A stretch of 64,000 bases of DNA from Fibrobacter sp. (GTDB taxonomy: Bacteria; Fibrobacterota; Fibrobacteria; Fibrobacterales; Fibrobacteraceae), in contig NZ_JAFZKX010000076.1 of NCBI RefSeq assembly GCF_017551775.1, forward strand, positions 1-64,000, given 5' to 3'. Below the pieces are notes generated by a model. It made no database searches and was not told the DNA's origin. It saw nothing but the letters and a program-made list of their open reading frames with translations. The position numbers and the translations under genes are program-made. Positions 1-64,000 of this stretch are shown one piece after another; the stretch's first letter is position 1, and each line of letters opens with the position of its first letter.

Positions 1-1
1 C

Positions 2-328
2 GATGGCGACGGCACGAAGTACATCGTGCTGCTCGATGCCGGGTACCCGGTGGCGACGTGCAGGTTCTTTGAGACTGCTCCCGGGCATGTGACGCTCGGG
101 CGGGTGGTCGTTCTGCCGGAATACCGCGGGCGCAAGCTGGGCGCGATGGCGGTTTGCGAGGCGGAAAAGTGGGTTGCAGAGTGTGGTTATTCCGTAATTG
201 ATATCGAAGGCCGCGTCGAGGCGGTACAATTCTACGAAAAGCTCGGTTATGCGCGTGTTGACGACTGTGTCGTCCGGAGCGGCGTGTTCGACTGCATCCG
301 CATGCGGAAACCCCTTTCGGCAAAGTAG
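2..328 (+). CDS. GNAT family N-acetyltransferase, C-terminal part (5' end outside window)
   Basis: The reading frame is open from base 2, so the gene begins upstream of the window. The visible 108 residues hold the acetyl-CoA binding segment of the GNAT fold: a hydrophobic strand followed by PEYRGRKLG (the R/Q-x-x-G-x-G/A pattern) and a helix. Near the end is the usual FYEKLGYARV strand-helix-strand close. Family knowledge: such enzymes transfer an acetyl group from acetyl-CoA to an amine or protein N terminus. The substrate cannot be inferred here. The stop lies 46 bp before purB. Confidence 0.85.
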   Translation, partial: DGDGTKYIVLLDAGYPVATCRFFETAPGHVTLGRVVVLPEYRGRKLGAMAVCEAEKWVAECGYSVIDIEGRVEAVQFYEKLGYARVDDCVVRSGVFDCIRMRKPLSAK

Positions 329-345
329 TTTTTTTCTAAATTTAC

Positions 346-366
346 CCTTGTAAAATTCAAACAAGG
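346..366 (+). promoter_or_regulatory. 5' leader hairpin before purB
   Basis: A 6-bp inverted repeat, CCTTGT (346-351) and ACAAGG (361-366), lies just upstream of the purB ATG at 375. Its right arm contains the AAGG that is the best ribosome-binding candidate. Upstream is TAAATTTA (337-344), a near match to the TANNTTTG box seen at other promoters here. The stem may influence translation initiation; this is inference. Confidence 0.3.
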
Positions 367-374
367 ATAAAAAC

Positions 375-1817
375 ATGCGCGATCAGTTCGAAAGCCCGCT
401 TATCAAGCGTTACGCCAGCAAGGAAATGAGTTTCATCTTCAGCCCGCAGTACAAGTTCCAGACTTGGCGCAAGCTGTGGATTTACCTCGCCGAATCCGAA
501 ATGGAACTCGGCCTCCCGATTACGCAGGAGCAGGTGGACGAACTGAAGGCCCACGAGAAGGACATCAACTTCGAAGTCGCCGAAGAAGAAGAAAAGCGCC
601 GCCGCCACGACGTGATGAGCCACGTCTACGCCTACGGCGTCCAGTGCCCGAAGGCCAAGGGCATCATCCACCTCGGTGCGACGTCTGCATTCGTGGGCGA
701 CAACACCGACCTTATCCAAATGCAGCAGGCCATGATCCTCGTCCGCAAGCGCCTTTGCCGCGTGATGGACAAGCTTTCCAAGTTTGCGATGGAATACAAG
801 GACATGGCCCAGCTCGGCGCCACGCACTTCCAGGCCGCCCAGCTCACCACCGTGGGTAAGCGCGCTTGCCTCTGGCTCCAGGACATGCTCATCGACCTCG
901 AAGAACTGAACTTCCTCATCGAAGTGCTTCCGTTCCGCGGTGTGAAGGGCACGACCGGTACGCAGGCTAGCTTCATGGACCTGTTCAACGGCGACGAAGA
1001 AAAGATTATGGAACTCGACCGCCGCGTGACCGCCAAGGCCGGCTTCAAGCGCGTGCTCACCATCACCGGTCAGACCTACACCCGCAAGTGGGACAACCGC
1101 GTGAACCAGGTGCTCAGCTCCATCGCCCAGAGCCTCCACAAGTTTGCTACCGACATGCGCCTCATGCAGGGCGTGAAGGAAGTGGAAGAACCGTTCGAAA
1201 AGACGCAGATTGGCTCCAGCGCCATGGCTTACAAGCGTAACCCGATGCGCAGCGAACGTATCTGCTCCCTGGCCCGTTTCGTGATGGCTCAGGTGAACAG
1301 CACCGCCTTCACTCAGGCGACGCAGTGGTTTGAACGTACCCTCGATGACAGTGCCAACAAGCGCCTCGCCATTCCGGAAGCGTTCCTCGCTATGGATGCC
1401 ATGCTCATCATCGCCGAGAACGTGACGAACGGCCTTGTCGTTTATCCGAAGGTGATTGAAAAGCGCATCATGGCCGAACTCCCGTTCATGGCTACCGAAA
1501 ACATCATTATGGAAGGCGTGAAGAACGGCGGCGACCGTCAGGAACTCCACGAAGAAATCCGCGTGATGTCCATGGAAGCCGGCAAGGTCGTCAAGGAACA
1601 GGGCAAGGACAACGACTTGCTCGAACGCGTTCTCAAGAACGAGAAGTTCCAGAAGCTCGGCATCACCGAAGAAAAGCTCAAGGAAATTCTCGACCTGCGC
1701 AAGTTCGTGGGCCGCGCTCCGGGACAGGTCGTGAAGTTCGTGACCGAAGAAGTTCGCCCGGCTATCGACGCTGTGGCCGACTGGCAGAATATTGACGCTG
1801 GTGAGTTGAAGGTATAA
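375..1817 (+). CDS. purB: Adenylosuccinate lyase
   Basis: Length (480 aa) and sequence fit PurB of the fumarase/aspartase superfamily. It cleaves adenylosuccinate to AMP and fumarate, and SAICAR to AICAR and fumarate, in cytoplasmic purine synthesis. The superfamily signature loop is [10 protein letters not shown] at about residues 281-290. Earlier conserved segments are [10 protein letters not shown] and GTTGTQASF. Codon use is strongly biased to a narrow set, suggesting high expression. An intrinsic terminator follows at 1859-1890, so it is probably transcribed alone or with the upstream GNAT gene. Confidence 0.96.
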
Positions 1818-1858
1818 GCCAAATCGCTTGCTTGTATATTTAGCTCTACAAAATTTTC

Positions 1859-1890
1859 GCCCAGCTAGTTCATGGCTGGGCTTTTTTTTT
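1859..1890 (+). terminator. Rho-independent terminator after purB
   Basis: GCCCAGC (1859-1865) pairs with GCTGGGC (1875-1881) and is followed by a run of T. It sits 42 bp after the purB stop. Confidence 0.9.
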
Positions 1891-2017
1891 GTTCAAAAAA
1901 ACAATTGTTAATTTTCTTTTTCTTATTTTTTTTGGACGTCCGTGATGAATTGGGGAAATATGTCTTATTTTGTTATAACATTCAGATAACGTTGTCTGAT
2001 TTTTTATAGGAGAAAAA

Positions 2018-3025
2018 ATGAAAAAAATGCTTATCGCCGTATTTGCGGTGGCTGCTTATTGTCTTGCGGCAAACCCAGCCCCGTATACAGGACTGTTGAA
2101 AAATCTTAATATTGCCACGTTTGGTATAAAAAAATATCAAAAACTCTATGGAAATGATGAACATGATCTTCCAGATAATGTGAATTATGCAACGCAATTT
2201 AGAAATTCGCTGGAAAATCATGTTTCTAAGAAGTATCCTGGAACGACATTTGAAGGCTCCTACTCAAATTCTAAATCAAAAGAGGTCACGATATCTTTTT
2301 TTTTAGAAGAAATACAAAACAACCATAATATCGTTATGTTTTCTGGGCACGGAAGTTCCGAATATGATGGAAGTACTGTTGTAAGGCATAATAAAGCGGT
2401 AATGTTTAATGGTAGAGTCTATGTTGAGGATATGATCTTTTCTGAGGCGACATATTATGTTTTTATGGATGCGTGCAATTTTCTAAGCTTCTATACGGAT
2501 GATTATGATCGAAAAAAATATGGTTTTTACTACAGGTATAGCGGTAATCGTGGGCTTGTAATAGATGAAAACACCGAATTTTCCCTCGATGACGCCGATG
2601 GCTGGGAGGACTCCCAGGATGCTAAGCCACAGAATTTGGCGTATGGTAGATTCAAAAATGCCTTTAAAAATGGCCTTCATGCGATGTTCGGCTTTTCTTC
2701 GTCGACTCCTATGTTATTGAAGGAAGGAACGCTCAAAGCGGATCCTGCTCTTTATGAAGCTTTTGCCCAAAAATGGGTCGATGAGGGCCTTCGAATTTGG
2801 CCGGCCTACAAATATGCTGTATGGAAGCATATATACAAGGAACGTTCCCGTGGTATTGAACCGGCTGTAATCTTTAGAAAGGGGACGGCGATTGGAAACG
2901 ATGGAAAAAGTCATTCGTTTAAGGGCTACTGCGAGTACTACAAATCCATTTACCAGGGTTCTATGAAGTCTGAATCATTAGCGTTGGGCAGAAAAAAGGC
3001 TGTCTATGGTTTCCCGTCATATTAA
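2018..3025 (+). CDS. Secreted protein with caspase/gingipain-like (clan CD) His/Cys dyad
   Basis: This 335-aa protein begins with a signal peptide (MKKMLIAVFAVAAYCLAA) after an AGGAG-type ribosome site. The core has the two hallmark segments of clan CD cysteine peptidases. One is a hydrophobic strand ending SGHGS (His111). The other is a strand ending YVFMDACNF (Cys153) about 40 residues later. Family knowledge: caspases, gingipains and clostripain share this His-Gly/Ala-Cys arrangement. It could be an active exported protease or a catalytically idle relative. The gene is much AT-richer than its neighbours, which suggests transfer. It is followed after 12 bp by another exported protein, probably in one operon. 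Confidence 0.6.
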   Translation: MKKMLIAVFAVAAYCLAANPAPYTGLLKNLNIATFGIKKYQKLYGNDEHDLPDNVNYATQFRNSLENHVSKKYPGTTFEGSYSNSKSKEVTISFFLEEIQNNHNIVMFSGHGSSEYDGSTVVRHNKAVMFNGRVYVEDMIFSEATYYVFMDACNFLSFYTDDYDRKKYGFYYRYSGNRGLVIDENTEFSLDDADGWEDSQDAKPQNLAYGRFKNAFKNGLHAMFGFSSSTPMLLKEGTLKADPALYEAFAQKWVDEGLRIWPAYKYAVWKHIYKERSRGIEPAVIFRKGTAIGNDGKSHSFKGYCEYYKSIYQGSMKSESLALGRKKAVYGFPSY

Positions 3026-3037
3026 TGAGGTCTTGCT

Positions 3038-4216
3038 ATGAATAAAATTATCACATCTGCTATCTTGGCCTGTTCTTTTGCTATGTCTGCAATGGCCGCT
3101 CCCGCAATTAACTTTTCCGACAACTCCAAGATATTCCTGAAGGAAAGGAGGGCTGTCGACGGTTATCGTACGAGGGATCTAGCCCAGAAGGGCTTGATGA
3201 AGAAGGGCTCGGAGAAGGATGCTTCCCGTGCTCCCGTTGTTTCTGTTTCTTCCGACGCTACGGATTTCAGCGCGATGGAAAAATCGCTCGTGCAGAAAAA
3301 GTACCATGTGTTCGACAAGACTGAAGACATCCTTGCTGCGGTTAATTATGAGACCGGAGCGAAGGTGGACGTGAATCTTGTTGAAAATAATCCGCAGGCT
3401 GCTGCTGCGGCTTTGATGTCGTCCCTGTTCCCCGGAGATGTCGCCAAACAGTTCGACTTCTTGGTGATGGATACCGAATTGGATGAGTTCGATGACGGTA
3501 CCTCCGAGATCGCGGAGTATATCTTCAATTTCGTCCGCGTGTTGAATAACCGAGTTGTCCGCGGGGCCGACAAGATGAGCATCTACGTTTCCGTGGATGG
3601 CGTGGCGGAAATGGTCGTTGTGCGCATGTCTAATTTGGAGGTTACAAACGAATATGTTCCGACCTCCGAAGACTACATGGAAAATATGACTGCGCTGAAC
3701 CAACTGATTTCTGAGAAATTTAGCGTGGCGTACTCTAATGTGGAACAGAAGACTGTCGCGATAAAGAATATTGATATCAACGGTGTCGCGGAAGCGTATT
3801 GCCAAGAAGAAAAGGATTCGACTGTCTACCAGCCGTGCCTTTCTTACTCGGCCGTGGTTGTCGTGGAAAATGGGGACCGCATTCCGTATATTTTTGACGC
3901 CCCGTACTTCAGTTCCTCGGTTGTTTTGGCTGATGGCAACAAATCTGTTGGCGATGATGCCGACGAAAAAGACAATGGCGTGAAGATTGTTGAAGTCCGC
4001 CGTGACATGGTCGCATTTGAACTGAAGAAGGGCGGCGATGCTGTTGTTGTCTTCTTTAACGCGAACGGAACCCGTGCAATGCGTGTGCGCGTAGAAAACG
4101 CGAGAGCCGGCTACAATGTTGTACGCGTTGACGCAACCAAGATTCCCCGTGGCCGTTACACGGTTACTGTGGAAGTGGACAAGAAGCGCGGCAGCAAGAG
4201 TGTCTGGCTGAAGTAG
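3038..4216 (+). CDS. Exported protein of unknown function, partner of the clan CD-like protein
   Basis: A 392-aa protein with a clear signal peptide (MNKIITSAILACSFAMSAMA, cleavage near AAPA). I do not recognise the family. The middle is an acidic alpha/beta region. The last 70 residues look like a beta-sandwich of the kind that ends many secreted FCB-group proteins, with VVFFNANGTRAMRVRVE and later IPRGRYTVTVEVDKK. Whether that end acts as a sorting domain cannot be judged. It starts 12 bp after the caspase-like gene, so the two are probably cotranscribed. A substrate, inhibitor or carrier role for that protein is possible but unproven. Confidence 0.55.
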   Translation: MNKIITSAILACSFAMSAMAAPAINFSDNSKIFLKERRAVDGYRTRDLAQKGLMKKGSEKDASRAPVVSVSSDATDFSAMEKSLVQKKYHVFDKTEDILAAVNYETGAKVDVNLVENNPQAAAAALMSSLFPGDVAKQFDFLVMDTELDEFDDGTSEIAEYIFNFVRVLNNRVVRGADKMSIYVSVDGVAEMVVVRMSNLEVTNEYVPTSEDYMENMTALNQLISEKFSVAYSNVEQKTVAIKNIDINGVAEAYCQEEKDSTVYQPCLSYSAVVVVENGDRIPYIFDAPYFSSSVVLADGNKSVGDDADEKDNGVKIVEVRRDMVAFELKKGGDAVVVFFNANGTRAMRVRVENARAGYNVVRVDATKIPRGRYTVTVEVDKKRGSKSVWLK

Positions 4217-4409
4217 AATAGACATTGTCTTGTAGAAATGAAGGGGTCGGCTTCCGGGTCGGCTCTTTTTTTGCATATGAAACGCATCGTTTTATATGTC
4301 GTTCTTGGCGTTTTTTTTGTCGTTTTATCGCACTGTTTTTTGGTAAAATACACGTTTTGCCGTGCTTGCGCGCGATTTATAATGTATATTGTTATGGAAA
4401 GGAGAAAAC
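4217..4409. other. Intergenic region, 193 bp
   Basis: Contains a T-run (4264-4270) preceded by GTCGGC repeated directly rather than inverted, so it is a poor terminator. A strong ribosome site, AAAGGAG, sits just before the ATG at 4410. No further gene is seen. Confidence 0.4.
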
Positions 4410-5015
4410 ATGGATATAAAAAAATGCAAGATTGAAAAGAACCGCGAGTGGTCTCAATCCACGCAAAAGAATTTGGCCTCGATGCTCGGTATTACGGCTG
4501 CGCTCTCGCTTTCGGGTGCAACATTGACGGCTTGTGGCGATGTGGTGGCTGGCGGGGATATTGAAACCATCGAATCGTCGTCGTCCGAACAGATAACCGA
4601 TGGTACGGGGCTAATTGATGAGGGTTGGCAGGATGTTTCATCGTCGAGTGAAAAAACGCCGAATTCGTCCAGCCTGGAGCCTACTAGCGGGATTTCGTCG
4701 AGCAGCATGGCGCCTCGGCCTATGTCCAGTAGCGAAATTTTGCAGCCGGGGATTCCACTACAGGAATCTTCCAGCAGCTACAAAATCGACACGCTTGAGG
4801 TGACTGCGGGCGAGGTCTATATTGAACCCGAATCGGGCTCGAATATCGATACCGGGCATCTGGAATCCAGTTCCTCGGTGGCGGAACCGTCGAGTTCTTC
4901 TGAACCGGAACCGCTGCCCGGCGACCCGATTGAAACTATACCAGTTGAAGTTGGACCGATTTTAGCGGGGGTTATCGAGAATACGCCGGTACGCATGGAT
5001 GAACCTGAGCAGTAA
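4410..5015 (+). CDS. Ser-rich lipoprotein, candidate radical SAM substrate
   Basis: The ATG at 4410 follows AAAGGAGAAAAC, a good ribosome site; an upstream TTG is less likely. The 201-aa product has a polar, Lys/Arg-rich leader of about 20 residues, then a hydrophobic segment ending in lipobox LTAC (Cys42). The long remainder is disordered and full of SSSS/SSSSE blocks with Glu and Pro. Ser-block linkers are common in Fibrobacter surface proteins. The next gene, 9 bp downstream, is a radical SAM/SPASM enzyme of peptide-maturase type. The lipoprotein is therefore the obvious candidate substrate. That is inference from position and composition; no modified residue is known. Confidence 0.6.
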   Translation: MDIKKCKIEKNREWSQSTQKNLASMLGITAALSLSGATLTACGDVVAGGDIETIESSSSEQITDGTGLIDEGWQDVSSSSEKTPNSSSLEPTSGISSSSMAPRPMSSSEILQPGIPLQESSSSYKIDTLEVTAGEVYIEPESGSNIDTGHLESSSSVAEPSSSSEPEPLPGDPIETIPVEVGPILAGVIENTPVRMDEPEQ

Positions 5016-5024
5016 TTTTCACCA

Positions 5025-6143
5025 ATGAATCTGGTTCTTTCTTTAACGGAACGGTGTAACCTTCGTTGCACCTATTGCTATTACAAGGTGAGTCACGAGG
5101 CGCGCAGTCTCGTGATGTCGAACGATGTTATGGAGGCGGCCATCCGGCTGGCCTTCGAACGTACGCTTTCGCTGAACCAGCGCTTTTTGAACATCACGTT
5201 CTTCGGTGGCGAGCCTCTGCTTTGCATGGACGCCATCCATAGGGGAGTGGAATTTGCGAAAAGTTTGGTACATGAGCGTTTTGGCGAAGACGTCTTGCTC
5301 GGGCCTCCGACTACGAATACTACGTCGCCCAAGTTCCGCCTGCGTTTTGCGGTCAACACGAATGCGACCCTGCTGGACGATGAGATCATCGATTACCTGA
5401 GACGCGAAAAGTTCCGCATATACCTTTCGCTTGATGGTCCGGAGGCGCACCACAACATCTGCCGCAAGCAGGTGGGCGGTGCGGGTTCCTTCAATTTGAT
5501 TGCGCCGCATATTCCGGTTCTTCGCGAACTGGATACGGTCGTCCTGTCCGTCGTGACCCGCGAGAATATGCATTCGCTTTCGGAGGCTGTCCGCTGGATT
5601 CAGGCGCAGGGGTTCAGGAACATGACTGCCGCTGTGGATTTTGATGGAAAGTGGACGGGGGAGGAATTCGACGTTCTCGCTGCGGAATACGAGAAACTGG
5701 CCGCGTTCTGGATTGAACTAAAGCGGAATAAGGTGCCGTTTTACCTGGGGACCATCCAGGACAAGCTGAAATTCCGCCTGACGGGGCAGCGCCACCGCAC
5801 GTCGAGCTGTCAGGTGGCCGAGGGCATTGTCGCCTGTGCCGCGAACGGGAACCTTTTCCCCTGCACGCGCTTTATCACGAGCAAGCCTGACGCTCCCTAT
5901 ATCTTGGGAAACGTATTCGACGATCCGGCTGCGATTTGGAGCGGGCCTGTCGCCCGCGATATCCTGGACTTCTTCAACCGGGACAAGGAAGATTGCGAGG
6001 GATGTGCCATCCGCTTCCGCTGTCATGCGCACGAATGCGCCTGCACGTCGTTCTACTCCACCGGCAGTATCCACGGGGTGTCACCCGAGGTCTGCACGCA
6101 CGAACGCATGCTCGCCGCGATTTGTGACGACGCGATAGTTTAA
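5025..6143 (+). CDS. Radical SAM/SPASM peptide-maturase-like enzyme
   Basis: The 372-aa protein starts directly with the radical SAM site: CNLRCTYC puts the three [4Fe-4S] ligands at Cys11, Cys15 and Cys18, followed by FFGGEPLL. The C-terminal third has the Cys-rich SPASM pattern for auxiliary clusters: CQVAEG, CAANGNLFPC, CEGCAIRFRCHAHECAC and a final CTHE. This layout is typical of enzymes that modify ribosomally made peptides or activate sulfatases. I recall an NCBI family named FibroRumin system radical SAM peptide maturase that would fit, but cannot test membership. It lies 9 bp after the Ser-rich lipoprotein gene, and hairpins follow it. Confidence 0.8.
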   Translation: MNLVLSLTERCNLRCTYCYYKVSHEARSLVMSNDVMEAAIRLAFERTLSLNQRFLNITFFGGEPLLCMDAIHRGVEFAKSLVHERFGEDVLLGPPTTNTTSPKFRLRFAVNTNATLLDDEIIDYLRREKFRIYLSLDGPEAHHNICRKQVGGAGSFNLIAPHIPVLRELDTVVLSVVTRENMHSLSEAVRWIQAQGFRNMTAAVDFDGKWTGEEFDVLAAEYEKLAAFWIELKRNKVPFYLGTIQDKLKFRLTGQRHRTSSCQVAEGIVACAANGNLFPCTRFITSKPDAPYILGNVFDDPAAIWSGPVARDILDFFNRDKEDCEGCAIRFRCHAHECACTSFYSTGSIHGVSPEVCTHERMLAAICDDAIV

Positions 6144-6182
6144 AATGGAGAGTCGTGGGGGCGGTTGCCCGTGAGCAACAAA

Positions 6183-6244
6183 CGACCGGTATTAACCGGT
6201 CGCCGTTAATCTGTGAACAAAAAGCGACCGGTATCAACCGGTCG
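6183..6244. repeat. Two near-identical palindromes with CGACCGG arms
   Basis: CGACCGGTATTAACCGGTCG (6183-6202) and CGACCGGTATCAACCGGTCG (6225-6244) are two hairpins differing by one loop base, 22 bp apart. They lie between the convergent genes ending at 6143 and 6308. No T-run follows either. A bidirectional transcription end or a short repeat family is possible. Confidence 0.7.
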
Positions 6245-6262
6245 TGTTTGCGAGAGCGAGTG

Positions 6263-6290
6263 CATTCCGGAGTAATTTAATGCCGGAATG
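6263..6290. repeat. Third hairpin in the same convergent intergenic region
   Basis: CATTCCGG (6263-6270) pairs with CCGGAATG (6283-6290) across a 12-base loop, 17 bp before the 3' end of the minus-strand peptidase gene. It may help end transcription from either side. Confidence 0.6.
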
Positions 6291-6307
6291 TAGCGCGAGC
6301 GGTCGCA

Positions 6308-7252
6308 TCAGGAGCAGCGGAGCGTCTGTCCGATTCGGAGGATCGACGTGCGCTTGATGCCGTTCAGGCGGCAGAGTTTCTCGATGGTGGTTCCGTACTT
6401 GATGGCGATTTTCCCGAGGGTGTCGCCCGGACGGATCTTGTGGTAACGGTGCTTCGAGAGTTCTTTCTGGATAGCGTTGTGGCTCTCGACCGCGCTCGCG
6501 ATGGAGAAATGATCCGTATTTTCGAGGAGCGTGCCTTCTTCGATGTTGAAAACGGTAGCCGGGTCGATGTTCACTTCGCCGTAGCGGATTTCGAAATGCA
6601 GGTGCGGCCCGCTCGAACGGCCGGTGTTTCCGCCCCATCCGACGAGCTGTCCGCCTTCGACGGTGTCGCCCACGTTGACGAGGCGCTTTTTGAGATGGCC
6701 GTAAAGGGTGCGGGTGCCGTTTTCGTGTTCAATCATTACATAGTGGCCGTAGCCGCGGCGATTGTACTTGGAGACGACAACTTTACCGGGGTAGGCGGCG
6801 ACGATGGAATCGCCAATAGTAATATGCATGTCGACACCCCTGTGCAGGCGGTGCTTGCGGATGCCGTAGGGCGAATTCATGCGGGTCCCGTGGATGGTCG
6901 GGAAATGCGCTCCGCTGAAATCCAGGAATTGGACGGCGTCCGCTTCGAGGTTCGATTCTTGGAGGGAGTCCAGCTCTTCGGAGTCTTCGGGCTCTGCGCT
7001 GGCGACATTTTCTTCAGAGCCGGCTTCTTCGGCATTTTCGGTATTGGCTGCGCTTACGTCGTCGGACTTGTTTTCGGCAATAGCATCCGAGACCGTATTC
7101 ACGGTGGAGGCGGCGTTCAGCGTGGAATCAGCGATAGCGCCTTTCTGGAGTGCCTCGTTTTCGGCAGTCGATGCCATAGCCAGCACATCGTTCGCTGTAG
7201 AAATAGCGGGCAGCATGGCTATACTGAGTAAGAATGCTTTCACGAATTTCAT
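6308..7252 (-). CDS. Exported M23-family peptidase with C-terminal LysM
   Basis: The start at 7252 is chosen because it gives a signal peptide (MKFVKAFLLSIAMLPAISTA); an upstream in-frame codon would add 13 polar residues. The 314-aa product has an acidic Ala/Glu/Asp-rich linker (about 25-100). The M23 (LytM-type) domain carries zinc motifs HRGVD (about residue 137) and PHLHFE (about 217), so all ligands are present. A single LysM domain (about 271-313, RPGDTLGKIAIKYGT) should bind peptidoglycan. Likely role: endopeptidase trimming peptide crosslinks during growth or division. It is divergent from a second M23 gene at 7433. Confidence 0.88.
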   Translation of the reverse strand: MKFVKAFLLSIAMLPAISTANDVLAMASTAENEALQKGAIADSTLNAASTVNTVSDAIAENKSDDVSAANTENAEEAGSEENVASAEPEDSEELDSLQESNLEADAVQFLDFSGAHFPTIHGTRMNSPYGIRKHRLHRGVDMHITIGDSIVAAYPGKVVVSKYNRRGYGHYVMIEHENGTRTLYGHLKKRLVNVGDTVEGGQLVGWGGNTGRSSGPHLHFEIRYGEVNIDPATVFNIEEGTLLENTDHFSIASAVESHNAIQKELSKHRYHKIRPGDTLGKIAIKYGTTIEKLCRLNGIKRTSILRIGQTLRCS

Positions 7253-7432
7253 GTCGGGTTCAATAGTAGAAAAAACATATGATTTCTGCAAGATTGCCTA
7301 TCTTCAAAGGATTGACAGAATGTCTAAAATGCCGTTTTTCGCTCAAAAACGGGGTTTATTGTGGGCGTGTACGTGATATGGGATACGCTTTTTTTCTAGA
7401 TTTACGTAAAACGTTTTGTGGTAATTGCCCCG

Positions 7433-8782
7433 ATGATTCTCAAAAAATTTGCTTTTTTCGCCATTGTAGTGTCTTTTGCGTCCGTTTTTTCCGGATGCCA
7501 TGAGGAAGAAAAAATAGCGGAACTCCGGAAGGAAATTTCGGTTCTCGAAATGCGGACCGACTCTCTCGAGACCGCGGTCCAGACTATGGGGGGCGTCAAG
7601 CCGCTTTCTATTATCGTTGATACGGTCCGCGCTGGCGAGGGGCCGTTCCATTTGTTCCAGCGCCTCGATTCGCTGAGGTGGATTGGTGTCGAAAACAAGG
7701 ATAAGAGCTACGCCAATGATTTGGGCAAGGTATATTCCGCCATGCAGGATAGCGTGGAATTCAAGCTTCGCGTGGGCGAGAAATTTTATATAGCGGTCGA
7801 TGCGGACGGACATGTGCAGCGCTTCCGCTATGCGCCTAATGTTATCACATCGCATGTAGTTGTTAATACGGATGCTGGTTATGCCTACAAACTTATCGAA
7901 AAGCCGGTCGTAAAGAAGCAGTCTGTATACGAGGGGGCCCTCGAAGAGGGGAGTACCCTGAACGGCATCCTCTTGAAGGTGGGCATTCCGCGCCGCATGG
8001 TCGGTATCGTGAGCGGGGTCCTTCAGTGCAAGGTGGCTTTCCCGCTGGCGCGCAAGGGCGATCGCTTCCGCATTCTGCTCGAGGATTCGTATTACAACGA
8101 TACCTGGGTTGCGGGTAAGGTCGTATATGCGGAGTTCGACGGGCGTATCGTTGGGCATCACGAGGCCTTCCGTTACGAGGATGCCGACCCGAAGAGTTCC
8201 TATAACGCCCACTATACGGAATCCGGCGACGCACTGGTCTTTGACGGGTTGCGCTACCCGCTCGAACACCTTCGCATAACGAGTTCCTTCGGTTCGCGTG
8301 TGCACCCGATTACGGGCCGCGTGACGGTTCATTATGGCGTGGATTACGGTGCCCCGACGGGGACTGTCGTGCATGCGGTCGCGGAAGGTGTCGTGACGGT
8401 TTCGGGTTACGATGACCTGAGCGGCAACAAGATTGCCATCAAGCACAGGGACAACACGACCAGCTGGTACATGCACCTTTCGGCGCGCGGTGTGGGTGTG
8501 GGGGCGAAGGTCTCCGCGGGCCAGGCCATCGGGCGCGTCGGTTCTACGGGCCGCAGTACGGGTCCGCACCTGCATTACGGGTTCAAGAATGCGCAGGGCT
8601 CATGGATAAACCCGCTTTCGAAGACGATGATTGCTACTCCGAAGCTTTCGGGTGAACGCCTTGCACGCCTCAAGGCGCAGGTGATGGACATCCGCGGGCA
8701 GATAGACCTCACTCTCGCCGCTCCTGCGGTGAAGGTAAACGATACGACCGATGTTATGGTACGCACCCGCGTGCTGCAGTGA
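7433..8782 (+). CDS. Lipoprotein M23-family peptidase
   Basis: The ATG at 7433 gives a lipoprotein signal, MILKKFAFFAIVVSFASVFSGC (lipobox FSGC); a GTG five codons upstream is possible but unneeded. The 449-aa protein has a short coiled coil after the lipid anchor (about 25-50). A central region follows, resembling the N-terminal part of cell-division-type M23 peptidases. The catalytic domain carries HYGVD (about residue 303) and PHLHYGF (about 377), with both zinc motifs intact. Likely function: murein DD-endopeptidase held at a membrane. It shares a 180-bp divergent promoter region with the LysM-containing M23 gene. Confidence 0.88.
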   Translation: MILKKFAFFAIVVSFASVFSGCHEEEKIAELRKEISVLEMRTDSLETAVQTMGGVKPLSIIVDTVRAGEGPFHLFQRLDSLRWIGVENKDKSYANDLGKVYSAMQDSVEFKLRVGEKFYIAVDADGHVQRFRYAPNVITSHVVVNTDAGYAYKLIEKPVVKKQSVYEGALEEGSTLNGILLKVGIPRRMVGIVSGVLQCKVAFPLARKGDRFRILLEDSYYNDTWVAGKVVYAEFDGRIVGHHEAFRYEDADPKSSYNAHYTESGDALVFDGLRYPLEHLRITSSFGSRVHPITGRVTVHYGVDYGAPTGTVVHAVAEGVVTVSGYDDLSGNKIAIKHRDNTTSWYMHLSARGVGVGAKVSAGQAIGRVGSTGRSTGPHLHYGFKNAQGSWINPLSKTMIATPKLSGERLARLKAQVMDIRGQIDLTLAAPAVKVNDTTDVMVRTRVLQ

Positions 8783-8791
8783 TTTTGAATT

Positions 8792-9958
8792 ATGCGTGAC
8801 GACGACGAATATGGCGAAATAAGGACATCGAGGCGGGCCCACCGGTCGCGCCGTATCGATGCCTTGCGTGAATGGCATTCGGGCGTCGTGGATGAACTCC
8901 CGACCAAGGAACGCTTCAGTCGCGAGTTCAAGAAGGCGAAAATCAAGCAGCTGAAGAATCCGGTCGCCAATATCGGTGAAGAAAATTGCGTGGAGGGACT
9001 CGTCGTCGAAGTCCATCGCCGTACCTGCGAGGTGCGCCTGCCGTCTGCAGAATCGTCACTTCGCGGCCCTGTAGGGGCAGGTGAGTCTACGGTTACCGCC
9101 ATGTACCGTGCGACTACGTCCAAGCAACTGGGCGAGTTCCCGGCGGTGGGCGACAAGGTCCTGCTCGGGCTCGTGAACGATGGCGAAGATGATGGCACGG
9201 GCGTGGGTTCCCAGAAGTATTGCGTGGTGCGTGTCCAGCCCCGCAAGAGCGAACTCAAGCGACCGGGCCCGCGTGATAGTTTTTACAAGCAACAGACGCT
9301 TGCCGCGAACATCGACCAGGTGGTGATTGTCGCGAGCGTGACCCAGCCTGAATTCAACTACGGCTTCATGGACCGCTTTTTGCTGGCGGCGAACCTGAAC
9401 AGCCTGCCGTTCATTCTGGTGCTCACCAAGATGGACCTCCTGGAACATGGCGAAGACGACCTTTCCGCGGACATTCGTGATTTCATGAGCATTGCCGACA
9501 AGGTGATTCCCGTGAGCGTGAAATCGGGGAAGGGCCTCGACGAACTTCGCGCCGAACTGCAGGGCAAGTCTTCTGTTTTCAGCGGCATGAGCGGGGTGGG
9601 CAAGTCGACCCTCGTGAACGCTCTCGTACCTTCGGCTTCGCTTGCGACGGGCGAGGTGCGCGAGAAGGACGGCAAGGGCCGCCATACTACCATCTCGTCG
9701 AGCCTTTTCGACCTGCCGGAAGGCGGTATCGTTATTGATACTCCCGGGATCAGGAGCATTGGCCTCATGGACATGGAACCCGAGACCCTCGCGAAAATAT
9801 TCCCGGGATTCTTCGATAGCGACCTCTTTACCTGCAAGTTCAGTAACTGCCTGCATGTCAAGGAGACCGGATGTGCCGTTTTGAAGGCCCTTGACGAGGG
9901 AACGCTTTCCAGGGCGCGGTATCGGAGCTACTTGAGAATCCTGAATTCTAGAGATTGA
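8792..9958 (+). CDS. rsgA: Small ribosomal subunit biogenesis GTPase RsgA
   Basis: A 388-aa protein with the circularly permuted GTPase order that defines RsgA/YjeQ: G4 TKMD (about residue 213), then G1 GMSGVGKST (about 266), then G3 DTPG (about 316). The C-terminal zinc motif follows as CKFSNCLHVKETGC (about 348-361). An OB-fold precedes the GTPase. Family knowledge: RsgA checks late 30S subunit assembly near the decoding site. The N terminus has about 60 extra residues, charged and basic, compared with typical RsgA. It lies 9 bp after the M23 lipoprotein gene, so they may be cotranscribed. Confidence 0.95.
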   Translation: MRDDDEYGEIRTSRRAHRSRRIDALREWHSGVVDELPTKERFSREFKKAKIKQLKNPVANIGEENCVEGLVVEVHRRTCEVRLPSAESSLRGPVGAGESTVTAMYRATTSKQLGEFPAVGDKVLLGLVNDGEDDGTGVGSQKYCVVRVQPRKSELKRPGPRDSFYKQQTLAANIDQVVIVASVTQPEFNYGFMDRFLLAANLNSLPFILVLTKMDLLEHGEDDLSADIRDFMSIADKVIPVSVKSGKGLDELRAELQGKSSVFSGMSGVGKSTLVNALVPSASLATGEVREKDGKGRHTTISSSLFDLPEGGIVIDTPGIRSIGLMDMEPETLAKIFPGFFDSDLFTCKFSNCLHVKETGCAVLKALDEGTLSRARYRSYLRILNSRD

Positions 9959-9973
9959 TTATATTGTTAGTGT

Positions 9974-10381
9974 ATGGATATTGTTGCTAAGATTACAATG
10001 GTTGCCTCGGTCATCTTTATGGGCTTTAACGCGTCGCAGTTCGTGGCGAGTTATGCGACTCTTTGCGAAAAAGCGCATGTGGTCCGCAATCTCGCCCGCG
10101 AGAGCGATTTCGAGGAAATCGACCTGCGCCGTACGAACATTGTGCCTTCGCTTTTGCTTTCTGTCGCTTATGTCGTTCTGGTGTTTTTTTCCGGCCTCGT
10201 TCCCTGGATTGCCGCAGTCATTGCGTTCAAGCTTGCGTTTTCGCTAATCTTTTCGGATAGGGAACTGTGCATGGTCATTCGCGGTGAGGAATTCAAGAGG
10301 ACCTATTTCTGGCTGGACAAGGTTGATTCTTTTTTGAATATTTCTATAGGCCTCCTTGTGGCTCTTTTCCTGGTGCTGTAA
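9974..10381 (+). CDS. Small integral membrane protein, unknown
   Basis: 135 aa with about four hydrophobic helices: residues 5-25, a pair around 55-90, and the C-terminal LNISIGLLVALFLVL. A charged loop between the first and second helix holds ESDFEEIDLRRTN. No family recognised. It begins 15 bp after rsgA and its stop is one base from the next start, so it is probably part of the same operon. Confidence 0.6.
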   Translation: MDIVAKITMVASVIFMGFNASQFVASYATLCEKAHVVRNLARESDFEEIDLRRTNIVPSLLLSVAYVVLVFFSGLVPWIAAVIAFKLAFSLIFSDRELCMVIRGEEFKRTYFWLDKVDSFLNISIGLLVALFLVL

Positions 10382-10382
10382 T

Positions 10383-10988
10383 ATGAAGAAATTTATCGTA
10401 TTCGCCTTGTGCGTCTTTGCCCTGTGCTGCGGTTCGGCGTTTGCGCAAACGAAGGGTTCGTCCGAAAAGTCTTCTGCAGCAAGCACGGATGCCGGCTCTT
10501 CGTCGACCGGGATTCGTACTCCGTTATTCCTGGGCGGCGTACTCGGGTTCGGCTCCGGAACGGGAGTCGGTACGGAACGCGGTCTCGGACTCCAGCAGAT
10601 CGAGCCTGTGGCCGGAATTTGGTTCCCCCGTGTGGCGTTCTTCCGCGCTGGGTACGGATTCTATAACTTTACCGGCGAGAACATGGATGGCGAAAAGACA
10701 GAAATCAAGCACCAGAACCTGGATGTGGAGCTCGGCGCCCATGTGTTCGGCGATATTTACGTAGTCGGCAATTTCTCGCGCATGAAGGAACTTTCCGACG
10801 AAGGCGACGTCGCCTGGAACGAATGGGGTGTGGGAATCGGAAGTGTCGTCAATATTTTCTCGAAGACGATGTTCTTTGCCGAAATCGGCTATAGGAATGT
10901 TTACGACCATTTCGACCCGTTCCTGAACAAGAACGTATCGGGAAGCCGCCTGCAGATGAATCTGGGCTTTGCCGTCTACGTTTACTAG
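10383..10988 (+). CDS. Predicted outer-membrane beta-barrel protein
   Basis: The start at 10383 gives a clean signal peptide (MKKFIVFALCVFALCCGSAFAQ); a longer frame with nine extra residues is unlikely. The 201-aa protein has a Ser/Thr-rich spacer (about 23-50). Alternating polar/aromatic strands follow, such as VAFFRAGYGFYNF, and it ends in LQMNLGFAVYVY, a terminal aromatic strand typical of outer-membrane barrels. The specific function is unknown. It starts one base after the preceding stop. Confidence 0.65.
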   Translation: MKKFIVFALCVFALCCGSAFAQTKGSSEKSSAASTDAGSSSTGIRTPLFLGGVLGFGSGTGVGTERGLGLQQIEPVAGIWFPRVAFFRAGYGFYNFTGENMDGEKTEIKHQNLDVELGAHVFGDIYVVGNFSRMKELSDEGDVAWNEWGVGIGSVVNIFSKTMFFAEIGYRNVYDHFDPFLNKNVSGSRLQMNLGFAVYVY

Positions 10989-10990
10989 GA

Positions 10991-11632
10991 ATGGAAACTT
11001 CGATGAAAAATGTTGCTGTTATGGGCGGGGCGTTTGACCCGATTCATGAAGATCATGTGACTGTTGCGCGCTTGTGCCTTGAACGCGGTATTTGTGATGA
11101 GGTCTGGTTCATGCCGAGCCCCGACCGCTGGGACAAGACGCTGAACGCATCGCCCGAGGATAGGTTCGCGATGCTTGAACTCGTGACGTCGGACGAACCG
11201 CGGTTCATCCTTTCGGATCTGGAAATCCAGCAGGGGGATTTCCGTGGTTCCTATGTGTTCTTGATGGGCTTGAAGGAAAAGTTCCCCGACGTGAACTTCA
11301 GGCTCCTCGTGGGTGCGGACAGCTACGGGAACATCCCGCACTGGCGCGACCCTCTGCATTTTTACGGTACCGAATATAACGGTCACCTGCTGTTGCGCGA
11401 CATCGAGCTCATCGTGTTTGCACGTAACGGGTATCCGAAACCCGACGAGACGGCTCACCTCCTGAAAGGGTATGCGCCGCTCCACTGGCTCGGTGCCGAA
11501 GAAGGTTTTGTCGGGAAATACTCCAGCACGCAGATCCGCAAGGATCTTTGGCGCAATAGGGGCGAAAAGCCCGCCGGGCTGGACCCGAAGGTGTACCGCT
11601 ACATCATCGAGAACGACCTGTACAGGGAATAA
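10991..11632 (+). CDS. nadD: Nicotinate-nucleotide adenylyltransferase
   Basis: A 213-aa nucleotidyltransferase with the HxxH-superfamily signature GGAFDPIHEDH near residue 14 and the second substrate motif YSSTQIRKDL (about 177-186). It ends in the NadD-like VYRYIIENDLY. Family knowledge: it adenylates nicotinate mononucleotide to deamido-NAD in cytoplasmic NAD synthesis. The alternative is another HxxH nucleotidyltransferase, but length and both motif contexts favour NadD. The start codon is two bases after the preceding stop; a Met four codons later is also possible. Confidence 0.88.
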   Translation: METSMKNVAVMGGAFDPIHEDHVTVARLCLERGICDEVWFMPSPDRWDKTLNASPEDRFAMLELVTSDEPRFILSDLEIQQGDFRGSYVFLMGLKEKFPDVNFRLLVGADSYGNIPHWRDPLHFYGTEYNGHLLLRDIELIVFARNGYPKPDETAHLLKGYAPLHWLGAEEGFVGKYSSTQIRKDLWRNRGEKPAGLDPKVYRYIIENDLYRE

Positions 11633-11646
11633 AAGGGGGTTCGGTA

Positions 11647-13059
11647 ATGGATTTTGTAGATAAATTAAGGGCGAAACCTGTGGTGCAGAAGGCCGAGAAG
11701 TTCTTCCCGGCGGTCGCGTTCCTTGCGGGTTTCAGCTGGGATTCCATAACGCTCGGGCAGAAGATTGACCAGTCCGACTTGGCGTTCCTGCTTGCGTATT
11801 ACGTGGGGGCGCTTATCCTGGTGGTGCTGCTTTCTGCGCACCTGGAACATCCGGAAGGCTGGACGAAGGAACGCCTGCAAGCGGCCAAAACGGCTACTCC
11901 GCGTAAACCGCCCGTGCAGCCCGCTGCTCCGCAGAAGCCCCCGGTACAGCCCGCGACGGTGAAACCGGCCGCCAAGGCTCCGCAGCCCTCAACGTTCGCC
12001 GCATCTGCAAAATTCTCTGCGGTTGCGGGAAAGATGGCGAACATGGCGAAGCCGGCGACTACCGTTGTCGCGTCGAAAATCAAGAACGTGGCCGACGCTT
12101 CCACTGCCGAAGCCCAGAAGTTTGCGAACAAGATCGGTTACGAATCTACTTCCGTCCCGAAGAACGCTATTGTCGTGCATCACCGCTTCCTCGACCGCGA
12201 ATGGAGCGATGTCTGGAAATCCCGCTTCACGTGGATGATGCAGTTCTGCTTCGGCAGCATGTACAGCGCCCTCGTTGTCTGCTATTTCAAGAGCAGCGGC
12301 TCGCTTGCCTCCCTTATCCTTGTGCTTATGCTTGCGGTTCTCCTTGTGGGTAACGAATTCCTGCAAAAGAAGTACGAAAGTTTCGGCGTGAGCTTGGCCT
12401 TCTTCTGCTTGCTCGGGACGATGTTCATGAACTTCACCATCCCGCATCTGGTTCACAGGATCGGGTTTATCTGGTTCTTCTTGAGTACGCTCGCCTCCTT
12501 CGGGGTCTGCGTGGGCATCCAGAGGCTTTCGCACCACAAGAAGCGCGTTTTGATTGCACCTGCCATCATAAGCACGGCGCTTGTCGTCGCCTACGTGATG
12601 AACTGGGTTCCGCCTGTGCCGCTCGTGTTGAAGCAGCAGATGGTTTGCCAGAATTTCGACAGGACGAATTATTCGTGTGATGTCGACGTTCCTACGTTCT
12701 TGCAGACCATTGGGGTGAAGCTCCCGTCGGTTCACCGTATCGATGGAGCCGAAGTCTATTTCCTTTCGTCGGTCTATGCGCCTGCCGATTTGAAGGCCGA
12801 GCTGGAATACCGCTGGTACCTCAAGGACGAGAAGACGGGCAATTACAAACTTATCGACAAGGTCTCTTCGGGCCGCATGGTCATGCGGGGCGGTCGCGAG
12901 GCCGGCTATCGCAGCTATACCAAAAAGAAGAATCCTCCTGCAGGCCGTTACCGCGTGGAGACCGCCTACAAGAACGGAGCCGTTATCGGTTCGCAGAAGT
13001 TTGAAATCTTCGACGACGGTCCGGCAGAAAAGGGCTTTGCCCGCGATTCCCTCCAGTAA
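11647..13059 (+). CDS. DUF2914-type multi-spanning membrane protein
   Basis: This 470-aa protein has two helices near the N terminus (about 18-60), then a low-complexity Pro/Ala/Lys linker (about 75-165) with PPVQPA repeats. Five or six more membrane helices follow (about 195-330). The C-terminal soluble domain (about 370-455) contains YRWYL and later AGRYRVET, which I assign to DUF2914. In related proteins that domain faces the periplasm. No enzyme motif is seen. It lies 14 bp after nadD and 3 bp before the pseudouridine synthase gene. Confidence 0.7.
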   Translation: MDFVDKLRAKPVVQKAEKFFPAVAFLAGFSWDSITLGQKIDQSDLAFLLAYYVGALILVVLLSAHLEHPEGWTKERLQAAKTATPRKPPVQPAAPQKPPVQPATVKPAAKAPQPSTFAASAKFSAVAGKMANMAKPATTVVASKIKNVADASTAEAQKFANKIGYESTSVPKNAIVVHHRFLDREWSDVWKSRFTWMMQFCFGSMYSALVVCYFKSSGSLASLILVLMLAVLLVGNEFLQKKYESFGVSLAFFCLLGTMFMNFTIPHLVHRIGFIWFFLSTLASFGVCVGIQRLSHHKKRVLIAPAIISTALVVAYVMNWVPPVPLVLKQQMVCQNFDRTNYSCDVDVPTFLQTIGVKLPSVHRIDGAEVYFLSSVYAPADLKAELEYRWYLKDEKTGNYKLIDKVSSGRMVMRGGREAGYRSYTKKKNPPAGRYRVETAYKNGAVIGSQKFEIFDDGPAEKGFARDSLQ

Positions 13060-13062
13060 CGC

Positions 13063-14028
13063 ATGAAGGCTCCCCGCGACATGTACTTCGAAAGCGAGGT
13101 GCGCCCCGAACAGAACGGGCGCCCTTTGCTGGATTCGCTTGTTGAACGCTTTACCTATCACAGCCGCGAAGAATGGGTTGACCGCTTCACGCGGGGGCTC
13201 GTGACGCTGAACGGTGCGGTTGCGGGCCTCGACACGATAGCGCACAAGGGTGACAAGGTCGTATACCACGTGGAAAACTACGAGGAGCCCGAGGTCCCGA
13301 CGGATTTCGATACCGTATTCGAGGACGACGAATTTATCCTGGTCGCTAAGCCGGCGGGCATCCCCGTGCACCATACGGGGCGCATTTTCTACAATACGTT
13401 CGCTTCCGTTGTCCGGCGGGCGACCGATTGCGAGACGGCGACTCCCATGCACCGCCTCGACCGCGATACGGGCGGACTCATGCTGTTTGCCAAGTATGCG
13501 GAGACGGCGGCCCGTTTCCAGAAGAATCTTGACCGCATTCTGCTCGGCAAGTTCTACCTGGCGGTTGTACGCGGCGAGTTCCCGCACGAAGAATACCGCT
13601 GCGATTTCCCGTTGCGCGAGGATCCGGCAAGCCCCCTGCGCGTAAAAATGTTCCGGTTCGACGACGGCAAGCCCTGTTCGACCATTTTCCGCAGGCTCAA
13701 GGTCTTCGAGCGCGATGGCCAGGTCTATTCCGCACTGGAATGCGAACTCTTGACAGGGCGCAAGCACCAGATTCGGGCGCATCTTGCCGAACTCGGGTTC
13801 CCGATCGTGGCTGACCGCCTTTACGCCCATGATGGGGTCTATTACGATAAATTAGCCCGTGAGGGCCTTTCCGAGGAAGATTACCGGTTTTTGGGCGGTC
13901 ACTACCACATGCTCTATGCGTACAAGGTGAAGCTGTTCCTCCCGTATTGGGATTCTCCCCGCGTATTTACAAGCGACAATTTCCCGTCAGAAATGAAGTC
14001 GCTGCTCGCTGATTTTGCTATCTTATAG
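13063..14028 (+). CDS. RluA-family pseudouridine synthase
   Basis: The 321-aa protein has an S4-like RNA-binding region (about 35-75, GLVTLNGAV). The RluA catalytic domain follows, with the invariant Asp in MHRLDRDTGGLMLFAK (Asp near residue 132) and the downstream TGRKHQIRAHLAELGFPIVAD. It converts specific uridines in rRNA or tRNA to pseudouridine. The exact target cannot be set by sequence, so no symbol is given. It follows the DUF2914 gene by three bases. Confidence 0.9.
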   Translation: MKAPRDMYFESEVRPEQNGRPLLDSLVERFTYHSREEWVDRFTRGLVTLNGAVAGLDTIAHKGDKVVYHVENYEEPEVPTDFDTVFEDDEFILVAKPAGIPVHHTGRIFYNTFASVVRRATDCETATPMHRLDRDTGGLMLFAKYAETAARFQKNLDRILLGKFYLAVVRGEFPHEEYRCDFPLREDPASPLRVKMFRFDDGKPCSTIFRRLKVFERDGQVYSALECELLTGRKHQIRAHLAELGFPIVADRLYAHDGVYYDKLAREGLSEEDYRFLGGHYHMLYAYKVKLFLPYWDSPRVFTSDNFPSEMKSLLADFAIL

Positions 14029-14066
14029 CTCGAAAAGTCGAACCTGTATGGTTCAAGGAGTAAAAC

Positions 14067-15356
14067 ATGAAATCTAAAGTCCTGCTGGGTATTGCCTCGC
14101 TTTCCTTGATGATGGCAGCCTGTGATTCTTTATCTGTCGATAAATCTGCAAAGTCCATTTCGGCAAATTCTTCGGATGACCAGAAGTTTGCCTATATGCT
14201 GGGTGCCCAGTTCGGCCTCCAGAACTTCAAGATGATTCCGCTGCAGATGGGTGAGGAAATCGACGAGGACGTCGTTGTCCAGGCTATCATGGACAGCTAC
14301 AAGGCCAATAAGGATACGAACTTCAAGCTGCAGATTTCCGTGGATTCTCTCAGGCGCGTCGGTTTCGACTACAATTCCAATGCACGTACCCGTATGGAAG
14401 GCATCCGTCCGGATAGCGCTACCGTGGCTTCCTTTAACGGAGACCAGTCCAAGTTCCGCGCCTACATGGATTCTGCCATGAAGGCCCTGCCGGTGAAAAA
14501 GGCCCCCCTTCCCAAGAAGGAAGCAGTGAAGCTCGGTAATGATGCGACCGACAACCAGAAGTTCTCCTACTTTATCGGCGTGCAGTTCGAAAACCAGTTC
14601 ACGGCTATCGGTTCCCAGTTCCAGACCGAATTCGACGTGGACTACTTTGTGCTTGGTGTCCGTGAAGCCGGTGCCAAGTCCCGCGATACGACGCTTGCGC
14701 TCACTCTGCCCGATGATTCCCTCAAGGCCGTTGGCGAACGTTTCAACGAGAAGATGAAGGTCCTCCGCGAAGAAGCCGTGAAGAAGGCCCAGGAAGAAGA
14801 AGCCAAGTTGAAGGAAGCTGTCGCCGGCCTCCGTGGCGATACGCTCGTGAACGGTATGCCTGCCAAGATGAACTTCAAGGTGAAGGTCTCCGGCATCACG
14901 AACAAGGCCGAAAACCTCGAAACCTGGGCTGGCAAGCCGCTCCTGATTTTCTACTTCTCCGCGACCTGCGGCCACTGCGCTCATGCCGCTCCGCAGATTC
15001 TTGAAATCGCGAAGGAATTTGCCCCGAAGGGCCTTACCACGGTTGCCGTTGCCAGCGGTGGAAACAACAAGTCCGGCATCCGCAAGTTTGCCGACAACGC
15101 GAAGTTCGACGATACCATCAATATCGTGTGGGATGAAGGCCGCCAGTTCGGCGAACTCTACAGCGATGGCTACGTGCCCAAGGTCTACCTCGTGAACCCG
15201 GATGCCTCGTACAAGGAATACGTGGCCTTCGAAAGCGAGAAGGAAACCCTCAAGCAGGAAATTGCCGCCCTCATGGATGGCACTCCCGTGGTCTGGAAGA
15301 TCGACCCGCCGAAGCCTGCTGAGATTGACACGCTCAAGCCTGCTGCTGCCAAGTAA
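14067..15356 (+). CDS. Lipoprotein fusing two FKBP_N-like domains to a TlpA-like thioredoxin
   Basis: A strong AAGGAG site precedes the ATG. The 429-aa protein starts with a lipoprotein signal (lipobox MAAC). Two similar helical units follow (about 30-75 and 150-200), each with a DDQKFAYMLGAQFG/TDNQKFSYFIGVQFE type segment, as in the dimerisation domain of FkpA/Mip prolyl isomerases. The catalytic FKBP domain is missing. After a Lys/Glu-rich helix comes a thioredoxin domain with active site CGHC (about 301-304) and cis-Pro GYVPKVYLV. A role as a periplasmic disulfide-handling chaperone is inferred. CGHC resembles protein disulfide isomerases more than TlpA. Confidence 0.75.
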   Translation: MKSKVLLGIASLSLMMAACDSLSVDKSAKSISANSSDDQKFAYMLGAQFGLQNFKMIPLQMGEEIDEDVVVQAIMDSYKANKDTNFKLQISVDSLRRVGFDYNSNARTRMEGIRPDSATVASFNGDQSKFRAYMDSAMKALPVKKAPLPKKEAVKLGNDATDNQKFSYFIGVQFENQFTAIGSQFQTEFDVDYFVLGVREAGAKSRDTTLALTLPDDSLKAVGERFNEKMKVLREEAVKKAQEEEAKLKEAVAGLRGDTLVNGMPAKMNFKVKVSGITNKAENLETWAGKPLLIFYFSATCGHCAHAAPQILEIAKEFAPKGLTTVAVASGGNNKSGIRKFADNAKFDDTINIVWDEGRQFGELYSDGYVPKVYLVNPDASYKEYVAFESEKETLKQEIAALMDGTPVVWKIDPPKPAEIDTLKPAAAK

Positions 15357-15376
15357 GGTCTAGTTCCGTCGTCACG

Positions 15377-15419
15377 CTGACCCTGGTCAAACTCTGGAAA
15401 AAATCCAGTCAGGGTCGGC
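15377..15419 (+). promoter_or_regulatory. Hairpin in the mnmG leader
   Basis: GCTGACCCTG (15377-15386) pairs with CAGGGTCGGC (15410-15419) with one wobble. Inside it TCTGGA/TCCA make a second short stem around AAAAA. It lies between the thioredoxin fusion and mnmG. There is no T-run, so it is more likely an mRNA-processing or weak-terminator structure. Confidence 0.45.
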
Positions 15420-15443
15420 AATCATAAAATTTGTAGTCTTTCA

Positions 15444-17354
15444 ATGCTAGTCGCAGAATTTGATGTCGTAGTAGTCGGTGGCGGCCATGCCGGCATCGAG
15501 GCGGCCCATGCCGCCTGGAAACTCGGTGTGAAGACCGCCATGCTCACGATGGACGTGAATGCCATCGGGCGTATGAGCTGTAACCCGGCCGTAGGCGGGG
15601 TGGCTAAAGGGCAAATTGTCCGCGATATCGATGCGCTCGGCGGCCTGATGGGGCTTTTGACCGACAAGGCGGGCATCCAGTTCCGCATGCTCAACATGAG
15701 CAAGGGTCCTGCCGTTTGGGGCCCGCGAGCCCAGTGCGACATGAAGTATTACAGCGAGGTGGCCCGCGACACGATCCTCTCGCTGGAAGGCCTTTCGGTA
15801 ATTCAGGGCGAACTGGCCGCTTTCGACCGCATGGTGGATGGCCGGCTGGAACTCACGCTTTTGGATGGCAGCCGCTGCATTACGCGCGCGCTTGTGATTG
15901 CGAGCGGAACGTTCCTTGCTTCCAAGATGTTCACCGGTCTCGAGACGAGCATCGGTGGGCGAGTGGGCGAACCGAGCGCCGATAAGCTTTCGGAATGCCT
16001 TGCCCGCGAGCATATTGCGCTCCGCAGGCTCAAGACCGGGACTCCGAGCCGCCTCGACCCGGATTCCATTGATTTTAATGAATGCGACGTCCAGCATGGC
16101 GATGCATCCCCGTGGCCCATGAGCGACCGTCACCTGAAACTGGCCGACGGCATGCCCGATGACCGTTTCTGGGGCGATACAGCAGCGCACTTTGTCCGTA
16201 ACGATTGCGTATGCTGGATTACGCGCACCAATATCAAGACGCACGACATATTGCGCAGCGGGTTCAAGGATAGCCCGATGTTCAGCGGGCGCATCCACGG
16301 CAAGGGCCCGCGCTACTGCCCGAGTATTGAGGACAAGATAAACCGCTTTGGCGACCGCGACGGTCACCAGCTTTTCCTTGAACCGGAACAGGCGGACATC
16401 GGCCGCGTGTACATCAACGGCTTCAGTTCGAGCTTGCCCGCCGACATCCAGCTGGCGGCCATCCACACGATTCCGGGCCTTACGCGTGCCCGCGTGTTGC
16501 AGATTGGCTATGCGGTGGAATACGATTCTGTAGATGCCACGCAACTTTACCCGACCTTCGAATGCAAGAACGTTCCCGGCCTGTACTTTGCGGGCCAGGT
16601 CTGCGGTACGAGCGGCTATGAGGAAGCTGCGGGTCAGGGACTCCTGGCCGGCATCAACGCGGCTCTGAAAATAAAGGGTGAAGCACCCTTTATTTTAGGT
16701 CGTTCCGACAGCTACCTCGGGGTGATGGCGGACGACCTGTCGAACATCCTGCTCGACGAGCCTTACAGGATGTTCACGAGCCGCGCCGAATACAGGCTCT
16801 TCCTCCGGAGCGACAATGCGGAAATGCGCCTCAAGGAACGAGCCCGCGAAATCGGGATGATTTCGGACGAAGATTACGCCGACTGGAAGCGCCGCCGTGA
16901 ACTGATGGACGAAGCCCGCAGGCGCCTTGCCGAGGAATCGGCGCTGCCCGAACAGGCGAACGTGGTTCTCGAAAGCGGGGGACAGGCGCTTGCAAGCGAA
17001 CGCACCCGCTGGATAAACGTTTTGCGTCGCCCGGGAATCGACCCGGAGCTGTTCTTCCGGACCGCGCTCCCGGACATGCCGCTGACCCGCCGCGACCAGT
17101 GGTTCCTGTATGCCGAGGAAATCTATGCCGGATTTTTCGACCGCCAAGCCCGCGAAATCGACGACCAGAAGAAGATGGAGTCGGTGCGCCTGCCCGAGGA
17201 TCTCGACTTCATGCAGATTTCGGCCATCAGCATCGAGAGCCGCCAGCGCCTGAACTCCCACAGGCCGCTCACGCTGGGCCAGGCGAGCCGCGTCCCCGGG
17301 GTGCGCCCTGCCGATATTACGGTCCTCGCGCACTGGCTTGAAAACAGGCCTTAA
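15444..17354 (+). CDS. mnmG: tRNA uridine-5-carboxymethylaminomethyl modification enzyme MnmG (GidA)
   Basis: Full length (636 aa). The FAD-binding Rossmann motif VVVGGGHAGIEAA is at residues 9-21. Family segments NPAVGGVAKG and GLYFAGQVCGTSGYEEAAGQG follow, then the C-terminal helical tRNA-binding domain. With MnmE it installs cmnm5 at the wobble uridine of certain tRNAs. The mnmE gene is not in the window. The C-terminal domain contains TLGQASRVPGVRPADI, typical of the family end. Confidence 0.96.
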   Translation: MLVAEFDVVVVGGGHAGIEAAHAAWKLGVKTAMLTMDVNAIGRMSCNPAVGGVAKGQIVRDIDALGGLMGLLTDKAGIQFRMLNMSKGPAVWGPRAQCDMKYYSEVARDTILSLEGLSVIQGELAAFDRMVDGRLELTLLDGSRCITRALVIASGTFLASKMFTGLETSIGGRVGEPSADKLSECLAREHIALRRLKTGTPSRLDPDSIDFNECDVQHGDASPWPMSDRHLKLADGMPDDRFWGDTAAHFVRNDCVCWITRTNIKTHDILRSGFKDSPMFSGRIHGKGPRYCPSIEDKINRFGDRDGHQLFLEPEQADIGRVYINGFSSSLPADIQLAAIHTIPGLTRARVLQIGYAVEYDSVDATQLYPTFECKNVPGLYFAGQVCGTSGYEEAAGQGLLAGINAALKIKGEAPFILGRSDSYLGVMADDLSNILLDEPYRMFTSRAEYRLFLRSDNAEMRLKERAREIGMISDEDYADWKRRRELMDEARRRLAEESALPEQANVVLESGGQALASERTRWINVLRRPGIDPELFFRTALPDMPLTRRDQWFLYAEEIYAGFFDRQAREIDDQKKMESVRLPEDLDFMQISAISIESRQRLNSHRPLTLGQASRVPGVRPADITVLAHWLENRP

Positions 17355-17365
17355 TCGGGCCTCAC

Positions 17366-17396
17366 TTGCATTTTTCACAAAAAAATGCTATCTTTG
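17366..17396 (+). promoter_or_regulatory. Promoter of the small basic protein gene
   Basis: TTGCAT (17366-17371), 17-bp spacer, TATCTTTG (17389-17396). The -10 region matches TANNTTTG found at several other promoters here. Predicted start near 17401 gives a leader of about 48 nt. Confidence 0.6.
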
Positions 17397-17448
17397 CGCC
17401 GTCAAATTAACATAATTGTCTAAAGACAAAATTTCCAAGAGGTACATT

Positions 17449-17754
17449 ATGGCAGAAGAAACAGAAGTCAAATCCACCGAAGAAGTCAAGCCTCAGGAAC
17501 CGAAATCCAAAGAAAAAGCTCAAGAAAAGAAGGCCCCGGCCAAGAAGAAGCGCCCCCTGAACGCCAAGCGCAAGGGTGCCGCTCCTGCTGCCAAGAAGCC
17601 GGCTGTTTTCAGTGATTCCCTGGAAGACCGTTTCCCCGCCCTCGCCGCCAAGCTCAAGAAGCAGATCGAGGACGGCATCAAGCAGAAGATCAAGGATGCG
17701 CAGAACGACCCGAAGGTCAAGGCTGCCTCCAAGAAGTTCGCTGCCGAAAAGTAA
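17449..17754 (+). CDS. Small Lys/Ala/Pro-rich basic protein (histone H1-like composition)
   Basis: The ATG at 17449 has AAGAGG upstream and is preferred over a TTG eleven codons earlier. The 101-aa product is rich in Lys, Ala, Glu and Pro. An acidic/Lys N-terminal third is followed by a basic stretch with PAKKKRPLNAKRKGAAPAAKK. The C-terminal helix carries DRFPALAAKLKKQIEDGIKQKIKDA. The composition resembles bacterial histone H1-like or ribosome-associated proteins, so nucleic-acid binding is plausible but unproven. It has its own promoter and a strong downstream terminator, suggesting abundant expression. Confidence 0.65.
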   Translation: MAEETEVKSTEEVKPQEPKSKEKAQEKKAPAKKKRPLNAKRKGAAPAAKKPAVFSDSLEDRFPALAAKLKKQIEDGIKQKIKDAQNDPKVKAASKKFAAEK

Positions 17755-17788
17755 TCTAGATTGATATCTAGATTGCGCTCTAGATTTC
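17755..17788. repeat. Three TCTAGATT repeats
   Basis: TCTAGATT occurs three times in about 30 bp directly after the stop codon, spaced irregularly. CTAG is normally rare in bacterial DNA. Function unknown; the intrinsic terminator follows. Confidence 0.6.
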
Positions 17789-17804
17789 TTAGACTTTAAA
17801 AAAA

Positions 17805-17834
17805 CACCCCCGGTTTCCCGAGGGTGCTTTTTTT
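17805..17834 (+). terminator. Bidirectional terminator between convergent genes
   Basis: CACCC-C-CGG (17805-17813) pairs with CCG-A-GGGTG (17818-17826) around TTTC. T-runs on the plus strand and A-runs upstream allow use in both directions, for the genes ending at 17754 and 17852. Confidence 0.85.
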
Positions 17835-17851
17835 GTAGGGGGGAGATTAGA

Positions 17852-19369
17852 CTAGCGCTTTTGGAATGTCCTCAAGAAGTTCTGCTTCCGTTTCGGGACG
17901 ACGGCGCCCCTGATGTCGTAGGCAGTTCCCTGTTTTTTTTGCACGCGGGTGCGCGGAGCATTGAATATAGCGTCCGTTTTTTCTTCTTCGATGTTCGCTT
18001 TTAGTTCGGGGAGCGTGAACGTGTAATTTGCGAGCGTCAGCGAATCGCCTTCTATTTCGAGCCCGCTTATGATGACTTTCTTTGACTTCCCGGGTTCTGC
18101 GTTCTCGAATTCCGCGGTCGCTTCTCCGGTCAGGGAAAGCGTGTCTCCTTCGACAAGCCCGTCGAGGACGGGAGTTCCCGAAAGGGTAGCCGTCGTGGTG
18201 CTGTCGTATTTCTTGTCGTTTGCGGTAATGCCCGAAACGGTCAGCGCTTTAGGCGTGATGGAAACAGTGGTTGAACCGCCCGTGAAGTAGTAACCGCGCT
18301 GGTTCGAGAAAATGTTGTTTGTCGTTACCTGTAAATCGTATTCGCCGACATTTACTGCCGTGTAGGCAGGACCGTCGAACCCGAAGGAACCGCGGATGAT
18401 GCTGTTGTCGTAATTGTCGGGCGTGATGAGTACGGTGTAGTTGTTGTAGGGTTTTCCGTTGTACGTCATCGAATTTGGCATGGGGTAGATTTTGATTTCT
18501 TTCATGAACATGCGCAGCATGGGTCTCGTGTGGTTCTGGACCATGGTCCATTTTTCATTAAAGTCCCATAGCTGGCTTGCAGACTGCTTGAATTCTGTTG
18601 TGTCGTACTTGTTGCGGTCGATGAGCTTGCTTAAGTTGTCTATTTTCGAATACCTTGTCGTGGAATCGGCGATGGATTTGGGCGATTTGATGGAATAGAA
18701 GCTTGCGTACGAGGCGGTTATGGTCCCCTCATTGATGCCCGTGATGCCGCCGAAGTTCTTGTAGTTCGAAGCCTCGGGCTGGTAATCGTTGATGGCGTAT
18801 GTCCTTTCGATGGTTCCGTTATTTTGTCCGGTGATGCCGCCAAACTCATAGTATGCTTGGACGGTAGAATTGTCTATATAGGAATCTTGGATTTTTCCGC
18901 TGTTCTGGCCGACAAAGCCGCCGACCATGTTTTCGCCGCGGATTGTGCTGTTGGTAATGAATACGTGGCTGATGGTGGGGGTGGACATTCCGGCGATAAG
19001 CCCGGTGTATCGCCCGCCAAACACTTCGAACTTGTCGAAACCGATGCTGTCGACTGTTCCGGAAAGATCCTTGAATATCCCGACGATGTTGTAGTTGCCC
19101 GCAGAAATTTTCACGTCGCTGATGACGTGCGCGTTGCCGTGCAGTTTCCCGGAAAAACTGGAAATCGGTGCGAAGTTTGCTTCGCCCTTGCCGGAAATGT
19201 CTTTCGTCAGGCGGTACGATGCGTCGTTTGGACAGTCTTCGCGCGCCATCTTGGTAAAGTCGCTATACGATGAAATCAGGTATTCGCCATCGTTATTCAG
19301 CGAAAGTTCGCATTCGGCGTGCAGTGCGATGGGAAAAAGAAATAAAAGTGATGTGTAAATCTTTTTCAT
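17852..19369 (-). CDS. Exported GLUG-repeat protein with MBG/YDG-type domain
   Basis: The start at 19369 follows AGGAGAAAAAC and gives a signal peptide (MKKIYTSLLFLFPIALHA). The 505-aa protein has repeats of GLUG type (about 95-215), for example GGFVGQNSGKI and GGITGQNNGTI, which usually form a right-handed beta-solenoid in adhesins. A beta-sandwich of the MBG/YDG kind follows (about 380-470, KKYDSTTTATLSGTPVLDG). A short basic tail with NAPRTRVQKKQ ends it. Likely a surface or secreted binding protein; the ligand is unknown. It stands alone and is divergent from the heme gene at 19531. Confidence 0.7.
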   Translation of the reverse strand: MKKIYTSLLFLFPIALHAECELSLNNDGEYLISSYSDFTKMAREDCPNDASYRLTKDISGKGEANFAPISSFSGKLHGNAHVISDVKISAGNYNIVGIFKDLSGTVDSIGFDKFEVFGGRYTGLIAGMSTPTISHVFITNSTIRGENMVGGFVGQNSGKIQDSYIDNSTVQAYYEFGGITGQNNGTIERTYAINDYQPEASNYKNFGGITGINEGTITASYASFYSIKSPKSIADSTTRYSKIDNLSKLIDRNKYDTTEFKQSASQLWDFNEKWTMVQNHTRPMLRMFMKEIKIYPMPNSMTYNGKPYNNYTVLITPDNYDNSIIRGSFGFDGPAYTAVNVGEYDLQVTTNNIFSNQRGYYFTGGSTTVSITPKALTVSGITANDKKYDSTTTATLSGTPVLDGLVEGDTLSLTGEATAEFENAEPGKSKKVIISGLEIEGDSLTLANYTFTLPELKANIEEEKTDAIFNAPRTRVQKKQGTAYDIRGAVVPKRKQNFLRTFQKR

Positions 19370-19472
19370 GTTTTTCTCCTTGCCCAAAAAATAAGTAAAT
19401 AAATTGCGAAAAAACCGCTGAAAAACGCCTTTTTTGAAAGGAAGCCGATGAAAAGCATCTAATGGCGGATGG

Positions 19473-19503
19473 ATTACACGGCCCGTGTATTTTTCTATCT
19501 TTG
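19473..19503 (+). promoter_or_regulatory. Promoter of the ahbC-like gene
   Basis: TATCTTTG (19496-19503) with ATTACA (19473-19478) 17 bp upstream as a weak -35. The predicted start near 19508 lies 23 nt before the ATG at 19531. Confidence 0.45.
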
Positions 19504-19530
19504 GGGGCGTTCTTAAACCCCCGAAAAATT

Positions 19531-20703
19531 ATGATCAGCATTACCAAGCTTTTGATGGATACCCCGAATTACGGCGACCAGCTGCGTTACGAACCGCGTG
19601 CCCACGAATCTAAGAACGGTGTGGCTCCCGGTCGCGGCCCCGTGGTGGTATGGAACTGCACCAAGACGTGCAACCTGAGTTGCGTGCACTGTTATGCCCG
19701 CTCCGAGGCCATCAAGTACCAGAACGAACTCTCGCACGAAGAAGGCTTGGCTTTGATTGACCAGCTTGCGGATTTTAAGGTGCCGGTCCTTTTGTTCAGC
19801 GGTGGCGAACCTTTGCTGCGTCCGGACTTCTTTGAACTCGCGAACTATGCGGCAAGCAAGGGGATTCGCCCGACCATCAGCACGAATGGCACTTGCATTA
19901 CCGAGGATGTCGCGAAGAAGCTCAAGGACATGGGTGTGGGTTACGTGGGCATCAGCTTGGATGGCTGCGAGGCGACGCACGACAAGTTCCGCGGCAAGGA
20001 TGGCGCCTACAGGCTTGCACTCCGCGGCATCCGCAACTGCGTGGCGACGGGCCAGAAGGTGGGCCTCCGCTTCACGATTACGCGCTACAACGTGCAGGAC
20101 CTGAATGCGATTTTCGATTTGCTCGAAAGCGAGAATATCGACCGCGTGTGCTTCTACCACCTGGTGTATAGCGGACGCGGTTCCGCGATGGTCGAAAATG
20201 ACCTGAACCACGAAGAAAGCCGCAAGGCGATGGATCTTATTATCGACCGCACGCTCGACTTCAAGAAGCGTGGCATCGACAAGGAAATCCTGACCGTCGA
20301 CAACCACGCCGACGCCGTCTACCTGTACCTGCGCATGAAGCGCGAAGACCCGGCCCGTGCGGAAAAGGTGCTGGAACTTATCCAGCGTAACGGCGGCAAC
20401 CGCAGCGGCATGGCTTTCGGCAACATCGACAGCATCGGTAACGTTCACCCTGACCAGTTTACGCAGTACATTACGCTCGGCAATGTGCGTGAGCGCAGCT
20501 TCGGTGAAATCTGGAGCGATGAGAGCAACCCGATTATGGCGGGCCTCAAGAACAGGAAGCCCATTCTGAAGGGACGCTGCCCCAAGTGCGCCTACCTGAA
20601 CCTCTGCAACGGCAACTTCCGCACCCGCGCCGAAGCCGTGACCGGTGACTTCTGGGAACAGGACCCGGCCTGCTATTTGACCGACGAAGAAATATGTGGC
20701 TAG
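19531..20703 (+). CDS. ahbC: Radical SAM enzyme of the AhbC/NirJ family (heme synthesis from siroheme)
   Basis: The start at 19531 (MISITKLLMDTPNYGD) matches the usual beginning of AhbC/NirJ proteins. The 390-aa enzyme has PVVVWNCTKTCNLSCVHCYA; the cluster ligands are Cys47, Cys51 and Cys54. FSGGEPLL follows, and a SPASM-like end carries CPKCAYLNLCNGN. Family knowledge: AhbC removes the C2 and C7 acetate side chains of 12,18-didecarboxysiroheme to give Fe-coproporphyrin III; NirJ acts on the same substrate for heme d1. No nirF/nirN or cd1 nitrite reductase genes are near, and hemA/hemC are, so AhbC is preferred. The next gene is the siroheme decarboxylase. Confidence 0.8.
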   Translation: MISITKLLMDTPNYGDQLRYEPRAHESKNGVAPGRGPVVVWNCTKTCNLSCVHCYARSEAIKYQNELSHEEGLALIDQLADFKVPVLLFSGGEPLLRPDFFELANYAASKGIRPTISTNGTCITEDVAKKLKDMGVGYVGISLDGCEATHDKFRGKDGAYRLALRGIRNCVATGQKVGLRFTITRYNVQDLNAIFDLLESENIDRVCFYHLVYSGRGSAMVENDLNHEESRKAMDLIIDRTLDFKKRGIDKEILTVDNHADAVYLYLRMKREDPARAEKVLELIQRNGGNRSGMAFGNIDSIGNVHPDQFTQYITLGNVRERSFGEIWSDESNPIMAGLKNRKPILKGRCPKCAYLNLCNGNFRTRAEAVTGDFWEQDPACYLTDEEICG

Positions 20704-20707
20704 CGAA

Positions 20708-20744
20708 GTGTCATTCTGAGGACCGAAGGGACGAAGAATCTAGG
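20708..20744. repeat. Dispersed repeat copy (TCATTCTGAG...GAATCTAGG)
   Basis: Lies between ahbC and ahbAB. It matches the TCATTCTGAG...CGAAGGATCTAG pattern also found inside the cobA-hemD gene at 27124 and 27483. Similar sequences are common interspersed repeats in many bacteria. Confidence 0.65.
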
Positions 20745-20761
20745 CTCCAAGGCATATTTTT

Positions 20762-21760
20762 ATGACTGCGCTTGAACAACATATCCTTGATGTGATACAG
20801 GACGCCTTCCCGCTGGAAGAGCGCCCGTACCAGGTACTTGCGGATATGTTGAACGCGCAGGGGAGTGCGGGCGATGCGTCTCGCGAGTTTACGGAACAGC
20901 AGGTATTTGATGCGGTCGAAAGCCTGCGCCACTCTGGCATTATCCGACGCATTGGTGGCATCTACGACTCTCATAGATTGGGCTTTATTTCGCGCCTGTG
21001 TGCGGGCAAGGTCCCGTCGGTTGCGACCGGAGCCGCAGACGATTCCGCCCTCGATTTTTTTGCCGCCGCCGTCAATGAAATTCACGCGATTACTCATAAC
21101 TACGTGCGCTCCCATGAATACAACGTCTGGTTTACCGTTATTGCGGAGTCCGAAGGCGAAATTTGCAGGATTGTCGATGGGCTTTGTGCCGCAACTGCTT
21201 TGCACGATGTGCGTGTCCTTTCTGCGACGGAAAAGTTCAAGATAAATACGGTAATGGGGAAGGCGTCTGCCGGAAGGAATGCGCCCATGCGGACGGTTGG
21301 TAATGGGGCGAAAGAGCCTCTTTCCGGCGCTTTGGCCGCTTCCGATCGTGAGCGCATCCGCATTGCCTGCGGCGATATCCCGCATACGCTCACGCCTTTC
21401 AAGGACTGGAATGTTTCCGTCGATGGCCTCCGCGAAGACCTGATTCAAAAAAGGATGCGTCGTTTCGGAGCCATTTTACGCCATCAGCAGGCGGGATTCG
21501 CGCATAATGCGATGGTCTGCTTTGATGCACTCGCCGATGCCGGCGCGGTTTTAGCGAAAAATCCCCATATTTCCCATTGCTATGAACGTCCGGCTTTCGA
21601 GGGATTTCCTTACACGCTCTACGCGATGATGCATGCGCAGTCTCCCGAAGAGCTGGACTCGTTTATAAAGGATGCTGCCGCGGCACTTGGCAATCCGGAT
21701 TACGTCGTGCTCCATTCGATTCGCGAACTCAAGAAAACGAGTTTCCGCTTTTTCGAATAG
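20762..21760 (+). CDS. ahbAB: Fused siroheme decarboxylase AhbA-AhbB
   Basis: Single AhbA or AhbB subunits are about 150-170 aa, but this protein is 332 aa. It shows two Lrp/AsnC-like units: a helix-turn-helix plus ferredoxin-like half at about 1-165 (VFDAVESLRHSGIIRRIGG) and another at about 195-332 (QKRMRRFGAILRHQQAGF). A Gly/Ala-rich linker joins them. Family knowledge: AhbAB (or NirDL) decarboxylates the C12 and C18 acetates of siroheme. Natural NirD-NirL fusions exist. Placement right after the ahbC-like gene supports the pathway. The HTH is structural in this family, not a DNA-binding regulator. Confidence 0.85.
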   Translation: MTALEQHILDVIQDAFPLEERPYQVLADMLNAQGSAGDASREFTEQQVFDAVESLRHSGIIRRIGGIYDSHRLGFISRLCAGKVPSVATGAADDSALDFFAAAVNEIHAITHNYVRSHEYNVWFTVIAESEGEICRIVDGLCAATALHDVRVLSATEKFKINTVMGKASAGRNAPMRTVGNGAKEPLSGALAASDRERIRIACGDIPHTLTPFKDWNVSVDGLREDLIQKRMRRFGAILRHQQAGFAHNAMVCFDALADAGAVLAKNPHISHCYERPAFEGFPYTLYAMMHAQSPEELDSFIKDAAAALGNPDYVVLHSIRELKKTSFRFFE

Positions 21761-21771
21761 GACATCTGTAT

Positions 21772-22581
21772 TTATAACAAATTAATGTACGCCCCGATGC
21801 GGTGGCCGGTCTCGAATCCGAACAGGTTACCCTTGTGGATTTCATAATCGAGCCCGACACCAATCGGCAGTCCGGAAAAGTTGAATGACCTCATGACGTC
21901 GAACCTCATTTTGAAACCGCGGTACTTGTCGTCCATTTTGCGGAAGGGAGTATCCAGGTTCCTGTTTTCGGAATCGTCAATCCGGGCTCCATACAGGAAC
22001 GTTTCGCTGAATTTCCATCCCGTTTTTAGCGTTTCGTCCCAGTTCTGCTTCCATACGAACGATGCCTTCAGGCCGATTTCGTCGCCGGGCTTGTAGTTCT
22101 TGTCTTCGAGAAATTTGCTGTAGCGGAATGCGGTGCCGAACGTGACTGCCTTGGATATTTGCAGATAGGTGTATGGCTCGAAATTCATGCGATGGAATCT
22201 ATGGAGCTGCGAGCCCTCTCCGGGCGGAAGCCGCCAGCTCACATCGATGCCTATGTTCTTGTAGACGAGGCTGCGCAATCCGAGGTAAGTTTCGTTGAAT
22301 CCGTTTACGTGCAGGTTGCAGTAATTGTGGAGGTAGCCTTCGGTAGAAAGTTCGTAACTGTAGCTCAAGAATCGGAAGGAGGCGTCGACATATAAGCTAA
22401 AGCGACGGACGGGCGAAAACTCGGCCGAGACCTTTGTATCGAGGCTGTAGATGTCGTCGTTGAGTTCGAAGGTGGTTTCAATATTTATATTTGTGGCAGG
22501 GGGAAGTACCGGGTGTAAAACCTCTGTGGCCATGCAATGAAGCGCGGCGCAAAGCAGTGTTAATCCGATTCTCTTGAACAT
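21772..22581 (-). CDS. Predicted outer-membrane beta-barrel protein
   Basis: A 269-aa protein with a signal peptide (MFKRIGLTLLCAALHCMA). Alternating aromatic/polar strands throughout (RFSLYVDASFRFLSYSY, MNFEPYTYLQISKAV, FKMRFDVMRSFNF) and a closing strand HRIGAYINLL fit an outer-membrane barrel. No specific family recognised. It lies opposite to the heme genes, ends 12 bp from the ahbAB stop, and is divergent from the CotH-like gene at 22613. Confidence 0.65.
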   Translation of the reverse strand: MFKRIGLTLLCAALHCMATEVLHPVLPPATNINIETTFELNDDIYSLDTKVSAEFSPVRRFSLYVDASFRFLSYSYELSTEGYLHNYCNLHVNGFNETYLGLRSLVYKNIGIDVSWRLPPGEGSQLHRFHRMNFEPYTYLQISKAVTFGTAFRYSKFLEDKNYKPGDEIGLKASFVWKQNWDETLKTGWKFSETFLYGARIDDSENRNLDTPFRKMDDKYRGFKMRFDVMRSFNFSGLPIGVGLDYEIHKGNLFGFETGHRIGAYINLL

Positions 22582-22612
22582 TGTTCTAAAAATATATTAT
22601 TTTGACAAACGA

Positions 22613-23857
22613 ATGAGGAAGTGCTTGCGAATACTTCTATTGCCATTACTGTTGCCGCTGTTGCTATGTGGCTGTGTTTGGGATGGCACCGAGGATTCTC
22701 CGGAGTTTCTTCCGTTGGACGATTCGCAGTATCCATACGCGGACTTGCCCCGCATTGTTATTGAGACAGAGGGTTTCAAGGAAATTCGCGAGAGGGAAAC
22801 GGAAATACCGTCGCACTTGCAGATATATGGCGAAAACGCTCCTGAAAGTCCGGTTTTCTCCCTCACGGTGCGCGGTCGCGGCAATTCGAGTTTCAAGATG
22901 CCCAAGTACGGCATGAAACTCGAGTTTGATGAGAAGATCAGTCTCTTCGGGATGCCCGAGAACAGGGACTGGGCGCTTGTCGGTAATTTCGGCGACAAGA
23001 CGCACTTGCGCAACTTCATGATGACCCGCCTTTCGGAATGGCTGATGGCGCGCTACACTCCGCGTTGCCGGTATGTGGAAGTGTTTCTGAACCGCAAGTA
23101 CGTTGGGCTTTACCTGCTTTCGGAGACGGTGAAGGTCGGCAAGGCCCGCGTGAACATCGCCAAGAACGATTCCTCGTTCCTGTTCGAGAAAGAGAGCAGC
23201 AAGAAGCAGGATTCGCCTTTTATCACGACCTCCATGGGCTACTCGTTCCATGTGAAGAACCCGCGCGACTTGAAACCCGAGTCGGCGGATATGCTCTTGT
23301 CGCACCTGAACGAATTCGAGTATTTCCTCCAGCATGGCAGCGCCCGCAGCGGGAAGGAAACGTACGAATGGATTGATATGTATGACTTCTTGCGCTACTA
23401 CTGGGTCCAGGAATTTTCGAAGAACGAAGACGGCATCTTTGCGCGCAGCATATTCATGACTTGGCAAAAGGGCGGCCTGCTGCATTTCGGTCCTCTGTGG
23501 GATTTCGATATATCGTTCGGCAACGAGTCTTACAAGAAGAACCGTCCGGCTGATGGCTGGTACATCCGTAATTACCATTGGTTCAATTACATCATGAAGG
23601 ATCCTGGGGTGAGGAAGGCCGTTCGCGATTATTGGTTTGAAAATCGTGATATTTTCCATTCGCTTGTGGACAGCGTTCCCCTTTACGTGTCGAATATTTC
23701 CCGTGCCCTCGAAAATGAATACAGGCGTTGGCCCATTATGGAAAATACCGAGAACTGGGCGCTCAAGGACCCTTACAAGGATTACGACGAGGCTTTGGAT
23801 TCCCTTGTCCTGTGGATGGAAGCCCGCTATGAATGGATAAACAACGCGCTGAAATAG
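22613..23857 (+). CDS. CotH-family lipoprotein
   Basis: The start at 22613 gives MRKCLRILLLPLLLPLLLCGC, a lipoprotein signal. The 414-aa protein shows the CotH pattern: RGRGNSSF (about 83-90), then KYGMKLEF. It continues with a kinase-like core containing YVGLYLLSETVKVGK and LWDFDISFGNES. Family knowledge: CotH proteins are atypical protein kinases; Bacillus CotH phosphorylates spore coat proteins. In lipid-anchored form in an FCB bacterium the target is unknown. It interrupts the heme block and shows no link to it beyond position. Confidence 0.8.
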   Translation: MRKCLRILLLPLLLPLLLCGCVWDGTEDSPEFLPLDDSQYPYADLPRIVIETEGFKEIRERETEIPSHLQIYGENAPESPVFSLTVRGRGNSSFKMPKYGMKLEFDEKISLFGMPENRDWALVGNFGDKTHLRNFMMTRLSEWLMARYTPRCRYVEVFLNRKYVGLYLLSETVKVGKARVNIAKNDSSFLFEKESSKKQDSPFITTSMGYSFHVKNPRDLKPESADMLLSHLNEFEYFLQHGSARSGKETYEWIDMYDFLRYYWVQEFSKNEDGIFARSIFMTWQKGGLLHFGPLWDFDISFGNESYKKNRPADGWYIRNYHWFNYIMKDPGVRKAVRDYWFENRDIFHSLVDSVPLYVSNISRALENEYRRWPIMENTENWALKDPYKDYDEALDSLVLWMEARYEWINNALK

Positions 23858-23898
23858 CGTGTGTGCCGGGCGGCTCCTTATTTTTCTAAATTGTCTCC

Positions 23899-25194
23899 AT
23901 GCGCAAAATTTACATGGCAGGCATGAGCCACAAGGTGGCAGAAATCGCGATCCGCGAGAAGTTCTACATCCCGATGGATGTCAAGACTGCCGCACTTGAA
24001 AAATCCCCGTTCGATGAACTTTTGATTCTTGCTACCTGCAACCGTACCGAGGTGTACGTGGCTTCTGACCGCGAACTGGAAGCTCATGAACTTTCGCGCT
24101 ACGTCTGTAGCCTCGCGGGGCAGGACTACGAAAATTTTGCGAATTTCTTTTACGAAAAGAGCGGTGACGATGTGGCGCACCATGTGATGAACGTCTGTGC
24201 CGGCCTTGATTCTGTTGCCGTGGGCGAAGACCAGATTTTGCACCAGATTGGCCGTGCCTACGAGACGGCGCACCAATACGGGGCGACGGGAAATACCCTG
24301 AACAAGCTGTTCCAGGGGGCCATCCATACGACCAAGCGCATCAAGACGGAGACGAACCTGAGCAAGCTCAGTTGCAATATCCCGTTCTTGGCGATGAAGC
24401 AGGTGCAGCGCACGTTCGACGATCTTGAAAACCGCACCGTGTATATCGTTGGGCTGGGCGAGATGGGTTCCCTGATGCTCAAGTACGTGCAGGAGAATAC
24501 GACGAAGATTTTTGCGAGCAGCAAGACGTTCGCGAACGCCGAAAAGTTTGCCGACGTGCTTACGCCAGTCCCGTTCGAAGACCGTTATGCGGTGCTCGGC
24601 AAGTGCGACGTGGTGATACTCTGCAGCGCCTGCCACGAACCGATTGTCACGAAAGACGAATTTGTAAAGGCCTGCCGTTTTGGTGCGGAACAATGCGAAG
24701 CGGTTGAATCCAAACGCCTTGTAATCGATCTCGGAAGCCCGCGCAATGCGGAATCGAGCATCGGTGAACTCGATGGCGTGGAATACGTGTGCGTCGACGA
24801 TCTTGAAAAAATCGTTTCGGAAAACCGCCGCCTGCGCATGGTGGAACTTGATGCCGCGCAGAAGATTTTGAAGGAAGGCACGGAAGAATTTTTGCAGTGG
24901 TACCGCATGGATGACGTGGCGAAGGCGATAAACGTGTTCGCCGATACGATGGTGCGTACCGCGAATGAGGAGTGCGGAAAACTGCTCCGTTCCTTGCCCG
25001 ACTTGCCGGAAGAAGACCGCGAACGCATAGCGATGATGTACGAGCGTTTTGCCAAGAAGATGGCGAACGATTATCTGTACAAGGTGAAGGCCGAAAATTC
25101 AAAAGAAGACGTGAAGGTCTTCCTCAGGTGTCTGGATTCGGCCGGAAAACGTCATCAGGCTCGCGATGCGGAATCTCTCGGAGGAGGAAACTAG
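23899..25194 (+). CDS. hemA: Glutamyl-tRNA reductase
   Basis: 431 aa, the usual length. The catalytic Cys is in LATCNRTEVY (Cys47). The NADPH Rossmann segment VYIVGLGEMG is near residue 183 and the C-terminal dimerisation helices are present. It reduces Glu-tRNA(Glu) to glutamate-1-semialdehyde, the first step of C5-type tetrapyrrole synthesis. The partner HemL (aminomutase) is not in this window. The stop abuts the hemC start with no gap, so translation may be coupled. A GGAGGA sequence inside the end of hemA can serve as the hemC ribosome site. Confidence 0.95.
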   Translation: MRKIYMAGMSHKVAEIAIREKFYIPMDVKTAALEKSPFDELLILATCNRTEVYVASDRELEAHELSRYVCSLAGQDYENFANFFYEKSGDDVAHHVMNVCAGLDSVAVGEDQILHQIGRAYETAHQYGATGNTLNKLFQGAIHTTKRIKTETNLSKLSCNIPFLAMKQVQRTFDDLENRTVYIVGLGEMGSLMLKYVQENTTKIFASSKTFANAEKFADVLTPVPFEDRYAVLGKCDVVILCSACHEPIVTKDEFVKACRFGAEQCEAVESKRLVIDLGSPRNAESSIGELDGVEYVCVDDLEKIVSENRRLRMVELDAAQKILKEGTEEFLQWYRMDDVAKAINVFADTMVRTANEECGKLLRSLPDLPEEDRERIAMMYERFAKKMANDYLYKVKAENSKEDVKVFLRCLDSAGKRHQARDAESLGGGN

Positions 25195-26208
25195 ATGGGT
25201 AACGCCTTGTTACGTGTCGCGACGCGCCAGAGCGCTCTTGCGTTGGCTCAGACCAAGATGGCCGCCGATGCTATTGCTGCCGTTGCGGGTATAGGGTACG
25301 AACTTGTGCCGATGACGACTGAAGGCGATCGTAGGCTAGACAAGTCCCTGGCCAGTTTTGGCGGGAAGGGCGTCTTTATCAAGGAACTTGAGGTTGCTCT
25401 GCTCGAAGGCCGCGCCGATATTGCGGTGCATAGCTTGAAGGACATGCCTGCCGAGGTGTTGCCCGAATTTAAGCTTGCCGCGGTGCTTGAGCGCGAAGAC
25501 CCGCGTGATGCGTTTATTGCCCGCGGTGGTGCGGAGGGCACGAAGTTCATGGATTTGCCCGCGGGTGCCCGCGTCGGTACCGGGAGTATCCGCCGTGTGG
25601 TGCAGTTGAAGGCGCTTCGCCCCGATATCGAGTACGTGCCGATTCGCGGGAACATCCAGACGCGTCTCTCTAAACTCGAGGAACTTGATGGGGTTGTGCT
25701 AGCGGCCGCTGGCCTCAAGCGCATGGGCCTTGCCGACCGTGTGACGGAATATTTTGACACCGAAAAGGTCTTGCCTGCGTCGGGCCAGGGAATTTTGGCG
25801 ATAGAAACGCTTAGCCCGTCTGCCATTCAGGAGCCGCAAAGCGGCGATAGAATCCAAGCCATTCTCTCCCGCGTAAACCATGCGCCGACTTATTGCATCG
25901 CCGTTGCCGAGATGGCTTTCCTCAAGGCGCTCAATGCGGGCTGCCAGTTCCCCGTGGCGAGTTTCGCTGAATTTGCTTCTCTGTCCGGAAAAAATGAATT
26001 TGCAAATGATTCGCAAATTCAAAATGCTTCGCAAATTATGAAAATTCGCGGAATCTACTGGGACGAAGCCTCCCGGCGACTGCTCCGCGCGGAACATCAA
26101 TGCCCGATGAATTCGGGTATGTCTGATGAAGGCGATTTTGCGGATGCCGTCAACAAGGCGCGTGAACTCGGTATAGCCCTCGCCGAAAAAATAAAGAATG
26201 AATTGTAG
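25195..26208 (+). CDS. hemC: Porphobilinogen deaminase (hydroxymethylbilane synthase)
   Basis: 337 aa. Typical segments: RVATRQSALALAQT, SLKDMPAE, and the dipyrromethane-cofactor Cys in LNAGCQFPV. It condenses four porphobilinogens to hydroxymethylbilane. It is longer than usual because about 20 residues are inserted after the cofactor loop (about 262-283). There the DNA has short repeats of the TTCGCAAATT type and codes for Asn/Gln/Ser-rich sequence. The catalytic parts around it look intact. The start codon directly follows the hemA stop. Confidence 0.94.
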   Translation: MGNALLRVATRQSALALAQTKMAADAIAAVAGIGYELVPMTTEGDRRLDKSLASFGGKGVFIKELEVALLEGRADIAVHSLKDMPAEVLPEFKLAAVLEREDPRDAFIARGGAEGTKFMDLPAGARVGTGSIRRVVQLKALRPDIEYVPIRGNIQTRLSKLEELDGVVLAAAGLKRMGLADRVTEYFDTEKVLPASGQGILAIETLSPSAIQEPQSGDRIQAILSRVNHAPTYCIAVAEMAFLKALNAGCQFPVASFAEFASLSGKNEFANDSQIQNASQIMKIRGIYWDEASRRLLRAEHQCPMNSGMSDEGDFADAVNKARELGIALAEKIKNEL

Positions 26209-26219
26209 GTGGATTTGAG

Positions 26220-27890
26220 ATGAGCGGTGCTGGAAAAGTTTACTTGATTGGCGCGGGTCCCGGTGATCCGGGGCTGTTGACGCTTCGCGGTAAGGCAATC
26301 ATTGAAAAGGCTGACGTTGTAGTCTATGACCGTCTTGTTTCACCTGCGATTCTCGGGTTTTGCAATCCGAATGCGAAGATGGTGGATGTGGGCAAGATGC
26401 CAACGCACCACAAAGTAAAGCAATCCGAAATCAACAAGTTGCTGGTTCAGTTCGCTGTCGAAATGCCCGGCGCGACTATCGCGCGCCTCAAGGGCGGTGA
26501 CCCGTTTGTATTCGGGCGCGGCGGCGAAGAGGCTCTGGAACTCGTTTCTGCCGGCATCGAATTCGAGGTGGTTCCGGGTATAACGTCTGCTATTTCCGTT
26601 CCTGCGTATGCGGGCATTCCCGTAAGCCACCGCGGGATTGCGACGAGCTTTCATATCATCACCGGCCATGAGCGTGCGGAATCCAACGGCGAACTGTCCC
26701 TCGATTTCGAAGCGCTTGCGAAGTGCCCCGGCACGCTCATCTTCTTGATGGGTATCGCCAATATGGATTTTATCGCCCGTCGCCTTATGGAATGCGGCAA
26801 GGATCCGAAAACGCCGCTTGCCTTTATCGAGAAGGGAACGACGCCTTACCAGCGCACCGTCATGGCGACGCTCGAAACGGCGGGGGAGACCATTGCCCGC
26901 GAAAACGTGACGGCGCCCGCGATTACGATTATGGGCGGTGTCGTGGAACTCGGCAAGACCCTCGCCTGGAAAAAGAACTTGCCGCTTTCGGGCAAACGCC
27001 TGGTCGTGACCCGCGCGGCAAAGCAGTCGAGCGGGATTACCGCAAAGCTTACTGCTTTCGGTGCCGAAGTCATCGAAACCCCGATGATCGAAACGCGAAC
27101 TTTGGAATGTCCTATGGTTGTGAGTCATTCTGAGCGGAGTGCCGCGGAGTCGAAGGATCTAGACCTACGGGGCCTTGTCCCATCCATGGACTCTATCGGC
27201 ACAAAGTGCCTCCAGAGTGACAGAATTCAGGTGGTTTTTGAAGACCTCAAGAACTTCGACCTGCTCGCCTTCACGAGCGTGAACGGTGTGGAAAGTTTCT
27301 TCAAGCAGCTGATGGCTGCGGGCCTTGACGTTCGCGTCCTTGCCGGCAAGAAGATTGCCTGCGTGGGGAAGATTACCGAAAAGACGTTGCTCGAACGCGG
27401 AATTCGCTGTGATTACGTGCCCGAAGTGCATACGGGTGCTGGCCTTGGCAAGCTCCTTCGGAGTGTTGTTGATGCAAATGGTGTCGTCCTGAGCGAGCGC
27501 AGCGAGTCGAAGGATCTATTGGAAGAATCCCGCATTCTGCTTTTGCAGGGCAACCTCGCCGACGATACGCTGGTCGAAATGCTCCCGCAGGCGACCCGCT
27601 GGGTTGTCTACGAGACGCTTCCGGTCAAGGAACTTCCCGAATGGAAGCGCGAGGCCGTGGCTTCTGCCGACGCAGTCGTGTTTGCGAGTTCCAGCGCCGT
27701 CGATAATTTTGTCAAGGCGCTTCCCGGCAGTGATATGGCTCCCGAATCAGCGGCAATGCCTCGCTTTGCGTTCTGCATCGGCCCGATGACGGAAGCGACT
27801 GCCCGAAAGAACGGTTTTGAAACGGTCTCTTCCGACGAAACGACTGTCGATTCTCTCGTCAAGAAAATTGCGGAGTACTACGCCCGATGA
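26220..27890 (+). CDS. cobA-hemD: Fused uroporphyrinogen-III methyltransferase / uroporphyrinogen-III synthase
   Basis: 556 aa in two domains. Residues 1-240 are the SUMT methylase (GAGPGDPGLLTLRG at 11-24; KGGDPFVFGRGGEE), which makes precorrin-2 with two SAM. Residues about 255-556 are HemD (KRLVVTRA; LLAFTSVNGVESFF), which cyclises hydroxymethylbilane. Such fusions are known, for example in Firmicutes. The HemD part carries two in-frame insertions of a dispersed DNA repeat (27124-27222 and 27483-27517), adding about 34 and 12 residues with SERSAAESKDL and SERSESKDL. The frame stays open through both. The stop overlaps the next start (ATGA). Confidence 0.92.
   Translation: MSGAGKVYLIGAGPGDPGLLTLRGKAIIEKADVVVYDRLVSPAILGFCNPNAKMVDVGKMPTHHKVKQSEINKLLVQFAVEMPGATIARLKGGDPFVFGRGGEEALELVSAGIEFEVVPGITSAISVPAYAGIPVSHRGIATSFHIITGHERAESNGELSLDFEALAKCPGTLIFLMGIANMDFIARRLMECGKDPKTPLAFIEKGTTPYQRTVMATLETAGETIARENVTAPAITIMGGVVELGKTLAWKKNLPLSGKRLVVTRAAKQSSGITAKLTAFGAEVIETPMIETRTLECPMVVSHSERSAAESKDLDLRGLVPSMDSIGTKCLQSDRIQVVFEDLKNFDLLAFTSVNGVESFFKQLMAAGLDVRVLAGKKIACVGKITEKTLLERGIRCDYVPEVHTGAGLGKLLRSVVDANGVVLSERSESKDLLEESRILLLQGNLADDTLVEMLPQATRWVVYETLPVKELPEWKREAVASADAVVFASSSAVDNFVKALPGSDMAPESAAMPRFAFCIGPMTEATARKNGFETVSSDETTVDSLVKKIAEYYAR
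27124..27222. repeat. Dispersed palindromic repeat inserted in frame in the hemD domain
   Basis: Begins GTCATTCTGAGCGGAGTG, contains CGAAGGATCTAG and ends CCAGAGTGACAG, so the ends are imperfect inverted repeats (GTCATTCTG / CAGAGTGAC). It translates through SERSAAESKDL to CLQSDRI. The flanking HemD sequence is normal, so the element was probably gained by insertion. Confidence 0.7.
27483..27517. repeat. Second, shorter copy of the dispersed repeat in hemD
   Basis: GTCGTCCTGAGCGAGCGCAG followed by CGAGTCGAAGGATCT. It encodes SERSESKDL in frame, the same reading frame and nearly the same peptide as the copy at 27124. Confidence 0.7.
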
Positions 27891-28783
27891 AAGCTGTATT
27901 GATTATTGCGCACCATTGCATTTTGCCCGGAGCCTACAAGGGCTTCGAAGAAATCTTGGACAAGCTGCATCATGACCTGCCTGGAACGCGTGTGGCGAGT
28001 ACGAGCCTCCTGGATTTGGAAAACGATCTGCGCACGCTTTTGCGCGAAGATGTGGAATCGGTGACGCTCTTGCCGTACCTGCTGTTGAATGGCCAGCATT
28101 CAAAGAACGATGTGCCGCGCGTGGTCGCAAAATTGCAGGCTGAATTCCCGCAGATTCCGATTACCTTGTTGCCTTGCCTTGGCGATTGGAAAGAATTCGC
28201 CGATATGGTCGTGCGCGGCTTGCGCACCGCCCAGAATGATGCTGCACATTGTGCTTCGCATTCTTCATCGCACGCATCTCATTCCGCACTTCGTACTTCA
28301 AATCTTCTCTCCGTGGAACTCAACCTCGATGGTCGCAACGTGCTCGTGGTAGGCGGGGGCCGCATTGCGCTTCGCAAGGTCAAGACGCTTTTGCCCACGG
28401 GGGCGCGCATAACCGTAGTCGCGCCGCAGATTGATCCGGAATTGGTTTCTCTAGCCTCGACAAATGCATCTCTGACATTGAATACCCGCTCGTATGACCC
28501 GCAGGACCTTCGCGGGATTTCCTTGGTGTTCATCTGCACGGACAAGCCCGCAGTGAACGCGCAGGTGAGCAACGACGCTCGTGCCCGCCGTATTCTGGTG
28601 AACAACGCCTGCGATTACCAGGACGGTGACTTCATCGTGCCCGCCCGTATGGACTTTGGCGAAAATATCGCCGTTACGGTATCGACGCAGGGCCGTGCGC
28701 CTTCGCTGGCCAAAAAGCTCAAGCAGCACATCCAGGAAACCTGGCGCGAAGACCTGGAAAAAATCGAACGCGAATTTAAATAG
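27887..28783 (+). CDS. Fused CbiX-type chelatase / CysG-N precorrin-2 dehydrogenase
   Basis: 298 aa. The first 112 residues resemble the small CbiX/SirB chelatases (MKAVLIIAHHC at the N terminus, then LLNGQHSKNDVP with the conserved His and Asp). From about residue 143 there is a Rossmann domain of the CysG/Met8 type: NVLVVGGGRIALRKVKTLL, then CTDKPAVN and the helical VSTQGRAPSLAKKLK. Together these would oxidise precorrin-2 to sirohydrochlorin and insert iron, giving siroheme for AhbAB. A Ser/His/Ala-rich linker (about 115-141) joins the domains. The start overlaps the cobA-hemD stop by four bases. Confidence 0.85.
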   Translation: MKAVLIIAHHCILPGAYKGFEEILDKLHHDLPGTRVASTSLLDLENDLRTLLREDVESVTLLPYLLLNGQHSKNDVPRVVAKLQAEFPQIPITLLPCLGDWKEFADMVVRGLRTAQNDAAHCASHSSSHASHSALRTSNLLSVELNLDGRNVLVVGGGRIALRKVKTLLPTGARITVVAPQIDPELVSLASTNASLTLNTRSYDPQDLRGISLVFICTDKPAVNAQVSNDARARRILVNNACDYQDGDFIVPARMDFGENIAVTVSTQGRAPSLAKKLKQHIQETWREDLEKIEREFK

Positions 28784-28810
28784 CGTTTTGCGATTTTTGA
28801 ATGAATAAAA

Positions 28811-28840
28811 AAAACGGCAGCGAAATGCTGCCGCTTTAAT
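28811..28840. terminator. Bidirectional terminator between the heme operon and argS
   Basis: CGGCAGC (28815-28821) and GCTGCCG (28827-28833) around GAAAT. An A-run on the left and a T-rich tract on the right allow use on both strands, fitting the convergent genes. Confidence 0.85.
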
Positions 28841-28857
28841 TTTTAAGAGCGTTTCCC

Positions 28858-30570
28858 TTACATCTGCCTGATGGGGAAGAGACCGAGCAGGTCGAGCACG
28901 TTCTCGAGCACAATCTGCGTGGCCTGCACCAGGAAGAGCCTGGACTTTTCTTCGGCGGAACCGAGCACGCGGTCTTCGTGGATGAACTTGTGCGCAGCTT
29001 CTGCGATTTCGAGCGCATACTGGGCGAGAACGCTCGGTTCGTCAGCGGCCACGGCATCTAGAATCTTCTTGCCCTTCTTGGCGAGCAGGTTGATAAGGCT
29101 GTATGCGGCGTCATCGCCAAGTTGAGCCATGTCCACGTCGGCGATGCTCACGGTGTAGCCGGCCTTGCGCATGATGCTGCAGAGGCGCACATGGGCGTTC
29201 TGCACATACGGACCGGTATCGCCTTCGAAGCTCATCACGGCATCCCAGTCGAAACGCACATCCTTCAGGCGGCTGTTCTTCAAGTCGTTGAAGGTGAGGG
29301 CGCTGATACCGATTTGGCGCGCGATGAGTTCCTTGTTTTCGAGTTCCGGATTCTTCTCATCGATGAATTCGAGAATCTTCTTCTGGGCGGCCTCGATCAC
29401 GTCGCGAAGCAGGCTTGCGGTACCCGTGCGGGTCTTGCCCTTTTCCCACTTGCCGTCGACCAGCTGCAGAATCACGCCGAACGGAATGTGGTACATGTCC
29501 TTGTACCATTCGCGTCCCATCTTCTTGAGCACGTGGAACACCTGCTTGAAGTGGAGCGCTTGGCCAAGGTCCACCACGTAGAGGCACTTGTCGAAATTGT
29601 ATTCCTTCTTGCGGTAGCAGGCGGCGGCGAGGTCGCGGGTCGCATAGAGGGTAGAACCGTCGCTCTTGCGGATAAGGCAGGGGTTCAGGTCGAACTCATC
29701 GAGCATCACCACGTCCAAATCCTGGCTTTTGACCATCAGGTTCTTTTCGCGGAGTTCGTCGAGGATGGCCGGAATCTTGTCTTCGAAGAAGGATTCGCCG
29801 GTGTAGTGGTCGAAGCCCACGCCCATCATGTCGTAGATGCGCATGAGTTCCTTGAGCGTTGCCGCGCGGAAGGCGATCCAAAGCTTGCGGTAGAATTCGT
29901 CGCCCTGTTCGAGCTTGGTGAACGCGGCGCGCGCTTCGTCTTCGAGGCCGGGTTCTTCCTTGGATGCCTTGGAGAATGCGGCGTAAAGGATGTTGAGTTC
30001 CTTGACGGTGAGGCTATCGAGCGTGGCGTCGTCTGTCGGGCGGTTTTCGCGCAGGTACATCACGATGAGCTTGCCGAAAGCGGTACCCCAGTCGCCGAGG
30101 TGGTTGATGCGTTCCACCTTGTAGCCGGCGGCCTTGTAGATGCGGGAAAGCGAGTTTCCGATCATCGTAGAGCGCAGGTGGTGGAAGGCGAGTTCCTTGC
30201 CGATGTTCGGGGAGCTGAAGTCGATGCAGACGACCTTCCCGTTCGGGGCGGCGTGACCGTATTCGAGGCCCTTCGCGGCGATTTCTTCAAGCGTCGACTT
30301 CGCGAGGAATCCGCGGTCGATGAAGAAGTTCAGGTAGCCGTTTACGGCTTCCACCTTCGAAAGGCCGGCGGGGAGCTTCACCTGGGCGGCGAGGTCCTCG
30401 GCGATCATCTTCGGGGCCTTGCGCATTACCTTCGCGAGCGAGAAGCAGGGAATGGTGAAGTTTCCGTGGCTGGTGTCAGGCGGCACGGAGATAAGTTTCA
30501 AAGCGGCTTCCTTCTCGAAGGAACCGGTGGCGGCGAGCGCCTCTGCGATTTCTTGCTCAAACGAGTTCAT
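28858..30570 (-). CDS. argS: Arginyl-tRNA synthetase
   Basis: 570 aa, class I synthetase. The HIGH-equivalent region is SSPNIGKELAFHHLRST (about 118-134). The tRNA-specific N-terminal domain precedes it and the ArgRS anticodon-binding DALR domain closes the protein (YALEIAEAAHKFIHE). It charges tRNA-Arg. The ATG at 30570 is chosen; a GTG two codons upstream is possible. Its start lies inside the last codons of rsfS, so the two are translationally coupled in an operon with a LytR_C lipoprotein. Confidence 0.96.
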   Translation of the reverse strand: MNSFEQEIAEALAATGSFEKEAALKLISVPPDTSHGNFTIPCFSLAKVMRKAPKMIAEDLAAQVKLPAGLSKVEAVNGYLNFFIDRGFLAKSTLEEIAAKGLEYGHAAPNGKVVCIDFSSPNIGKELAFHHLRSTMIGNSLSRIYKAAGYKVERINHLGDWGTAFGKLIVMYLRENRPTDDATLDSLTVKELNILYAAFSKASKEEPGLEDEARAAFTKLEQGDEFYRKLWIAFRAATLKELMRIYDMMGVGFDHYTGESFFEDKIPAILDELREKNLMVKSQDLDVVMLDEFDLNPCLIRKSDGSTLYATRDLAAACYRKKEYNFDKCLYVVDLGQALHFKQVFHVLKKMGREWYKDMYHIPFGVILQLVDGKWEKGKTRTGTASLLRDVIEAAQKKILEFIDEKNPELENKELIARQIGISALTFNDLKNSRLKDVRFDWDAVMSFEGDTGPYVQNAHVRLCSIMRKAGYTVSIADVDMAQLGDDAAYSLINLLAKKGKKILDAVAADEPSVLAQYALEIAEAAHKFIHEDRVLGSAEEKSRLFLVQATQIVLENVLDLLGLFPIRQM

Positions 30571-30973
30571 CTTCACTGCTCTTCTTCTTGGAGGTCTTCT
30601 TCACAAAGTCGTTTTCTTCGAGTTCCACGATCTTGCCGTCGGCGTACAGGCGGTCAAGAGAAATCTCGTTACGCTTTTCTTCTTCGAACAGGTGCACCAT
30701 CAGGTCGAGGCCCGCGTCGAACACGGCCCAGCGCACGCCTTCCTTGTATTCCACGCCCACGGAGGGGAGCTTGTTCGCCTTGAATTCCTTGCGCAGTTCG
30801 TTGAGGATAGCCTGCATCTGGGCTTCGCTCTCGCAGGTGGCCACGAGGAAGAAGTCCGTAACGTCTTTGATGCCGCGCAGGTCAATCAACTGCACGTTCT
30901 GGGCGCGCAGTTCAAACAGAATGCTTGCGCCGATGGTTACGGACTCAGGCAGGTCTTGCTTCTTAATCGTCAT
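30557..30973 (-). CDS. rsfS: Ribosomal silencing factor RsfS
   Basis: 138 aa of the RsfS/Iojap family (older DUF143), with LRGIKDVTDFFLVATCESEAQMQAI and VGVEYKEGVRWAVFDAGLDLMVHLF. Family knowledge: RsfS binds uL14 on the 50S subunit and blocks subunit joining in starvation. It overlaps argS by 14 bases and the upstream lipoprotein gene by 11. In many bacteria rsfS sits near nadD or LytR-type genes; here the neighbour is a LytR_C-domain lipoprotein. Confidence 0.93.
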   Translation of the reverse strand: MTIKKQDLPESVTIGASILFELRAQNVQLIDLRGIKDVTDFFLVATCESEAQMQAILNELRKEFKANKLPSVGVEYKEGVRWAVFDAGLDLMVHLFEEEKRNEISLDRLYADGKIVELEENDFVKKTSKKKSSEDELV

Positions 30974-31397
30974 TTGTTTCTCCCTGTTCGGGTTCTATTA
31001 TTTGTTTAAAATCCTTGCCGATATATACGGCCGCATCTACGTACGAACGCTTGCTTACCACGGTGAGGACGTTTTTTGTCTGTAGCGTCTTGGCCAGCGC
31101 CTGTGCGCCTTCCCATTCTGGGTTGCGGAGCACCACGATGGTCTCGTCGTAGTTTTGCAGAACGTCATTGCGGAAACTCACCACGTCAAAACCGTTCTTG
31201 CGGAGGAACGACCTCATTTTTGCTGCAGCGCCCGGTTCCCCGCAGCTGTTCAGCACTTCGACATCGCCCTTGTACGAACGCACGATCTGTTCCGTCGGCG
31301 CCTTTTTTTCATCTTCACAGCCCTGCAAAAGGGATGCCGCGCATACGGCTCCTGCGAGGAAGGTGTAATGGACTGCCTTGGCGAATTTCCTGTACAT
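30963..31397 (-). CDS. Lipoprotein with LytR_C-type domain
   Basis: 144 aa with a lipoprotein signal (lipobox LQGC, about 23-26). The rest resembles the C-terminal domain of LytR-CpsA-Psr proteins (VEVLNSCGEPGAAAKMRSFLRKNGFDVV, then DETIVVLRN). That domain often occurs alone beside rsfS in FCB-group bacteria. No catalytic LytR part is present. The function is unknown; an envelope role is inferred from the lipid anchor. First gene of the three-gene operon ending in argS. Confidence 0.75.
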   Translation of the reverse strand: MYRKFAKAVHYTFLAGAVCAASLLQGCEDEKKAPTEQIVRSYKGDVEVLNSCGEPGAAAKMRSFLRKNGFDVVSFRNDVLQNYDETIVVLRNPEWEGAQALAKTLQTKNVLTVVSKRSYVDAAVYIGKDFKQIIEPEQGETNDD

Positions 31398-31407
31398 TTT
31401 CTATCGC

Positions 31408-31415
31408 CAAATTTA
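31408..31415 (-). promoter_or_regulatory. Promoter -10 box (TAAATTTG) before the LytR_C-rsfS-argS operon
   Basis: TAAATTTG on the minus strand ends 10 bp before the ATG at 31397. No good -35 is visible. The very short predicted leader is shared by some other genes here. Confidence 0.45.
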
Positions 31416-31425
31416 GAAAAAAATT

Positions 31426-31965
31426 TTACCTGCACCAGAAGGATTCGTGCCACGGCGAGCACGGACCATACAGACGGTGCGGGCCGTATGCCTTCAGCGC
31501 ATCCTTTTCGTTTACGAGAAGGAGCCTCAGGTAGCTGTTCTCGGTCGGCTTGTATTCCAGGGCCAGGGCGGGAAGCACGAACTGCGGGCGGCCTTGCCGC
31601 GCATCTTCCTTGCTGAACGGGCCCCCGGTAAACGTGGAACGGAGCGGCATCCACACGCCCAGATCCGCATAGAGGTGCAGGTCGGGGGTGAATTCGTAGG
31701 CGACGTGGGCGAGGAAGCTGTTCTGGGTTATGCTCCCGAACGGGGTCGAAAGGAAACTCAACGAATACGAGTAGGCGACTTTCAGGGCCGGGTCGAATGT
31801 ATCGTGCCGTACCAAGCGGCTCGGGTCGAACCTGTCGTTGTTCCAAGGGATTCCGTCGTCGGGAGCGGGATTTTCGCTTGCGGTACCAATAGAATCAGCC
31901 TTTGCGGGGCTTTCCGCAAAGGCTAATGCTGTCGTTAGGGTTATGAGGAACAGCAAGAACCGCAT
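31426..31965 (-). CDS. Exported protein of unknown function
   Basis: 179 aa with a signal peptide (MRFLLFLITLTTALAFA). Downstream are alternating strands (KVAYSYSLSFLSTPFG, SFLAHVAYEFTPDLHLYADLGVWM, FVLPALALEYKPTENSYLRLLLV) that suggest a small outer-membrane barrel. Two Cys near the C terminus (GPCSPWHESFWC) could form a disulfide. No family recognised. It lies 28 bp upstream of the LytR_C operon in the same direction. Confidence 0.6.
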   Translation of the reverse strand: MRFLLFLITLTTALAFAESPAKADSIGTASENPAPDDGIPWNNDRFDPSRLVRHDTFDPALKVAYSYSLSFLSTPFGSITQNSFLAHVAYEFTPDLHLYADLGVWMPLRSTFTGGPFSKEDARQGRPQFVLPALALEYKPTENSYLRLLLVNEKDALKAYGPHRLYGPCSPWHESFWCR

Positions 31966-32004
31966 GCTATGAATATAGCAATTTGATTCTCGCTGGCATC
32001 AACG

Positions 32005-33519
32005 TTATTTCTTGCCGGAATCTTGCGGGGTATCGGACTTGGCTACACCCGCGAGCCTGGCGCCGAACATGGAGCCGAGTACCGTGCGGAGGTCAATCCC
32101 GAGGGAATCCGTGAGCCCGTTCGTGACCTGCGTGAGCGTCTTGGTGATATCGCCGGTGAGTTTGGCGGTATTACCTTCGCCGTACATGGTAATATTCCCG
32201 ATCTTTTCCATGGGCTTTGCGATGGCGGCGGCGATGCTCGGCATCTGCTCGAAGTACTTTTCGATGGTCTTCAGTTGCATTTCCTGGCGGGCAGCGTCTC
32301 CATAGAGCTTCATGGCTTCGGCCTTCTTGTTGAGCGCTTCAGCTTCGGCAAGACCCTGCGCCTTGATGGCCTCAGCTTCGGCAAGGCCCTTCGCCTTTGT
32401 GGCTTCAGCTTCTGCCATGGCCTTCGCCTTGGTGGCTTCGGCTTCGGCGAATGCCTTTTCCTTTTCGGCGTCGGCTATCTGCTTGATGGCCTTGGCGCGC
32501 TGTTCTTCCTTGTAGCGGGCGGCTTCTGCGTCCTTCTGTTGCTGGAAGAGTTCCGCTTCGGAACGCTGGATTTGTGCCTGGCGGTCGGCTTCGGCCTTCT
32601 TTTCGATCTGGGCCTGGAGTTCCTTCTCGGTCACCGCGACCATGCGTTCACGGATTTCGATTTCCTTTTCCTGCTTGGCGACTTCGGCTTCGGCCTGCGC
32701 CACGTTGATGGCCTTTTGCTGGGTCTGCTTCTGGATTTCGTAGGCCGCGTCGGCGATAGCCTTTTCGGTATCCGAAATCTTTTGCAGGTTGGCCTTTTTC
32801 ACGGCGAGATCGTTCTGCTTCTGCGCAATTTCGAGTTCTGCGGCGACTGCGGCGTCGTTCGCATCCTTCTTGGCCTGGGACTGTGCCACGCTGATATCTC
32901 TTTCGGCGTTAGCCTTGGAAATGGCGGCCGCCTTGCGGATGGCAGAAGTCTTGTCGACACCGAGGTTCTCGATGACGCCGTTTGCATCTTCGAAGTTCTG
33001 GATGTTGAACGTCTGCACCACGATACCGAGCTTTTCGAGGTCGGGAATGGCGTTTTCGAGCACGAGTTCAGAAACCTGCTTGCGGTCGCCCACGAGATCC
33101 ACGAGCTGCATGCGACCGACGATTTCACGCATGTTACCTTCGAGAATGTCGACAATCATGGCGCGGATGTCTTCGGGCTTCTTGTTCAAGAAGTTCTGGG
33201 CCGAAGACTTCAGGCGATCCGGATTGTCCGAAATCTTGGCCGTCACCACGGCGTCAACGGAAACGTTGATGTAGTCCTTTGTGGGGACCGGGCTTCCCGT
33301 CTTTACGTCGATCTGGATGAGCTGTAGCGAAAGGTGGTCCGCACGTTCAAAGAACGGAATCCTGAGACCCGCGCGGCCGATAATGACTTTCGGCAATTTG
33401 CGTAAGCCGGAAACGATGATGGCTTCGTCCGGAGCCGCCTTGATGTACGACATCACGAAAATCATTGCGAGAAAAACAACCGCACAGACTGCGATTGTGA
33501 CGATGATGCTAGTTTGCAT
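32005..33519 (-). CDS. Flotillin-like SPFH-domain membrane protein
   Basis: 504 aa. A single N-terminal transmembrane helix (about 5-25) is followed by the SPFH/band-7 domain (about 30-210, ISDNPDRLKSSAQNFL). A long Ala/Glu/Lys/Gln coiled coil comes next (about 210-425), with an 11-residue repeat near its end. The tail is hydrophobic and Gly-rich. Family knowledge: flotillins scaffold membrane microdomains and oligomerise by the coiled coil. A strong AAGGAGG site precedes the ATG. No NfeD partner gene is adjacent, unlike many flotillin loci. Confidence 0.9.
   Translation of the reverse strand: MQTSIIVTIAVCAVVFLAMIFVMSYIKAAPDEAIIVSGLRKLPKVIIGRAGLRIPFFERADHLSLQLIQIDVKTGSPVPTKDYINVSVDAVVTAKISDNPDRLKSSAQNFLNKKPEDIRAMIVDILEGNMREIVGRMQLVDLVGDRKQVSELVLENAIPDLEKLGIVVQTFNIQNFEDANGVIENLGVDKTSAIRKAAAISKANAERDISVAQSQAKKDANDAAVAAELEIAQKQNDLAVKKANLQKISDTEKAIADAAYEIQKQTQQKAINVAQAEAEVAKQEKEIEIRERMVAVTEKELQAQIEKKAEADRQAQIQRSEAELFQQQKDAEAARYKEEQRAKAIKQIADAEKEKAFAEAEATKAKAMAEAEATKAKGLAEAEAIKAQGLAEAEALNKKAEAMKLYGDAARQEMQLKTIEKYFEQMPSIAAAIAKPMEKIGNITMYGEGNTAKLTGDITKTLTQVTNGLTDSLGIDLRTVLGSMFGARLAGVAKSDTPQDSGKK
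32336..32455 (-). repeat. 33-bp coding repeats in the flotillin gene
   Basis: Three to four degenerate 33-bp units, each encoding an 11-residue block such as AEAEATKAKGL, sit in the flotillin coiled coil. Eleven residues match the hendecad period of a coiled coil, so the repeats fit structure as well as slippage. Confidence 0.6.
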
Positions 33520-33559
33520 GAATTAATGCCTCCTTATTAGGTCTTTCATAATATACAAC

Positions 33560-33592
33560 AAAAAGCCTGCCAGGAAATGACAGGCAGAAATT
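33560..33592 (-). terminator. Terminator after panD (minus strand)
   Basis: On the minus strand GCCTGTCA (33585-33578) pairs with TGGCAGGC (33572-33565), then a T-run. One mismatch in an 8-bp stem. It separates panD from the flotillin gene. Confidence 0.75.
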
Positions 33593-33624
33593 TTTTCGAT
33601 AAAATGCGCAAAAAGAGCGACTGG

Positions 33625-33972
33625 TTACACGATTTCGTTTTTCGCGTTCACGTGGACCACGGTGGGCTTCCACGATTTCGCTTCTGCTTCGCTCATGGTG
33701 GCATAAGCAACGATGATTACGAGGTCACCGGGCTGCACCAGGCGGGCTGCCGCACCGTTCAGGCAAATGACGCCGGAACCTGCGGGGCCTTCGATAACAT
33801 AAGTGTCGAGACGGTTGCCGTTGTTCACGTCGAGCACGCCGACTTTTTCGAAGGGGAGGATGTTGGCTGCATCCATCAGATCGCGCGCAATCGTAATCGA
33901 GCCTTCATAATTGAGGTTCGCGTCTGTAACGGTCGCACGATGAATTTTTGATTTTAAGAGTTCAAGCTGCAT
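33625..33972 (-). CDS. panD: Aspartate 1-decarboxylase proenzyme
   Basis: 115 aa. The self-cleavage site is NYEGSITI, splitting Gly24-Ser25 to create the pyruvoyl group. The GxAAR element ([12 protein letters not shown]) is also present. It makes beta-alanine from aspartate for pantothenate and coenzyme A synthesis. panB and panC are not in the window. It lies 9 bp after an exported protein gene on the same strand. Confidence 0.95.
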
Positions 33973-33981
33973 GGCGCTTGT

Positions 33982-34725
33982 CTAGAACTTGACTTGGAAT
34001 GCACCGAGCACGCCCTTGTCGGGAGTGGGGAGAATTCCGAAGCTGAAGCGGTTTGCATCCGGGTTGCTGTCCCACTGCGTACCGAAGAATGCATCGGCGA
34101 ACGACCAGATATGGGCTGCTGCAACACCGATAAGTCCGTACCACCAGGCATTGTTTCCGTCGGCGGCGAGGTAAATCGTGACGCCTGCGCTCACACCCCA
34201 AAGGACATCCATCCAGATGGCCTTAACGGTGCGGTCGAATTTCCACTGATAGAAACTCGGAAGGAGAAGGGAAACGTATGCATAACCCTGGTTGCCGGAG
34301 TGGTTTCTGTAAGAACGGTCGATATCGGCATCTTCAAGACCCTGCGAACGCTGGGCGAGCCAGTTTTCTTCGCTGACTCCGAGCTTGCTCCAAGGCTTCT
34401 GAAGGTATTCGGAAATACGGACGCCGAGTTCCACGAGTCGCGTAAGCTTGTCGCGGGAAATGCCCTCCTCCTTCGCCTGCTGGAATTCCCACTGGGTCAG
34501 CCCGAGATCTTCGTAGCGGAAACCTTCCCACTGGTCCCCCGAAGCGGTAGCTTCGCCAATGGATTCGTTTTCCCCTGTGGATTCAGATTCGTTGGAGGAT
34601 TCATCGTCCCCATACGAGTAAGTTTGCTCGCTAGAATCGTCACCGGACGGTTCATCATCGAACTGCGCGAAAGACATCGTGCCGATAAGGAACACTGCTA
34701 ATACTATTTTGGTCCAAAGAGACAT
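33982..34725 (-). CDS. Exported or membrane protein of unknown function
   Basis: 247 aa with a signal peptide (MSLWTKIVLAVFLIGTMSFA). An acidic Ser/Glu-rich segment (about 22-60) follows, then a helical region with WEFQQAKEEGISRDKLTRLVELGV. Two hydrophobic segments come next (about 170-205, WMDVLWGVSAGVTIYLAA and WWYGLIGVAAAHIWSFADAFF). The end, FSFGILPTPDKGVLGAFQVKF, resembles the last strand of an outer-membrane protein. It reads into panD with 9 bp between, so the two may share a transcript although no functional link is evident. Confidence 0.6.
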   Translation of the reverse strand: MSLWTKIVLAVFLIGTMSFAQFDDEPSGDDSSEQTYSYGDDESSNESESTGENESIGEATASGDQWEGFRYEDLGLTQWEFQQAKEEGISRDKLTRLVELGVRISEYLQKPWSKLGVSEENWLAQRSQGLEDADIDRSYRNHSGNQGYAYVSLLLPSFYQWKFDRTVKAIWMDVLWGVSAGVTIYLAADGNNAWWYGLIGVAAAHIWSFADAFFGTQWDSNPDANRFSFGILPTPDKGVLGAFQVKF

Positions 34726-34749
34726 TGGGTACCGACTCCTATCCTATAA

Positions 34750-34833
34750 TGCCGGGGGAGGGAATCGAACCCTCACACTCTCGCGAGTACCGGATTTTGA
34801 GTCCGGCGCGTCTACCAATTTCACCACCCCGGC
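34750..34833 (-). tRNA. tRNA-Leu (anticodon CAA)
   Basis: The minus strand folds as a class II tRNA: acceptor GCCGGGG/CCCCGGC, anticodon loop CTCAAAA (anticodon CAA, codon UUG), long variable arm with ACTCGCGAGAGT, and T loop GTTCGATTC. Discriminator A; CCA is not encoded. 84 nt. Confidence 0.96.
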
Positions 34834-34844
34834 TTGGGGTAACA

Positions 34845-34852
34845 CAAATATA
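34845..34852 (-). promoter_or_regulatory. Promoter -10 box of tRNA-Leu
   Basis: TATATTTG on the minus strand, ending 11 bp before the mature tRNA 5' end. No convincing -35 sequence. Confidence 0.55.
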
Positions 34853-34896
34853 GAACAATTTTCGCTTTTTTGTAGGGAGAATTGGGCGAAAATGGC

Positions 34897-35880
34897 TTAT
34901 TTAGACGATTTTTTTAGGATGGCTCGAAATTCTACGTTGAGCGGCGCGAGTTTCTGCGCTCCGTAGTCGGTGGCCTTTTCCTTTGTCTCGAATTTTCCTG
35001 TCTGGACGAGGAATAGCGTTTTCGTTTCGCCCTGGCGTTCTTCGATGGAACCCTTGATGCCTTGCTTCTTGAGGTTGTTTACAAGGAGTTCCGCGTTGCT
35101 CCTCACGCCGAATGCGCCGAGCTGCAGGATCCAGTATTCCTGGTTGTCTTTCGAGTTTTCTGTTTTTGCAGGTTGGACCGCCGGTGCCGGTGCAGCGGGT
35201 TTTGTCGCCGCCGCGGTTGCCTGCACGGGTGCTTCGTCCGATTTTTTCGCTTCCTGAGCCGTATTTGCCTCAGGTTCCGGAACGGATTGTACCGCTTTTT
35301 CTGCGGGTGCGGAGGGCTGTTGGGCGGGTTCGACCTGCGGCGGGGGTTCGTCTAAACGCTTGCAGGTTTCGTCGAGTGTTGCGTTCTTGACTTTGGACTG
35401 AACGACTGCGCAGACTTTCTTCAGGACGACTGCCTGGTGCGGCTGGGACGTCTCGATGGCGTGTATCAGCGCTTCGGCCGCCTTCTCGTTGCGGCCCATG
35501 TACAGCTGGAACTGCGCTTTGGTCATCATCAGGTCGGCGTAAACCGCCTTCTGGGGATTCGTCTTGTTGATGAGGCTGTCGAGACGCTTGCCCGCCTTGC
35601 TGAATTCCTTTGCGGCCCCGATTTGCGAGAGCGCGAGTACGTTCCACAGGTAGCATTCCGCCCGCACGGAATCAGGTTCCTTGGGGCATGCGGCCTCGTA
35701 TGCCGCGGCGGCTTCTTTCCAGTTGCCGGCGACGTAGGCCTTTTGGGCCTTGGCCATCAGGTTTGCCGATTCCGTATCTGCGGGTGCGGATTGCGGAGCG
35801 GGCGTTGAGGACTGAGCGAATAAGTTTGTGCAGAAAAAAACGGATAAAATAACCGCAGCTGCACGGGCGTTCATGAACAT
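34897..35880 (-). CDS. SPOR-domain exported protein with TPR-like region
   Basis: The start at 35880 (MFMNARAAAVILSVFFCTNLFAQ) gives a signal peptide; a start eight codons upstream is possible. About 327 aa. Residues 30-165 look like helical repeats (KAYVAGNWKEAAAAYEAACP). A Pro/Ala/Glu linker follows (about 180-245). The C-terminal SPOR domain (about 248-325, YWILQLGAFGVRSNAELLVNNLKKQG) binds denuded glycan strands at division sites. Likely an envelope protein tied to septal murein; the partner is unknown. Confidence 0.82.
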   Translation of the reverse strand: MFMNARAAAVILSVFFCTNLFAQSSTPAPQSAPADTESANLMAKAQKAYVAGNWKEAAAAYEAACPKEPDSVRAECYLWNVLALSQIGAAKEFSKAGKRLDSLINKTNPQKAVYADLMMTKAQFQLYMGRNEKAAEALIHAIETSQPHQAVVLKKVCAVVQSKVKNATLDETCKRLDEPPPQVEPAQQPSAPAEKAVQSVPEPEANTAQEAKKSDEAPVQATAAATKPAAPAPAVQPAKTENSKDNQEYWILQLGAFGVRSNAELLVNNLKKQGIKGSIEERQGETKTLFLVQTGKFETKEKATDYGAQKLAPLNVEFRAILKKSSK

Positions 35881-35926
35881 TGTTTTTAAACCATCGTTCC
35901 TCATATCTTATCCCACGTTCCTACAT

Positions 35927-37249
35927 CTAGACCAGTTTTCCTCTAATCGTCCAACCCCTGATATCATCCAATTTAACTTTCACGTAGTCGCCCGGCTTCA
36001 CGATCTGACCTTCTTCGGGCTTGAAAACCACCTTCTTGAAGTTGTCGGTGCGGCCGCGCAGTTCCGTCTCGTCGCGCACGGAGTTCTTTTCGACCAGCAG
36101 TTCCTCGGTGCGGCCGAGCATCATCTGGTTACGCTTGAGCGTGATGGCGTTCTGCAGTTCCACGAGGCGCGTGTGGCGCTCGTTCTTTTCCTGTTCGGTG
36201 AGCGTTTCGGCTTCCTTGTACGATTCCGTGCCCTTGCGCGGGCTGTAGATGAACATGAACGCCGAGTCGAACTGGCAGGTTTCAAATGCCTTGAGGGTCG
36301 CCTCGAAATCTTCTTCCGTTTCGCCCACGAATCCGCAAATCACGTCGGTGGAAATTCCGTAGAACGGATCCTTGCTGCGCAGCTGCTCGATAATCGAGAG
36401 GTACTGCTCCATGTTGTGCTGGCGGCGCATCTTCTTGAGCATGGCGTCGGAGCCGCTCTGGATGGGGATGTGCGCGTAGTGGCAGACCTTCGGGTTGTTG
36501 AGCAATACGTCGATGAGCTCGTTCGTGTAGTGCCTCGGGTGCGGGCTCGTGAAGCGGATGCGGCGGATGCCCCCGATTTCGGAAACTTTCGTGAGGAGGT
36601 CGGCGAAGTTGCCGCCTTCCGTCTTGTAGGCGTTCACGGTTTGCCCTAACAGGGTCACTTCGGTAATGCCCTTGTCGGCGGCCTTGCGGACTTCGGCGAG
36701 CACGTCTTCCATATCGCGGTACTTTTCGGGCCCGCGCAGGTACGGCACGATGCAGTAGCTGCAGCGCTTGTTGCAACCGCGCTGGATGGCGACGAACGTG
36801 CTGAAGTCGTTCTGGAGTTTCGCGTATTCGCCGAGGTAGTTCTCGCTCAGGTCCTCGTCGATGAACATCTTGTGGTGCGTCTGGTGCAGCGGGCTATGCG
36901 CGTCGCCGAGCAGCAGTTCCGGAATTTTCTTGTACTGGTCCGGGCCCACGATGTAGCTCACGTTCGGGAGGCGCTTGAGCAGTTCCGGCCCGCGGTTTTT
37001 CGCCATGCAGCCGCACACGACGACTTTCACGTCGGGATTCTTCTTGTTCAGGTACTTGAGCTTGCTGATGTTGGCGATGGCGGTTTCCTCGGCCTTTTCG
37101 CGCACGCTGCAGGTATTCACGATGATGAAGTCGGCATCTTCTTGATTGCTGGTTTCAACGCAACCGCTCATGTCGAGTTCCTGGGCGATCATCGCCGAGT
37201 CGTACTCGTTCATCTGGCAGCCGTAAGTGGCCAAGTGGTATTTCTTCAT
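35927..37249 (-). CDS. miaB: tRNA-2-methylthio-N6-dimethylallyladenosine synthase
   Basis: 440 aa, full length. The N-terminal MTTase domain carries cluster ligands in YGCQMNEYDS, VNTCSVREKAE and VVCGCMAKN. The radical SAM core has GCNKRCSYCIVPYLRG. The C-terminal TRAM domain (about 375-440) ends in KVKLDDIRGWTIRGKLV. It methylthiolates i6A37 in tRNAs reading UNN codons. The ATG at 37249 is preferred over a GTG two codons upstream. The promoter is shared back-to-back with the gene at 37291. Confidence 0.96.
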   Translation of the reverse strand: MKKYHLATYGCQMNEYDSAMIAQELDMSGCVETSNQEDADFIIVNTCSVREKAEETAIANISKLKYLNKKNPDVKVVVCGCMAKNRGPELLKRLPNVSYIVGPDQYKKIPELLLGDAHSPLHQTHHKMFIDEDLSENYLGEYAKLQNDFSTFVAIQRGCNKRCSYCIVPYLRGPEKYRDMEDVLAEVRKAADKGITEVTLLGQTVNAYKTEGGNFADLLTKVSEIGGIRRIRFTSPHPRHYTNELIDVLLNNPKVCHYAHIPIQSGSDAMLKKMRRQHNMEQYLSIIEQLRSKDPFYGISTDVICGFVGETEEDFEATLKAFETCQFDSAFMFIYSPRKGTESYKEAETLTEQEKNERHTRLVELQNAITLKRNQMMLGRTEELLVEKNSVRDETELRGRTDNFKKVVFKPEEGQIVKPGDYVKVKLDDIRGWTIRGKLV

Positions 37250-37255
37250 ATCCAC

Positions 37256-37272
37256 AAATTTAGTAAATTTGA
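37256..37272. promoter_or_regulatory. Divergent pair of TAAATTTG boxes
   Basis: TAAATTTG on the minus strand (37263-37256) faces miaB, and TAAATTTG on the plus strand (37265-37272) faces the gene at 37291, one base apart. Both fit the -10 consensus seen elsewhere in the window. The two polymerase sites would compete. Confidence 0.5.
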
Positions 37273-37290
37273 CGGCATAGAAGGTTGTTT

Positions 37291-38331
37291 ATGATTTGTC
37301 CTAAGTGCGGTGATAAGTACGAAGATGATATGCCTCGTTGCCTGTGGTGCAATGCGCCGAACCCGAAGTATGGCCTCATTGAAGAAGTTGAGCGTAAAGT
37401 AGGATCTGTCCAGAAACGAAATCAGGGCGATATAAATGGTTTCGATTTTCTCGAAAAATCCGATGAGGTGGACTTTGCTCAAAGAACGAGTGACTTTGTT
37501 GAGTTTAAAATTTCAAAGACTGAACTTGCAAAAAGTGCATTTGGGCTCTTCCTTTATTTTGGACTGTTCTTGTTCTTTGTAGTGGCGCTGTTTTTTATTG
37601 AAGAAATGAAACCCTTATGGCCTGTCTGGTTATTAGGGAGTATTGTCTTTGCGGTTTGTTTTTTCTTTGTGTCAAAAACGATCTTTGCTATAAAATGGTA
37701 TAAGGATAAATTTATTTTAAAAACGTTCTATGGGGAAACGGAGTTCCCATTTGATAAATCGGTGTTTGGCGGGTTCGATTCCTCTGACGACGATGGTTTT
37801 AACGTTATCCTGAAAAAGGGACGACGGGTTATAGTTATTCGTGAAAAGGCTTTCCCGGAAGTTTCAAGGATGTTATGCAAGATCTACGATGAGTTGAATC
37901 CGAAAGACATTGTTCAGGGTGGAAACGGCTCTGTTTATGCGGTATTCAAGCCGCTGAAACGCCCCGTCGGCATGGTTTGGTATGTCGTAGCCTTTCTTTT
38001 TAACGTGCTGATAGCCATTGACAATGTTCTTGTTTCGGATACGGGCAAGGCCGCTTTTGCTGGTGTTTTTGCCGCCGTAATCGTTGGCTATGCTTTTTAT
38101 CATTTGAGGGATGTTTTTGAGATAAGGTGGTACAAGGACAGGTTTGTGCTTTTCACACGTTTCGGGGAAAAGTCGTTTTCGTTCGACAGGTCTGAACTGC
38201 ATAAGACAAAACGCGATGAAAGAGGCGCTCGCCTGTTTATTTTCAAAAATGGCTGGAAGTCTTTTATTGTTGACGAACGCATTTTCCCCGAAGTGGCGGG
38301 AATGATGAAGAACCTTTACGGTGTTGAGTAG
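37291..38331 (+). CDS. Zinc-ribbon membrane protein with duplicated domain
   Basis: 346 aa. A zinc ribbon at the N terminus (CPKCGDKYEDDMPRCLWC, residues 3-20) is followed by two copies of one module: a pair of membrane helices, then a soluble domain. Copy one has KWYKDKFILKTFYGETEFPFD and ends in FPEVSRMLCKIYDEL. Copy two has RWYKDRFVLFTRFGEKSFSFD and ends in FPEVAGMMKNLYGVE. The soluble parts resemble PH-like domains of small bacterial membrane proteins, but I cannot assign a family. AT-richer than its neighbours. Followed by a short membrane-protein gene. Confidence 0.65.
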   Translation: MICPKCGDKYEDDMPRCLWCNAPNPKYGLIEEVERKVGSVQKRNQGDINGFDFLEKSDEVDFAQRTSDFVEFKISKTELAKSAFGLFLYFGLFLFFVVALFFIEEMKPLWPVWLLGSIVFAVCFFFVSKTIFAIKWYKDKFILKTFYGETEFPFDKSVFGGFDSSDDDGFNVILKKGRRVIVIREKAFPEVSRMLCKIYDELNPKDIVQGGNGSVYAVFKPLKRPVGMVWYVVAFLFNVLIAIDNVLVSDTGKAAFAGVFAAVIVGYAFYHLRDVFEIRWYKDRFVLFTRFGEKSFSFDRSELHKTKRDERGARLFIFKNGWKSFIVDERIFPEVAGMMKNLYGVE

Positions 38332-38338
38332 TCCTGCG

Positions 38339-38533
38339 ATGTCCCTTTTGCTTGCCCTTCTGTTCCTTGCCCTGTTCATAAGCGCGATTGTCCGCGGGAG
38401 TTTCTCGTACGGCAAGGCGGACTACGATTTTCATGAACATCCGGTGCAGTTCGTAATCGTACTGGTGTTCATTCTGGGCGTCTCGGCCCTGTGCTTTTAT
38501 AGATTCCTCGTCGAGATGGAAATTATCCGCTAA
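38339..38533 (+). CDS. Small two-helix membrane protein
   Basis: The ATG at 38339 gives 64 aa with two hydrophobic helices (about 3-19 and 38-56) joined by a polar loop (GSFSYGKADYDFHEHP). It starts 7 bp after the zinc-ribbon protein. The function is unknown. The coding assignment rests on good spacing and hydrophobic pattern. Confidence 0.5.
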   Translation: MSLLLALLFLALFISAIVRGSFSYGKADYDFHEHPVQFVIVLVFILGVSALCFYRFLVEMEIIR

Positions 38534-38538
38534 ATTTC

Positions 38539-38546
38539 TACATTTG
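38539..38546 (+). promoter_or_regulatory. Promoter -10 box (TACATTTG) of the phosphatase gene
   Basis: TACATTTG ends 7 bp before the ATG at 38554. A start about 7 nt after the hexamer would leave only 2-3 leader bases, a nearly leaderless mRNA. Confidence 0.45.
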
Positions 38547-38553
38547 GCGCGCT

Positions 38554-39246
38554 ATGCTCCACAAGAAATCCCTTATCGTATTTGACTTGGACGGGACGCT
38601 GTTCAACACGCTCGGTGATTTGTCCGTGGCGGTGAATTATGCGCTGCGCCATTTCGGGCTCCCGGAACACGAAGAACAGCGTGTGCGCACTTTTATCGGG
38701 AACGGAACGCTGAAGCTTATCGAACGGAGCATGGGGGAGGCGGCTCTCCCCGAGAACATGGCCCGCACGGGAATCACGGTGGAGGCGGTTCACAAGGTCT
38801 ATTCCCAATTTTATTGGGAGCATTGCACGGAGCGCACGCTCCCGAATCCGGGTGTCGTGGAATTTTTGCGCAAGGCTCCAGCCCGCATTGCCATGCTCAC
38901 GAACAAGCCGGAACTGCCCGCCTTGAAAATTTTGGAGCATTTCGGGATTCGCGATAGCGTCGAATTCATGCTTTGCGGGGACACTACGCCCGAACGCAAG
39001 CCCAACCCCGCGGGACTCCTGAAGATTATCGAAATGGCGGGCGAAACCCGTGAAAATACCGTCATGGTGGGGGATGACCAGCCCGATATCCTTGCGGCGC
39101 GCGCTGCCGGCGTCGATTGCGTTACGCTCTTTTGCGGTTTTGGAAAGCCGGAGAACCTCTCCCCGCTGAATCCCGAGAACGTGGTCCATAGCTATGCCGA
39201 AATGTGCGACTTGCTGATGCGGGTTTCGGTAACTCCAAATTCCTGA
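38554..39246 (+). CDS. HAD-family phosphatase, phosphoglycolate phosphatase-like
   Basis: 230 aa with all HAD motifs: FDLDGTLFNT (motif I, residues 10-19), LTNKPE (motif II), the motif III Lys in ERKPNPAGL, and GDDQPDILAARAAG (motif IV). The helical cap between motifs I and II is of the Gph/beta-phosphoglucomutase type. Likely phosphoglycolate phosphatase, but related enzymes such as PpaX cannot be excluded. It has no clear ribosome site, fitting the very short predicted leader. Confidence 0.85.
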   Translation: MLHKKSLIVFDLDGTLFNTLGDLSVAVNYALRHFGLPEHEEQRVRTFIGNGTLKLIERSMGEAALPENMARTGITVEAVHKVYSQFYWEHCTERTLPNPGVVEFLRKAPARIAMLTNKPELPALKILEHFGIRDSVEFMLCGDTTPERKPNPAGLLKIIEMAGETRENTVMVGDDQPDILAARAAGVDCVTLFCGFGKPENLSPLNPENVVHSYAEMCDLLMRVSVTPNS

Positions 39247-39266
39247 AAAATTTCTATTTTAAGGAC

Positions 39267-39998
39267 ATGATTTCAAAAATTTTCACACCTGTTTTTGCTG
39301 TTGCTTTTGCTGCGTCGGCCGCCATTGCTGCCGACGACATCCGTTTTGTCCCGGATCCGTACCCGATTGGTTATGCCGACCAGGGCGATGTCAAGCATAT
39401 CGTAATCAAGGGGGCGAATGTCACTGCGAAAGAAATTACGCTTGAAAACGTGATAGGGCAGGGCATAGGCTTGTCCAACTTCAAGTATCCGACGAAAATT
39501 GCCCCGAATTCTGCCGTTACCATTGAATTCGATATGGATTTTGCCGGCATGGAAGGCAAGATTAACCCTGTTGTGGTGCTGGTGGGCAACGATGGCACGC
39601 CTTATCCGGCGACGCTCGACGGTTTTGTGAAGGCGCCGATATTCTTCGGCGAGAAACTCTTCGATGCAGGCTTCTACAAGGCGGGCGAAAAGCGTGAATG
39701 GACGTTCTACGTGTGGGAGACCGACAAGAAGGCACGCCCCGATCTCACGCTCTCTCCGGAATCCGCCAAGCAGTTCTCCATCAAGACGAAGAACGTTATG
39801 CTGAATGTGGACAAGCTCGACCAGATTAAGGAAGGCGGCAAGGTGCCTGGAGTGAAGGTTACGCTTTCGACGAAGGGCCTTTCTCGCGAGGGTTGGGAAC
39901 TCAAGCAGAAGAGCATTCGCAAAATCGTTTCGTTCAAGAGTAAAAAGTACCCGAAGGCAACCCCCGAGGTGCTGGTCGTCGGCTACTGGAACGAGTAG
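39267..39998 (+). CDS. Exported Ig-like (DUF1573-like) protein
   Basis: The start at 39267 gives a signal peptide (MISKIFTPVFAVAFAASAAIAA). The 243-aa protein has a beta-sandwich of the kind in DUF1573 proteins (HIVIKGANVTAKEITLENV, then APNSAVTIEFDMDFAGMEGKI). A second domain follows (about 105-243) that I do not recognise. Cell-surface or periplasmic role, details unknown. A perfect terminator hairpin follows. Confidence 0.6.
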   Translation: MISKIFTPVFAVAFAASAAIAADDIRFVPDPYPIGYADQGDVKHIVIKGANVTAKEITLENVIGQGIGLSNFKYPTKIAPNSAVTIEFDMDFAGMEGKINPVVVLVGNDGTPYPATLDGFVKAPIFFGEKLFDAGFYKAGEKREWTFYVWETDKKARPDLTLSPESAKQFSIKTKNVMLNVDKLDQIKEGGKVPGVKVTLSTKGLSREGWELKQKSIRKIVSFKSKKYPKATPEVLVVGYWNE

Positions 39999-40012
39999 TC
40001 CGGTCTCGAACT

Positions 40013-40040
40013 TCCCGAAAAAAATTGTTTTTTCGGGATT
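40013..40040 (+). terminator. Terminator with perfect 11-bp stem
   Basis: TCCCGAAAAAA (40013-40023) pairs perfectly with TTTTTTCGGGA (40028-40038) around ATTG. The 3' arm holds the T-run. It ends the gene finishing at 39998. Confidence 0.8.
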
Positions 40041-40045
40041 TTACC

Positions 40046-40076
40046 TTGAAAAAAGCCCCGAGTTTAACTAACTTTG
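40046..40076 (+). promoter_or_regulatory. Promoter of tRNA-Pro
   Basis: TTGAAA (40046-40051), 17-bp spacer, TAACTTTG (40069-40076), ending 21 bp before the tRNA. Best spaced example in this window. Confidence 0.7.
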
Positions 40077-40097
40077 GCATACTCTTACGAAAAACCT

Positions 40098-40171
40098 CGG
40101 GATGTAGCTCAGCCTGGTAGAGCGCTTGAATGGGGTTCAAGAGGTCGCTGATTCGAATTCAGTCATCCCGA
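40098..40171 (+). tRNA. tRNA-Pro (anticodon GGG)
   Basis: Acceptor CGGGATG/CATCCCG, D arm GCTCAGCCTGGTAGAGC, anticodon loop ATGGGGT (anticodon GGG, codons CCC/CCU), T loop ATTCGAATT. Starts with C as tRNA-Pro usually does. 74 nt, CCA not encoded. Confidence 0.95.
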
Positions 40172-40178
40172 TAAAAAA

Positions 40179-40202
40179 GTCCGCCATACGGCGGGCTTTT
40201 TT
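40179..40202. terminator. Bidirectional terminator after tRNA-Pro
   Basis: GTCCGCC (40179-40185) and GGCGGGC (40190-40196) around ATAC, T-run right and A-run left. It serves tRNA-Pro and the minus-strand cyclase gene ending at 40226. Confidence 0.88.
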
Positions 40203-40225
40203 GTATTTGCAATTTTCTTGAAGCG

Positions 40226-41953
40226 CTATTGGTTCTTCGCGGCCCGTTCGAGTTCGGCCGCCTTGTAGTCTTCTTCAGTGGTACGCGCGGGGTCCCAGAC
40301 GACGACCTTGTTTCGTCCGCTTTCCTTGCCCTCGTACAGGGCACGGTCCGCCATCTGGATGCTCCTGTCCACTCCGAGGGCGCTGTCGTATAGCGCGACG
40401 CCCAGCGTGATGGTCGCCTTGATGGAAAGCTTGCCGTAGGAGACGGTCGTCTCTTCGATGGTCTTGCGGAAGCGTTCTGCGACGGTCTTCGCGCCAATGA
40501 GGTCCGTTTCGGGGAGGAGCGTGAGGAATTCCTCGCCGCCGTACCTGGCGAGCACGTCGTACTTGCGCAGCAGGTTGCGGATGGTGCCGGAGACCTGCTT
40601 GAGCACTTCGTCGCCGCAGGCGTGCCCGTAGGTGTCGTTCACGTTCTTGAAGTGGTCGATGTCGATGAATATGAAGCAGAGCGGCTTCCTGGTGCGTGCT
40701 ATGCGCTGGATCTCGTTGTCGATGGTACGCAGCATGTCGCGGCGGTTGGGGAGCCCCGTGAGTTCGTCGGTCCTCGAAATCAGGTCGAGCTTCTTGTTCG
40801 CTTCCTCGAGTTCCTTCGTCCGTTCCCGCACTTCCTGTTCCAGCATCTCGCGATGAGCGTTGAGTTCCGCAATCTGTCGCTTGATGGTCCCGTGCATGAT
40901 GTTGAAGTGCTTCGCCAGGATGCCGATTTCGTCTTGCCTCTTGCCGAAGTCGATGTCTTCTGCCTCGATGTCGCCTTCGGAAATCTTGATGGTGTGGACG
41001 ATGAGCTTGGTCATGGGGAGCACGAGCTTGCGGTAGAACCAGACAGAAACGAGAAGTATCGCGATGAGGGCCGTGACGAGCATGACCTTGCTCACGAGCA
41101 GGAGTGAGGAAATCTGCTCGTCTATTTCTTCCTTGGGTTGCAGTGAGAGCAGGCCGATGTCGTAGATGGTATCGTAAACGTAGTTGGCGAGGTATTCCTG
41201 ACCATCGGTGAGTGTGAAGAACCTGATTTTCTTGATTTCTTCGCTTTTCGGATTGAAGTTCTTCACGCCGAGTTCCGAAATCTTGTGATTGTCGGCGAGC
41301 CACTTCTCGAGGTCGGGGTGGTAGATGATTTCGCCTTCGGAGTTGATGGCGATGTAGTAGCCCTTCTTGCCGACCTTGCTGTCGGAGAGGATTTTCCAGA
41401 GCCTCTGCGCGGAGAAACTGGCGACAAGGCTTCCGTTTCCCTTGGCGTTGTCGGCGACGACTGTGGCGAACGCGCGCTTGGGCCGCATGTTGTCGGGGTC
41501 GCGGTACCATCCCGAGATGTAGGGCCTGTGCGGAGTGATTTTCGTAAAGTCGATGGGATACTTGGTCGCCGTCGAGACGATCATGGTGTTGTCGCAGATG
41601 AGGCTGTCGTTGCGGTCGAAGAGGGAAATCTTTTCGCCCGAGATGAACAGCGGGGAGATGTTGTAGCTCTTCAGGTAGCCGGCCGCGATGGCCGGGTCCA
41701 TGCTCTTGATTTCGGATGTCTTCGCGAGCAGGGTGAGCTGGTTGCCGAACTGCTGCATCTCGTTGTGGAGGGCCGTGGACATCTGCTGCAGGTGGACCTT
41801 GTTGGCCTCGAAGGTCGATACGAGGTTCATCTGCGTATGGCGGTTCACGAAGTAGTACATGCCACCGATGGTGACGGCGGTCAGCGCACATAACAGTAGC
41901 AGGAGGCTCCTGACTATTATACTCTTGGAAAGCTTTAGGACTTTGTTGCTCAT
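40226..41953 (-). CDS. Membrane diguanylate cyclase with periplasmic sensor, HAMP and GGDEF
   Basis: 575 aa. Helix one (about 14-34), a periplasmic sensor of CACHE type (about 35-285), helix two (about 290-312), a HAMP domain and coiled coil (about 315-390), then the GGDEF domain. The active site is GGEEF (about 472-476), a functional variant. The inhibitory RxxD site is present as RKYD five residues upstream. So it should make c-di-GMP with product inhibition. It begins 9 bp after a tethered solute-binding protein on the same strand, suggesting ligand-controlled c-di-GMP signalling. Confidence 0.9.
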   Translation of the reverse strand: MSNKVLKLSKSIIVRSLLLLLCALTAVTIGGMYYFVNRHTQMNLVSTFEANKVHLQQMSTALHNEMQQFGNQLTLLAKTSEIKSMDPAIAAGYLKSYNISPLFISGEKISLFDRNDSLICDNTMIVSTATKYPIDFTKITPHRPYISGWYRDPDNMRPKRAFATVVADNAKGNGSLVASFSAQRLWKILSDSKVGKKGYYIAINSEGEIIYHPDLEKWLADNHKISELGVKNFNPKSEEIKKIRFFTLTDGQEYLANYVYDTIYDIGLLSLQPKEEIDEQISSLLLVSKVMLVTALIAILLVSVWFYRKLVLPMTKLIVHTIKISEGDIEAEDIDFGKRQDEIGILAKHFNIMHGTIKRQIAELNAHREMLEQEVRERTKELEEANKKLDLISRTDELTGLPNRRDMLRTIDNEIQRIARTRKPLCFIFIDIDHFKNVNDTYGHACGDEVLKQVSGTIRNLLRKYDVLARYGGEEFLTLLPETDLIGAKTVAERFRKTIEETTVSYGKLSIKATITLGVALYDSALGVDRSIQMADRALYEGKESGRNKVVVWDPARTTEEDYKAAELERAAKNQ

Positions 41954-41962
41954 AGCTCTAGC

Positions 41963-43471
41963 CTACCTCTTTTTCCTTTTGCGGGTATAGGAAAAAATGA
42001 AACCGAGAATGAGGACAACGAAGAATACATACGGGGTCGGATTGATGCCCTTGCTTTCGGGCTTCTTTTCTTGGTCTGTCTCTTGTTTTGCGGTGTTGGT
42101 CGTGACGATGGAATTTTTCCAGATTTCCTGGAATTCGGCGAAGGTCATGGCGTGCGTGGGCGTGTAGCCTAACTGGGCGTCGATGATGTCGGATTTCTCC
42201 TTGAAAATCCGGTACAGCTTTTCTTCGGAGTAGAGCGCGGGGATTTCGAGCAGTTCCCAGACGGCGCTGAACATGGAAACGAGCGTCTGTTCTATGGTTC
42301 CCCATTCGGGAAGCGCGGGGTAGGTCCTTCCGGTTGCGAGCAGGGCGACCAGATCCTTGTACGTCTCGTCTTCGGCCCAGGATTCGAGAACCTTCTTGGA
42401 TGCGGGCAGGAACCCGATTTGCTTGGTGTAGTCGTCGAGGCTTGCGTCTTCGGTCAAGAATAGCAGCAACTGTATGGCTTCCTTCTTGGTGCTCTTCGCG
42501 GGAATGGCGAGGTCCGAACCTCCGAGGAAGCTCACGCTGCCCGCCGTGCCTCTCGGAATGGGGAGAACCGTTACGCTGTCCTGCCCGATTCGGGCATCAG
42601 AAAGCCCTCCCTGCGAGCCGTGGATGCGCGTCTGCATCACGATTTCTGCGGTGCTCACGATGAAGGCGAATTCGCCGTTGTTGAACTGCTGCGCGATTTC
42701 TGCGGAATTGGACTGCAGCGATTCGGTGGATACGAGCGAATCCACGATGAAGGAAAGGTATTTGGCGATGCCTTCGAGCGTCGGCGCCGTAAGGATCTGC
42801 GAGTGCCACTTTCCGTTTTCGTCTTTTTCGACGAACCTGCCGCCGTAGCTCCATATCCAGGGAGCGAAATTGTGGGGTATGTTCCAGTCGCTCTTGCCCG
42901 GGAATGCGTAGCCGCGGATCTTGGCGCCGTAATCGAGCAGTTCCTTGCCTTCGTTCACCTTGCGGATGGCTTCGGAGAATCCCTTGTAGTCGCGCATGCT
43001 CTGGGGAGTTATCCCGTATTTCTTCATGATGCGCTTGTTGCCGAGCACGGGCCTCGCGTCGATAAACCAAGGGATCGCGTAGATGTTCGTGTCGGCATCG
43101 ATATGGGAGGTGTACCACGAAACGGGAACGAAACGTGTGGAGTCTATCTGGTCGATGTACTCGTTCAGGTTCTTGAGAACGCCGCGGGCCGCGAAGTAGG
43201 GAACCCACGTGCTGCCGAGCTGCAGTACGTCGGGGGTGTCTTCACCGGTCTCGAGCGTATTTGAAATGCGGTTCCACGCTTCGCCCCAGTCGAGCACTTT
43301 CACCTTTACCGGAATGTGCGTCTTGGCTGTGAAAACTTCGAGTTCCTGCTCGAGTTTCTGTTGGGGCGATGCCCCGTTTGGCATAATCCATATGTTAAGG
43401 GTATCAACCGCGAAAGCCTGCGTCAAGGCTATCACTGTAAACAGTGTAATTAATCTACACCTAAGCACCAT
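41963..43471 (-). CDS. Family-1-type extracellular solute-binding protein with C-terminal membrane anchor
   Basis: 502 aa with a signal peptide (about 1-22). The fold is a sugar-type periplasmic binding protein: WIMPNGASPQQKLEQELEVFTAKT near the start and PDVLQLGSTWVPYFAARGVLKNL. Unlike ABC-transporter binding proteins it ends in a polar linker, one hydrophobic helix (about 478-496) and a basic tail RKRKKR. No permease or ATPase gene is nearby. The diguanylate cyclase gene follows by 9 bp, so it may act as its ligand sensor; this is inference. Confidence 0.82.
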   Translation of the reverse strand: MVLRCRLITLFTVIALTQAFAVDTLNIWIMPNGASPQQKLEQELEVFTAKTHIPVKVKVLDWGEAWNRISNTLETGEDTPDVLQLGSTWVPYFAARGVLKNLNEYIDQIDSTRFVPVSWYTSHIDADTNIYAIPWFIDARPVLGNKRIMKKYGITPQSMRDYKGFSEAIRKVNEGKELLDYGAKIRGYAFPGKSDWNIPHNFAPWIWSYGGRFVEKDENGKWHSQILTAPTLEGIAKYLSFIVDSLVSTESLQSNSAEIAQQFNNGEFAFIVSTAEIVMQTRIHGSQGGLSDARIGQDSVTVLPIPRGTAGSVSFLGGSDLAIPAKSTKKEAIQLLLFLTEDASLDDYTKQIGFLPASKKVLESWAEDETYKDLVALLATGRTYPALPEWGTIEQTLVSMFSAVWELLEIPALYSEEKLYRIFKEKSDIIDAQLGYTPTHAMTFAEFQEIWKNSIVTTNTAKQETDQEKKPESKGINPTPYVFFVVLILGFIFSYTRKRKKR

Positions 43472-43583
43472 ATCTCTTCCTTTCCCAGTTGGGGACGGAA
43501 TATCAATCCCTTTGCTTCCCCTTGCCTAAAATAAATAATAATTTGTACATTATCCACCATAAAATACGAAAAACGGGGCTTTT

Positions 43584-43973
43584 ATGCTAGTTTCTTGCGG
43601 GATTGCCGAACGCGAAGGAAAGTTTCTTATATGCAGGAGGCCTGCGGGCGTGCCCTATGCCGGGTACTGGGAATTCCCCGTGGGGGAGGTAGAAGGCGAC
43701 GAGACCCTCGAGGATACCCTCGAGAATGCTTTTTTCGACAGGCTCACGGTAAAGCTGCGCTCGCATCGCCCCCTGGGGGCCTTCGACTCCCAATGCGAGA
43801 AAAATTGCCGTATTTTCCCGTTTTTTGCGGATTTTGGCGAGAAGAAGCCCGCCTTGACGGGGTATGACTGCGCTAAGTGGGTGAGTTTCAAGAAGTTACG
43901 AAAATTCAGGCTCTTTCCGGATACGGTGACGATTATCAAGAAAATCGAAAAATTTTCGAAAGTTTCTGTTTAA
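43584..43973 (+). CDS. Nudix-fold protein with degenerate Nudix box
   Basis: 129 aa resembling MutT/NUDT1-type proteins (KFLICRRPAGVPYAGYWEFPVGEVEGDE). The Nudix box should read Gx5Ex7REUxEExGU. Here the first Gly and Glu are present, but the REUxEE part reads NAFFDR, so the metal-binding Glu residues are missing. It may be inactive and only bind nucleotides, as in the C-terminal domain of MutY. A sequencing error seems unlikely since the frame is intact. Confidence 0.7.
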   Translation: MLVSCGIAEREGKFLICRRPAGVPYAGYWEFPVGEVEGDETLEDTLENAFFDRLTVKLRSHRPLGAFDSQCEKNCRIFPFFADFGEKKPALTGYDCAKWVSFKKLRKFRLFPDTVTIIKKIEKFSKVSV

Positions 43974-44040
43974 AATCTTTTTTTTAGTTATATTTTTTCT
44001 GTCGTAAAACGATAAACTCAACCCCTCAAGGAGTACAAAA

Positions 44041-44475
44041 ATGAAAAAAGGTATCGCTGCTCTCGTTTGCGCAGGCATGATTACTCTCACTGGTTGCTAT
44101 GGTAGCAACGCTCTGTTCGGCAAGCTCCACAAGTGGAACGGAACCCTTGGCAACAAGTGGCTCAACTCCATTGTGCACTTCGGCATGCATGTGATCCCGG
44201 TTTACGGCTTCGCATACTTCATCGACTACCTCGTCCTCAACACTGTTGAATTCTGGACTGGCTCCAACCCGCTCGCTTCCGGCGACTCCTACTATGAGCA
44301 GGACGCTCAGGGCAACTCCATTGCCGCCGTGAAGAACGAAGATGGCTCCCTCTCTGTCGAACTCACGTCCGCCAAGGGTGAAAAGGCCAACCTCATCCTC
44401 CAGCGCGATGAAAACGTCGTCCGCGCCCTCGACGCCAACGGCGAACTCGTCGCTCAGTACGACATCGAAAAGTAA
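44041..44475 (+). CDS. DUF3332-type small lipoprotein
   Basis: 144 aa after a good AAGGAG site. The lipoprotein signal ends in TLTGC. The sequence LHKWNGTLGNKWLNSIVHFGMHVIPVYGFAYFIDYLVLNTVEFWTG matches the pattern of DUF3332 lipoproteins: two hydrophobic stretches, then a Gly/Asp-rich tail. Codon bias suggests high expression. Function unknown. A terminator follows. Confidence 0.8.
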   Translation: MKKGIAALVCAGMITLTGCYGSNALFGKLHKWNGTLGNKWLNSIVHFGMHVIPVYGFAYFIDYLVLNTVEFWTGSNPLASGDSYYEQDAQGNSIAAVKNEDGSLSVELTSAKGEKANLILQRDENVVRALDANGELVAQYDIEK

Positions 44476-44500
44476 TTCGTTTCTTCAACGAAATTTCGGG

Positions 44501-44530
44501 ACCCCGGCTTTGCGCTGGGGTTTCTTTTTT
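44501..44530 (+). terminator. Terminator after the DUF3332 gene
   Basis: ACCCCGGC (44501-44508) pairs with GCTGGGGT (44514-44521), one wobble, then a T-rich tract. Confidence 0.8.
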
Positions 44531-44625
44531 GGTTGGCGCTTGTACACGGCCGTTTTTCTCACAAAAAAATGCAGTTTTTTGCGACTATGTCCACATTTCC
44601 CCGTTTTTTAATGTATTTTGGGGGT

Positions 44626-45354
44626 ATGAGCAGGCGTGTTTGGCATCGAACACATCTTTTTTCGCGTATTTTATGCGCGGCGGCGCTGCTGCTTGCGGCT
44701 GCCGTGTTTTCTGCCTGTGTAGAGCGGAGCGTGGAGCGGGGGAATACCGCCCTGCGCATCGGCGATTTTGACCGTGCCGTGACCAACTTCTCGAAGGCGC
44801 TCGATGACGAACCGGCGAATCGCGATGCCCGCTACGGCCTTGCGCTTGCCTACTACTCCATCGCCGAAGACAAGGAGCGTCTCAAGCAGCCTGCGCTTGA
44901 CATGTGGGAAAAGACCGTGAACGAGTTCCGCATCCTCTCGAAGGTCGATTCCACCGAAAGCATTTCCGGGACCTATTCTACCGCGCTGTTCTACCTGGCG
45001 CGTGCGACGCTCTACAAGGACGGGCGTGCGAACGTGCTCCCGCTTCTGGATCATTCTATCCGGCTGGATAGCGCGAACTATTTCAGCTACAACCTCAAGG
45101 CGCTCCTGTTCGCGAAACTCGGGCGCATCGACGAGGCGAAAAAGATTTACGCGTTTATCGTGACGAAGGAACCGAAGTTCTCTTCGGCCTACCTGAACCT
45201 TGGCAACCTCTACTGGGCCGAGGGCGATATCGGTTCTGCGTGGGACATCTGGTCGATGGGCCACGAGGCGCTCCCCGAAGATGCTGAACTTTCCCGCTGG
45301 ACGCGGGTTGCCGAGGATTCGCTCGGCGCGATGGTGCGGGCAGGCGAACTATGA
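44626..45354 (+). CDS. TPR-repeat lipoprotein
   Basis: The ATG at 44626 gives a lipoprotein signal (lipobox FSAC). About 242 aa. At least three tetratricopeptide repeats: GNTALRIGDFDRAVTNFSKAL; KALLFAKLGRIDEAKKIYAFI; and LGNLYWAEGDIGSAWDIW. TPRs mediate protein contacts. Its stop overlaps the kinase start by four bases (ATGA), and a sigma-54 activator follows, so the three form an operon. Confidence 0.8.
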   Translation: MSRRVWHRTHLFSRILCAAALLLAAAVFSACVERSVERGNTALRIGDFDRAVTNFSKALDDEPANRDARYGLALAYYSIAEDKERLKQPALDMWEKTVNEFRILSKVDSTESISGTYSTALFYLARATLYKDGRANVLPLLDHSIRLDSANYFSYNLKALLFAKLGRIDEAKKIYAFIVTKEPKFSSAYLNLGNLYWAEGDIGSAWDIWSMGHEALPEDAELSRWTRVAEDSLGAMVRAGEL

Positions 45355-46499
45355 GCATCCTTGCCGGAGTGAGCCAGTGCGCTATGCTCCACAGGGGCGG
45401 CGAGGCCGAGATTTTCAAGGTCGTTTCGCAGGGTAGGGATTATGCGCTCAAGTGGTACGCCGCGGGCGTGAAGTTCGACGCTGCCGCAATAGAGGTTTTG
45501 CCCCAGGTGCACGACCGGGGTGTCTATCGGGTACGCGAGACGGGCGAGAAGGCCGGCCGGTCTTACTTGGTGTACGATTTCGTGGATGGAGTTCCCGTGG
45601 GGGAACTGGGCGCTCTGCCTGTCGCATTCGCGATTTCGCTTGTACGTGATGTCGTGCGGGCGCTGGCCGCGCTGGCGTCGTGCGGAGTGCATCACGGGGA
45701 CCTGAATCCTTCGAACGTGATTGTCTGTGCCGACGGAACGCCGGTGGTTATCGACTGTGGCATCGTGGGGCTGGGGGCTCCCGCATACGCTGCTCCCGAA
45801 CGCTTCCAGGGCCACGCGCCCGACGAAAAGAGCGACCTTTATAGCGTTGGCATGCTCCTGTACCGCTTGGTCGCGGGAGAGGATCTTGTCGTGGGCGATT
45901 CCTTCGAGTCATATGCGCAGGCGGCATCGCAGGTGGACGGCCTCGACCCGGCATCGCTCCTGTACGGCAGGGGCGTGGATGCGGAAGCGCTTTCGAGCCT
46001 GGAACCCTTGTGGAAGGGGCTTTTGCGTGCCGACCCGGAAGACCGCGTGGAGGATTTCGACGAACTGGACGAACTGCTGGAAATCGCCTTCGGGAAGGTA
46101 TCCGGCGGGAGTGTCGCGTGGGAAACCCTGCGGGCGCGCACTGTCGCCGCCCTCGCCGAAAAAATCGGAACGATTGGTAACGGTTCCGAAAACATATGCG
46201 CCCTTCCCGTTGAATTTGCGGTGATTAAGCCCACAGGGGGGCGGAAACGGGTCGCGTTAGCTTGTATTTTAGGTGTTATATTGTTGTTTGTTGTTCTGTT
46301 CCTCGCGTTTTCGCGCGGGGGGCCGTCTATCGACGATACCGGTGCCTCCATCTTGCAGAAATCCAGGTCGCTTGACGGGATTGCGGACGAGACGCAGGAT
46401 TCCTCGGGCGGCGACAGCGGTGTTTCGGGAAAGTTGCTCGAAACCCTGCCTACGCCCGAACTTGAAGGTGTCGCTGAAGACGGTGTAACGGACGAGTAA
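45351..46499 (+). CDS. Hanks-type Ser/Thr protein kinase with C-terminal membrane helix
   Basis: 382 aa. Kinase motifs: the beta-3 Lys in YALKWY (about 34), the catalytic loop HHGDLNPSNVIV (HGD instead of HRD; Asp and Asn kept, about 115-126), DCG instead of DFG (about 138-140, metal-binding Asp kept) and APE in YAAPERF. Activity is therefore plausible though unusual. A single helix (about 300-322) is followed by a Ser/Asp-rich tail on the other side of the membrane. It overlaps the TPR lipoprotein by four bases and lies 22 bp before the sigma-54 activator gene. Confidence 0.85.
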   Translation: MSILAGVSQCAMLHRGGEAEIFKVVSQGRDYALKWYAAGVKFDAAAIEVLPQVHDRGVYRVRETGEKAGRSYLVYDFVDGVPVGELGALPVAFAISLVRDVVRALAALASCGVHHGDLNPSNVIVCADGTPVVIDCGIVGLGAPAYAAPERFQGHAPDEKSDLYSVGMLLYRLVAGEDLVVGDSFESYAQAASQVDGLDPASLLYGRGVDAEALSSLEPLWKGLLRADPEDRVEDFDELDELLEIAFGKVSGGSVAWETLRARTVAALAEKIGTIGNGSENICALPVEFAVIKPTGGRKRVALACILGVILLFVVLFLAFSRGGPSIDDTGASILQKSRSLDGIADETQDSSGGDSGVSGKLLETLPTPELEGVAEDGVTDE

Positions 46500-46521
46500 A
46501 CTTGAACGGAGTAGTTGCAGA

Positions 46522-47976
46522 ATGAAAACGGAATCGATGCTTGCGACTGAAAAGATGCTCGATGTGGTGAAGACGCTGCTCGACGAGGAACAGCCCGAGA
46601 ACCTTTTCTCTAAGATACTCGAAGTGGCGAAGGGCGTGCTCCATGCGGACGCTGCCGTGCTCGATATTTCGGGCGAGAACCCGCTCCATTTTTCTAACCC
46701 TGAACAGGTGAGTATTTCCATTTCGGCGGTGAAGCAGGCGAAGTCCGAAAGGCGCGCCGTCGTGTGGAACCAGCTCGACGACGACGGGGCCGACCTCTCG
46801 AAGTCCATTGTCCAGAACCAACTTACGAGCATCATGGTTTCGCCGTTCAGCACTCCCGACAGCGAATCGGGTTACCTGTACTTGCAGCGCGCCGCGCGAG
46901 AGGAACCCTTTACCGAAGAAGACAGCCAGCTGTTCGATTCGTTCGTGAGCGTCTGTGAAAAGTTTGCCTTTGCCGCCTATGACCGCCTGCGCGACAAGGA
47001 ATCCCTGGATGTATTGAAAAATGTTGTCCGTAAGGACGGCATCTTCTATTCGAGCAAGGTGATGGCCGACCTGGTCGCGCTTGCCGAAAAGCTTGCCCTG
47101 CTCCCGCTGCCCGTGATTATCCGCGGCGAGACCGGAACGGGCAAGGAGGTGTTCGCGCGCTTTATCCACAACCATAGCCCGCGTGCCGACCGCCCGTTCA
47201 TTGCGGTGAATTGCGGGGCCATTCCCGAGCACCTGATAGAATCCCTCCTGTTCGGGCATGCGAGGGGCTCGTTCACCGGCGCTATCGATACCCGCAAGGG
47301 ATTTTTCGAGGAGGCCGATGGCGGCACGATTTTCCTTGACGAGATTGGCGAACTCCCGATGAGCATGCAGGTGAAACTCCTGCGCGTGTTGCAGGAAAAG
47401 CATATCACCCGCGTTGGCGACAACCGCGAAATTCCGGTGAACGTGCGCGTGATATCGGCGACGCATGTGGATCTCGAGGCCGCGGTCCGCGAGAAGCGTT
47501 TCCGCGAAGACTTGTACTTCCGCATCCAGGTGATGCCGCTTTCCATTCCGCCCCTGCGCGAGCGCGGGCAGGACGTGGTGCTGCTCGCCGAGGAATTCAT
47601 CAAGCGCTACGGTGCGGAATATGGCCGCGGCAAGTTCAAGATGAGCCGCAATACCGAGAAGGCGCTGCTGGGTTACCACTGGCCGGGCAACGTGCGCGAG
47701 CTCGAAAACCGCATCCAGAAGGGCCTGGTGCAGGCGGTGCACGGCGTTATACAGCCCAAGGATATCGGGCTAGACGACGTGCAGAAGGAGGCTAAGGAAA
47801 GCCCCCGTACGCTGAAGGAAGCGCGTGAGGCCGTGGAGCGCGAAGTGATTGCGCGCGCCCTGCAGGACAGCAACGCGAACCTCACTCTGGCTGCCACGAT
47901 CCTCGGGATTGACCGCAAGGTCCTCCGCGAGGTCATGGAGCGTCTGGGCATGAAGAAAGAAGATTTTAAGAACTGA
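46522..47976 (+). CDS. Sigma-54-dependent activator with GAF-type sensor domain
   Basis: 484 aa. An N-terminal GAF-like domain (about 15-165) precedes the AAA+ domain: Walker A GETGTGKE (about 203), the sigma-54 contact loop GSFTGA (about 250) instead of GAFTGA, Walker B GGTIFLDEIGEL and the R-finger segment KRFREDLYFRI. A Fis-type helix-turn-helix closes it (about 440-480, NANLTLAATILGIDRKVLREVM). There is no receiver domain, so the upstream kinase or a small ligand could control it. The consensus sigma-54 promoter at 48120 lies just downstream. Confidence 0.92.
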   Translation: MKTESMLATEKMLDVVKTLLDEEQPENLFSKILEVAKGVLHADAAVLDISGENPLHFSNPEQVSISISAVKQAKSERRAVVWNQLDDDGADLSKSIVQNQLTSIMVSPFSTPDSESGYLYLQRAAREEPFTEEDSQLFDSFVSVCEKFAFAAYDRLRDKESLDVLKNVVRKDGIFYSSKVMADLVALAEKLALLPLPVIIRGETGTGKEVFARFIHNHSPRADRPFIAVNCGAIPEHLIESLLFGHARGSFTGAIDTRKGFFEEADGGTIFLDEIGELPMSMQVKLLRVLQEKHITRVGDNREIPVNVRVISATHVDLEAAVREKRFREDLYFRIQVMPLSIPPLRERGQDVVLLAEEFIKRYGAEYGRGKFKMSRNTEKALLGYHWPGNVRELENRIQKGLVQAVHGVIQPKDIGLDDVQKEAKESPRTLKEAREAVEREVIARALQDSNANLTLAATILGIDRKVLREVMERLGMKKEDFKN

Positions 47977-48119
47977 TGGAATGGGAGATTTGAAAAAGCG
48001 GAACAAAAAGTCCTAAACACGGTTCCAGTCTCGGTTTTTTGATTTGCTTTTTTGAGGATTTAAATTATATTTTGGTTAATAGGGCTTAAAAAACCTATAT
48101 TGATAGCCAAAAGGAACAC

Positions 48120-48135
48120 TGGCACGGAATTTGCA
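48120..48135 (+). promoter_or_regulatory. Consensus sigma-54 (-24/-12) promoter
   Basis: TGGCACGGAATTTGCA matches TGGCACG-N4-TTGCA at every consensus position. The GC of the -12 box is at 48133-48134, so the start is predicted at about 48146, one base before the ATG at 48147. The activator gene ends 143 bp upstream. An ATAGG/CCTAT inverted repeat near 48080-48100 may be an activator site. Confidence 0.88.
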
Positions 48136-48146
48136 GAAGAATGAGT

Positions 48147-48608
48147 ATGAAGTACGCAGCTTTCATCTCGATATTGACCCTCGCGGCGACGATGTCTTTC
48201 GCCGGTGGATTCGCTGCACCCGAATCAAGTGTTCCGACCCCCGCCGAAAGACTGGATGTCTCGAAAGGGACTCCTGATTTGGGTGCTAAAGAAAGCGCTG
48301 AATGGCAGAAGATGCGTGCTGAACGCAAGCAGGCCCGCGAGCAGATTCTCTCCAAGATTAGGGAAAGCTCCAGTGCCGAGAAGCAGGTCTTACGCCAGGA
48401 CGTTTCGAAAAACAGAAACGAGAATTCTCGCTTTGAGGGGAAACCGAAAAAAATGCAGCCTCACGAACGTCAGCCGTTTTATGAAAGATCTGATTCTCCC
48501 ACCGAGAATTACTTCCGAGGCCATGCTTCGCCGAATCGGTTCATACCTTGTACACCTCCTTGGTGTCCTTGGTGGAATCCGTATGCTCCGGCGAATCCGC
48601 AACCCTAA
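48147..48608 (+). CDS. Small exported Pro/Trp/Cys-ended protein under sigma-54 control
   Basis: The ATG at 48147 (MKYAAFISILTLAATMSFAGG) gives a signal peptide. The ATG at 48141 is also in frame but lies upstream of the predicted start of transcription. About 153 aa: a charged central helix (KMRAERKQAREQILSKIRE), a basic stretch, then a C-terminal CTPPWCPWWNPYAPANPQP. No family recognised. Its stop overlaps the start of the barrel gene (TAATG), so the two are one sigma-54 operon. The mRNA may be leaderless. Confidence 0.7.
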   Translation: MKYAAFISILTLAATMSFAGGFAAPESSVPTPAERLDVSKGTPDLGAKESAEWQKMRAERKQAREQILSKIRESSSAEKQVLRQDVSKNRNENSRFEGKPKKMQPHERQPFYERSDSPTENYFRGHASPNRFIPCTPPWCPWWNPYAPANPQP

Positions 48609-49927
48609 TGCGCCCGCTGGCGTTTATTACCATACTAGTTTTTGCGTTGGCGTCTCTGCTGCATGCGGATACGCAGCAGGAACTGTATATGCGCGCCATG
48701 CAGGCCGAGGCAGCTGAGAATATCCCCGAAGCTCTGGCCTATTTTGAGCGTGCGGCTGCCGTTGGCGGTGAATATACCGAAGAAATTCGCGAAATTATCA
48801 AGCTCTACTACGAAGCTCTCGGAATGGCGAAGGACAGCACGGGAAAGTTCTCTTTCCGTGTTTTGAGTGATGTTGGCTTCTACGGGTTGCACTATGCTGA
48901 GTTTGGCCGCGGGAGGGTTTCCGAAAACGGGGGCGACTTGTTTGCCTCGGCTAGCGCGTTCCTGGATTACAACATCGGGGACTGGATTCATTCGCTCGGT
49001 GTAGCATTTGTCTCTGAATGGTTCTTTGCTAATGACAATATGCCCGTGTTCGATACGAACGATTGGACTCTCGCTCCCGGTCTGGAGTATTCGCTTGTTG
49101 GCAACAAACTCTACCTTGATCTCGGACTTGACTTTAACGTGAACGACGAAGGCAGTTTGAAATTGTCGGGGTATGGTTGGATCGAATATGATTTTTACAG
49201 GTCCGGCAAGCAGCGTATAGGTGTTGCGGCCATGGGATATTATCGCGATGACGGGCCCGCTTCTGCGGCGCTGTATGTGGCGTGGAACAAGACTGAAGCG
49301 TTTGGCTTCAGCTGGAATGCGTACCTCGGTGCCAAGTACGAGGCCGACTACATGGTCGATATCCTCGATTTTGTCGAACAGGCCAATAGCGATTGTGTAA
49401 GGGACATGTGGGGGAACTGCATCGACCAGTATGGTGGCGGGTCGGTGATTCCTTTCGTGAACTACTGGGCAAACTGCGTGGCTGATCATGGCGATTCCGT
49501 TTGCGCCGATAGCAAGAATGGAATTCTTCAGACTTACATGGAGGAAGCCATGGCTGAGTCGCAGGAAGCCTGGGAAAACATGCAGAATCCTCCCGAGATA
49601 GAGTTCTCGAAATACTGGAGCCGCTGGGTCGGCCCTACCTTGCGGGCGAAGTTCACCTACATGTTCAGGAACCGGATATCTATCGAAGCGAAGATAAACG
49701 CGTTTGGCGCGGCGCTTGTAGATGGTGCGTCGGAAGAATACGAGAAGATGGGCAAGTTCTCGGGAACGTGGGGACTTATGTTGTCTTGGAACCCGAGCTG
49801 GTTTACCTTATATCTGGGAGTGGAGCAGTTGTACATGAATTACTGGCTTCCAGATTCGCTCAAGGAATATTTCCCGGGAAGCAGCCTGCTGACTTCGGGC
49901 AAGGCGGGCGTCAAGGTGGAATTCTAG
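48608..49927 (+). CDS. Predicted outer-membrane beta-barrel protein
   Basis: The start at 48608 overlaps the previous stop. The 439-aa product has a signal peptide (MRPLAFITILVFALASLLHA). A short helical, TPR-like region follows (QQELYMRAMQAEAAENIPEALAYFERAA). Many amphipathic strands come next and the last strand is AGVKVEF. A loop with Cys pairs (NSDCVRDMWGNCIDQ and NCVADHGDSVCADS) may form disulfides. Function unknown. Bidirectional terminator after it. Confidence 0.7.
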   Translation: MRPLAFITILVFALASLLHADTQQELYMRAMQAEAAENIPEALAYFERAAAVGGEYTEEIREIIKLYYEALGMAKDSTGKFSFRVLSDVGFYGLHYAEFGRGRVSENGGDLFASASAFLDYNIGDWIHSLGVAFVSEWFFANDNMPVFDTNDWTLAPGLEYSLVGNKLYLDLGLDFNVNDEGSLKLSGYGWIEYDFYRSGKQRIGVAAMGYYRDDGPASAALYVAWNKTEAFGFSWNAYLGAKYEADYMVDILDFVEQANSDCVRDMWGNCIDQYGGGSVIPFVNYWANCVADHGDSVCADSKNGILQTYMEEAMAESQEAWENMQNPPEIEFSKYWSRWVGPTLRAKFTYMFRNRISIEAKINAFGAALVDGASEEYEKMGKFSGTWGLMLSWNPSWFTLYLGVEQLYMNYWLPDSLKEYFPGSSLLTSGKAGVKVEF

Positions 49928-49955
49928 GACCGCTGGTTGCATTGCGGTAACGAAA

Positions 49956-49982
49956 AAGGACGGCCGTTAAGCCGTCCTTTTC
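49956..49982. terminator. Bidirectional terminator before tRNA-Ala
   Basis: AAGGACGGC (49957-49965 region) pairs with GCCGTCCTT (49971-49979). T-run on the plus side, A-run on the other. It ends the barrel operon and the minus-strand tRNA transcript. Confidence 0.88.
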
Positions 49983-49985
49983 GCA

Positions 49986-50058
49986 TGGAGATAGTGGGAG
50001 TCGAACCCATGACCTACAGATTGCGAACCTGTCGCTCTACCAACTGAGCTATATCCCC
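49986..50058 (-). tRNA. tRNA-Ala (anticodon CGC)
   Basis: Minus strand: acceptor GGGGATA/TATCTCC containing the G3-U70 pair that marks tRNA-Ala, D arm GCTCAGTTGGTAGAGC, anticodon loop TTCGCAA (anticodon CGC, codon GCG), T loop GTTCGACTC. 73 nt, CCA not encoded. Confidence 0.93.
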
Positions 50059-50069
50059 GTTAGGTGAGC

Positions 50070-50100
50070 CAAATATACGTTATTTGCTCAATTTCGTCAA
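50070..50100 (-). promoter_or_regulatory. tRNA-Ala promoter P1
   Basis: Minus strand: TTGACG (50100-50095), 17-bp spacer, TATATTTG (50077-50070), ending 11 bp before the tRNA. Strong fit to both the sigma-70-like and TANNTTTG patterns. Confidence 0.75.
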
Positions 50101-50127
50101 GATATGTTATTTGCTCTATTTCATCAA
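50099..50127 (-). promoter_or_regulatory. tRNA-Ala promoter P2, duplicated copy
   Basis: Minus strand: TTGATG (50127-50122), 17-bp spacer, TATCTT (50104-50099). It lies in the second copy of a 23-of-27-bp tandem repeat (50079-50101 and 50106-50128, two differences). Its -10 overlaps the -35 of P1. Confidence 0.55.
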
Positions 50128-50128
50128 G

Positions 50129-50306
50129 CGGAAATGATTTTACACGGGTCTGTTGGTCGAGGTTCGCCCTTTTTTTGGGGGGTGGCCGAAACTCGGTTTC
50201 GTTTATTGCTTGTTTTTGTATCATATGTTGATTATAAACAAAATAACGTGTGAAAAAACTTGATTTTTTATGGTTTTTTCGAAATTTTTGTATTATTTTT
50301 TAGAAT
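50129..50306. other. AT-rich intergenic region before the TIGR02147-like gene
   Basis: 178 bp with many A/T runs and no gene. It must hold the promoter of the gene at 50307, but no clear -10/-35 pair stands out. Confidence 0.4.
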
Positions 50307-51149
50307 ATGAAACCGATTGTTGAATATAAGGACTACCGCCAGTACATGCGTGATTTTTTCGAGGAGCGCAAGAGGAATTCGTACTTCACGTGGCGCGAAT
50401 TCGCTAGCCTTTCCGGGTTTGTTTCGCCGACGTACCTCAAGCTGGTTTGTGACGGCAAGACGCGCTTGAGCAAGCCGGGTATAGCGAAGGTGGCTCGCGC
50501 CATGGGACTCGAGGGGTTTGACTACACGTACTTCACCCTGCTCGTGAAGTTCGAGAATGCGAAAACCGGAGCCGAGAAGGAATCGTTGCTCCAGGAACTC
50601 GAACGTGAGGCGCGCATGAACAAGATTCGCATCGTCGATGCGGATGCCATTCGCTACTACGAGTCGCCCATGTACCCGATTGTGCGTGAACTGGCGCCGC
50701 TAATGCCCGGGGCGACGTTCGGTGAGATGGCCTCCAAGATAAAGACTCCCGCTACGGCTGTCGATGTCCGCGAGGTATTGCAGTTCCTCGTTCGGGCCGA
50801 TTTGCTCAGGAGGAGGGAGGACGGTTCGTACGAGCAGACGCAAACGGCGGTGAAGGGTTCCAAGGAGTCGATTCCCTTCGCCATACGGGCAATGAACAGG
50901 AAAATGACCGAGCTGGCGGTAGACTCCATTGCCGGAGATTCCACGGACAAGCGCCATTTTTCGAGTGTCACCATGGGAATAGACGGTCCGACCTATGAAC
51001 GCATTTCGAGGGAGGTAGATGCCTTCCGCAAAAGGATTGTTTCTATAGCGAATGGATGCCAGAAGATAGACCAGGTCTATCAAGTGAACTTCCAGGTGTT
51101 TCCTCTTACAGATAAAATTGACGTTTCCGAAGTCAAGAAAGGTAGGTAA
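50307..51149 (+). CDS. TIGR02147-like regulator (Fibrobacter paralogous family)
   Basis: 280 aa. The N terminus (YKDYRQYMRDFFEERKRNSYFTWREFASLSGF...SPTYLKLVCDGKTRLSKPGIAKVARAMGL) is a helix-turn-helix of the kind in TIGR02147/DUF4423 proteins, a family with many paralogs in Fibrobacter succinogenes. The C-terminal part has the usual conserved VREVLQFLVRADLLRRREDGSYEQT and MTELAVDSI segments. It is probably a transcriptional regulator; no target is known. It sits just upstream of two tandem lipoproteins, which may be its targets. Confidence 0.85.
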   Translation: MKPIVEYKDYRQYMRDFFEERKRNSYFTWREFASLSGFVSPTYLKLVCDGKTRLSKPGIAKVARAMGLEGFDYTYFTLLVKFENAKTGAEKESLLQELEREARMNKIRIVDADAIRYYESPMYPIVRELAPLMPGATFGEMASKIKTPATAVDVREVLQFLVRADLLRRREDGSYEQTQTAVKGSKESIPFAIRAMNRKMTELAVDSIAGDSTDKRHFSSVTMGIDGPTYERISREVDAFRKRIVSIANGCQKIDQVYQVNFQVFPLTDKIDVSEVKKGR

Positions 51150-51151
51150 CT

Positions 51152-51664
51152 ATGAAGAAGATTGCGGTTTTGACAGTGTGTTTTGCGGTCGTGTTTTTCG
51201 CCTGTTCCGATTCGCCGCAATGGGTGGGAACGACCGAGAACGAAAATACGGTACATGCTTCGCCGGACGATACCACTCATCAAAACGTAAAAGAGCCTTC
51301 CCTTAGGCTAGGGGAATGCGAGGCCTCTCCTTTCCAGGAAATGTTCGAATGGCGTGGACAAGCCTTGGCAAAAAGCGCATCCGAGGAATTGCCCAAGGCG
51401 TACATTGTTCAGGATTCAGCTGGCAATGACCAGATTATGGTTCCGCTGGTGAACGATTATTGCGGAGTCGAGGCGAAACTCGCATATGTGCTTTCCGGAG
51501 ATACGTTGACAGTCTCTTATGACGAAATCATTATGGCGACAAAATGCGTGTGCTATAGTGACCACTGGTTTGATTTGCCCGAGGAATACAAGGATGCCAA
51601 GTATTTCAGGTTTGAGGAGATTACCTACGAAATTGTACATTCCAAAAAGGAGGGATTATTATGA
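51152..51664 (+). CDS. Lipoprotein, first of a tandem pair
   Basis: 170 aa with a lipoprotein signal (lipobox FFAC). The conserved core is ELPKAYIVQDSAGNDQIM, then DYCGVEAKLAYVLSGDTLTVSY and CVCYSDHWFDLPEEY. This is the same pattern as the next gene, so the two are paralogs from a duplication. Family unknown. It starts two bases after the regulator gene and overlaps the next gene by four bases. Confidence 0.75.
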   Translation: MKKIAVLTVCFAVVFFACSDSPQWVGTTENENTVHASPDDTTHQNVKEPSLRLGECEASPFQEMFEWRGQALAKSASEELPKAYIVQDSAGNDQIMVPLVNDYCGVEAKLAYVLSGDTLTVSYDEIIMATKCVCYSDHWFDLPEEYKDAKYFRFEEITYEIVHSKKEGLL

Positions 51665-52227
51665 AAAAAAGATACATGTTTGCCGCGATGCTTTCGCTGA
51701 TGCTTATGGCGTGCGGCGATGACTCAATGTCGAATTCGCCGGGAGATAATCATCTCGGCTCGGCCGGAAAAAAGTCCGTGAAACTCGGGGTTTGCCTGGG
51801 GTCTCCGTACGATGACTTTCTTGAAGGCAGTCTCTTGGCTAAAGAAGCCGGAGAGGAGGTACAGGGTGAATTGCCCAAAGCCTACATCGTGCAGGATTCT
51901 GCCGGCAATGAACAGGTGATGATTCTCAAGGTGAGCGATTACTGCGGCGTCGATGCGAAACTCGTGTACACGCTTTCCGGCGATACGCTGTCGATCGGTT
52001 ATGGCGAATTGGGCATGGTGACGACTTGCATGTGCTATAGCGATCATTGGTTCGGCTTGCCTGCGGAATACAGTGACATCAAGTATTTCCGTTTTGACGG
52101 GATTGTCTACGAGGTCGACCGCGGCCCGGCACCGGAACCGTCTAAGCCCGTGGAAAAGGAACCGGTGGATACGCCTCCGGCGGAATATGATCCGGAAACG
52201 GGAGATTCTGTCAAGGTTGTAGAGTAG
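51661..52227 (+). CDS. Lipoprotein, second of a tandem pair
   Basis: 188 aa, lipobox LMAC. It shares ELPKAYIVQDSAGNEQVM, DYCGVDAKLVYTLSGDTLSIGY and CMCYSDHWFGLPAEY with its upstream paralog, then has an extra Pro/Glu-rich tail of about 35 residues. The four Cys in the core are conserved between the two, suggesting disulfides. Terminator follows at 52250. Confidence 0.75.
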   Translation: MKKRYMFAAMLSLMLMACGDDSMSNSPGDNHLGSAGKKSVKLGVCLGSPYDDFLEGSLLAKEAGEEVQGELPKAYIVQDSAGNEQVMILKVSDYCGVDAKLVYTLSGDTLSIGYGELGMVTTCMCYSDHWFGLPAEYSDIKYFRFDGIVYEVDRGPAPEPSKPVEKEPVDTPPAEYDPETGDSVKVVE

Positions 52228-52249
52228 CCGACTTCTTGTACATTTTGGC

Positions 52250-52272
52250 GGGCCCCTTCGGGGGCCTTTTTT
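52250..52272 (+). terminator. Terminator with TTCG loop
   Basis: GGCCCC (52251-52256), TTCG, GGGGCC (52261-52266), then six T. It ends the regulator-lipoprotein operon. Confidence 0.92.
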
Positions 52273-52310
52273 CGTGGTGGACTAAAAAGTTTTTGGTAAT
52301 TTGTAAAATT

Positions 52311-52326
52311 GTGTACATTTGTACAC
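52311..52326. promoter_or_regulatory. LexA-like palindrome upstream of uvrA
   Basis: GTGTACATTTGTACAC is a perfect 7-bp inverted repeat with a 2-bp centre. Its inner form, TGTAC-N4-GTACA, has the same layout as the TGCNC-N4-GTGCA LexA box reported for Fibrobacter succinogenes, with one change per half. It lies 42 bp before uvrA, an SOS gene in many bacteria. Confidence 0.6.
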
Positions 52327-52333
52327 TAAATTT

Positions 52334-52364
52334 TAGACGGTTTTGCCGTCTTTTCTTATATTTG
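52334..52364 (+). promoter_or_regulatory. Predicted uvrA promoter
   Basis: TAGACG (52334-52339), 17-bp spacer, TATATTTG (52357-52364). The predicted start is near 52369, the A of the start codon, so the transcript may be leaderless. The palindrome lies 7 bp upstream of the -35. Confidence 0.5.
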
Positions 52365-52368
52365 GGGC

Positions 52369-55300
52369 ATGACAAAGTCCATCGAGATACGCGACGCGCA
52401 CGAGCACAACCTTCGCCATGTGAACCTTTCCATTCCCCGCGATTCCATCGTGGTGGTGACCGGCGTTTCCGGTTCGGGCAAGTCGAGCCTCGCGTTCGAT
52501 ACGGTGTTCCAGGAAGGGCAGAGGCGCTTCGTGGAGTCGCTCTCGGCGTACGCGCGCCAGTTCATCGGCCGCATGAAGCACCCCGAGGTGGAAAGCGTCC
52601 GCGGCATTTCGCCGACGATTTCGATTGACCAGAAGACGGTGAACCGTAACCCGCGTTCTACGGTGGGTACGGTGGTCGAGATTTTGGACCATTACCGTTT
52701 GCTTTTTGCCCGCTTGGGCGTGCCGCATTGCCCCGATTGCGGACGCGTGATCCAGGCGCAGACGGTGGATCAGATTGTCGATAATTTGTATGTGAGCGAC
52801 GAGGGCAAGCAGATTACGGTGATGGCGCCGATTGTGCAGGAACGCAAGGGTGAATACCGCAAGGAACTGGCCGAGCTCAAGGAAAACGGGTTTGTGCGTG
52901 CCCGCGTGGACGGCACGATTTACAGGCTTGAAGATGTTCCGGCTCTCGTGCGCTACGAGAAGCACACGATTGAAGCGGTGATTGACCGCCTGACGCTCGA
53001 ACGCAAGAACATGAGCCGCCTGCGCGAGGCGCTGGAAGGCGCGCTCAAGCTGACCGACGGAAAGCTGGTGAACTTTTTGTTGTCGACGCCGGGTGCTTCG
53101 AATGCGGGTGCAGCTTCGGGTGCCGGGAGTGCGGGTACAGGGACTGCGCCGGGGAAGGAAGAGTACCGCCTGCAGGGCACTTTGCTCGCTTGCCCCAAGT
53201 GCGGTATTTCCATTCCGGAACTGGAACCGCGATTCTTCAGCTTTAATGACCCGAAGGGCCGCTGCCCCGCGTGCAAGGGCATGGGGGAGAGTTACAAGTT
53301 CGATCTGGACTTGATTATTCCTGACAAGACGAAGTCTATTAAGGACGGTTGCATTGCGACCATCAAGAAGGATGACGGAACGCTCATCTTCAGTGATTTC
53401 GGACGACGAAACTTGAGGAACATCGCGAACGAGATGCATTTTTCGCTCGATACGCCGTGGAATAAGCTCAAGAAGGCGCAACAGGATGCCGTTTTGTACG
53501 GCACGCCGAGCGAATCAGAACGCGGGATTATCCCCATCATGCAGGAACTGTGGGACATGTGGCATATTTACCACTTCCGCAAGTATATGCAGATAGGCGT
53601 CTGCCCCGAATGCCACGGCACGCGCATCAACCGCACGGCGAATGCGGTGCAGTTCCACGGGCATAACCTCACCGAGATGACGGAATGGTCCGTCGAAAAG
53701 TCAGTGGAGTTTTTCAACAAACTCGACCTCTCCGAAAAGGAAAAGAGGATCGGCAAGGAAATCCTGAAGGAAATCCGCGGGCGACTTTCTTTCCTCAATG
53801 CGGTGGGGCTTGGCTACCTGAATATCAATCGCAAGGCTTCTACGCTGAGCGGTGGCGAAGCGCAGCGTATAAGGCTTGCGAGTGCCGTGGGTGCGGGCCT
53901 GCAGGGCGTGCTGTACGTGCTTGACGAGCCGAGCATCGGGCTCCACCCCCGCGATAACGATAAACTGCTCGGGATGCTCGAACACCTGAGGGCGCAGGGC
54001 AACTCCCTGATTATCGTGGAACACGACGAAGACACCATGCGCCATGCGGACTGCGTGATTGACGTGGGGCCGGGTGCCGGCGTGGAAGGTGGTCGCGTGA
54101 TTGCGGCAGGAACCGTTGAAGAGCTGGAGAAGAACAAGGCTTCGTTGACGGGTGCGTATTTGAGCGGGCGCAAGGCAATCGAGATTCCGGAGAAGAGGAA
54201 GAAAATTGACAAGAATACGCCAAAACTCAAGATTTGCGGTGCTGCGGAAAACAACCTGAAGAATATCGACGTGGAAATCCCGCTGGACGGTGCGCTGACC
54301 GTCGTGACGGGCGTTTCGGGTTCCGGCAAGAGCACGCTTATCAACCAGATTCTGCGCCGCGAATTGGCCCGCGTGTTCTACAATGCCGAGGAACCGGTGG
54401 GCAAGTTTGACCACCTGGAAGGTCTCGAGAACATCGACAAGGTGATTGAAATCGACCAGACTCCGATTGGCCGCACGCCGCGAAGCAATCCGGCGACGTA
54501 CACGAAGATTTGGGATGACGTGCGCGACTTGTTTGCCAACATGGAAGAGAGCAAGATTCGCGGTTACAGCAAGAGCCGTTTCAGTTTCAACGTGAAGGGC
54601 GGCCGCTGCGATGCCTGTGAAGGCGCTGGCGTGAAGGTCGTCGACATGCACATTCTGCCGAGCGTGCAGGTAACGTGTGAAGTTTGCGGCGGCAAGCGGT
54701 TTAACGATGCAACCCGCGAAGTGTATTTCAAGGGGAAGAATGTCTCCGAAATTCTCGACATGAGCATTGCGGATGCGGCGGAATTCTTCAAGGATATCCC
54801 GAAGATTGCGGAGCCTCTGAAGTTGCTTGTGGAAGTGGGTCTCGGCTACTTGACTCTGGGCCAACCTTCGACAACGCTTAGCGGGGGAGAGGCGCAGAGA
54901 ATCAAGATTGCCTCCGAGCTGCGTCGCCCGGGCACGGGAAAGACTCTCTACCTGCTTGACGAGCCGACGACGGGCCTGCACTTTGAAGATATCCGCAAGC
55001 TCATGGACTGCCTGAACCGCTTGCGCAGTCTCGGCAACAGCGTGGTGATTATCGAACACAACCTGGATGTGATCAAGTGCGCCGACTGGATTATCGACTT
55101 GGGCCCGGATGCGGGTATCCACGGCGGCAAGGTGATTGCGACGGGAACGCCGGAACAGATTGCGAAGAGCAAGAAGTCCGAGACGGGCCGCTACCTGGCT
55201 CCGGTGCTCGCGAAGAAGCATGGCGAGAACAAGCATTTCGACCGCACGCTCAAGGGCGGTGAGGACCTTTCGCTCGACATCGAGGTGCATGGCGCCCGCA

Positions 55301-57681
55301 AGCATAACCTGAAGAACATCGATGTGACGATCCCGCGCCACAAGCTCACGGTGGTCACAGGCGTTTCGGGCTCCGGAAAATCCAGCCTCGCTTTCCACAC
55401 GCTGTTCAGCGAAGGCCAGCGCCGCTTTGTCGAGACGTTGAGCACGTATGCCCGCCGCTTCTTGGGACGCCCCGACCACGGGAGTATTGATTCCATTTCG
55501 GGATTGGCACCGGCGATTGCGATTGACCAGAAGAGCGCAAGCAAGAGCCCGCGCAGTACGGTCGCGACCCTCACCGAAATTTATGACTACTTCCGCATTT
55601 TCTGGGCGAGGGTCGGGACCCCGCATTGTTTGAAATGCGGAAAGCCCGTGGCTTCGTACAGCGCGGGCGACCTGATGCAGCATGCTTTTGACCGCGACCT
55701 CAATAAGAAAGTTACGGTTCTTGCCCCGTTCGAAATCAAGGATGTGCTGAAACTTTCGAAAATCCTTACCGAGAAGGGCTACCGCAAAGTTTACATGGGC
55801 GACAAACTCGTGGAACTCCCGCTTCCGAAGGTTCCGACGCGCGAAAAGCAGTTGCTCGCCGTCGTCGATACGGTGACCGTGAAGGAAGAATCCCGCGCCC
55901 GTTTGGTGGAAGCGTTTGAACGTGCCTACCGCGACGGCAACGGAATCCTCTATGTGGAAAACGAAGCGGGCGAGCGCATCGTCTGTTCCGAAAAGCCCGG
56001 CTGCCCGGATTGCGGCTGGTACATGGATGCGGCTCTCAACCCGAAGTATTTCAGTTTCAACACGCACTGGGGCGCCTGCGAATCTTGCCTCGGTCTCGGA
56101 CATGACTCCGACGGTCACGTGTGCCCCGATTGTCACGGCGAAAGGTTGAAGCCTGAATACCTTGCGGTGCGTATTTGCGGCAAGAACATCATGGACGTGA
56201 ACCACATGAGCATTTCCGAAGCGCTCGAATGGTTCAGCCACGTGAATTTTGACGGCGAGAAAAACGCAGATGGCAAGAAGACCATCGCGGAGCCCCTGCT
56301 CCGTGAAATTGTCGGCCGCCTGAACTTCCTCAAGAGCGTGGGCCTCGGTTACATCGGCCTCGACCGCGCGGGCGACACGCTCAGCGGTGGCGAATCGCAG
56401 AGAATCCGCCTCGCAAGCCAGATCGGTAGCGGTCTCGAAGGCGTGCTCTATGTGCTTGACGAACCTACCGTGGGCCTGCACGAAAGCGATACCGCGATGC
56501 TTCTGGATACGCTTTACCGCCTGCGCGACCTCGGCAATACGCTTGTGGTGGTGGAGCACGACATGAAGATGATGCAGGCCGCCGACCACATTATCGATAT
56601 GGGCCCCGCGGCGGGCGAGTTCGGTGGGGAAGTCGTTGCCGAAGGTTCTCCGGAACAGCTTTCCAAGCCCTATGCGCTCCAGCAATTCCCGCGCAGCGAG
56701 ACGGTCAAGTACCTCACGCATACCATCCCGATGGCGAACGAGATTGCGGCAAAGCCCATTACCGATTCTACGGAATTCTACGAATTCGAAAAGCTGAATC
56801 ATAACAATCTTAAGAATTTGTCTGTAAAGTTCCCGAAGGGCGCCATCAGCGTGGTCTGCGGTGTGTCGGGCTCGGGCAAGAGTTCCATGGTCATGGACGA
56901 AATCTTCCCGAGGCTCAAGAAGAAGTTCCAGGCCCGCGGTCGCAAAAAACAGAGCGGCGAGGTTTTGCTGGTGGACCAGAGCCCGATTTCGGGTACGCCT
57001 CGCAGCACGCCCGCGAGTTTCACGGGCGTACTTGACGACATCCGTAAGCTGTTCGCCAAGTTGCCGCAGGCCAAGATGAAGGGCTTCGATTACGGGCGGT
57101 TCAGTTACAACTTGGCCCGCGGCCGCTGCGAGGCCTGTGAGGGTCGCGGTGCCGTCGCCATCGAGATGCACTTCCTTTCGGACGTGTGGGAGGTCTGCGA
57201 TGTGTGTGGCGGCAAGCGTTACAACCAGGAAACGCTCACGGTCACCTTCAAGGGCAAGAATATCGCCGACGTGCTTGACATGCGCGTGGTCGAGGCCTGC
57301 GAATTCTTCAAGGACCAGCCGAAAATCCTCCCGAAACTTGAATGCTTGCGAGACGTGGGCCTTCCGTACGTAAAGCTCGGACAATCCGTCACTACGCTCA
57401 GCGGTGGCGAATCCCAGCGCCTCAAGCTCGCGGCGGAGCTGGCGCGCAAGCCGGCAAGCGAGATGGTCTACCTGCTCGATGAACCGACTACGGGCTTGCA
57501 CCTCAAGGATATCCAGATCCTCTGGAACATGTTGCGCAAGCTTTCTGCCCGTGGCGATACCGTCATCGTCATCGAACATCATCCCGATATAATACGTTTG
57601 GCGGACTGGAAGGTGGAACTTGGGCCTGTTGGAGGTTCTGAAGGCGGGTATTTGCTGAATATGGGCGAAAACGGCATATAA
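52369..57681 (+). CDS. uvrA: Double-length excinuclease ABC subunit A (tandem UvrA)
   Basis: 1770 aa against about 940 for a normal UvrA. It has two complete UvrA units in tandem with four ATP-binding modules. Walker A motifs ([10 protein letters not shown]) are near residues 34, 645, 996 and 1500. Signatures are LSGGEAQRI twice, LSGGESQRI and LSGGESQRL. Zinc modules include CDACEGAG...CEVCGGKRF and CEACEGRG...[10 protein letters not shown] Gly/Ala/Ser-rich insert lies at about 240-265. Family knowledge: UvrA dimers find DNA damage for UvrB/UvrC. Chlamydiae also have double-length UvrA, where one chain may replace a dimer. uvrB and uvrC are not in the window. Confidence 0.97.
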
Positions 57682-57772
57682 TTTTGGACTAAATCGCTGA
57701 GAAGATGTTATTTTTAAAATGCTCAGTTGTGGGGTTTGTCCTGTAGCTAAAAGACATGTAAGAGGAGATATT

Positions 57773-60019
57773 ATGTCTATAGTCCGTTTGCTGCCGCTGT
57801 TGCTGTTGATTCCGGCAATGGCCCTTGCTGATTCTGACAAGAATTACAAGGTCGCGTCGAATCAGTTCGTGGCCGGGAGCGTCGTCGAACCTATTGCCAA
57901 TATGGTTATCGAAGCCAAGGGGACGGCAGTAGTTTCGCAGAAACCGTCTTTCCCGCTCAAAAACTTCAATCTTTATTGGCGCCATAAGAAGGGCCCCAGG
58001 GAATACGTCTGGATTCAGGGCAAACCGGATTTTACGAATTATGTAACTCTCCACGCCTTTAGCCTGGCCGAGGCGCACCTGCTGCCTTCCGAAGTGGCGT
58101 ACATGCGTTTTTATGCAGCGCAGAACTTGAAGGCGTTCCAGGACGAGACGGACATTTACTTCGACAAGTATTACCTATACTCTCCGCGCGTTCCCAGGCT
58201 ATTCTTTATGAAGAACGGCCGTTGGCAGGTCTTGCGCGAGGCGGAATTTCCGGGGGTAGTTGTCTTCGAAAACGAGAACAAGGATTTCTCTGCGGCGTTC
58301 AAACAGTCGCCGCTCACCAAACTCCCGAAGGCGGTGTTCCCGCTCAAGGCGGATTCGTATGTCTTTACCTACACGGCGCCGGGATTCTTGCCGGAGGTGG
58401 ACATCTGTTCCGTGGCATCCAGGAGCGTTGTTGTTTTGAAGCCGGAACTTATCGCTCCCGATACGGCGTCGGGCCAGGAGATTCCGGGCATTTCGATGGA
58501 ACTTGCCGATGTGAAAGCGACAAAGAACCTGGAAGAAACGGAAATCCTTTACGACAAGTTCATCGGTGAATTGCAGAAGGTGGCATCCTTTGTCGATACC
58601 ATGCAGTTCGACGCTCTTTATCCGAAATTGAAAACGCCGGAATTCCTCGGGCTTGACAAAGCGGATTTCAATTACAAGGAATACAAGTCCGCTTATGAGG
58701 GAACCCGCATGAAGGCGAAGTCTGACTGGATGCATTCCATGACGATCGGCGTGAGCGAAGTCAATGCGGCGTTCAACAACAAGCTGGACAGCCTGCAGGC
58801 GCTTCCGCTGCGTGTCGCCTTGACTCCGGTGTCGGTTACCCCGGTCCGTGCGACGGATTCCTCTGTCGTAGATTCCGCTTCGGCCCCCCTGAAGGCGGTG
58901 ATGCTCAAGTTCGGCCAGAGCCACGAACGCATCGATGTCGCGTGGCAGGGAACGGCGAAGGACATTGGCGCCGATAGCCTTTACAAGCTCTTTGAGCAGA
59001 ACGGCAATGATGTTCCCGTGATTGTCACCATCGAGCAGAACAAGCCCGTCTGGCTCCATAAGGAAAGCGAGGTTTCGGGCCGCCATCATTACCGTTACAC
59101 GCAGATCGAGTTCAAGTTCGGAACCCAGTCGTTGGCCGGTGTCGGCGAATTTATTTTGCCCGCCTATATTTCGGCGCAGCCCGAGGTGCAGAGGTGGTTG
59201 TCTGTCGCGCATGCCGCCCCGTGGAGGGCTCCGCAGGAGATTCTGGAAGCCGCGGGTGACGATTCCGCTTCCGTGATTGACGGCTCCCTTCCGGGCTACG
59301 ACAACGCGAAGTTCCCGCGCATTGTCCGTGACACCAAGTTCGGTACCGTCGCGCTTATCGATTCGGGTACTTTCCGTTACCGTGGCCGCGTGGTCTCGAT
59401 GTCTCCGTTCGCCATCATGACGACGGAAGTGACGCAGAACCTCTTTGCGCAGTGGATGCTTGCTCAGGAAGATTCCCTGAAGCGCATCAAGGACCGTTCC
59501 TCGTTCAGGAGTCCGTTCAAGCCGGTCCACAACATCACGTGGGACAACGCCCGTGCCGCATGCCAGATGATGGGCGGTGACCTCCCGACCGAAGCCCAGT
59601 GGGAATTTGCCGGCCGCGCCGACAACAACGAGGGCGCCGTGTGGGAAGGCGATCCTAAGGATTCGGTCGGCAATTATGCCGTCTACCGCAACAATTCGTA
59701 CAAGATGGGCAAGAAGAGTGACGCCTACGGCCCGCAGAAGGTTGCCTCCAAGAAGCCGAATGCCTGGGGCATTTACGACATGTCGGGCAACGTCGCCGAA
59801 TGGACCCGCGACAAGTATTTCATGTTCTCGCTCTGGGTGGAATCTTCGAACCCCACCGGAGCCGTGATGGGCTATTCCAAGGTCTACAAGGGCGGCTCAT
59901 GGAAGGATAACGAATCCGCTTTGAACCTGACGAATGGCGATGACGAAGACCCGCGTTACTGGTCCGATGCCATCGGCTTCCGCTGTGTTTTTCCCCGTAA
60001 ACTTATTGAAGGACGTTAA
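57773..60019 (+). CDS. Exported protein with C-terminal sulfatase-modifying-factor (FGE-like) domain
   Basis: The start at 57773 follows AGAGGAGATATT and gives a signal peptide (MSIVRLLPLLLLIPAMALA). 748 aa. The first 500 residues are unrecognised. From about 515 to 745 is an FGE-sulfatase domain: MTTEVTQNLFAQWM, then GGDLPTEAQWEFAGRADN, NAWGIYDMSGNVAEWTRD, YKGGSWKDN and a final GFRCVFPR. This fold includes formylglycine-generating enzymes and many non-enzymatic binding proteins. The Cys pair needed for FGE catalysis is not evident, so a structural or kinase-linked role is likely. Its stop overlaps the next start. Confidence 0.82.
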   Translation: MSIVRLLPLLLLIPAMALADSDKNYKVASNQFVAGSVVEPIANMVIEAKGTAVVSQKPSFPLKNFNLYWRHKKGPREYVWIQGKPDFTNYVTLHAFSLAEAHLLPSEVAYMRFYAAQNLKAFQDETDIYFDKYYLYSPRVPRLFFMKNGRWQVLREAEFPGVVVFENENKDFSAAFKQSPLTKLPKAVFPLKADSYVFTYTAPGFLPEVDICSVASRSVVVLKPELIAPDTASGQEIPGISMELADVKATKNLEETEILYDKFIGELQKVASFVDTMQFDALYPKLKTPEFLGLDKADFNYKEYKSAYEGTRMKAKSDWMHSMTIGVSEVNAAFNNKLDSLQALPLRVALTPVSVTPVRATDSSVVDSASAPLKAVMLKFGQSHERIDVAWQGTAKDIGADSLYKLFEQNGNDVPVIVTIEQNKPVWLHKESEVSGRHHYRYTQIEFKFGTQSLAGVGEFILPAYISAQPEVQRWLSVAHAAPWRAPQEILEAAGDDSASVIDGSLPGYDNAKFPRIVRDTKFGTVALIDSGTFRYRGRVVSMSPFAIMTTEVTQNLFAQWMLAQEDSLKRIKDRSSFRSPFKPVHNITWDNARAACQMMGGDLPTEAQWEFAGRADNNEGAVWEGDPKDSVGNYAVYRNNSYKMGKKSDAYGPQKVASKKPNAWGIYDMSGNVAEWTRDKYFMFSLWVESSNPTGAVMGYSKVYKGGSWKDNESALNLTNGDDEDPRYWSDAIGFRCVFPRKLIEGR

Positions 60020-60639
60020 TGACAGAACAGTCTCCCTCGCAGAGCGCATCTGCAGAATTGAAGAATGATAGCCGTTTCAAGTTTTTCCGCCGGTTGATTT
60101 CCGCGCCGTACCTGCTTGCGCTTGTCGTGTTGTTTTTACCCCTCATGAACGTCTCGTGCGCCGAGAAGGTCATTGCCGAACCCTCGTTCTATGAACTTGC
60201 TACGGGAATGGATTTGCGCGAGACCCTCAAGGAGCCCGCGAAGGGTTACCTTTTGAAGATGGAGAGCGACAACCCGAAGGCGCTTGACCGGTTCAAGGCG
60301 CACATTCCGGAATTCCCGAAGATGAACGCGGTTCCCGCCCTGTTCGGGATTGTCGCCGCGCTTGTGCTTGCGGCAGCGTTTGCTTGGTTCACGCCCCTCG
60401 GTTCTCTCACGCTTGGCATACTTGCGATGATGTCGCTTTGGGCGGTCCTTTCCAGGATGGCGGAACTGTGCCACAGTTTCGGGATGCAGGTGCTCTCGCT
60501 GGAACCGAGTTACGGCATCTATGCCGCGTCGGTGCTGATTCTGATTGGAACGGCGATGAACATTGCGGCTATTGCTCGCCCGGTTCTCGTAGAATTCAAG
60601 GCGAAGCGTGCGGCAAAGAAGACTCGCCCTGCGGGTTAG
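60019..60639 (+). CDS. Four-helix membrane protein, unknown
   Basis: 206 aa, start overlapping the previous stop (TAATG). Hydrophobic helices at about 29-50, 100-120, 125-145 and 172-190, with a periplasmic-type loop (AEKVIAEPSFYELATGMDLRETL) after the first. No family recognised. Probably works with the FGE-domain protein upstream. Confidence 0.65.
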   Translation: MTEQSPSQSASAELKNDSRFKFFRRLISAPYLLALVVLFLPLMNVSCAEKVIAEPSFYELATGMDLRETLKEPAKGYLLKMESDNPKALDRFKAHIPEFPKMNAVPALFGIVAALVLAAAFAWFTPLGSLTLGILAMMSLWAVLSRMAELCHSFGMQVLSLEPSYGIYAASVLILIGTAMNIAAIARPVLVEFKAKRAAKKTRPAG

Positions 60640-60818
60640 TCGAGTTAATAGTTCACAATTACTAATTACTAGAATTTTCAGCGTCAAGAAGCTTCTAGAT
60701 GCCGATAACACTAGAAACTCGGAACTTGAAAATCTGAACTGTGCCGCGATTATTTAGGACTAGTAACTAACAACTAGAAACTAGTAACTAGTTTCTAGTT
60801 TCTGCGTCTTAGGCGCCA
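60640..60818. repeat. CTAG-rich intergenic region with perfect 13-bp palindrome arms
   Basis: Between convergent genes. AACTAGAAACTAG (60772-60784) and CTAGTTTCTAGTT (60788-60800) are perfect inverted arms around TAA. CTAG occurs about eight times in 140 bp here, though it is usually rare. The palindrome could end transcription from both sides, but there is no clear T-run. Confidence 0.65.
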
Positions 60819-61916
60819 TTACACGTTGAACAGGAAGTACATGATGTCGCCATCCTGTACCAGGTATTCCTTGCCTTCGGTGCGGACGAGGCCCGCTTCC
60901 TTGGCGGCGTTCCAGCTGCCGTGCTTCAAGAAGTCGGAGTAGCTGAGCGTTTCGGCGCGGATGAACCCGCGTTCGAAGTCGGTATGGATGACGCCGGCGC
61001 ACTGCGGGGCCTTGAATCCGGCGTGGAACGTCCAGGCGCGGCATTCCTTTTCGCCCGCGGTGAAGAACGTGCGCAGCCCGAGAATTTCGTAACCCTTGCG
61101 CACCACGGCATCCAGTCCCGATTCCTTCATGCCGAGTTCCTTGAGGAATTCTGCCTTGTCGGCGGGTTCCATCGCGGAGAGCTCTTCTTCGATCTTTCCG
61201 CTGATGACGATGACTTCGTGGCCGTTCTTTGCGGCGTAATCCTTCAGCTGGTCCACGTAGGCGTTACCGGTGAGGATGTCGTCTTCCTTCACGTTCGCGC
61301 AGTAGAAGAGCGGCTTTGCGGTAAGGAGTCCGAGGTCCTTCACGATGCCTTCCATCTCTTCGCTGTCGTGCATCACGGTGCGGGCGGCCTTGCCCTCTTC
61401 CATGGTCTTCTTCAAAAGTTCGCAGGCGGCGAGACGAGCCTTCGCTTCGGCGTTGCCGGTACGGGCGCCCTTCGCTTCGGTGGCGAGGCGCTTTTCGACG
61501 GAATCGAGGTCCTTGAGGATGAGCTCGGTCTCGATGACTTCCACGTCGCGGACCGGATCCACGGAACCGCTCACGTGCACGATGTTCTCGTCGTCGAAGC
61601 AGCGGATGACTTCCATGATGGCTTCGCATTCGCGGATGTGGGTGAGGAACTGGTTGCCGAGGCCTTCGCCCTGGGCGGCGCCCTTCACGAGGCCCGCGAT
61701 GTCAACGAATTCCGTGACGGCGGGAACGATGGACTTCGGGTTGTAGACCTTCACGAGTTCGTCGAGGCGGCTGTCCGGGACGCTCACCATGCCCACGTTC
61801 GGTTCGATGGTGCAGAAGGGATAGTTCGCGGCTTCGGCACCGGCGTTGGTGATGGCGTTAAAGATGGTGGACTTGCCTACGTTCGGGAGGCCTACGATAC
61901 CGCATTTGAAACCCAT
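60819..61916 (-). CDS. ychF: Redox-regulated ATPase YchF (OLA1 family)
   Basis: The start at 61916 follows GGAGATTATC and gives MGFKCGIVGLPNVGKST. 365 aa, the family length. P-loop GLPNVGKST (8-16), switch FVDIAGLVKGA, the NxxE-type G4 variant ANVKEDD that makes the protein prefer ATP over GTP, and a C-terminal TGS domain. Family knowledge: binds ribosomes and is linked to stress responses. Confidence 0.95.
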   Translation of the reverse strand: MGFKCGIVGLPNVGKSTIFNAITNAGAEAANYPFCTIEPNVGMVSVPDSRLDELVKVYNPKSIVPAVTEFVDIAGLVKGAAQGEGLGNQFLTHIRECEAIMEVIRCFDDENIVHVSGSVDPVRDVEVIETELILKDLDSVEKRLATEAKGARTGNAEAKARLAACELLKKTMEEGKAARTVMHDSEEMEGIVKDLGLLTAKPLFYCANVKEDDILTGNAYVDQLKDYAAKNGHEVIVISGKIEEELSAMEPADKAEFLKELGMKESGLDAVVRKGYEILGLRTFFTAGEKECRAWTFHAGFKAPQCAGVIHTDFERGFIRAETLSYSDFLKHGSWNAAKEAGLVRTEGKEYLVQDGDIMYFLFNV

Positions 61917-61941
61917 GATAATCTCCGATTTTATTTGCACG

Positions 61942-61970
61942 GAAAAACCCGCGCTCTTTGAACGCGGGTA
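61942..61970 (-). terminator. Terminator (minus strand) before ychF
   Basis: On the minus strand ACCCGCG (61969-61963) pairs with CGCGGGT (61953-61947), then TTTTT. It would end the transcript of the gene at 62002, or act in the ychF leader since a TAAATTTA box (61978-61971) lies upstream of it. Confidence 0.75.
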
Positions 61971-62001
61971 AATTTAGAAAAAAGCGTGTGTGCTGGATGG
62001 C

Positions 62002-62514
62002 CTAGAAAGCGAGCGCCACTGCGATTCCGCCCTGTTGCGTGGGCACGACTTTCAGGCGGAGCGAGGTGTTCGTTTCCGAGATGGGGAGTCCCTTGTTGTA
62101 GAGGTCGATGGCATCGTGCATGTAGCTGTTGGCGATTTTTGTGAGCAACAGCGAGATACCTGCGACGCCGAGACCGCCGAGAGTGATGTAGAGCCCCACT
62201 TCGGTATCGATAAAGAGCAGTTCGACGACGCCATACCCAACGGCGAAACCACCCGCGTAGGCGAGCACCATGCCCGGATAGTAGAATCCCATTGCGGTCC
62301 CGTAGGCGCTTGCTGCCTCCTCGTTGGTTTTGATGGCCGCGATGGCCGCGTCGCGTTCGACAGCCTGGTTGCCCATGTACCACTGTTTATCTTCGCCGAA
62401 GAAAATCTTTTGGTTCTGGGGGTAGGGTATCGGCTGAACGTTCTGGTCGTCGGCGAAAGAGTTCCCGACAAGGGTGAATACGAACAGGAGGAGCGCTGCA
62501 AGATGTAATTTCAT
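62002..62514 (-). CDS. Small exported membrane protein, unknown
   Basis: 170 aa with a signal peptide (MKLHLAALLLFVFTLVGNSFA). Two hydrophobic segments follow (about 70-100 and 105-128, Gly-rich), and the end, GGIAVALAF, could close an outer-membrane strand. A WYMGNQAVERDAAIAAIKTNEEA helix lies before the first hydrophobic segment. No family recognised. Confidence 0.6.
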   Translation of the reverse strand: MKLHLAALLLFVFTLVGNSFADDQNVQPIPYPQNQKIFFGEDKQWYMGNQAVERDAAIAAIKTNEEAASAYGTAMGFYYPGMVLAYAGGFAVGYGVVELLFIDTEVGLYITLGGLGVAGISLLLTKIANSYMHDAIDLYNKGLPISETNTSLRLKVVPTQQGGIAVALAF

Positions 62515-62650
62515 GTTTCCCTTCTCTTAGTTTGGATGTGTCTTATTCCCGGTAGAATGCTAGAAAACCCTTTACATTTTGTAAATGGTAAAATTTCAGG
62601 ATTGTGCAAAATAGCGTGATGAATAACCTAGTTTAGTACCTGTAGGTTGG

Positions 62651-62793
62651 TTATGGAAGGCGCCGTGTGGAATTGACGGACGTTGTTGCCAGTGATAATC
62701 TGGGTTGGAGATATGCGGCAACCATCGATGTTCGGCCACTAGCGGCCTCCATAAAAATGACCGGTCGTGCAGATGTACGATCGGTCTTTTTTT
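62651..62793 (+). ncRNA. Candidate structured RNA ending in a terminator
   Basis: A closing stem, TTATGGAAGGC (62651-62661) with GCCTCCATAA (62745-62754), one bulge, encloses GTGG (62667-62670)/CCAC (62736-62739) and GTTGCC (62685-62690)/GGCAAC (62717-62722). A strong terminator follows at 62759. The region has no coding sign and opposes both flanking genes. It may be a small RNA; the family is unknown. The terminator can also serve the minus-strand gene ending at 62815. Confidence 0.4.
62759..62793. terminator. Strong terminator, usable in both directions
   Basis: GACCGGTCGT pairs with ACGATCGGTC (10 bp, one wobble) followed by eight T on the plus strand. On the minus strand five T follow, enough for the gene ending at 62815. 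Confidence 0.8.
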
Positions 62794-62814
62794 TAGCTCG
62801 TCTTGTTTGAAATC

Positions 62815-64000
62815 TTATCTGAGATCGTCACGGTTTATGCCGTAGATGCGTACGGCGTCAATCCACGTTTCGGTGCCGTTGTAGCTGAATACGGTGAAGT
62901 TCGTGATGCGGTTGCGCACTAATTCCCATCCGTGGTATTCGCGGATCTTGTACGTGAAGTCCTCGGGCTTTATGCAGTAGCGGGTCCATTCGATGAGACT
63001 CTTGCCCGTTCCCTTGTACGAGGCCTTGTAGTTCAGCGGGTCATCAAGCGATTCGAGGATGATTTCGAAATCGCCGTCGGTGCGCATCCATACGACCAGC
63101 GAGTCCATGCGGCTCCAGTCGTGCTGGTGGCGGGTGAGGCGCGTGCCGAACACCACGATATCGGGATAGTCGACCGCGTAGTCGATATGCATGGCCTTGC
63201 CCATCCGGGAATCGACCGTGGTCACCGACGCGTTGGAACTCAGGTACGAGACCGTCACGGAATCCGTAAGGGTGTCCTTCTTGTGGAGCTGTGCGTACCA
63301 GGCGTCTTTCCTGAGGGGAGAGGGCAGGTCGCTAAATATGCTGCCGCTTTCGAAGTTGAATACCTCGACGGTATTGAGCTCGTACCAGAGGGAATCGCTG
63401 ATGCCTTCCCACAGGTCCACCTTTTCGGGTGCGACTGCGTCGGGGTTGCCGGATTCGAGCGACCAGATGTCGAGCGTGTCGGCGAGGTCTTCGAGACGGA
63501 TGCTGATGACGGCGCTCCTGATGTCGGGATCCCAGTTTTCAATCTGCATCGGGACCGTGGTTCCGTTGCTGGTGTACAGCATCACGTCGCTTCCGTCATC
63601 GCGGGCCTTCGTGAAGTCGAAGTTCGTAGAATCCAACCGGAGCGTGAGGATGAACGGTACGCTCAGGGGGCGCATCCAGTCCGATACCAGGTCGGTCGGC
63701 TTGAAGTCGAGCCTCTGCACGAGCCCGCTCTTCGCCGGAGAAATCAGGTGCCCGATGCGCAGCGTGTCGGCCGTAGGTACGGCGACCTTGGCGTCGGCGA
63801 TGCATTCCGTATCGTCGCCGCTCCACGACTTGATGGAGACCTGCCCGACGGGGAGTCCGTTCGCGACGAAGAACCCGAGGGAGTCCGTCTTGGCGACGCG
63901 GCCGATGCCCTCGAAGTTGATCCAGGCGTATTTCGCGCTATCGGGTAGCGAGACCCATCCGTTCACGGTTCCCTTCTTCTTGAGGAATGCCTTGGGTACG
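62815..64000 (-). CDS. Exported multidomain protein with DUF2341-like domain (N-terminal part outside window)
   Basis: The frame is open to the right edge, so the gene starts beyond base 64000; the visible part is about 395 aa. In order: a carboxypeptidase-regulatory-like beta domain (KGTVNGWVSLPDSAKYAWINFEG to about 65), a DUF2341-like domain (FILTLRLDSTNFDFTKARDDGSDVMLYTSNG), then a jelly-roll-like end with WTRYCIKPEDFTYKIREYHGW, similar to carbohydrate-binding or CIA30-type folds. Likely surface or secreted, perhaps binding polysaccharide. A GTG at 63966 is possible but the longer frame is more likely. Confidence 0.7.
   Translation of the reverse strand, partial: VPKAFLKKKGTVNGWVSLPDSAKYAWINFEGIGRVAKTDSLGFFVANGLPVGQVSIKSWSGDDTECIADAKVAVPTADTLRIGHLISPAKSGLVQRLDFKPTDLVSDWMRPLSVPFILTLRLDSTNFDFTKARDDGSDVMLYTSNGTTVPMQIENWDPDIRSAVISIRLEDLADTLDIWSLESGNPDAVAPEKVDLWEGISDSLWYELNTVEVFNFESGSIFSDLPSPLRKDAWYAQLHKKDTLTDSVTVSYLSSNASVTTVDSRMGKAMHIDYAVDYPDIVVFGTRLTRHQHDWSRMDSLVVWMRTDGDFEIILESLDDPLNYKASYKGTGKSLIEWTRYCIKPEDFTYKIREYHGWELVRNRITNFTVFSYNGTETWIDAVRIYGINRDDLR

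Follow-up and report, generated by a model that had tools for sequence, protein, structure and literature searches.

A conserved gene pair for a membrane-tethered solute-binding protein and a diguanylate cyclase in Fibrobacter, a candidate receptor for beta-gluco-oligosaccharides

Introduction

The Fibrobacter sp. assembly GCF_017551775.1 carries, within the 64,000-nucleotide stretch analysed here (the window; contig NZ_JAFZKX010000076.1, positions 1 to 64,000), the gene for a solute-binding protein (SBP1) immediately upstream of that for a membrane-bound diguanylate cyclase (DGC1), and the locus raises the question of what an importer-type SBP does beside a c-di-GMP enzyme. The initial annotation proposed that SBP1 is a sensor that passes the state of its ligand, perhaps a sugar, to c-di-GMP production, with a possible bearing on attachment to plant fibre, and our results support this proposal in part. 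The sensor reading is favoured because the pair is conserved and the genome yields no sugar-type permease, and we think there is a good chance that the two proteins form a receptor in which SBP1 reads the level of beta-gluco-oligosaccharides and sets c-di-GMP via DGC1. In Fibrobacter succinogenes S85, c-di-GMP is reported to be about 2.5-fold higher on cellulose, and the conditions sensed by the GGDEF regulators of this species are stated in the same paper as not known (PMC6851124). The SBP1/DGC1 pair is a conserved candidate input for this cellulose-linked rise.

Results

Organization of the locus

Both genes are transcribed leftwards with the coordinates and short spacing originally annotated (Table 1), and the neighbourhood is free of transporter genes, as had also been noted. 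A stem-loop resembling an intrinsic terminator lies 3' of the DGC1 gene, within a scanned region that has nine such patterns against 4.9 expected; a pattern scan of the operon region for promoter-like sites returned none against 1.9 expected.

Table 1. Features of the SBP1/DGC1 locus (window coordinates).
Feature	Position	Strand	Basis or remark
SBP1, tethered solute-binding protein	41963..43471	(-)	502 aa; ORF call
SBP1 predicted N-terminal export signal	43409..43471	(-)	hydrophobic stretch (hydropathy), end set by eye
SBP1 W62-W89 stretch, two likely pocket tryptophans (VLDWG, STWVP)	43205..43288	(-)	in 70/70 SBP1 rows
SBP1 D138 (PWFID)	43058..43060	(-)	aligns with Glu of betaGlyBP WFSELR
SBP1 linker before membrane helix	42050..42118	(-)	residues 452-474; hydrophilic, variable
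SBP1 C-terminal TM helix (475-493) and basic tail (494-502)	41966..42049	(-)	hydropathy
SBP1/DGC1 intergenic gap	41954..41962	(-)	9 bp
DGC1, dCache-like/HAMP/GGDEF diguanylate cyclase	40226..41953	(-)	575 aa; ORF call and Pfam
DGC1 extracytoplasmic double-Cache-like sensor	41105..41863	(-)	residues 31-283, between two TM helices
DGC1 HAMP domain	40883..41041	(-)	Pfam, 34.5 bits (cut-off 25)
DGC1 RxxD inhibitory site (R463-D466) and GGEEF active site (472-476)	40526..40567	(-)	motifs
DGC1 GGDEF domain	40307..40771	(-)	Pfam, 156-159 bits
Intrinsic-terminator-like stem-loop 3' of the DGC1 gene	40181..40194	(-)	pattern scan, consensus match only

Conservation of the pair

The pair is conserved in the genus Fibrobacter and six sister genera, a point that the initial annotation had put forward as a check on its proposal. 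Seventy DGC1 loci were opened (56 in 54 of 61 genus genomes, one in another genus genome, and 13 in the six sister genera), and the SBP1 gene lies directly upstream of the DGC1 gene in all 70, an adjacency far beyond chance; 69 of the pairs are unbroken, and in these 69 both genes are on the same strand with gaps of -4 to 48 nt. The unopened genus genomes with a DGC1-like match include five in which the SBP1 and DGC1 match coordinates abut (G088, G110, G130, G133, G134), together with G136, G138, G154 and G156, and fragments are present in G143. One genus genome (G117, 99% complete) has neither gene, and the pair is present twice in G013 (6% contaminated) and G001 (3% contaminated). An apparent SBP without an adjoining cyclase, at locus L039, is an ORF-calling artefact in which a longer antisense ORF masked the cyclase, which tblastn recovers. 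The matches from one contig scan that reached beyond the phylum were four loci in Fibrobacter and three weak ones in Clostridia. The distances of SBP and sensor are modestly correlated beyond phylogeny (partial r 0.56, with 0.45 also for SBP and GGDEF domain), and this co-divergence weakly favours pairing.

The tethered binding protein

SBP1 matches SBP_bac_8 (9e-27) and SBP_bac_1 (3e-24) in Pfam, in agreement with its annotation as a family-1-type binding protein; an NCBIfam search gave no match at E 0.01, and the structure model (pLDDT 41) is unusable. The N-terminal hydrophobic stretch has no lipobox Cys; the lipobox pattern occurs in 12 of the 16 transporter-clade SBPs but in a single one of the 71 rows for SBP1. 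The linker, membrane helix and basic tail described at the other end are borne out by hydropathy. Of the 72 rows in the full set, 69 are unbroken SBP1 homologues (L059 among them is truncated at its start where the contig stops), two come from the broken L065 gene, and one is a fragment at L066. The C-terminal helix is kept in all 69 unbroken homologues and is present in the C-terminal piece of the frame-broken copy; counted row by row it occurs in 70 of 71, the exception being the N-terminal piece of that copy. A C-terminal tether is also found in 10/10 copies of a paralogue, SBP2, versus 0/16 transporter-clade homologues. A sortase or exosortase sorting signal was considered in place of a plain anchor and set aside, as an alignment of 34 homologues has no conserved motif before the helix.

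By sequence similarity SBP1 belongs to a cellodextrin/beta-glucoside-binding cluster. The 36 PDB sequences that match it at E <= 0.001 are led by Thermus thermophilus betaGlyBP (7c63, 3.7e-61) and Clostridium thermocellum CbpB (7x0i, 2.6e-53), the next best being 8e-19; none of the 36 is a polyamine-binding protein by name, a few of them carrying general names only. The PDB includes betaGlyBP variants with Ala at the Trp equivalents of W62 and W89, as placed by alignment, and a variant chain with Glu replaced by Ala at the D138-equivalent position (7c71), for which reason we call these likely pocket residues; D138 is Asp in all 70 SBP1 rows (69 unbroken and the L066 fragment, as for all pocket counts) and Glu in betaGlyBP. 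CbpB is reported to bind cellobiose to cellopentaose at 0.56-1.9 uM and also laminaribiose at 10.7 uM, betaGlyBP to accept several linkages, and both to be parts of cellodextrin/beta-glucoside importers (PMC9601137). The suggestion of a sugar ligand can thus be narrowed by homology to beta-gluco-oligosaccharides.

The cyclase

Pfam finds dCache_1, HAMP and GGDEF domains in DGC1 and no EAL domain. The annotated GGEEF active site and intact RxxD are both present, and GG[DE]EF with RxxD five residues upstream is found in all 82 cyclases examined, so that DGC1 carries, at the level of motifs, the marks of an active diguanylate cyclase. The hydropathy plot shows two hydrophobic segments, around residues 12-30 and 284-302. 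The CACHE-type sensor annotated in the region that they enclose is likely, yet weak by sequence: its dCache_1 score (32 bits, E 1e-7) is below the Pfam cut-off of 45, and we therefore term it dCache-like. In the low-confidence DGC1 model (pLDDT 61) a long stalk helix can be seen together with two alpha/beta lobes, the distal one at pLDDT about 35; in a fold search the GGDEF part alone gave clear matches (4zmu, Z 17), and the absence of dCache entries among the matches listed, which are GGDEF matches, is uninformative. In nearly all rows the sensor position two residues before W149-Y150 is occupied by Ser, Thr or Gly instead of Arg; we take an Arg at this position to be part of the amino-acid dCache motif, and the DGC1 sensor therefore lacks that part. 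Domains of the dCache type often bind ligands directly.

Permeases and importer-type relatives

The genome encodes four BPD_transp_1 domains; each is closest to an Opp/Dpp/microcin-C-type model and scores under that model's curated cut-off, and one Opp/Dpp-like set has its own SBP_bac_5 protein. No MalF-type permease is matched in this 98% complete assembly, and a search for a cognate ABC permease away from the locus, the discovery of which the initial annotation regarded as damaging to its proposal, found none of the sugar type. SBP1 was accordingly rejected as part of a CUT1 (MalFGK-type) importer, as no MalF/MalG-type permease was found in the genome. Among 111 family genomes there are 25 MalF matches, 23 in seven other genera and two marginal ones (7e-4) in the genus.

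In several of the sister genera there is, in addition, an untethered relative of SBP1 within a MalFGK-like operon, and in five genomes (G095, G097, G122, G128, G131) an importer-type SBP adjoins the MalF match and the tethered pair is located elsewhere. Nine of the 16 transporter-clade SBPs (L068; L148-L155) have a permease neighbour by Pfam or MalF search and three (L067, L069, L070) by eye; none was seen beside L071, L072, L074 and L075. Tethered and transporter-clade SBPs are split with support 99/95 in a tree of 57 SBPs that includes 30 of the 70 SBP1 rows, with long branches flagged for L066, L085, L156 and L157. A 1387-aa ORF in L072 (G042) that resembles an SBP-receptor fusion was discounted: its SBP part starts far into the ORF with a lipoprotein-like signal peculiar to that part, and the long N-terminal part is by eye a spurious in-frame extension.

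A second cyclase lineage and the SBP2 paralogue

DGC2, a second cyclase lineage with the architecture of DGC1, has no SBP match in the fetched stretch at any of 12 loci opened and is the only one of the two in five of 61 genus genomes; an SBP is therefore no absolute requirement for this cyclase family. At equal GGDEF distance, sensor divergence is 1.26 in cyclases without an SBP neighbour versus 0.71 in those with one. Sensor positions that are conserved among DGC1 proteins and differ in DGC2 include K95, N122, P141, W186 and H212. The genome under study has two SBP_bac_1 matches, both tethered, and SBP2 has neither a cyclase nor another receptor gene adjoining it. The SBP2 locus adjoins a PBP4/amidase peptidoglycan gene. 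That SBP2 and DGC2 are a split pair is unsupported, because this genome has SBP2 and no DGC2, and G028 has DGC2 and a single SBP match.

Discussion

A candidate two-protein receptor

In the receptor that we propose, the two genes would form a bicistronic, co-transcribed operon, and SBP1, once exported, would be anchored in the inner membrane through its C-terminal helix. In the periplasm it would bind beta-gluco-oligosaccharides of the cellobiose to cellopentaose class, and its ligand-dependent closure would alter how it is seated on the dCache-like domain of DGC1. The signal would travel along the second TM helix and the HAMP domain to change the activity of the GGDEF dimer, with RxxD product inhibition capping c-di-GMP; ligand-loaded SBP1 would most likely activate the cyclase. 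SBP1, which appears to be an importer-type SBP that became anchored and coupled to a c-di-GMP enzyme, probably signals that the cell sits on digestible fibre, and we infer a role for the receptor in fibre-associated life.

A fuller history is evenly poised between right and wrong in our estimate. Before the genera diverged, the SBP of a cellodextrin importer would have been duplicated, anchored in the inner membrane and coupled to a dCache-like cyclase; Fibrobacter would later have lost the importer and retained the sensor, and c-di-GMP would be set by soluble cellulose-digestion products in the periplasm. In G040, a relative from a different family, this sensor seems to be joined to a kinase in a dCache-like/HAMP/CheA-like protein, the gene for which adjoins a gap between contigs C585 and C229. 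If this is true, the SBP and dCache parts together would be a portable module for sensing.

The operon could instead encode two parallel sensors, the dCache-like domain binding a small ligand of its own and SBP1 capturing sugar separately, as a buffer or as the partner of another protein, without touching DGC1. DGC2 does without an SBP neighbour and SBP2 without an adjoining receptor gene, dCache domains commonly bind ligands, and SpdE and STM1987 are listed as amino-acid dCache cyclases (PMC8846402). The unbroken record of adjacency at 70 loci, the faster divergence of sensors where the SBP is absent, and the missing Arg of what we take to be the amino-acid motif nevertheless make this arrangement unlikely. 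A similarly low probability attaches to a receptor that answers to some other ligand, such as oligosaccharides from hemicellulose or laminarin or an endogenous sugar of the cell envelope, and in which SBP1 may repress DGC1. The peptidoglycan gene beside SBP2 and the breadth of binding by CbpB (laminaribiose, 10.7 uM) and betaGlyBP (several linkages; PMC9601137) would suit such a ligand, but SBP1 keeps the pocket positions of cellodextrin binders and c-di-GMP goes up on cellulose in S85 (PMC6851124).

We consider it very improbable that SBP1 belongs to an importer that uses one of the Opp/Dpp-like permeases or another transporter, with the cyclase co-transcribed to serve a related but distinct end. 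FSU_1047 of F. succinogenes has been interpreted in print as such an importer component, being assigned to cellobiose/cellodextrin import (PMC6851124), and SBP relatives in sister lineages do sit in MalFGK-like operons. Those transporter-clade relatives, however, lack the tether (0/16), five genomes hold an importer-type SBP beside a MalF match as well as the tethered pair, the genome under study has no MalF-type match (23 of the 25 in the family being in the seven other genera), and one Opp/Dpp-like set already owns an SBP_bac_5 protein.

FSU_1047 itself is described as a 57.575-kDa SBP, 31.3% identical to CbpB and seen in envelopes only on microcrystalline cellulose (PMC4619616). Its pI and GRAVY are closer to those of SBP1 than to those of the genus's SBP2, a comparison of properties, not sequences, and a weak test because SBP1 values range widely (pI 5.0-9.3). 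Under the receptor reading a protein so far viewed as an importer part, probably FSU_1047, would be reassigned, and the pair would provide a case of an uptake protein turned sensor within one bacterial family.

Comparison with known systems

Receptors stimulated by SBPs include LuxP-LuxQ, TorT-TorS, ChvE-VirA, and maltose-binding protein with Tar, the outputs of which are kinases or chemoreceptors, whereas that of SBP1/DGC1 would be a diguanylate cyclase. Such receptors are described in general as responding to a ligand-bound SBP that acts on their extracytoplasmic domain (PMC9602780). CbpB and betaGlyBP, the closest solved relatives of SBP1, share with it the likely pocket Trp and the acidic position, but they are importer SBPs, and SBP1 has a C-terminal tether and no sugar-type permease that we could find.

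A 2022 census of c-di-GMP inputs presents sugars as acting only via the phosphotransferase system and, within the PBP clan, names only SBP_bac_3 as having been studied in c-di-GMP networks; its silence on other SBPs is weak evidence, because NspS goes unnamed in the same account (PMC8846402). SpdE and STM1987 resemble DGC1 in having a dCache_1 sensor and a cyclase output, but are listed in the census as amino-acid sensors via the dCache domain, with no SBP mentioned in those entries. RmcA likewise has an SBP-fold (SBP_bac_3) input to a c-di-GMP enzyme, but as a domain within the enzyme, with arginine as ligand, and it is listed as a phosphodiesterase (PMC8846402). Our searches of papers did not find a receptor of the SBP1/DGC1 type in print.

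The nearest likeness is to NspS-MbaA of Vibrio cholerae, with a homologue in Sinorhizobium meliloti, where the gene for a transport-type SBP lies beside that for a membrane c-di-GMP enzyme and ligand occupancy controls the enzyme (PMC8967002, PMC9993111); the SBP gene adjoins the cyclase gene in the same way at all 70 loci opened here. The parts differ. NspS is a periplasmic polyamine binder, whereas SBP1 falls in the cellodextrin-binding cluster and has a C-terminal TM tether, the contrast with polyamine-type (PotD-like) proteins resting on the names of its PDB matches; MbaA is a bifunctional GGDEF-EAL protein and DGC1 has GGDEF only. An SBP-controlled c-di-GMP enzyme is thus already known, and in our best reading what is new is a cellodextrin-type, membrane-tethered SBP with a GGDEF-only partner; by analogy, SBP1/DGC1 would then work like NspS-MbaA, with different parts.

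The locus and its two genes

The initial annotation had placed a diguanylate cyclase 9 bp downstream of a binding protein, and both open reading frames were recovered as adjoining minus-strand genes separated by that gap (SBP1, the solute-binding protein, and DGC1, the cyclase). The gene upstream of the pair, encoding a NUDIX protein, is divergent, and a terminator-like stem-loop and a tRNA-Pro gene on the opposite strand lie 3' of the pair, such that the pair looks like a two-gene operon. SBP1 matches the Pfam families SBP_bac_8 and SBP_bac_1, and an NCBIfam search gave no match at E 0.01. The GGDEF domain claimed for DGC1 was found, together with a HAMP domain, but the CACHE-type sensor is represented only by a dCache-like Pfam match under the cut-off. 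The genome holding the contig (G000) is 3.2 Mb and 98% complete; the closest relatives with a name are two Fibrobacter succinogenes metagenome-assembled genomes (L092 and L093), in which the SBP is 88% and 86% identical.

Coordinates of the genes discussed
Feature	Sequence	Coordinates	Strand	Length
SBP1 gene	NZ_JAFZKX010000076.1	43471-41963	-	502 aa
DGC1 cyclase gene	NZ_JAFZKX010000076.1	41953-40226	-	575 aa
SBP2 gene	L076 (own genome, C40)	4895-6526	-	
Fused sensor-kinase frame	L141 (G040)	2-2458	+	818 aa

Conservation of the pair

Of 61 genus genomes searched with the sensor region of the cyclase, 59 gave a match. DGC1 is present in 54 (twice in two of these), and five have as their sole type DGC2, a diverged cyclase; the two genomes with neither are 80% and 71% complete. 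All 56 DGC1 loci of this set were opened together with one from a further genus genome (G085), and SBP1 is directly upstream in 57/57. The SBP1 copy at one of the loci (L065, G029) is frame-broken beside an open cyclase gene, perhaps through real loss or assembly error. A phylum sample of 150 genomes added 13 strong matches, spread over six more genera of the family and each with the SBP upstream; the pair, whose conservation had been proposed as a check, is thus conserved at 70/70 opened loci across the genus and these genera. Both genes share a strand in each of the 69 unbroken pairs, and the gap between them ranges from -4 to 48 nt. Some of the extra genus genomes in the 150-genome sample were opened, and in five others the SBP and cyclase match coordinates abut. 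Two genomes carry two pairs each (contamination 3% and 6%), and one genus genome (G117, 99% complete) matches neither the SBP nor the cyclase sensor, providing a natural double-negative for comparison.

The membrane tether

All 69 unbroken SBP1 proteins carry a hydrophobic helix at the C-terminus, as do the C-terminal fragment of the broken copy and 10/10 proteins of a second tethered type, SBP2; none of the 16 transporter-clade SBPs (homologues of the importer type) with a readable end has one. A lipobox pattern occurs in 12 of these 16 versus 1/71 SBP1 rows. Three to six Lys/Arg are found among the final eight residues of SBP1 (69/69), and the linker before the helix is variable and lacks a sorting motif in an alignment of 34 homologues. 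Maximum-likelihood analysis of 57 SBPs (30 of 70 SBP1 rows and all SBP2 and transporter-clade rows) places tethered and transporter-clade SBPs on opposite sides of a branch with 99/95 support; some long branches are flagged in the tree. Tethering would stop the SBP from diffusing away and make it locally more concentrated, which would be of use if it serves one receptor only.

Predicted ligand class

The ligand was initially described as perhaps a sugar, and homology narrows this to beta-gluco-oligosaccharides, of which SBP1 is a putative binder. The closest solved structures are the Thermus thermophilus beta-glucoside-binding protein (3.7e-61) and Clostridium thermocellum CbpB (2.6e-53), with the third far behind (8e-19). 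SBP1 residues W62, W89 and D138, invariant in 70/70 rows, align with positions of the Thermus protein (two Trp and one Glu) that are mutated to Ala in PDB variants. CbpB binds cellobiose to cellopentaose with a Kd of 0.56-1.9 uM and laminaribiose with 10.7 uM, and its hinge moves by ~17 degrees (PMC9601137).

G000 also encodes an SBP2, ~35% identical to SBP1; the gene has no cyclase beside it and is flanked by an aroA-like gene (assigned by eye) and a gene for a PBP4/amidase. Compared with SBP1, the pocket region of SBP2 is altered, with H200 replaced by Gln in 10/10 rows, N201 changed and W66 replaced by Phe/Tyr, and the SBP2 ligand may therefore be different.

Cyclases without a binding protein

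DGC2 has the same architecture as DGC1, and an SBP match is absent from all 12 opened DGC2 loci (L099-L106 and L142-L145), so cyclases of this kind also occur with no SBP beside them. At matched GGDEF distance the DGC2 sensor is strongly diverged (1.26 vs 0.71), which is compatible with its having been freed from contact with an SBP or having acquired a new ligand. Near every DGC2 locus (12/12) and near 55/69 pair loci there is a DUF3332 homologue; DGC2 may thus have arisen by copying of the pair locus followed by loss of the SBP gene. SBP-sensor co-divergence is only modestly above SBP-GGDEF co-divergence (partial r 0.56 vs 0.45). The SBP-free DGC2 loci, this small margin, the dCache match under the cut-off and the weak structure models count against the receptor proposed below.

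Importer relatives and origin

The reported lack of transporter genes extends genome-wide for sugar-type permeases: a MalF query has no match in G000, and the models closest to the four permease domains of this genome are of the Opp/Dpp/microcin-C type, with one Opp/Dpp-like set adjoining its own SBP_bac_5 protein. Among 111 family genomes the query gave 25 matches, 23 from seven other genera and the remaining two from Fibrobacter genus genomes at about 7e-4. Sister-family homologues are grouped with genes for a MalK/UgpC-type ATPase, a MalF/UgpA-type permease and a GH1 beta-glucosidase (by family searches for the L068 set, the others assigned by eye). An untethered SBP also adjoins the MalF match in eight genomes from the family to which the window belongs (L148-L155), and five of these genomes (G095, G097, G122, G128 and G131) have the tethered pair elsewhere. 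The simplest history would be that an importer SBP was duplicated, tethered and paired with a cyclase, the importer being lost later in Fibrobacter.

In sister genera g20 and g21 (L138 and L139), an SBP1-cyclase pair is between homologues of the SBP2 neighbours (aroA-like, 59% and 56%; PBP4/amidase, 43% and 41%), hinting that this interval, held by SBP2 in Fibrobacter, is the ancestral locus.

A frame from another family of the same class (L141, G040) combines a sensor, 33% identical to the query over 302 residues, with HAMP, Hpt and CheA-like ATPase domains. The same genome encodes an SBP 44% identical to SBP1 (L066), its gene ended by the contig edge. SBP and kinase are on separate contigs, and sensor and SBP may together be a module.

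Proposed mechanism and published Fibrobacter data

The architecture, co-conservation, tether, pocket positions and lack of a sugar-type permease match are consistent with a receptor in which membrane-held SBP1 would read periplasmic cello-oligosaccharides, close, and act on the dCache-like domain of the cyclase; HAMP and a coiled coil would relay the signal to GGDEF, with RxxD as feedback on its output. Structure models of both proteins are weak. We prefer activation by ligand because cellulose-grown F. succinogenes S85 contains ~2.5-fold more c-di-GMP than glucose-grown cells; the authors describe the conditions sensed by its GGDEF regulators as not known, and the changed GGDEF proteins bear other locus tags (FSU_0748, FSU_0222 and FSU_2692; PMC6851124). 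The SBP FSU_1047, classed there as an importer part, is 31.3% identical to CbpB and 1.25-fold up on cellulose (PMC6851124), and was reported in an earlier envelope proteome on microcrystalline cellulose only (57.575 kDa, pI 7.77, GRAVY -0.218; PMC4619616). These values, the basis of the comparison, are near-identical to those computed for SBP1 homologue L054 (57.47, 7.77 and -0.207), within a wide range for SBP1, and unlike those of eight genus SBP2 proteins (pI 5.2-6.1, GRAVY higher), which makes FSU_1047 the probable orthologue of SBP1. G000 has 14 GGDEF matches and only one PilZ match, so most of its c-di-GMP effectors are probably of other kinds.

Comparison with known receptors

The pair would work like the Vibrio cholerae polyamine receptor NspS-MbaA (PMC8967002), but it lacks an EAL domain, SBP1 is tethered, and its closest matches, unlike NspS, are not polyamine-type; the pair is not a member of that system. 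The literature searched contained no pair of a cellodextrin-type, TM-tethered SBP and a plain cyclase. SBP-driven receptors, cyclases included, are described as widespread (PMC9602780, PMC11113362), so the general kind is already known.
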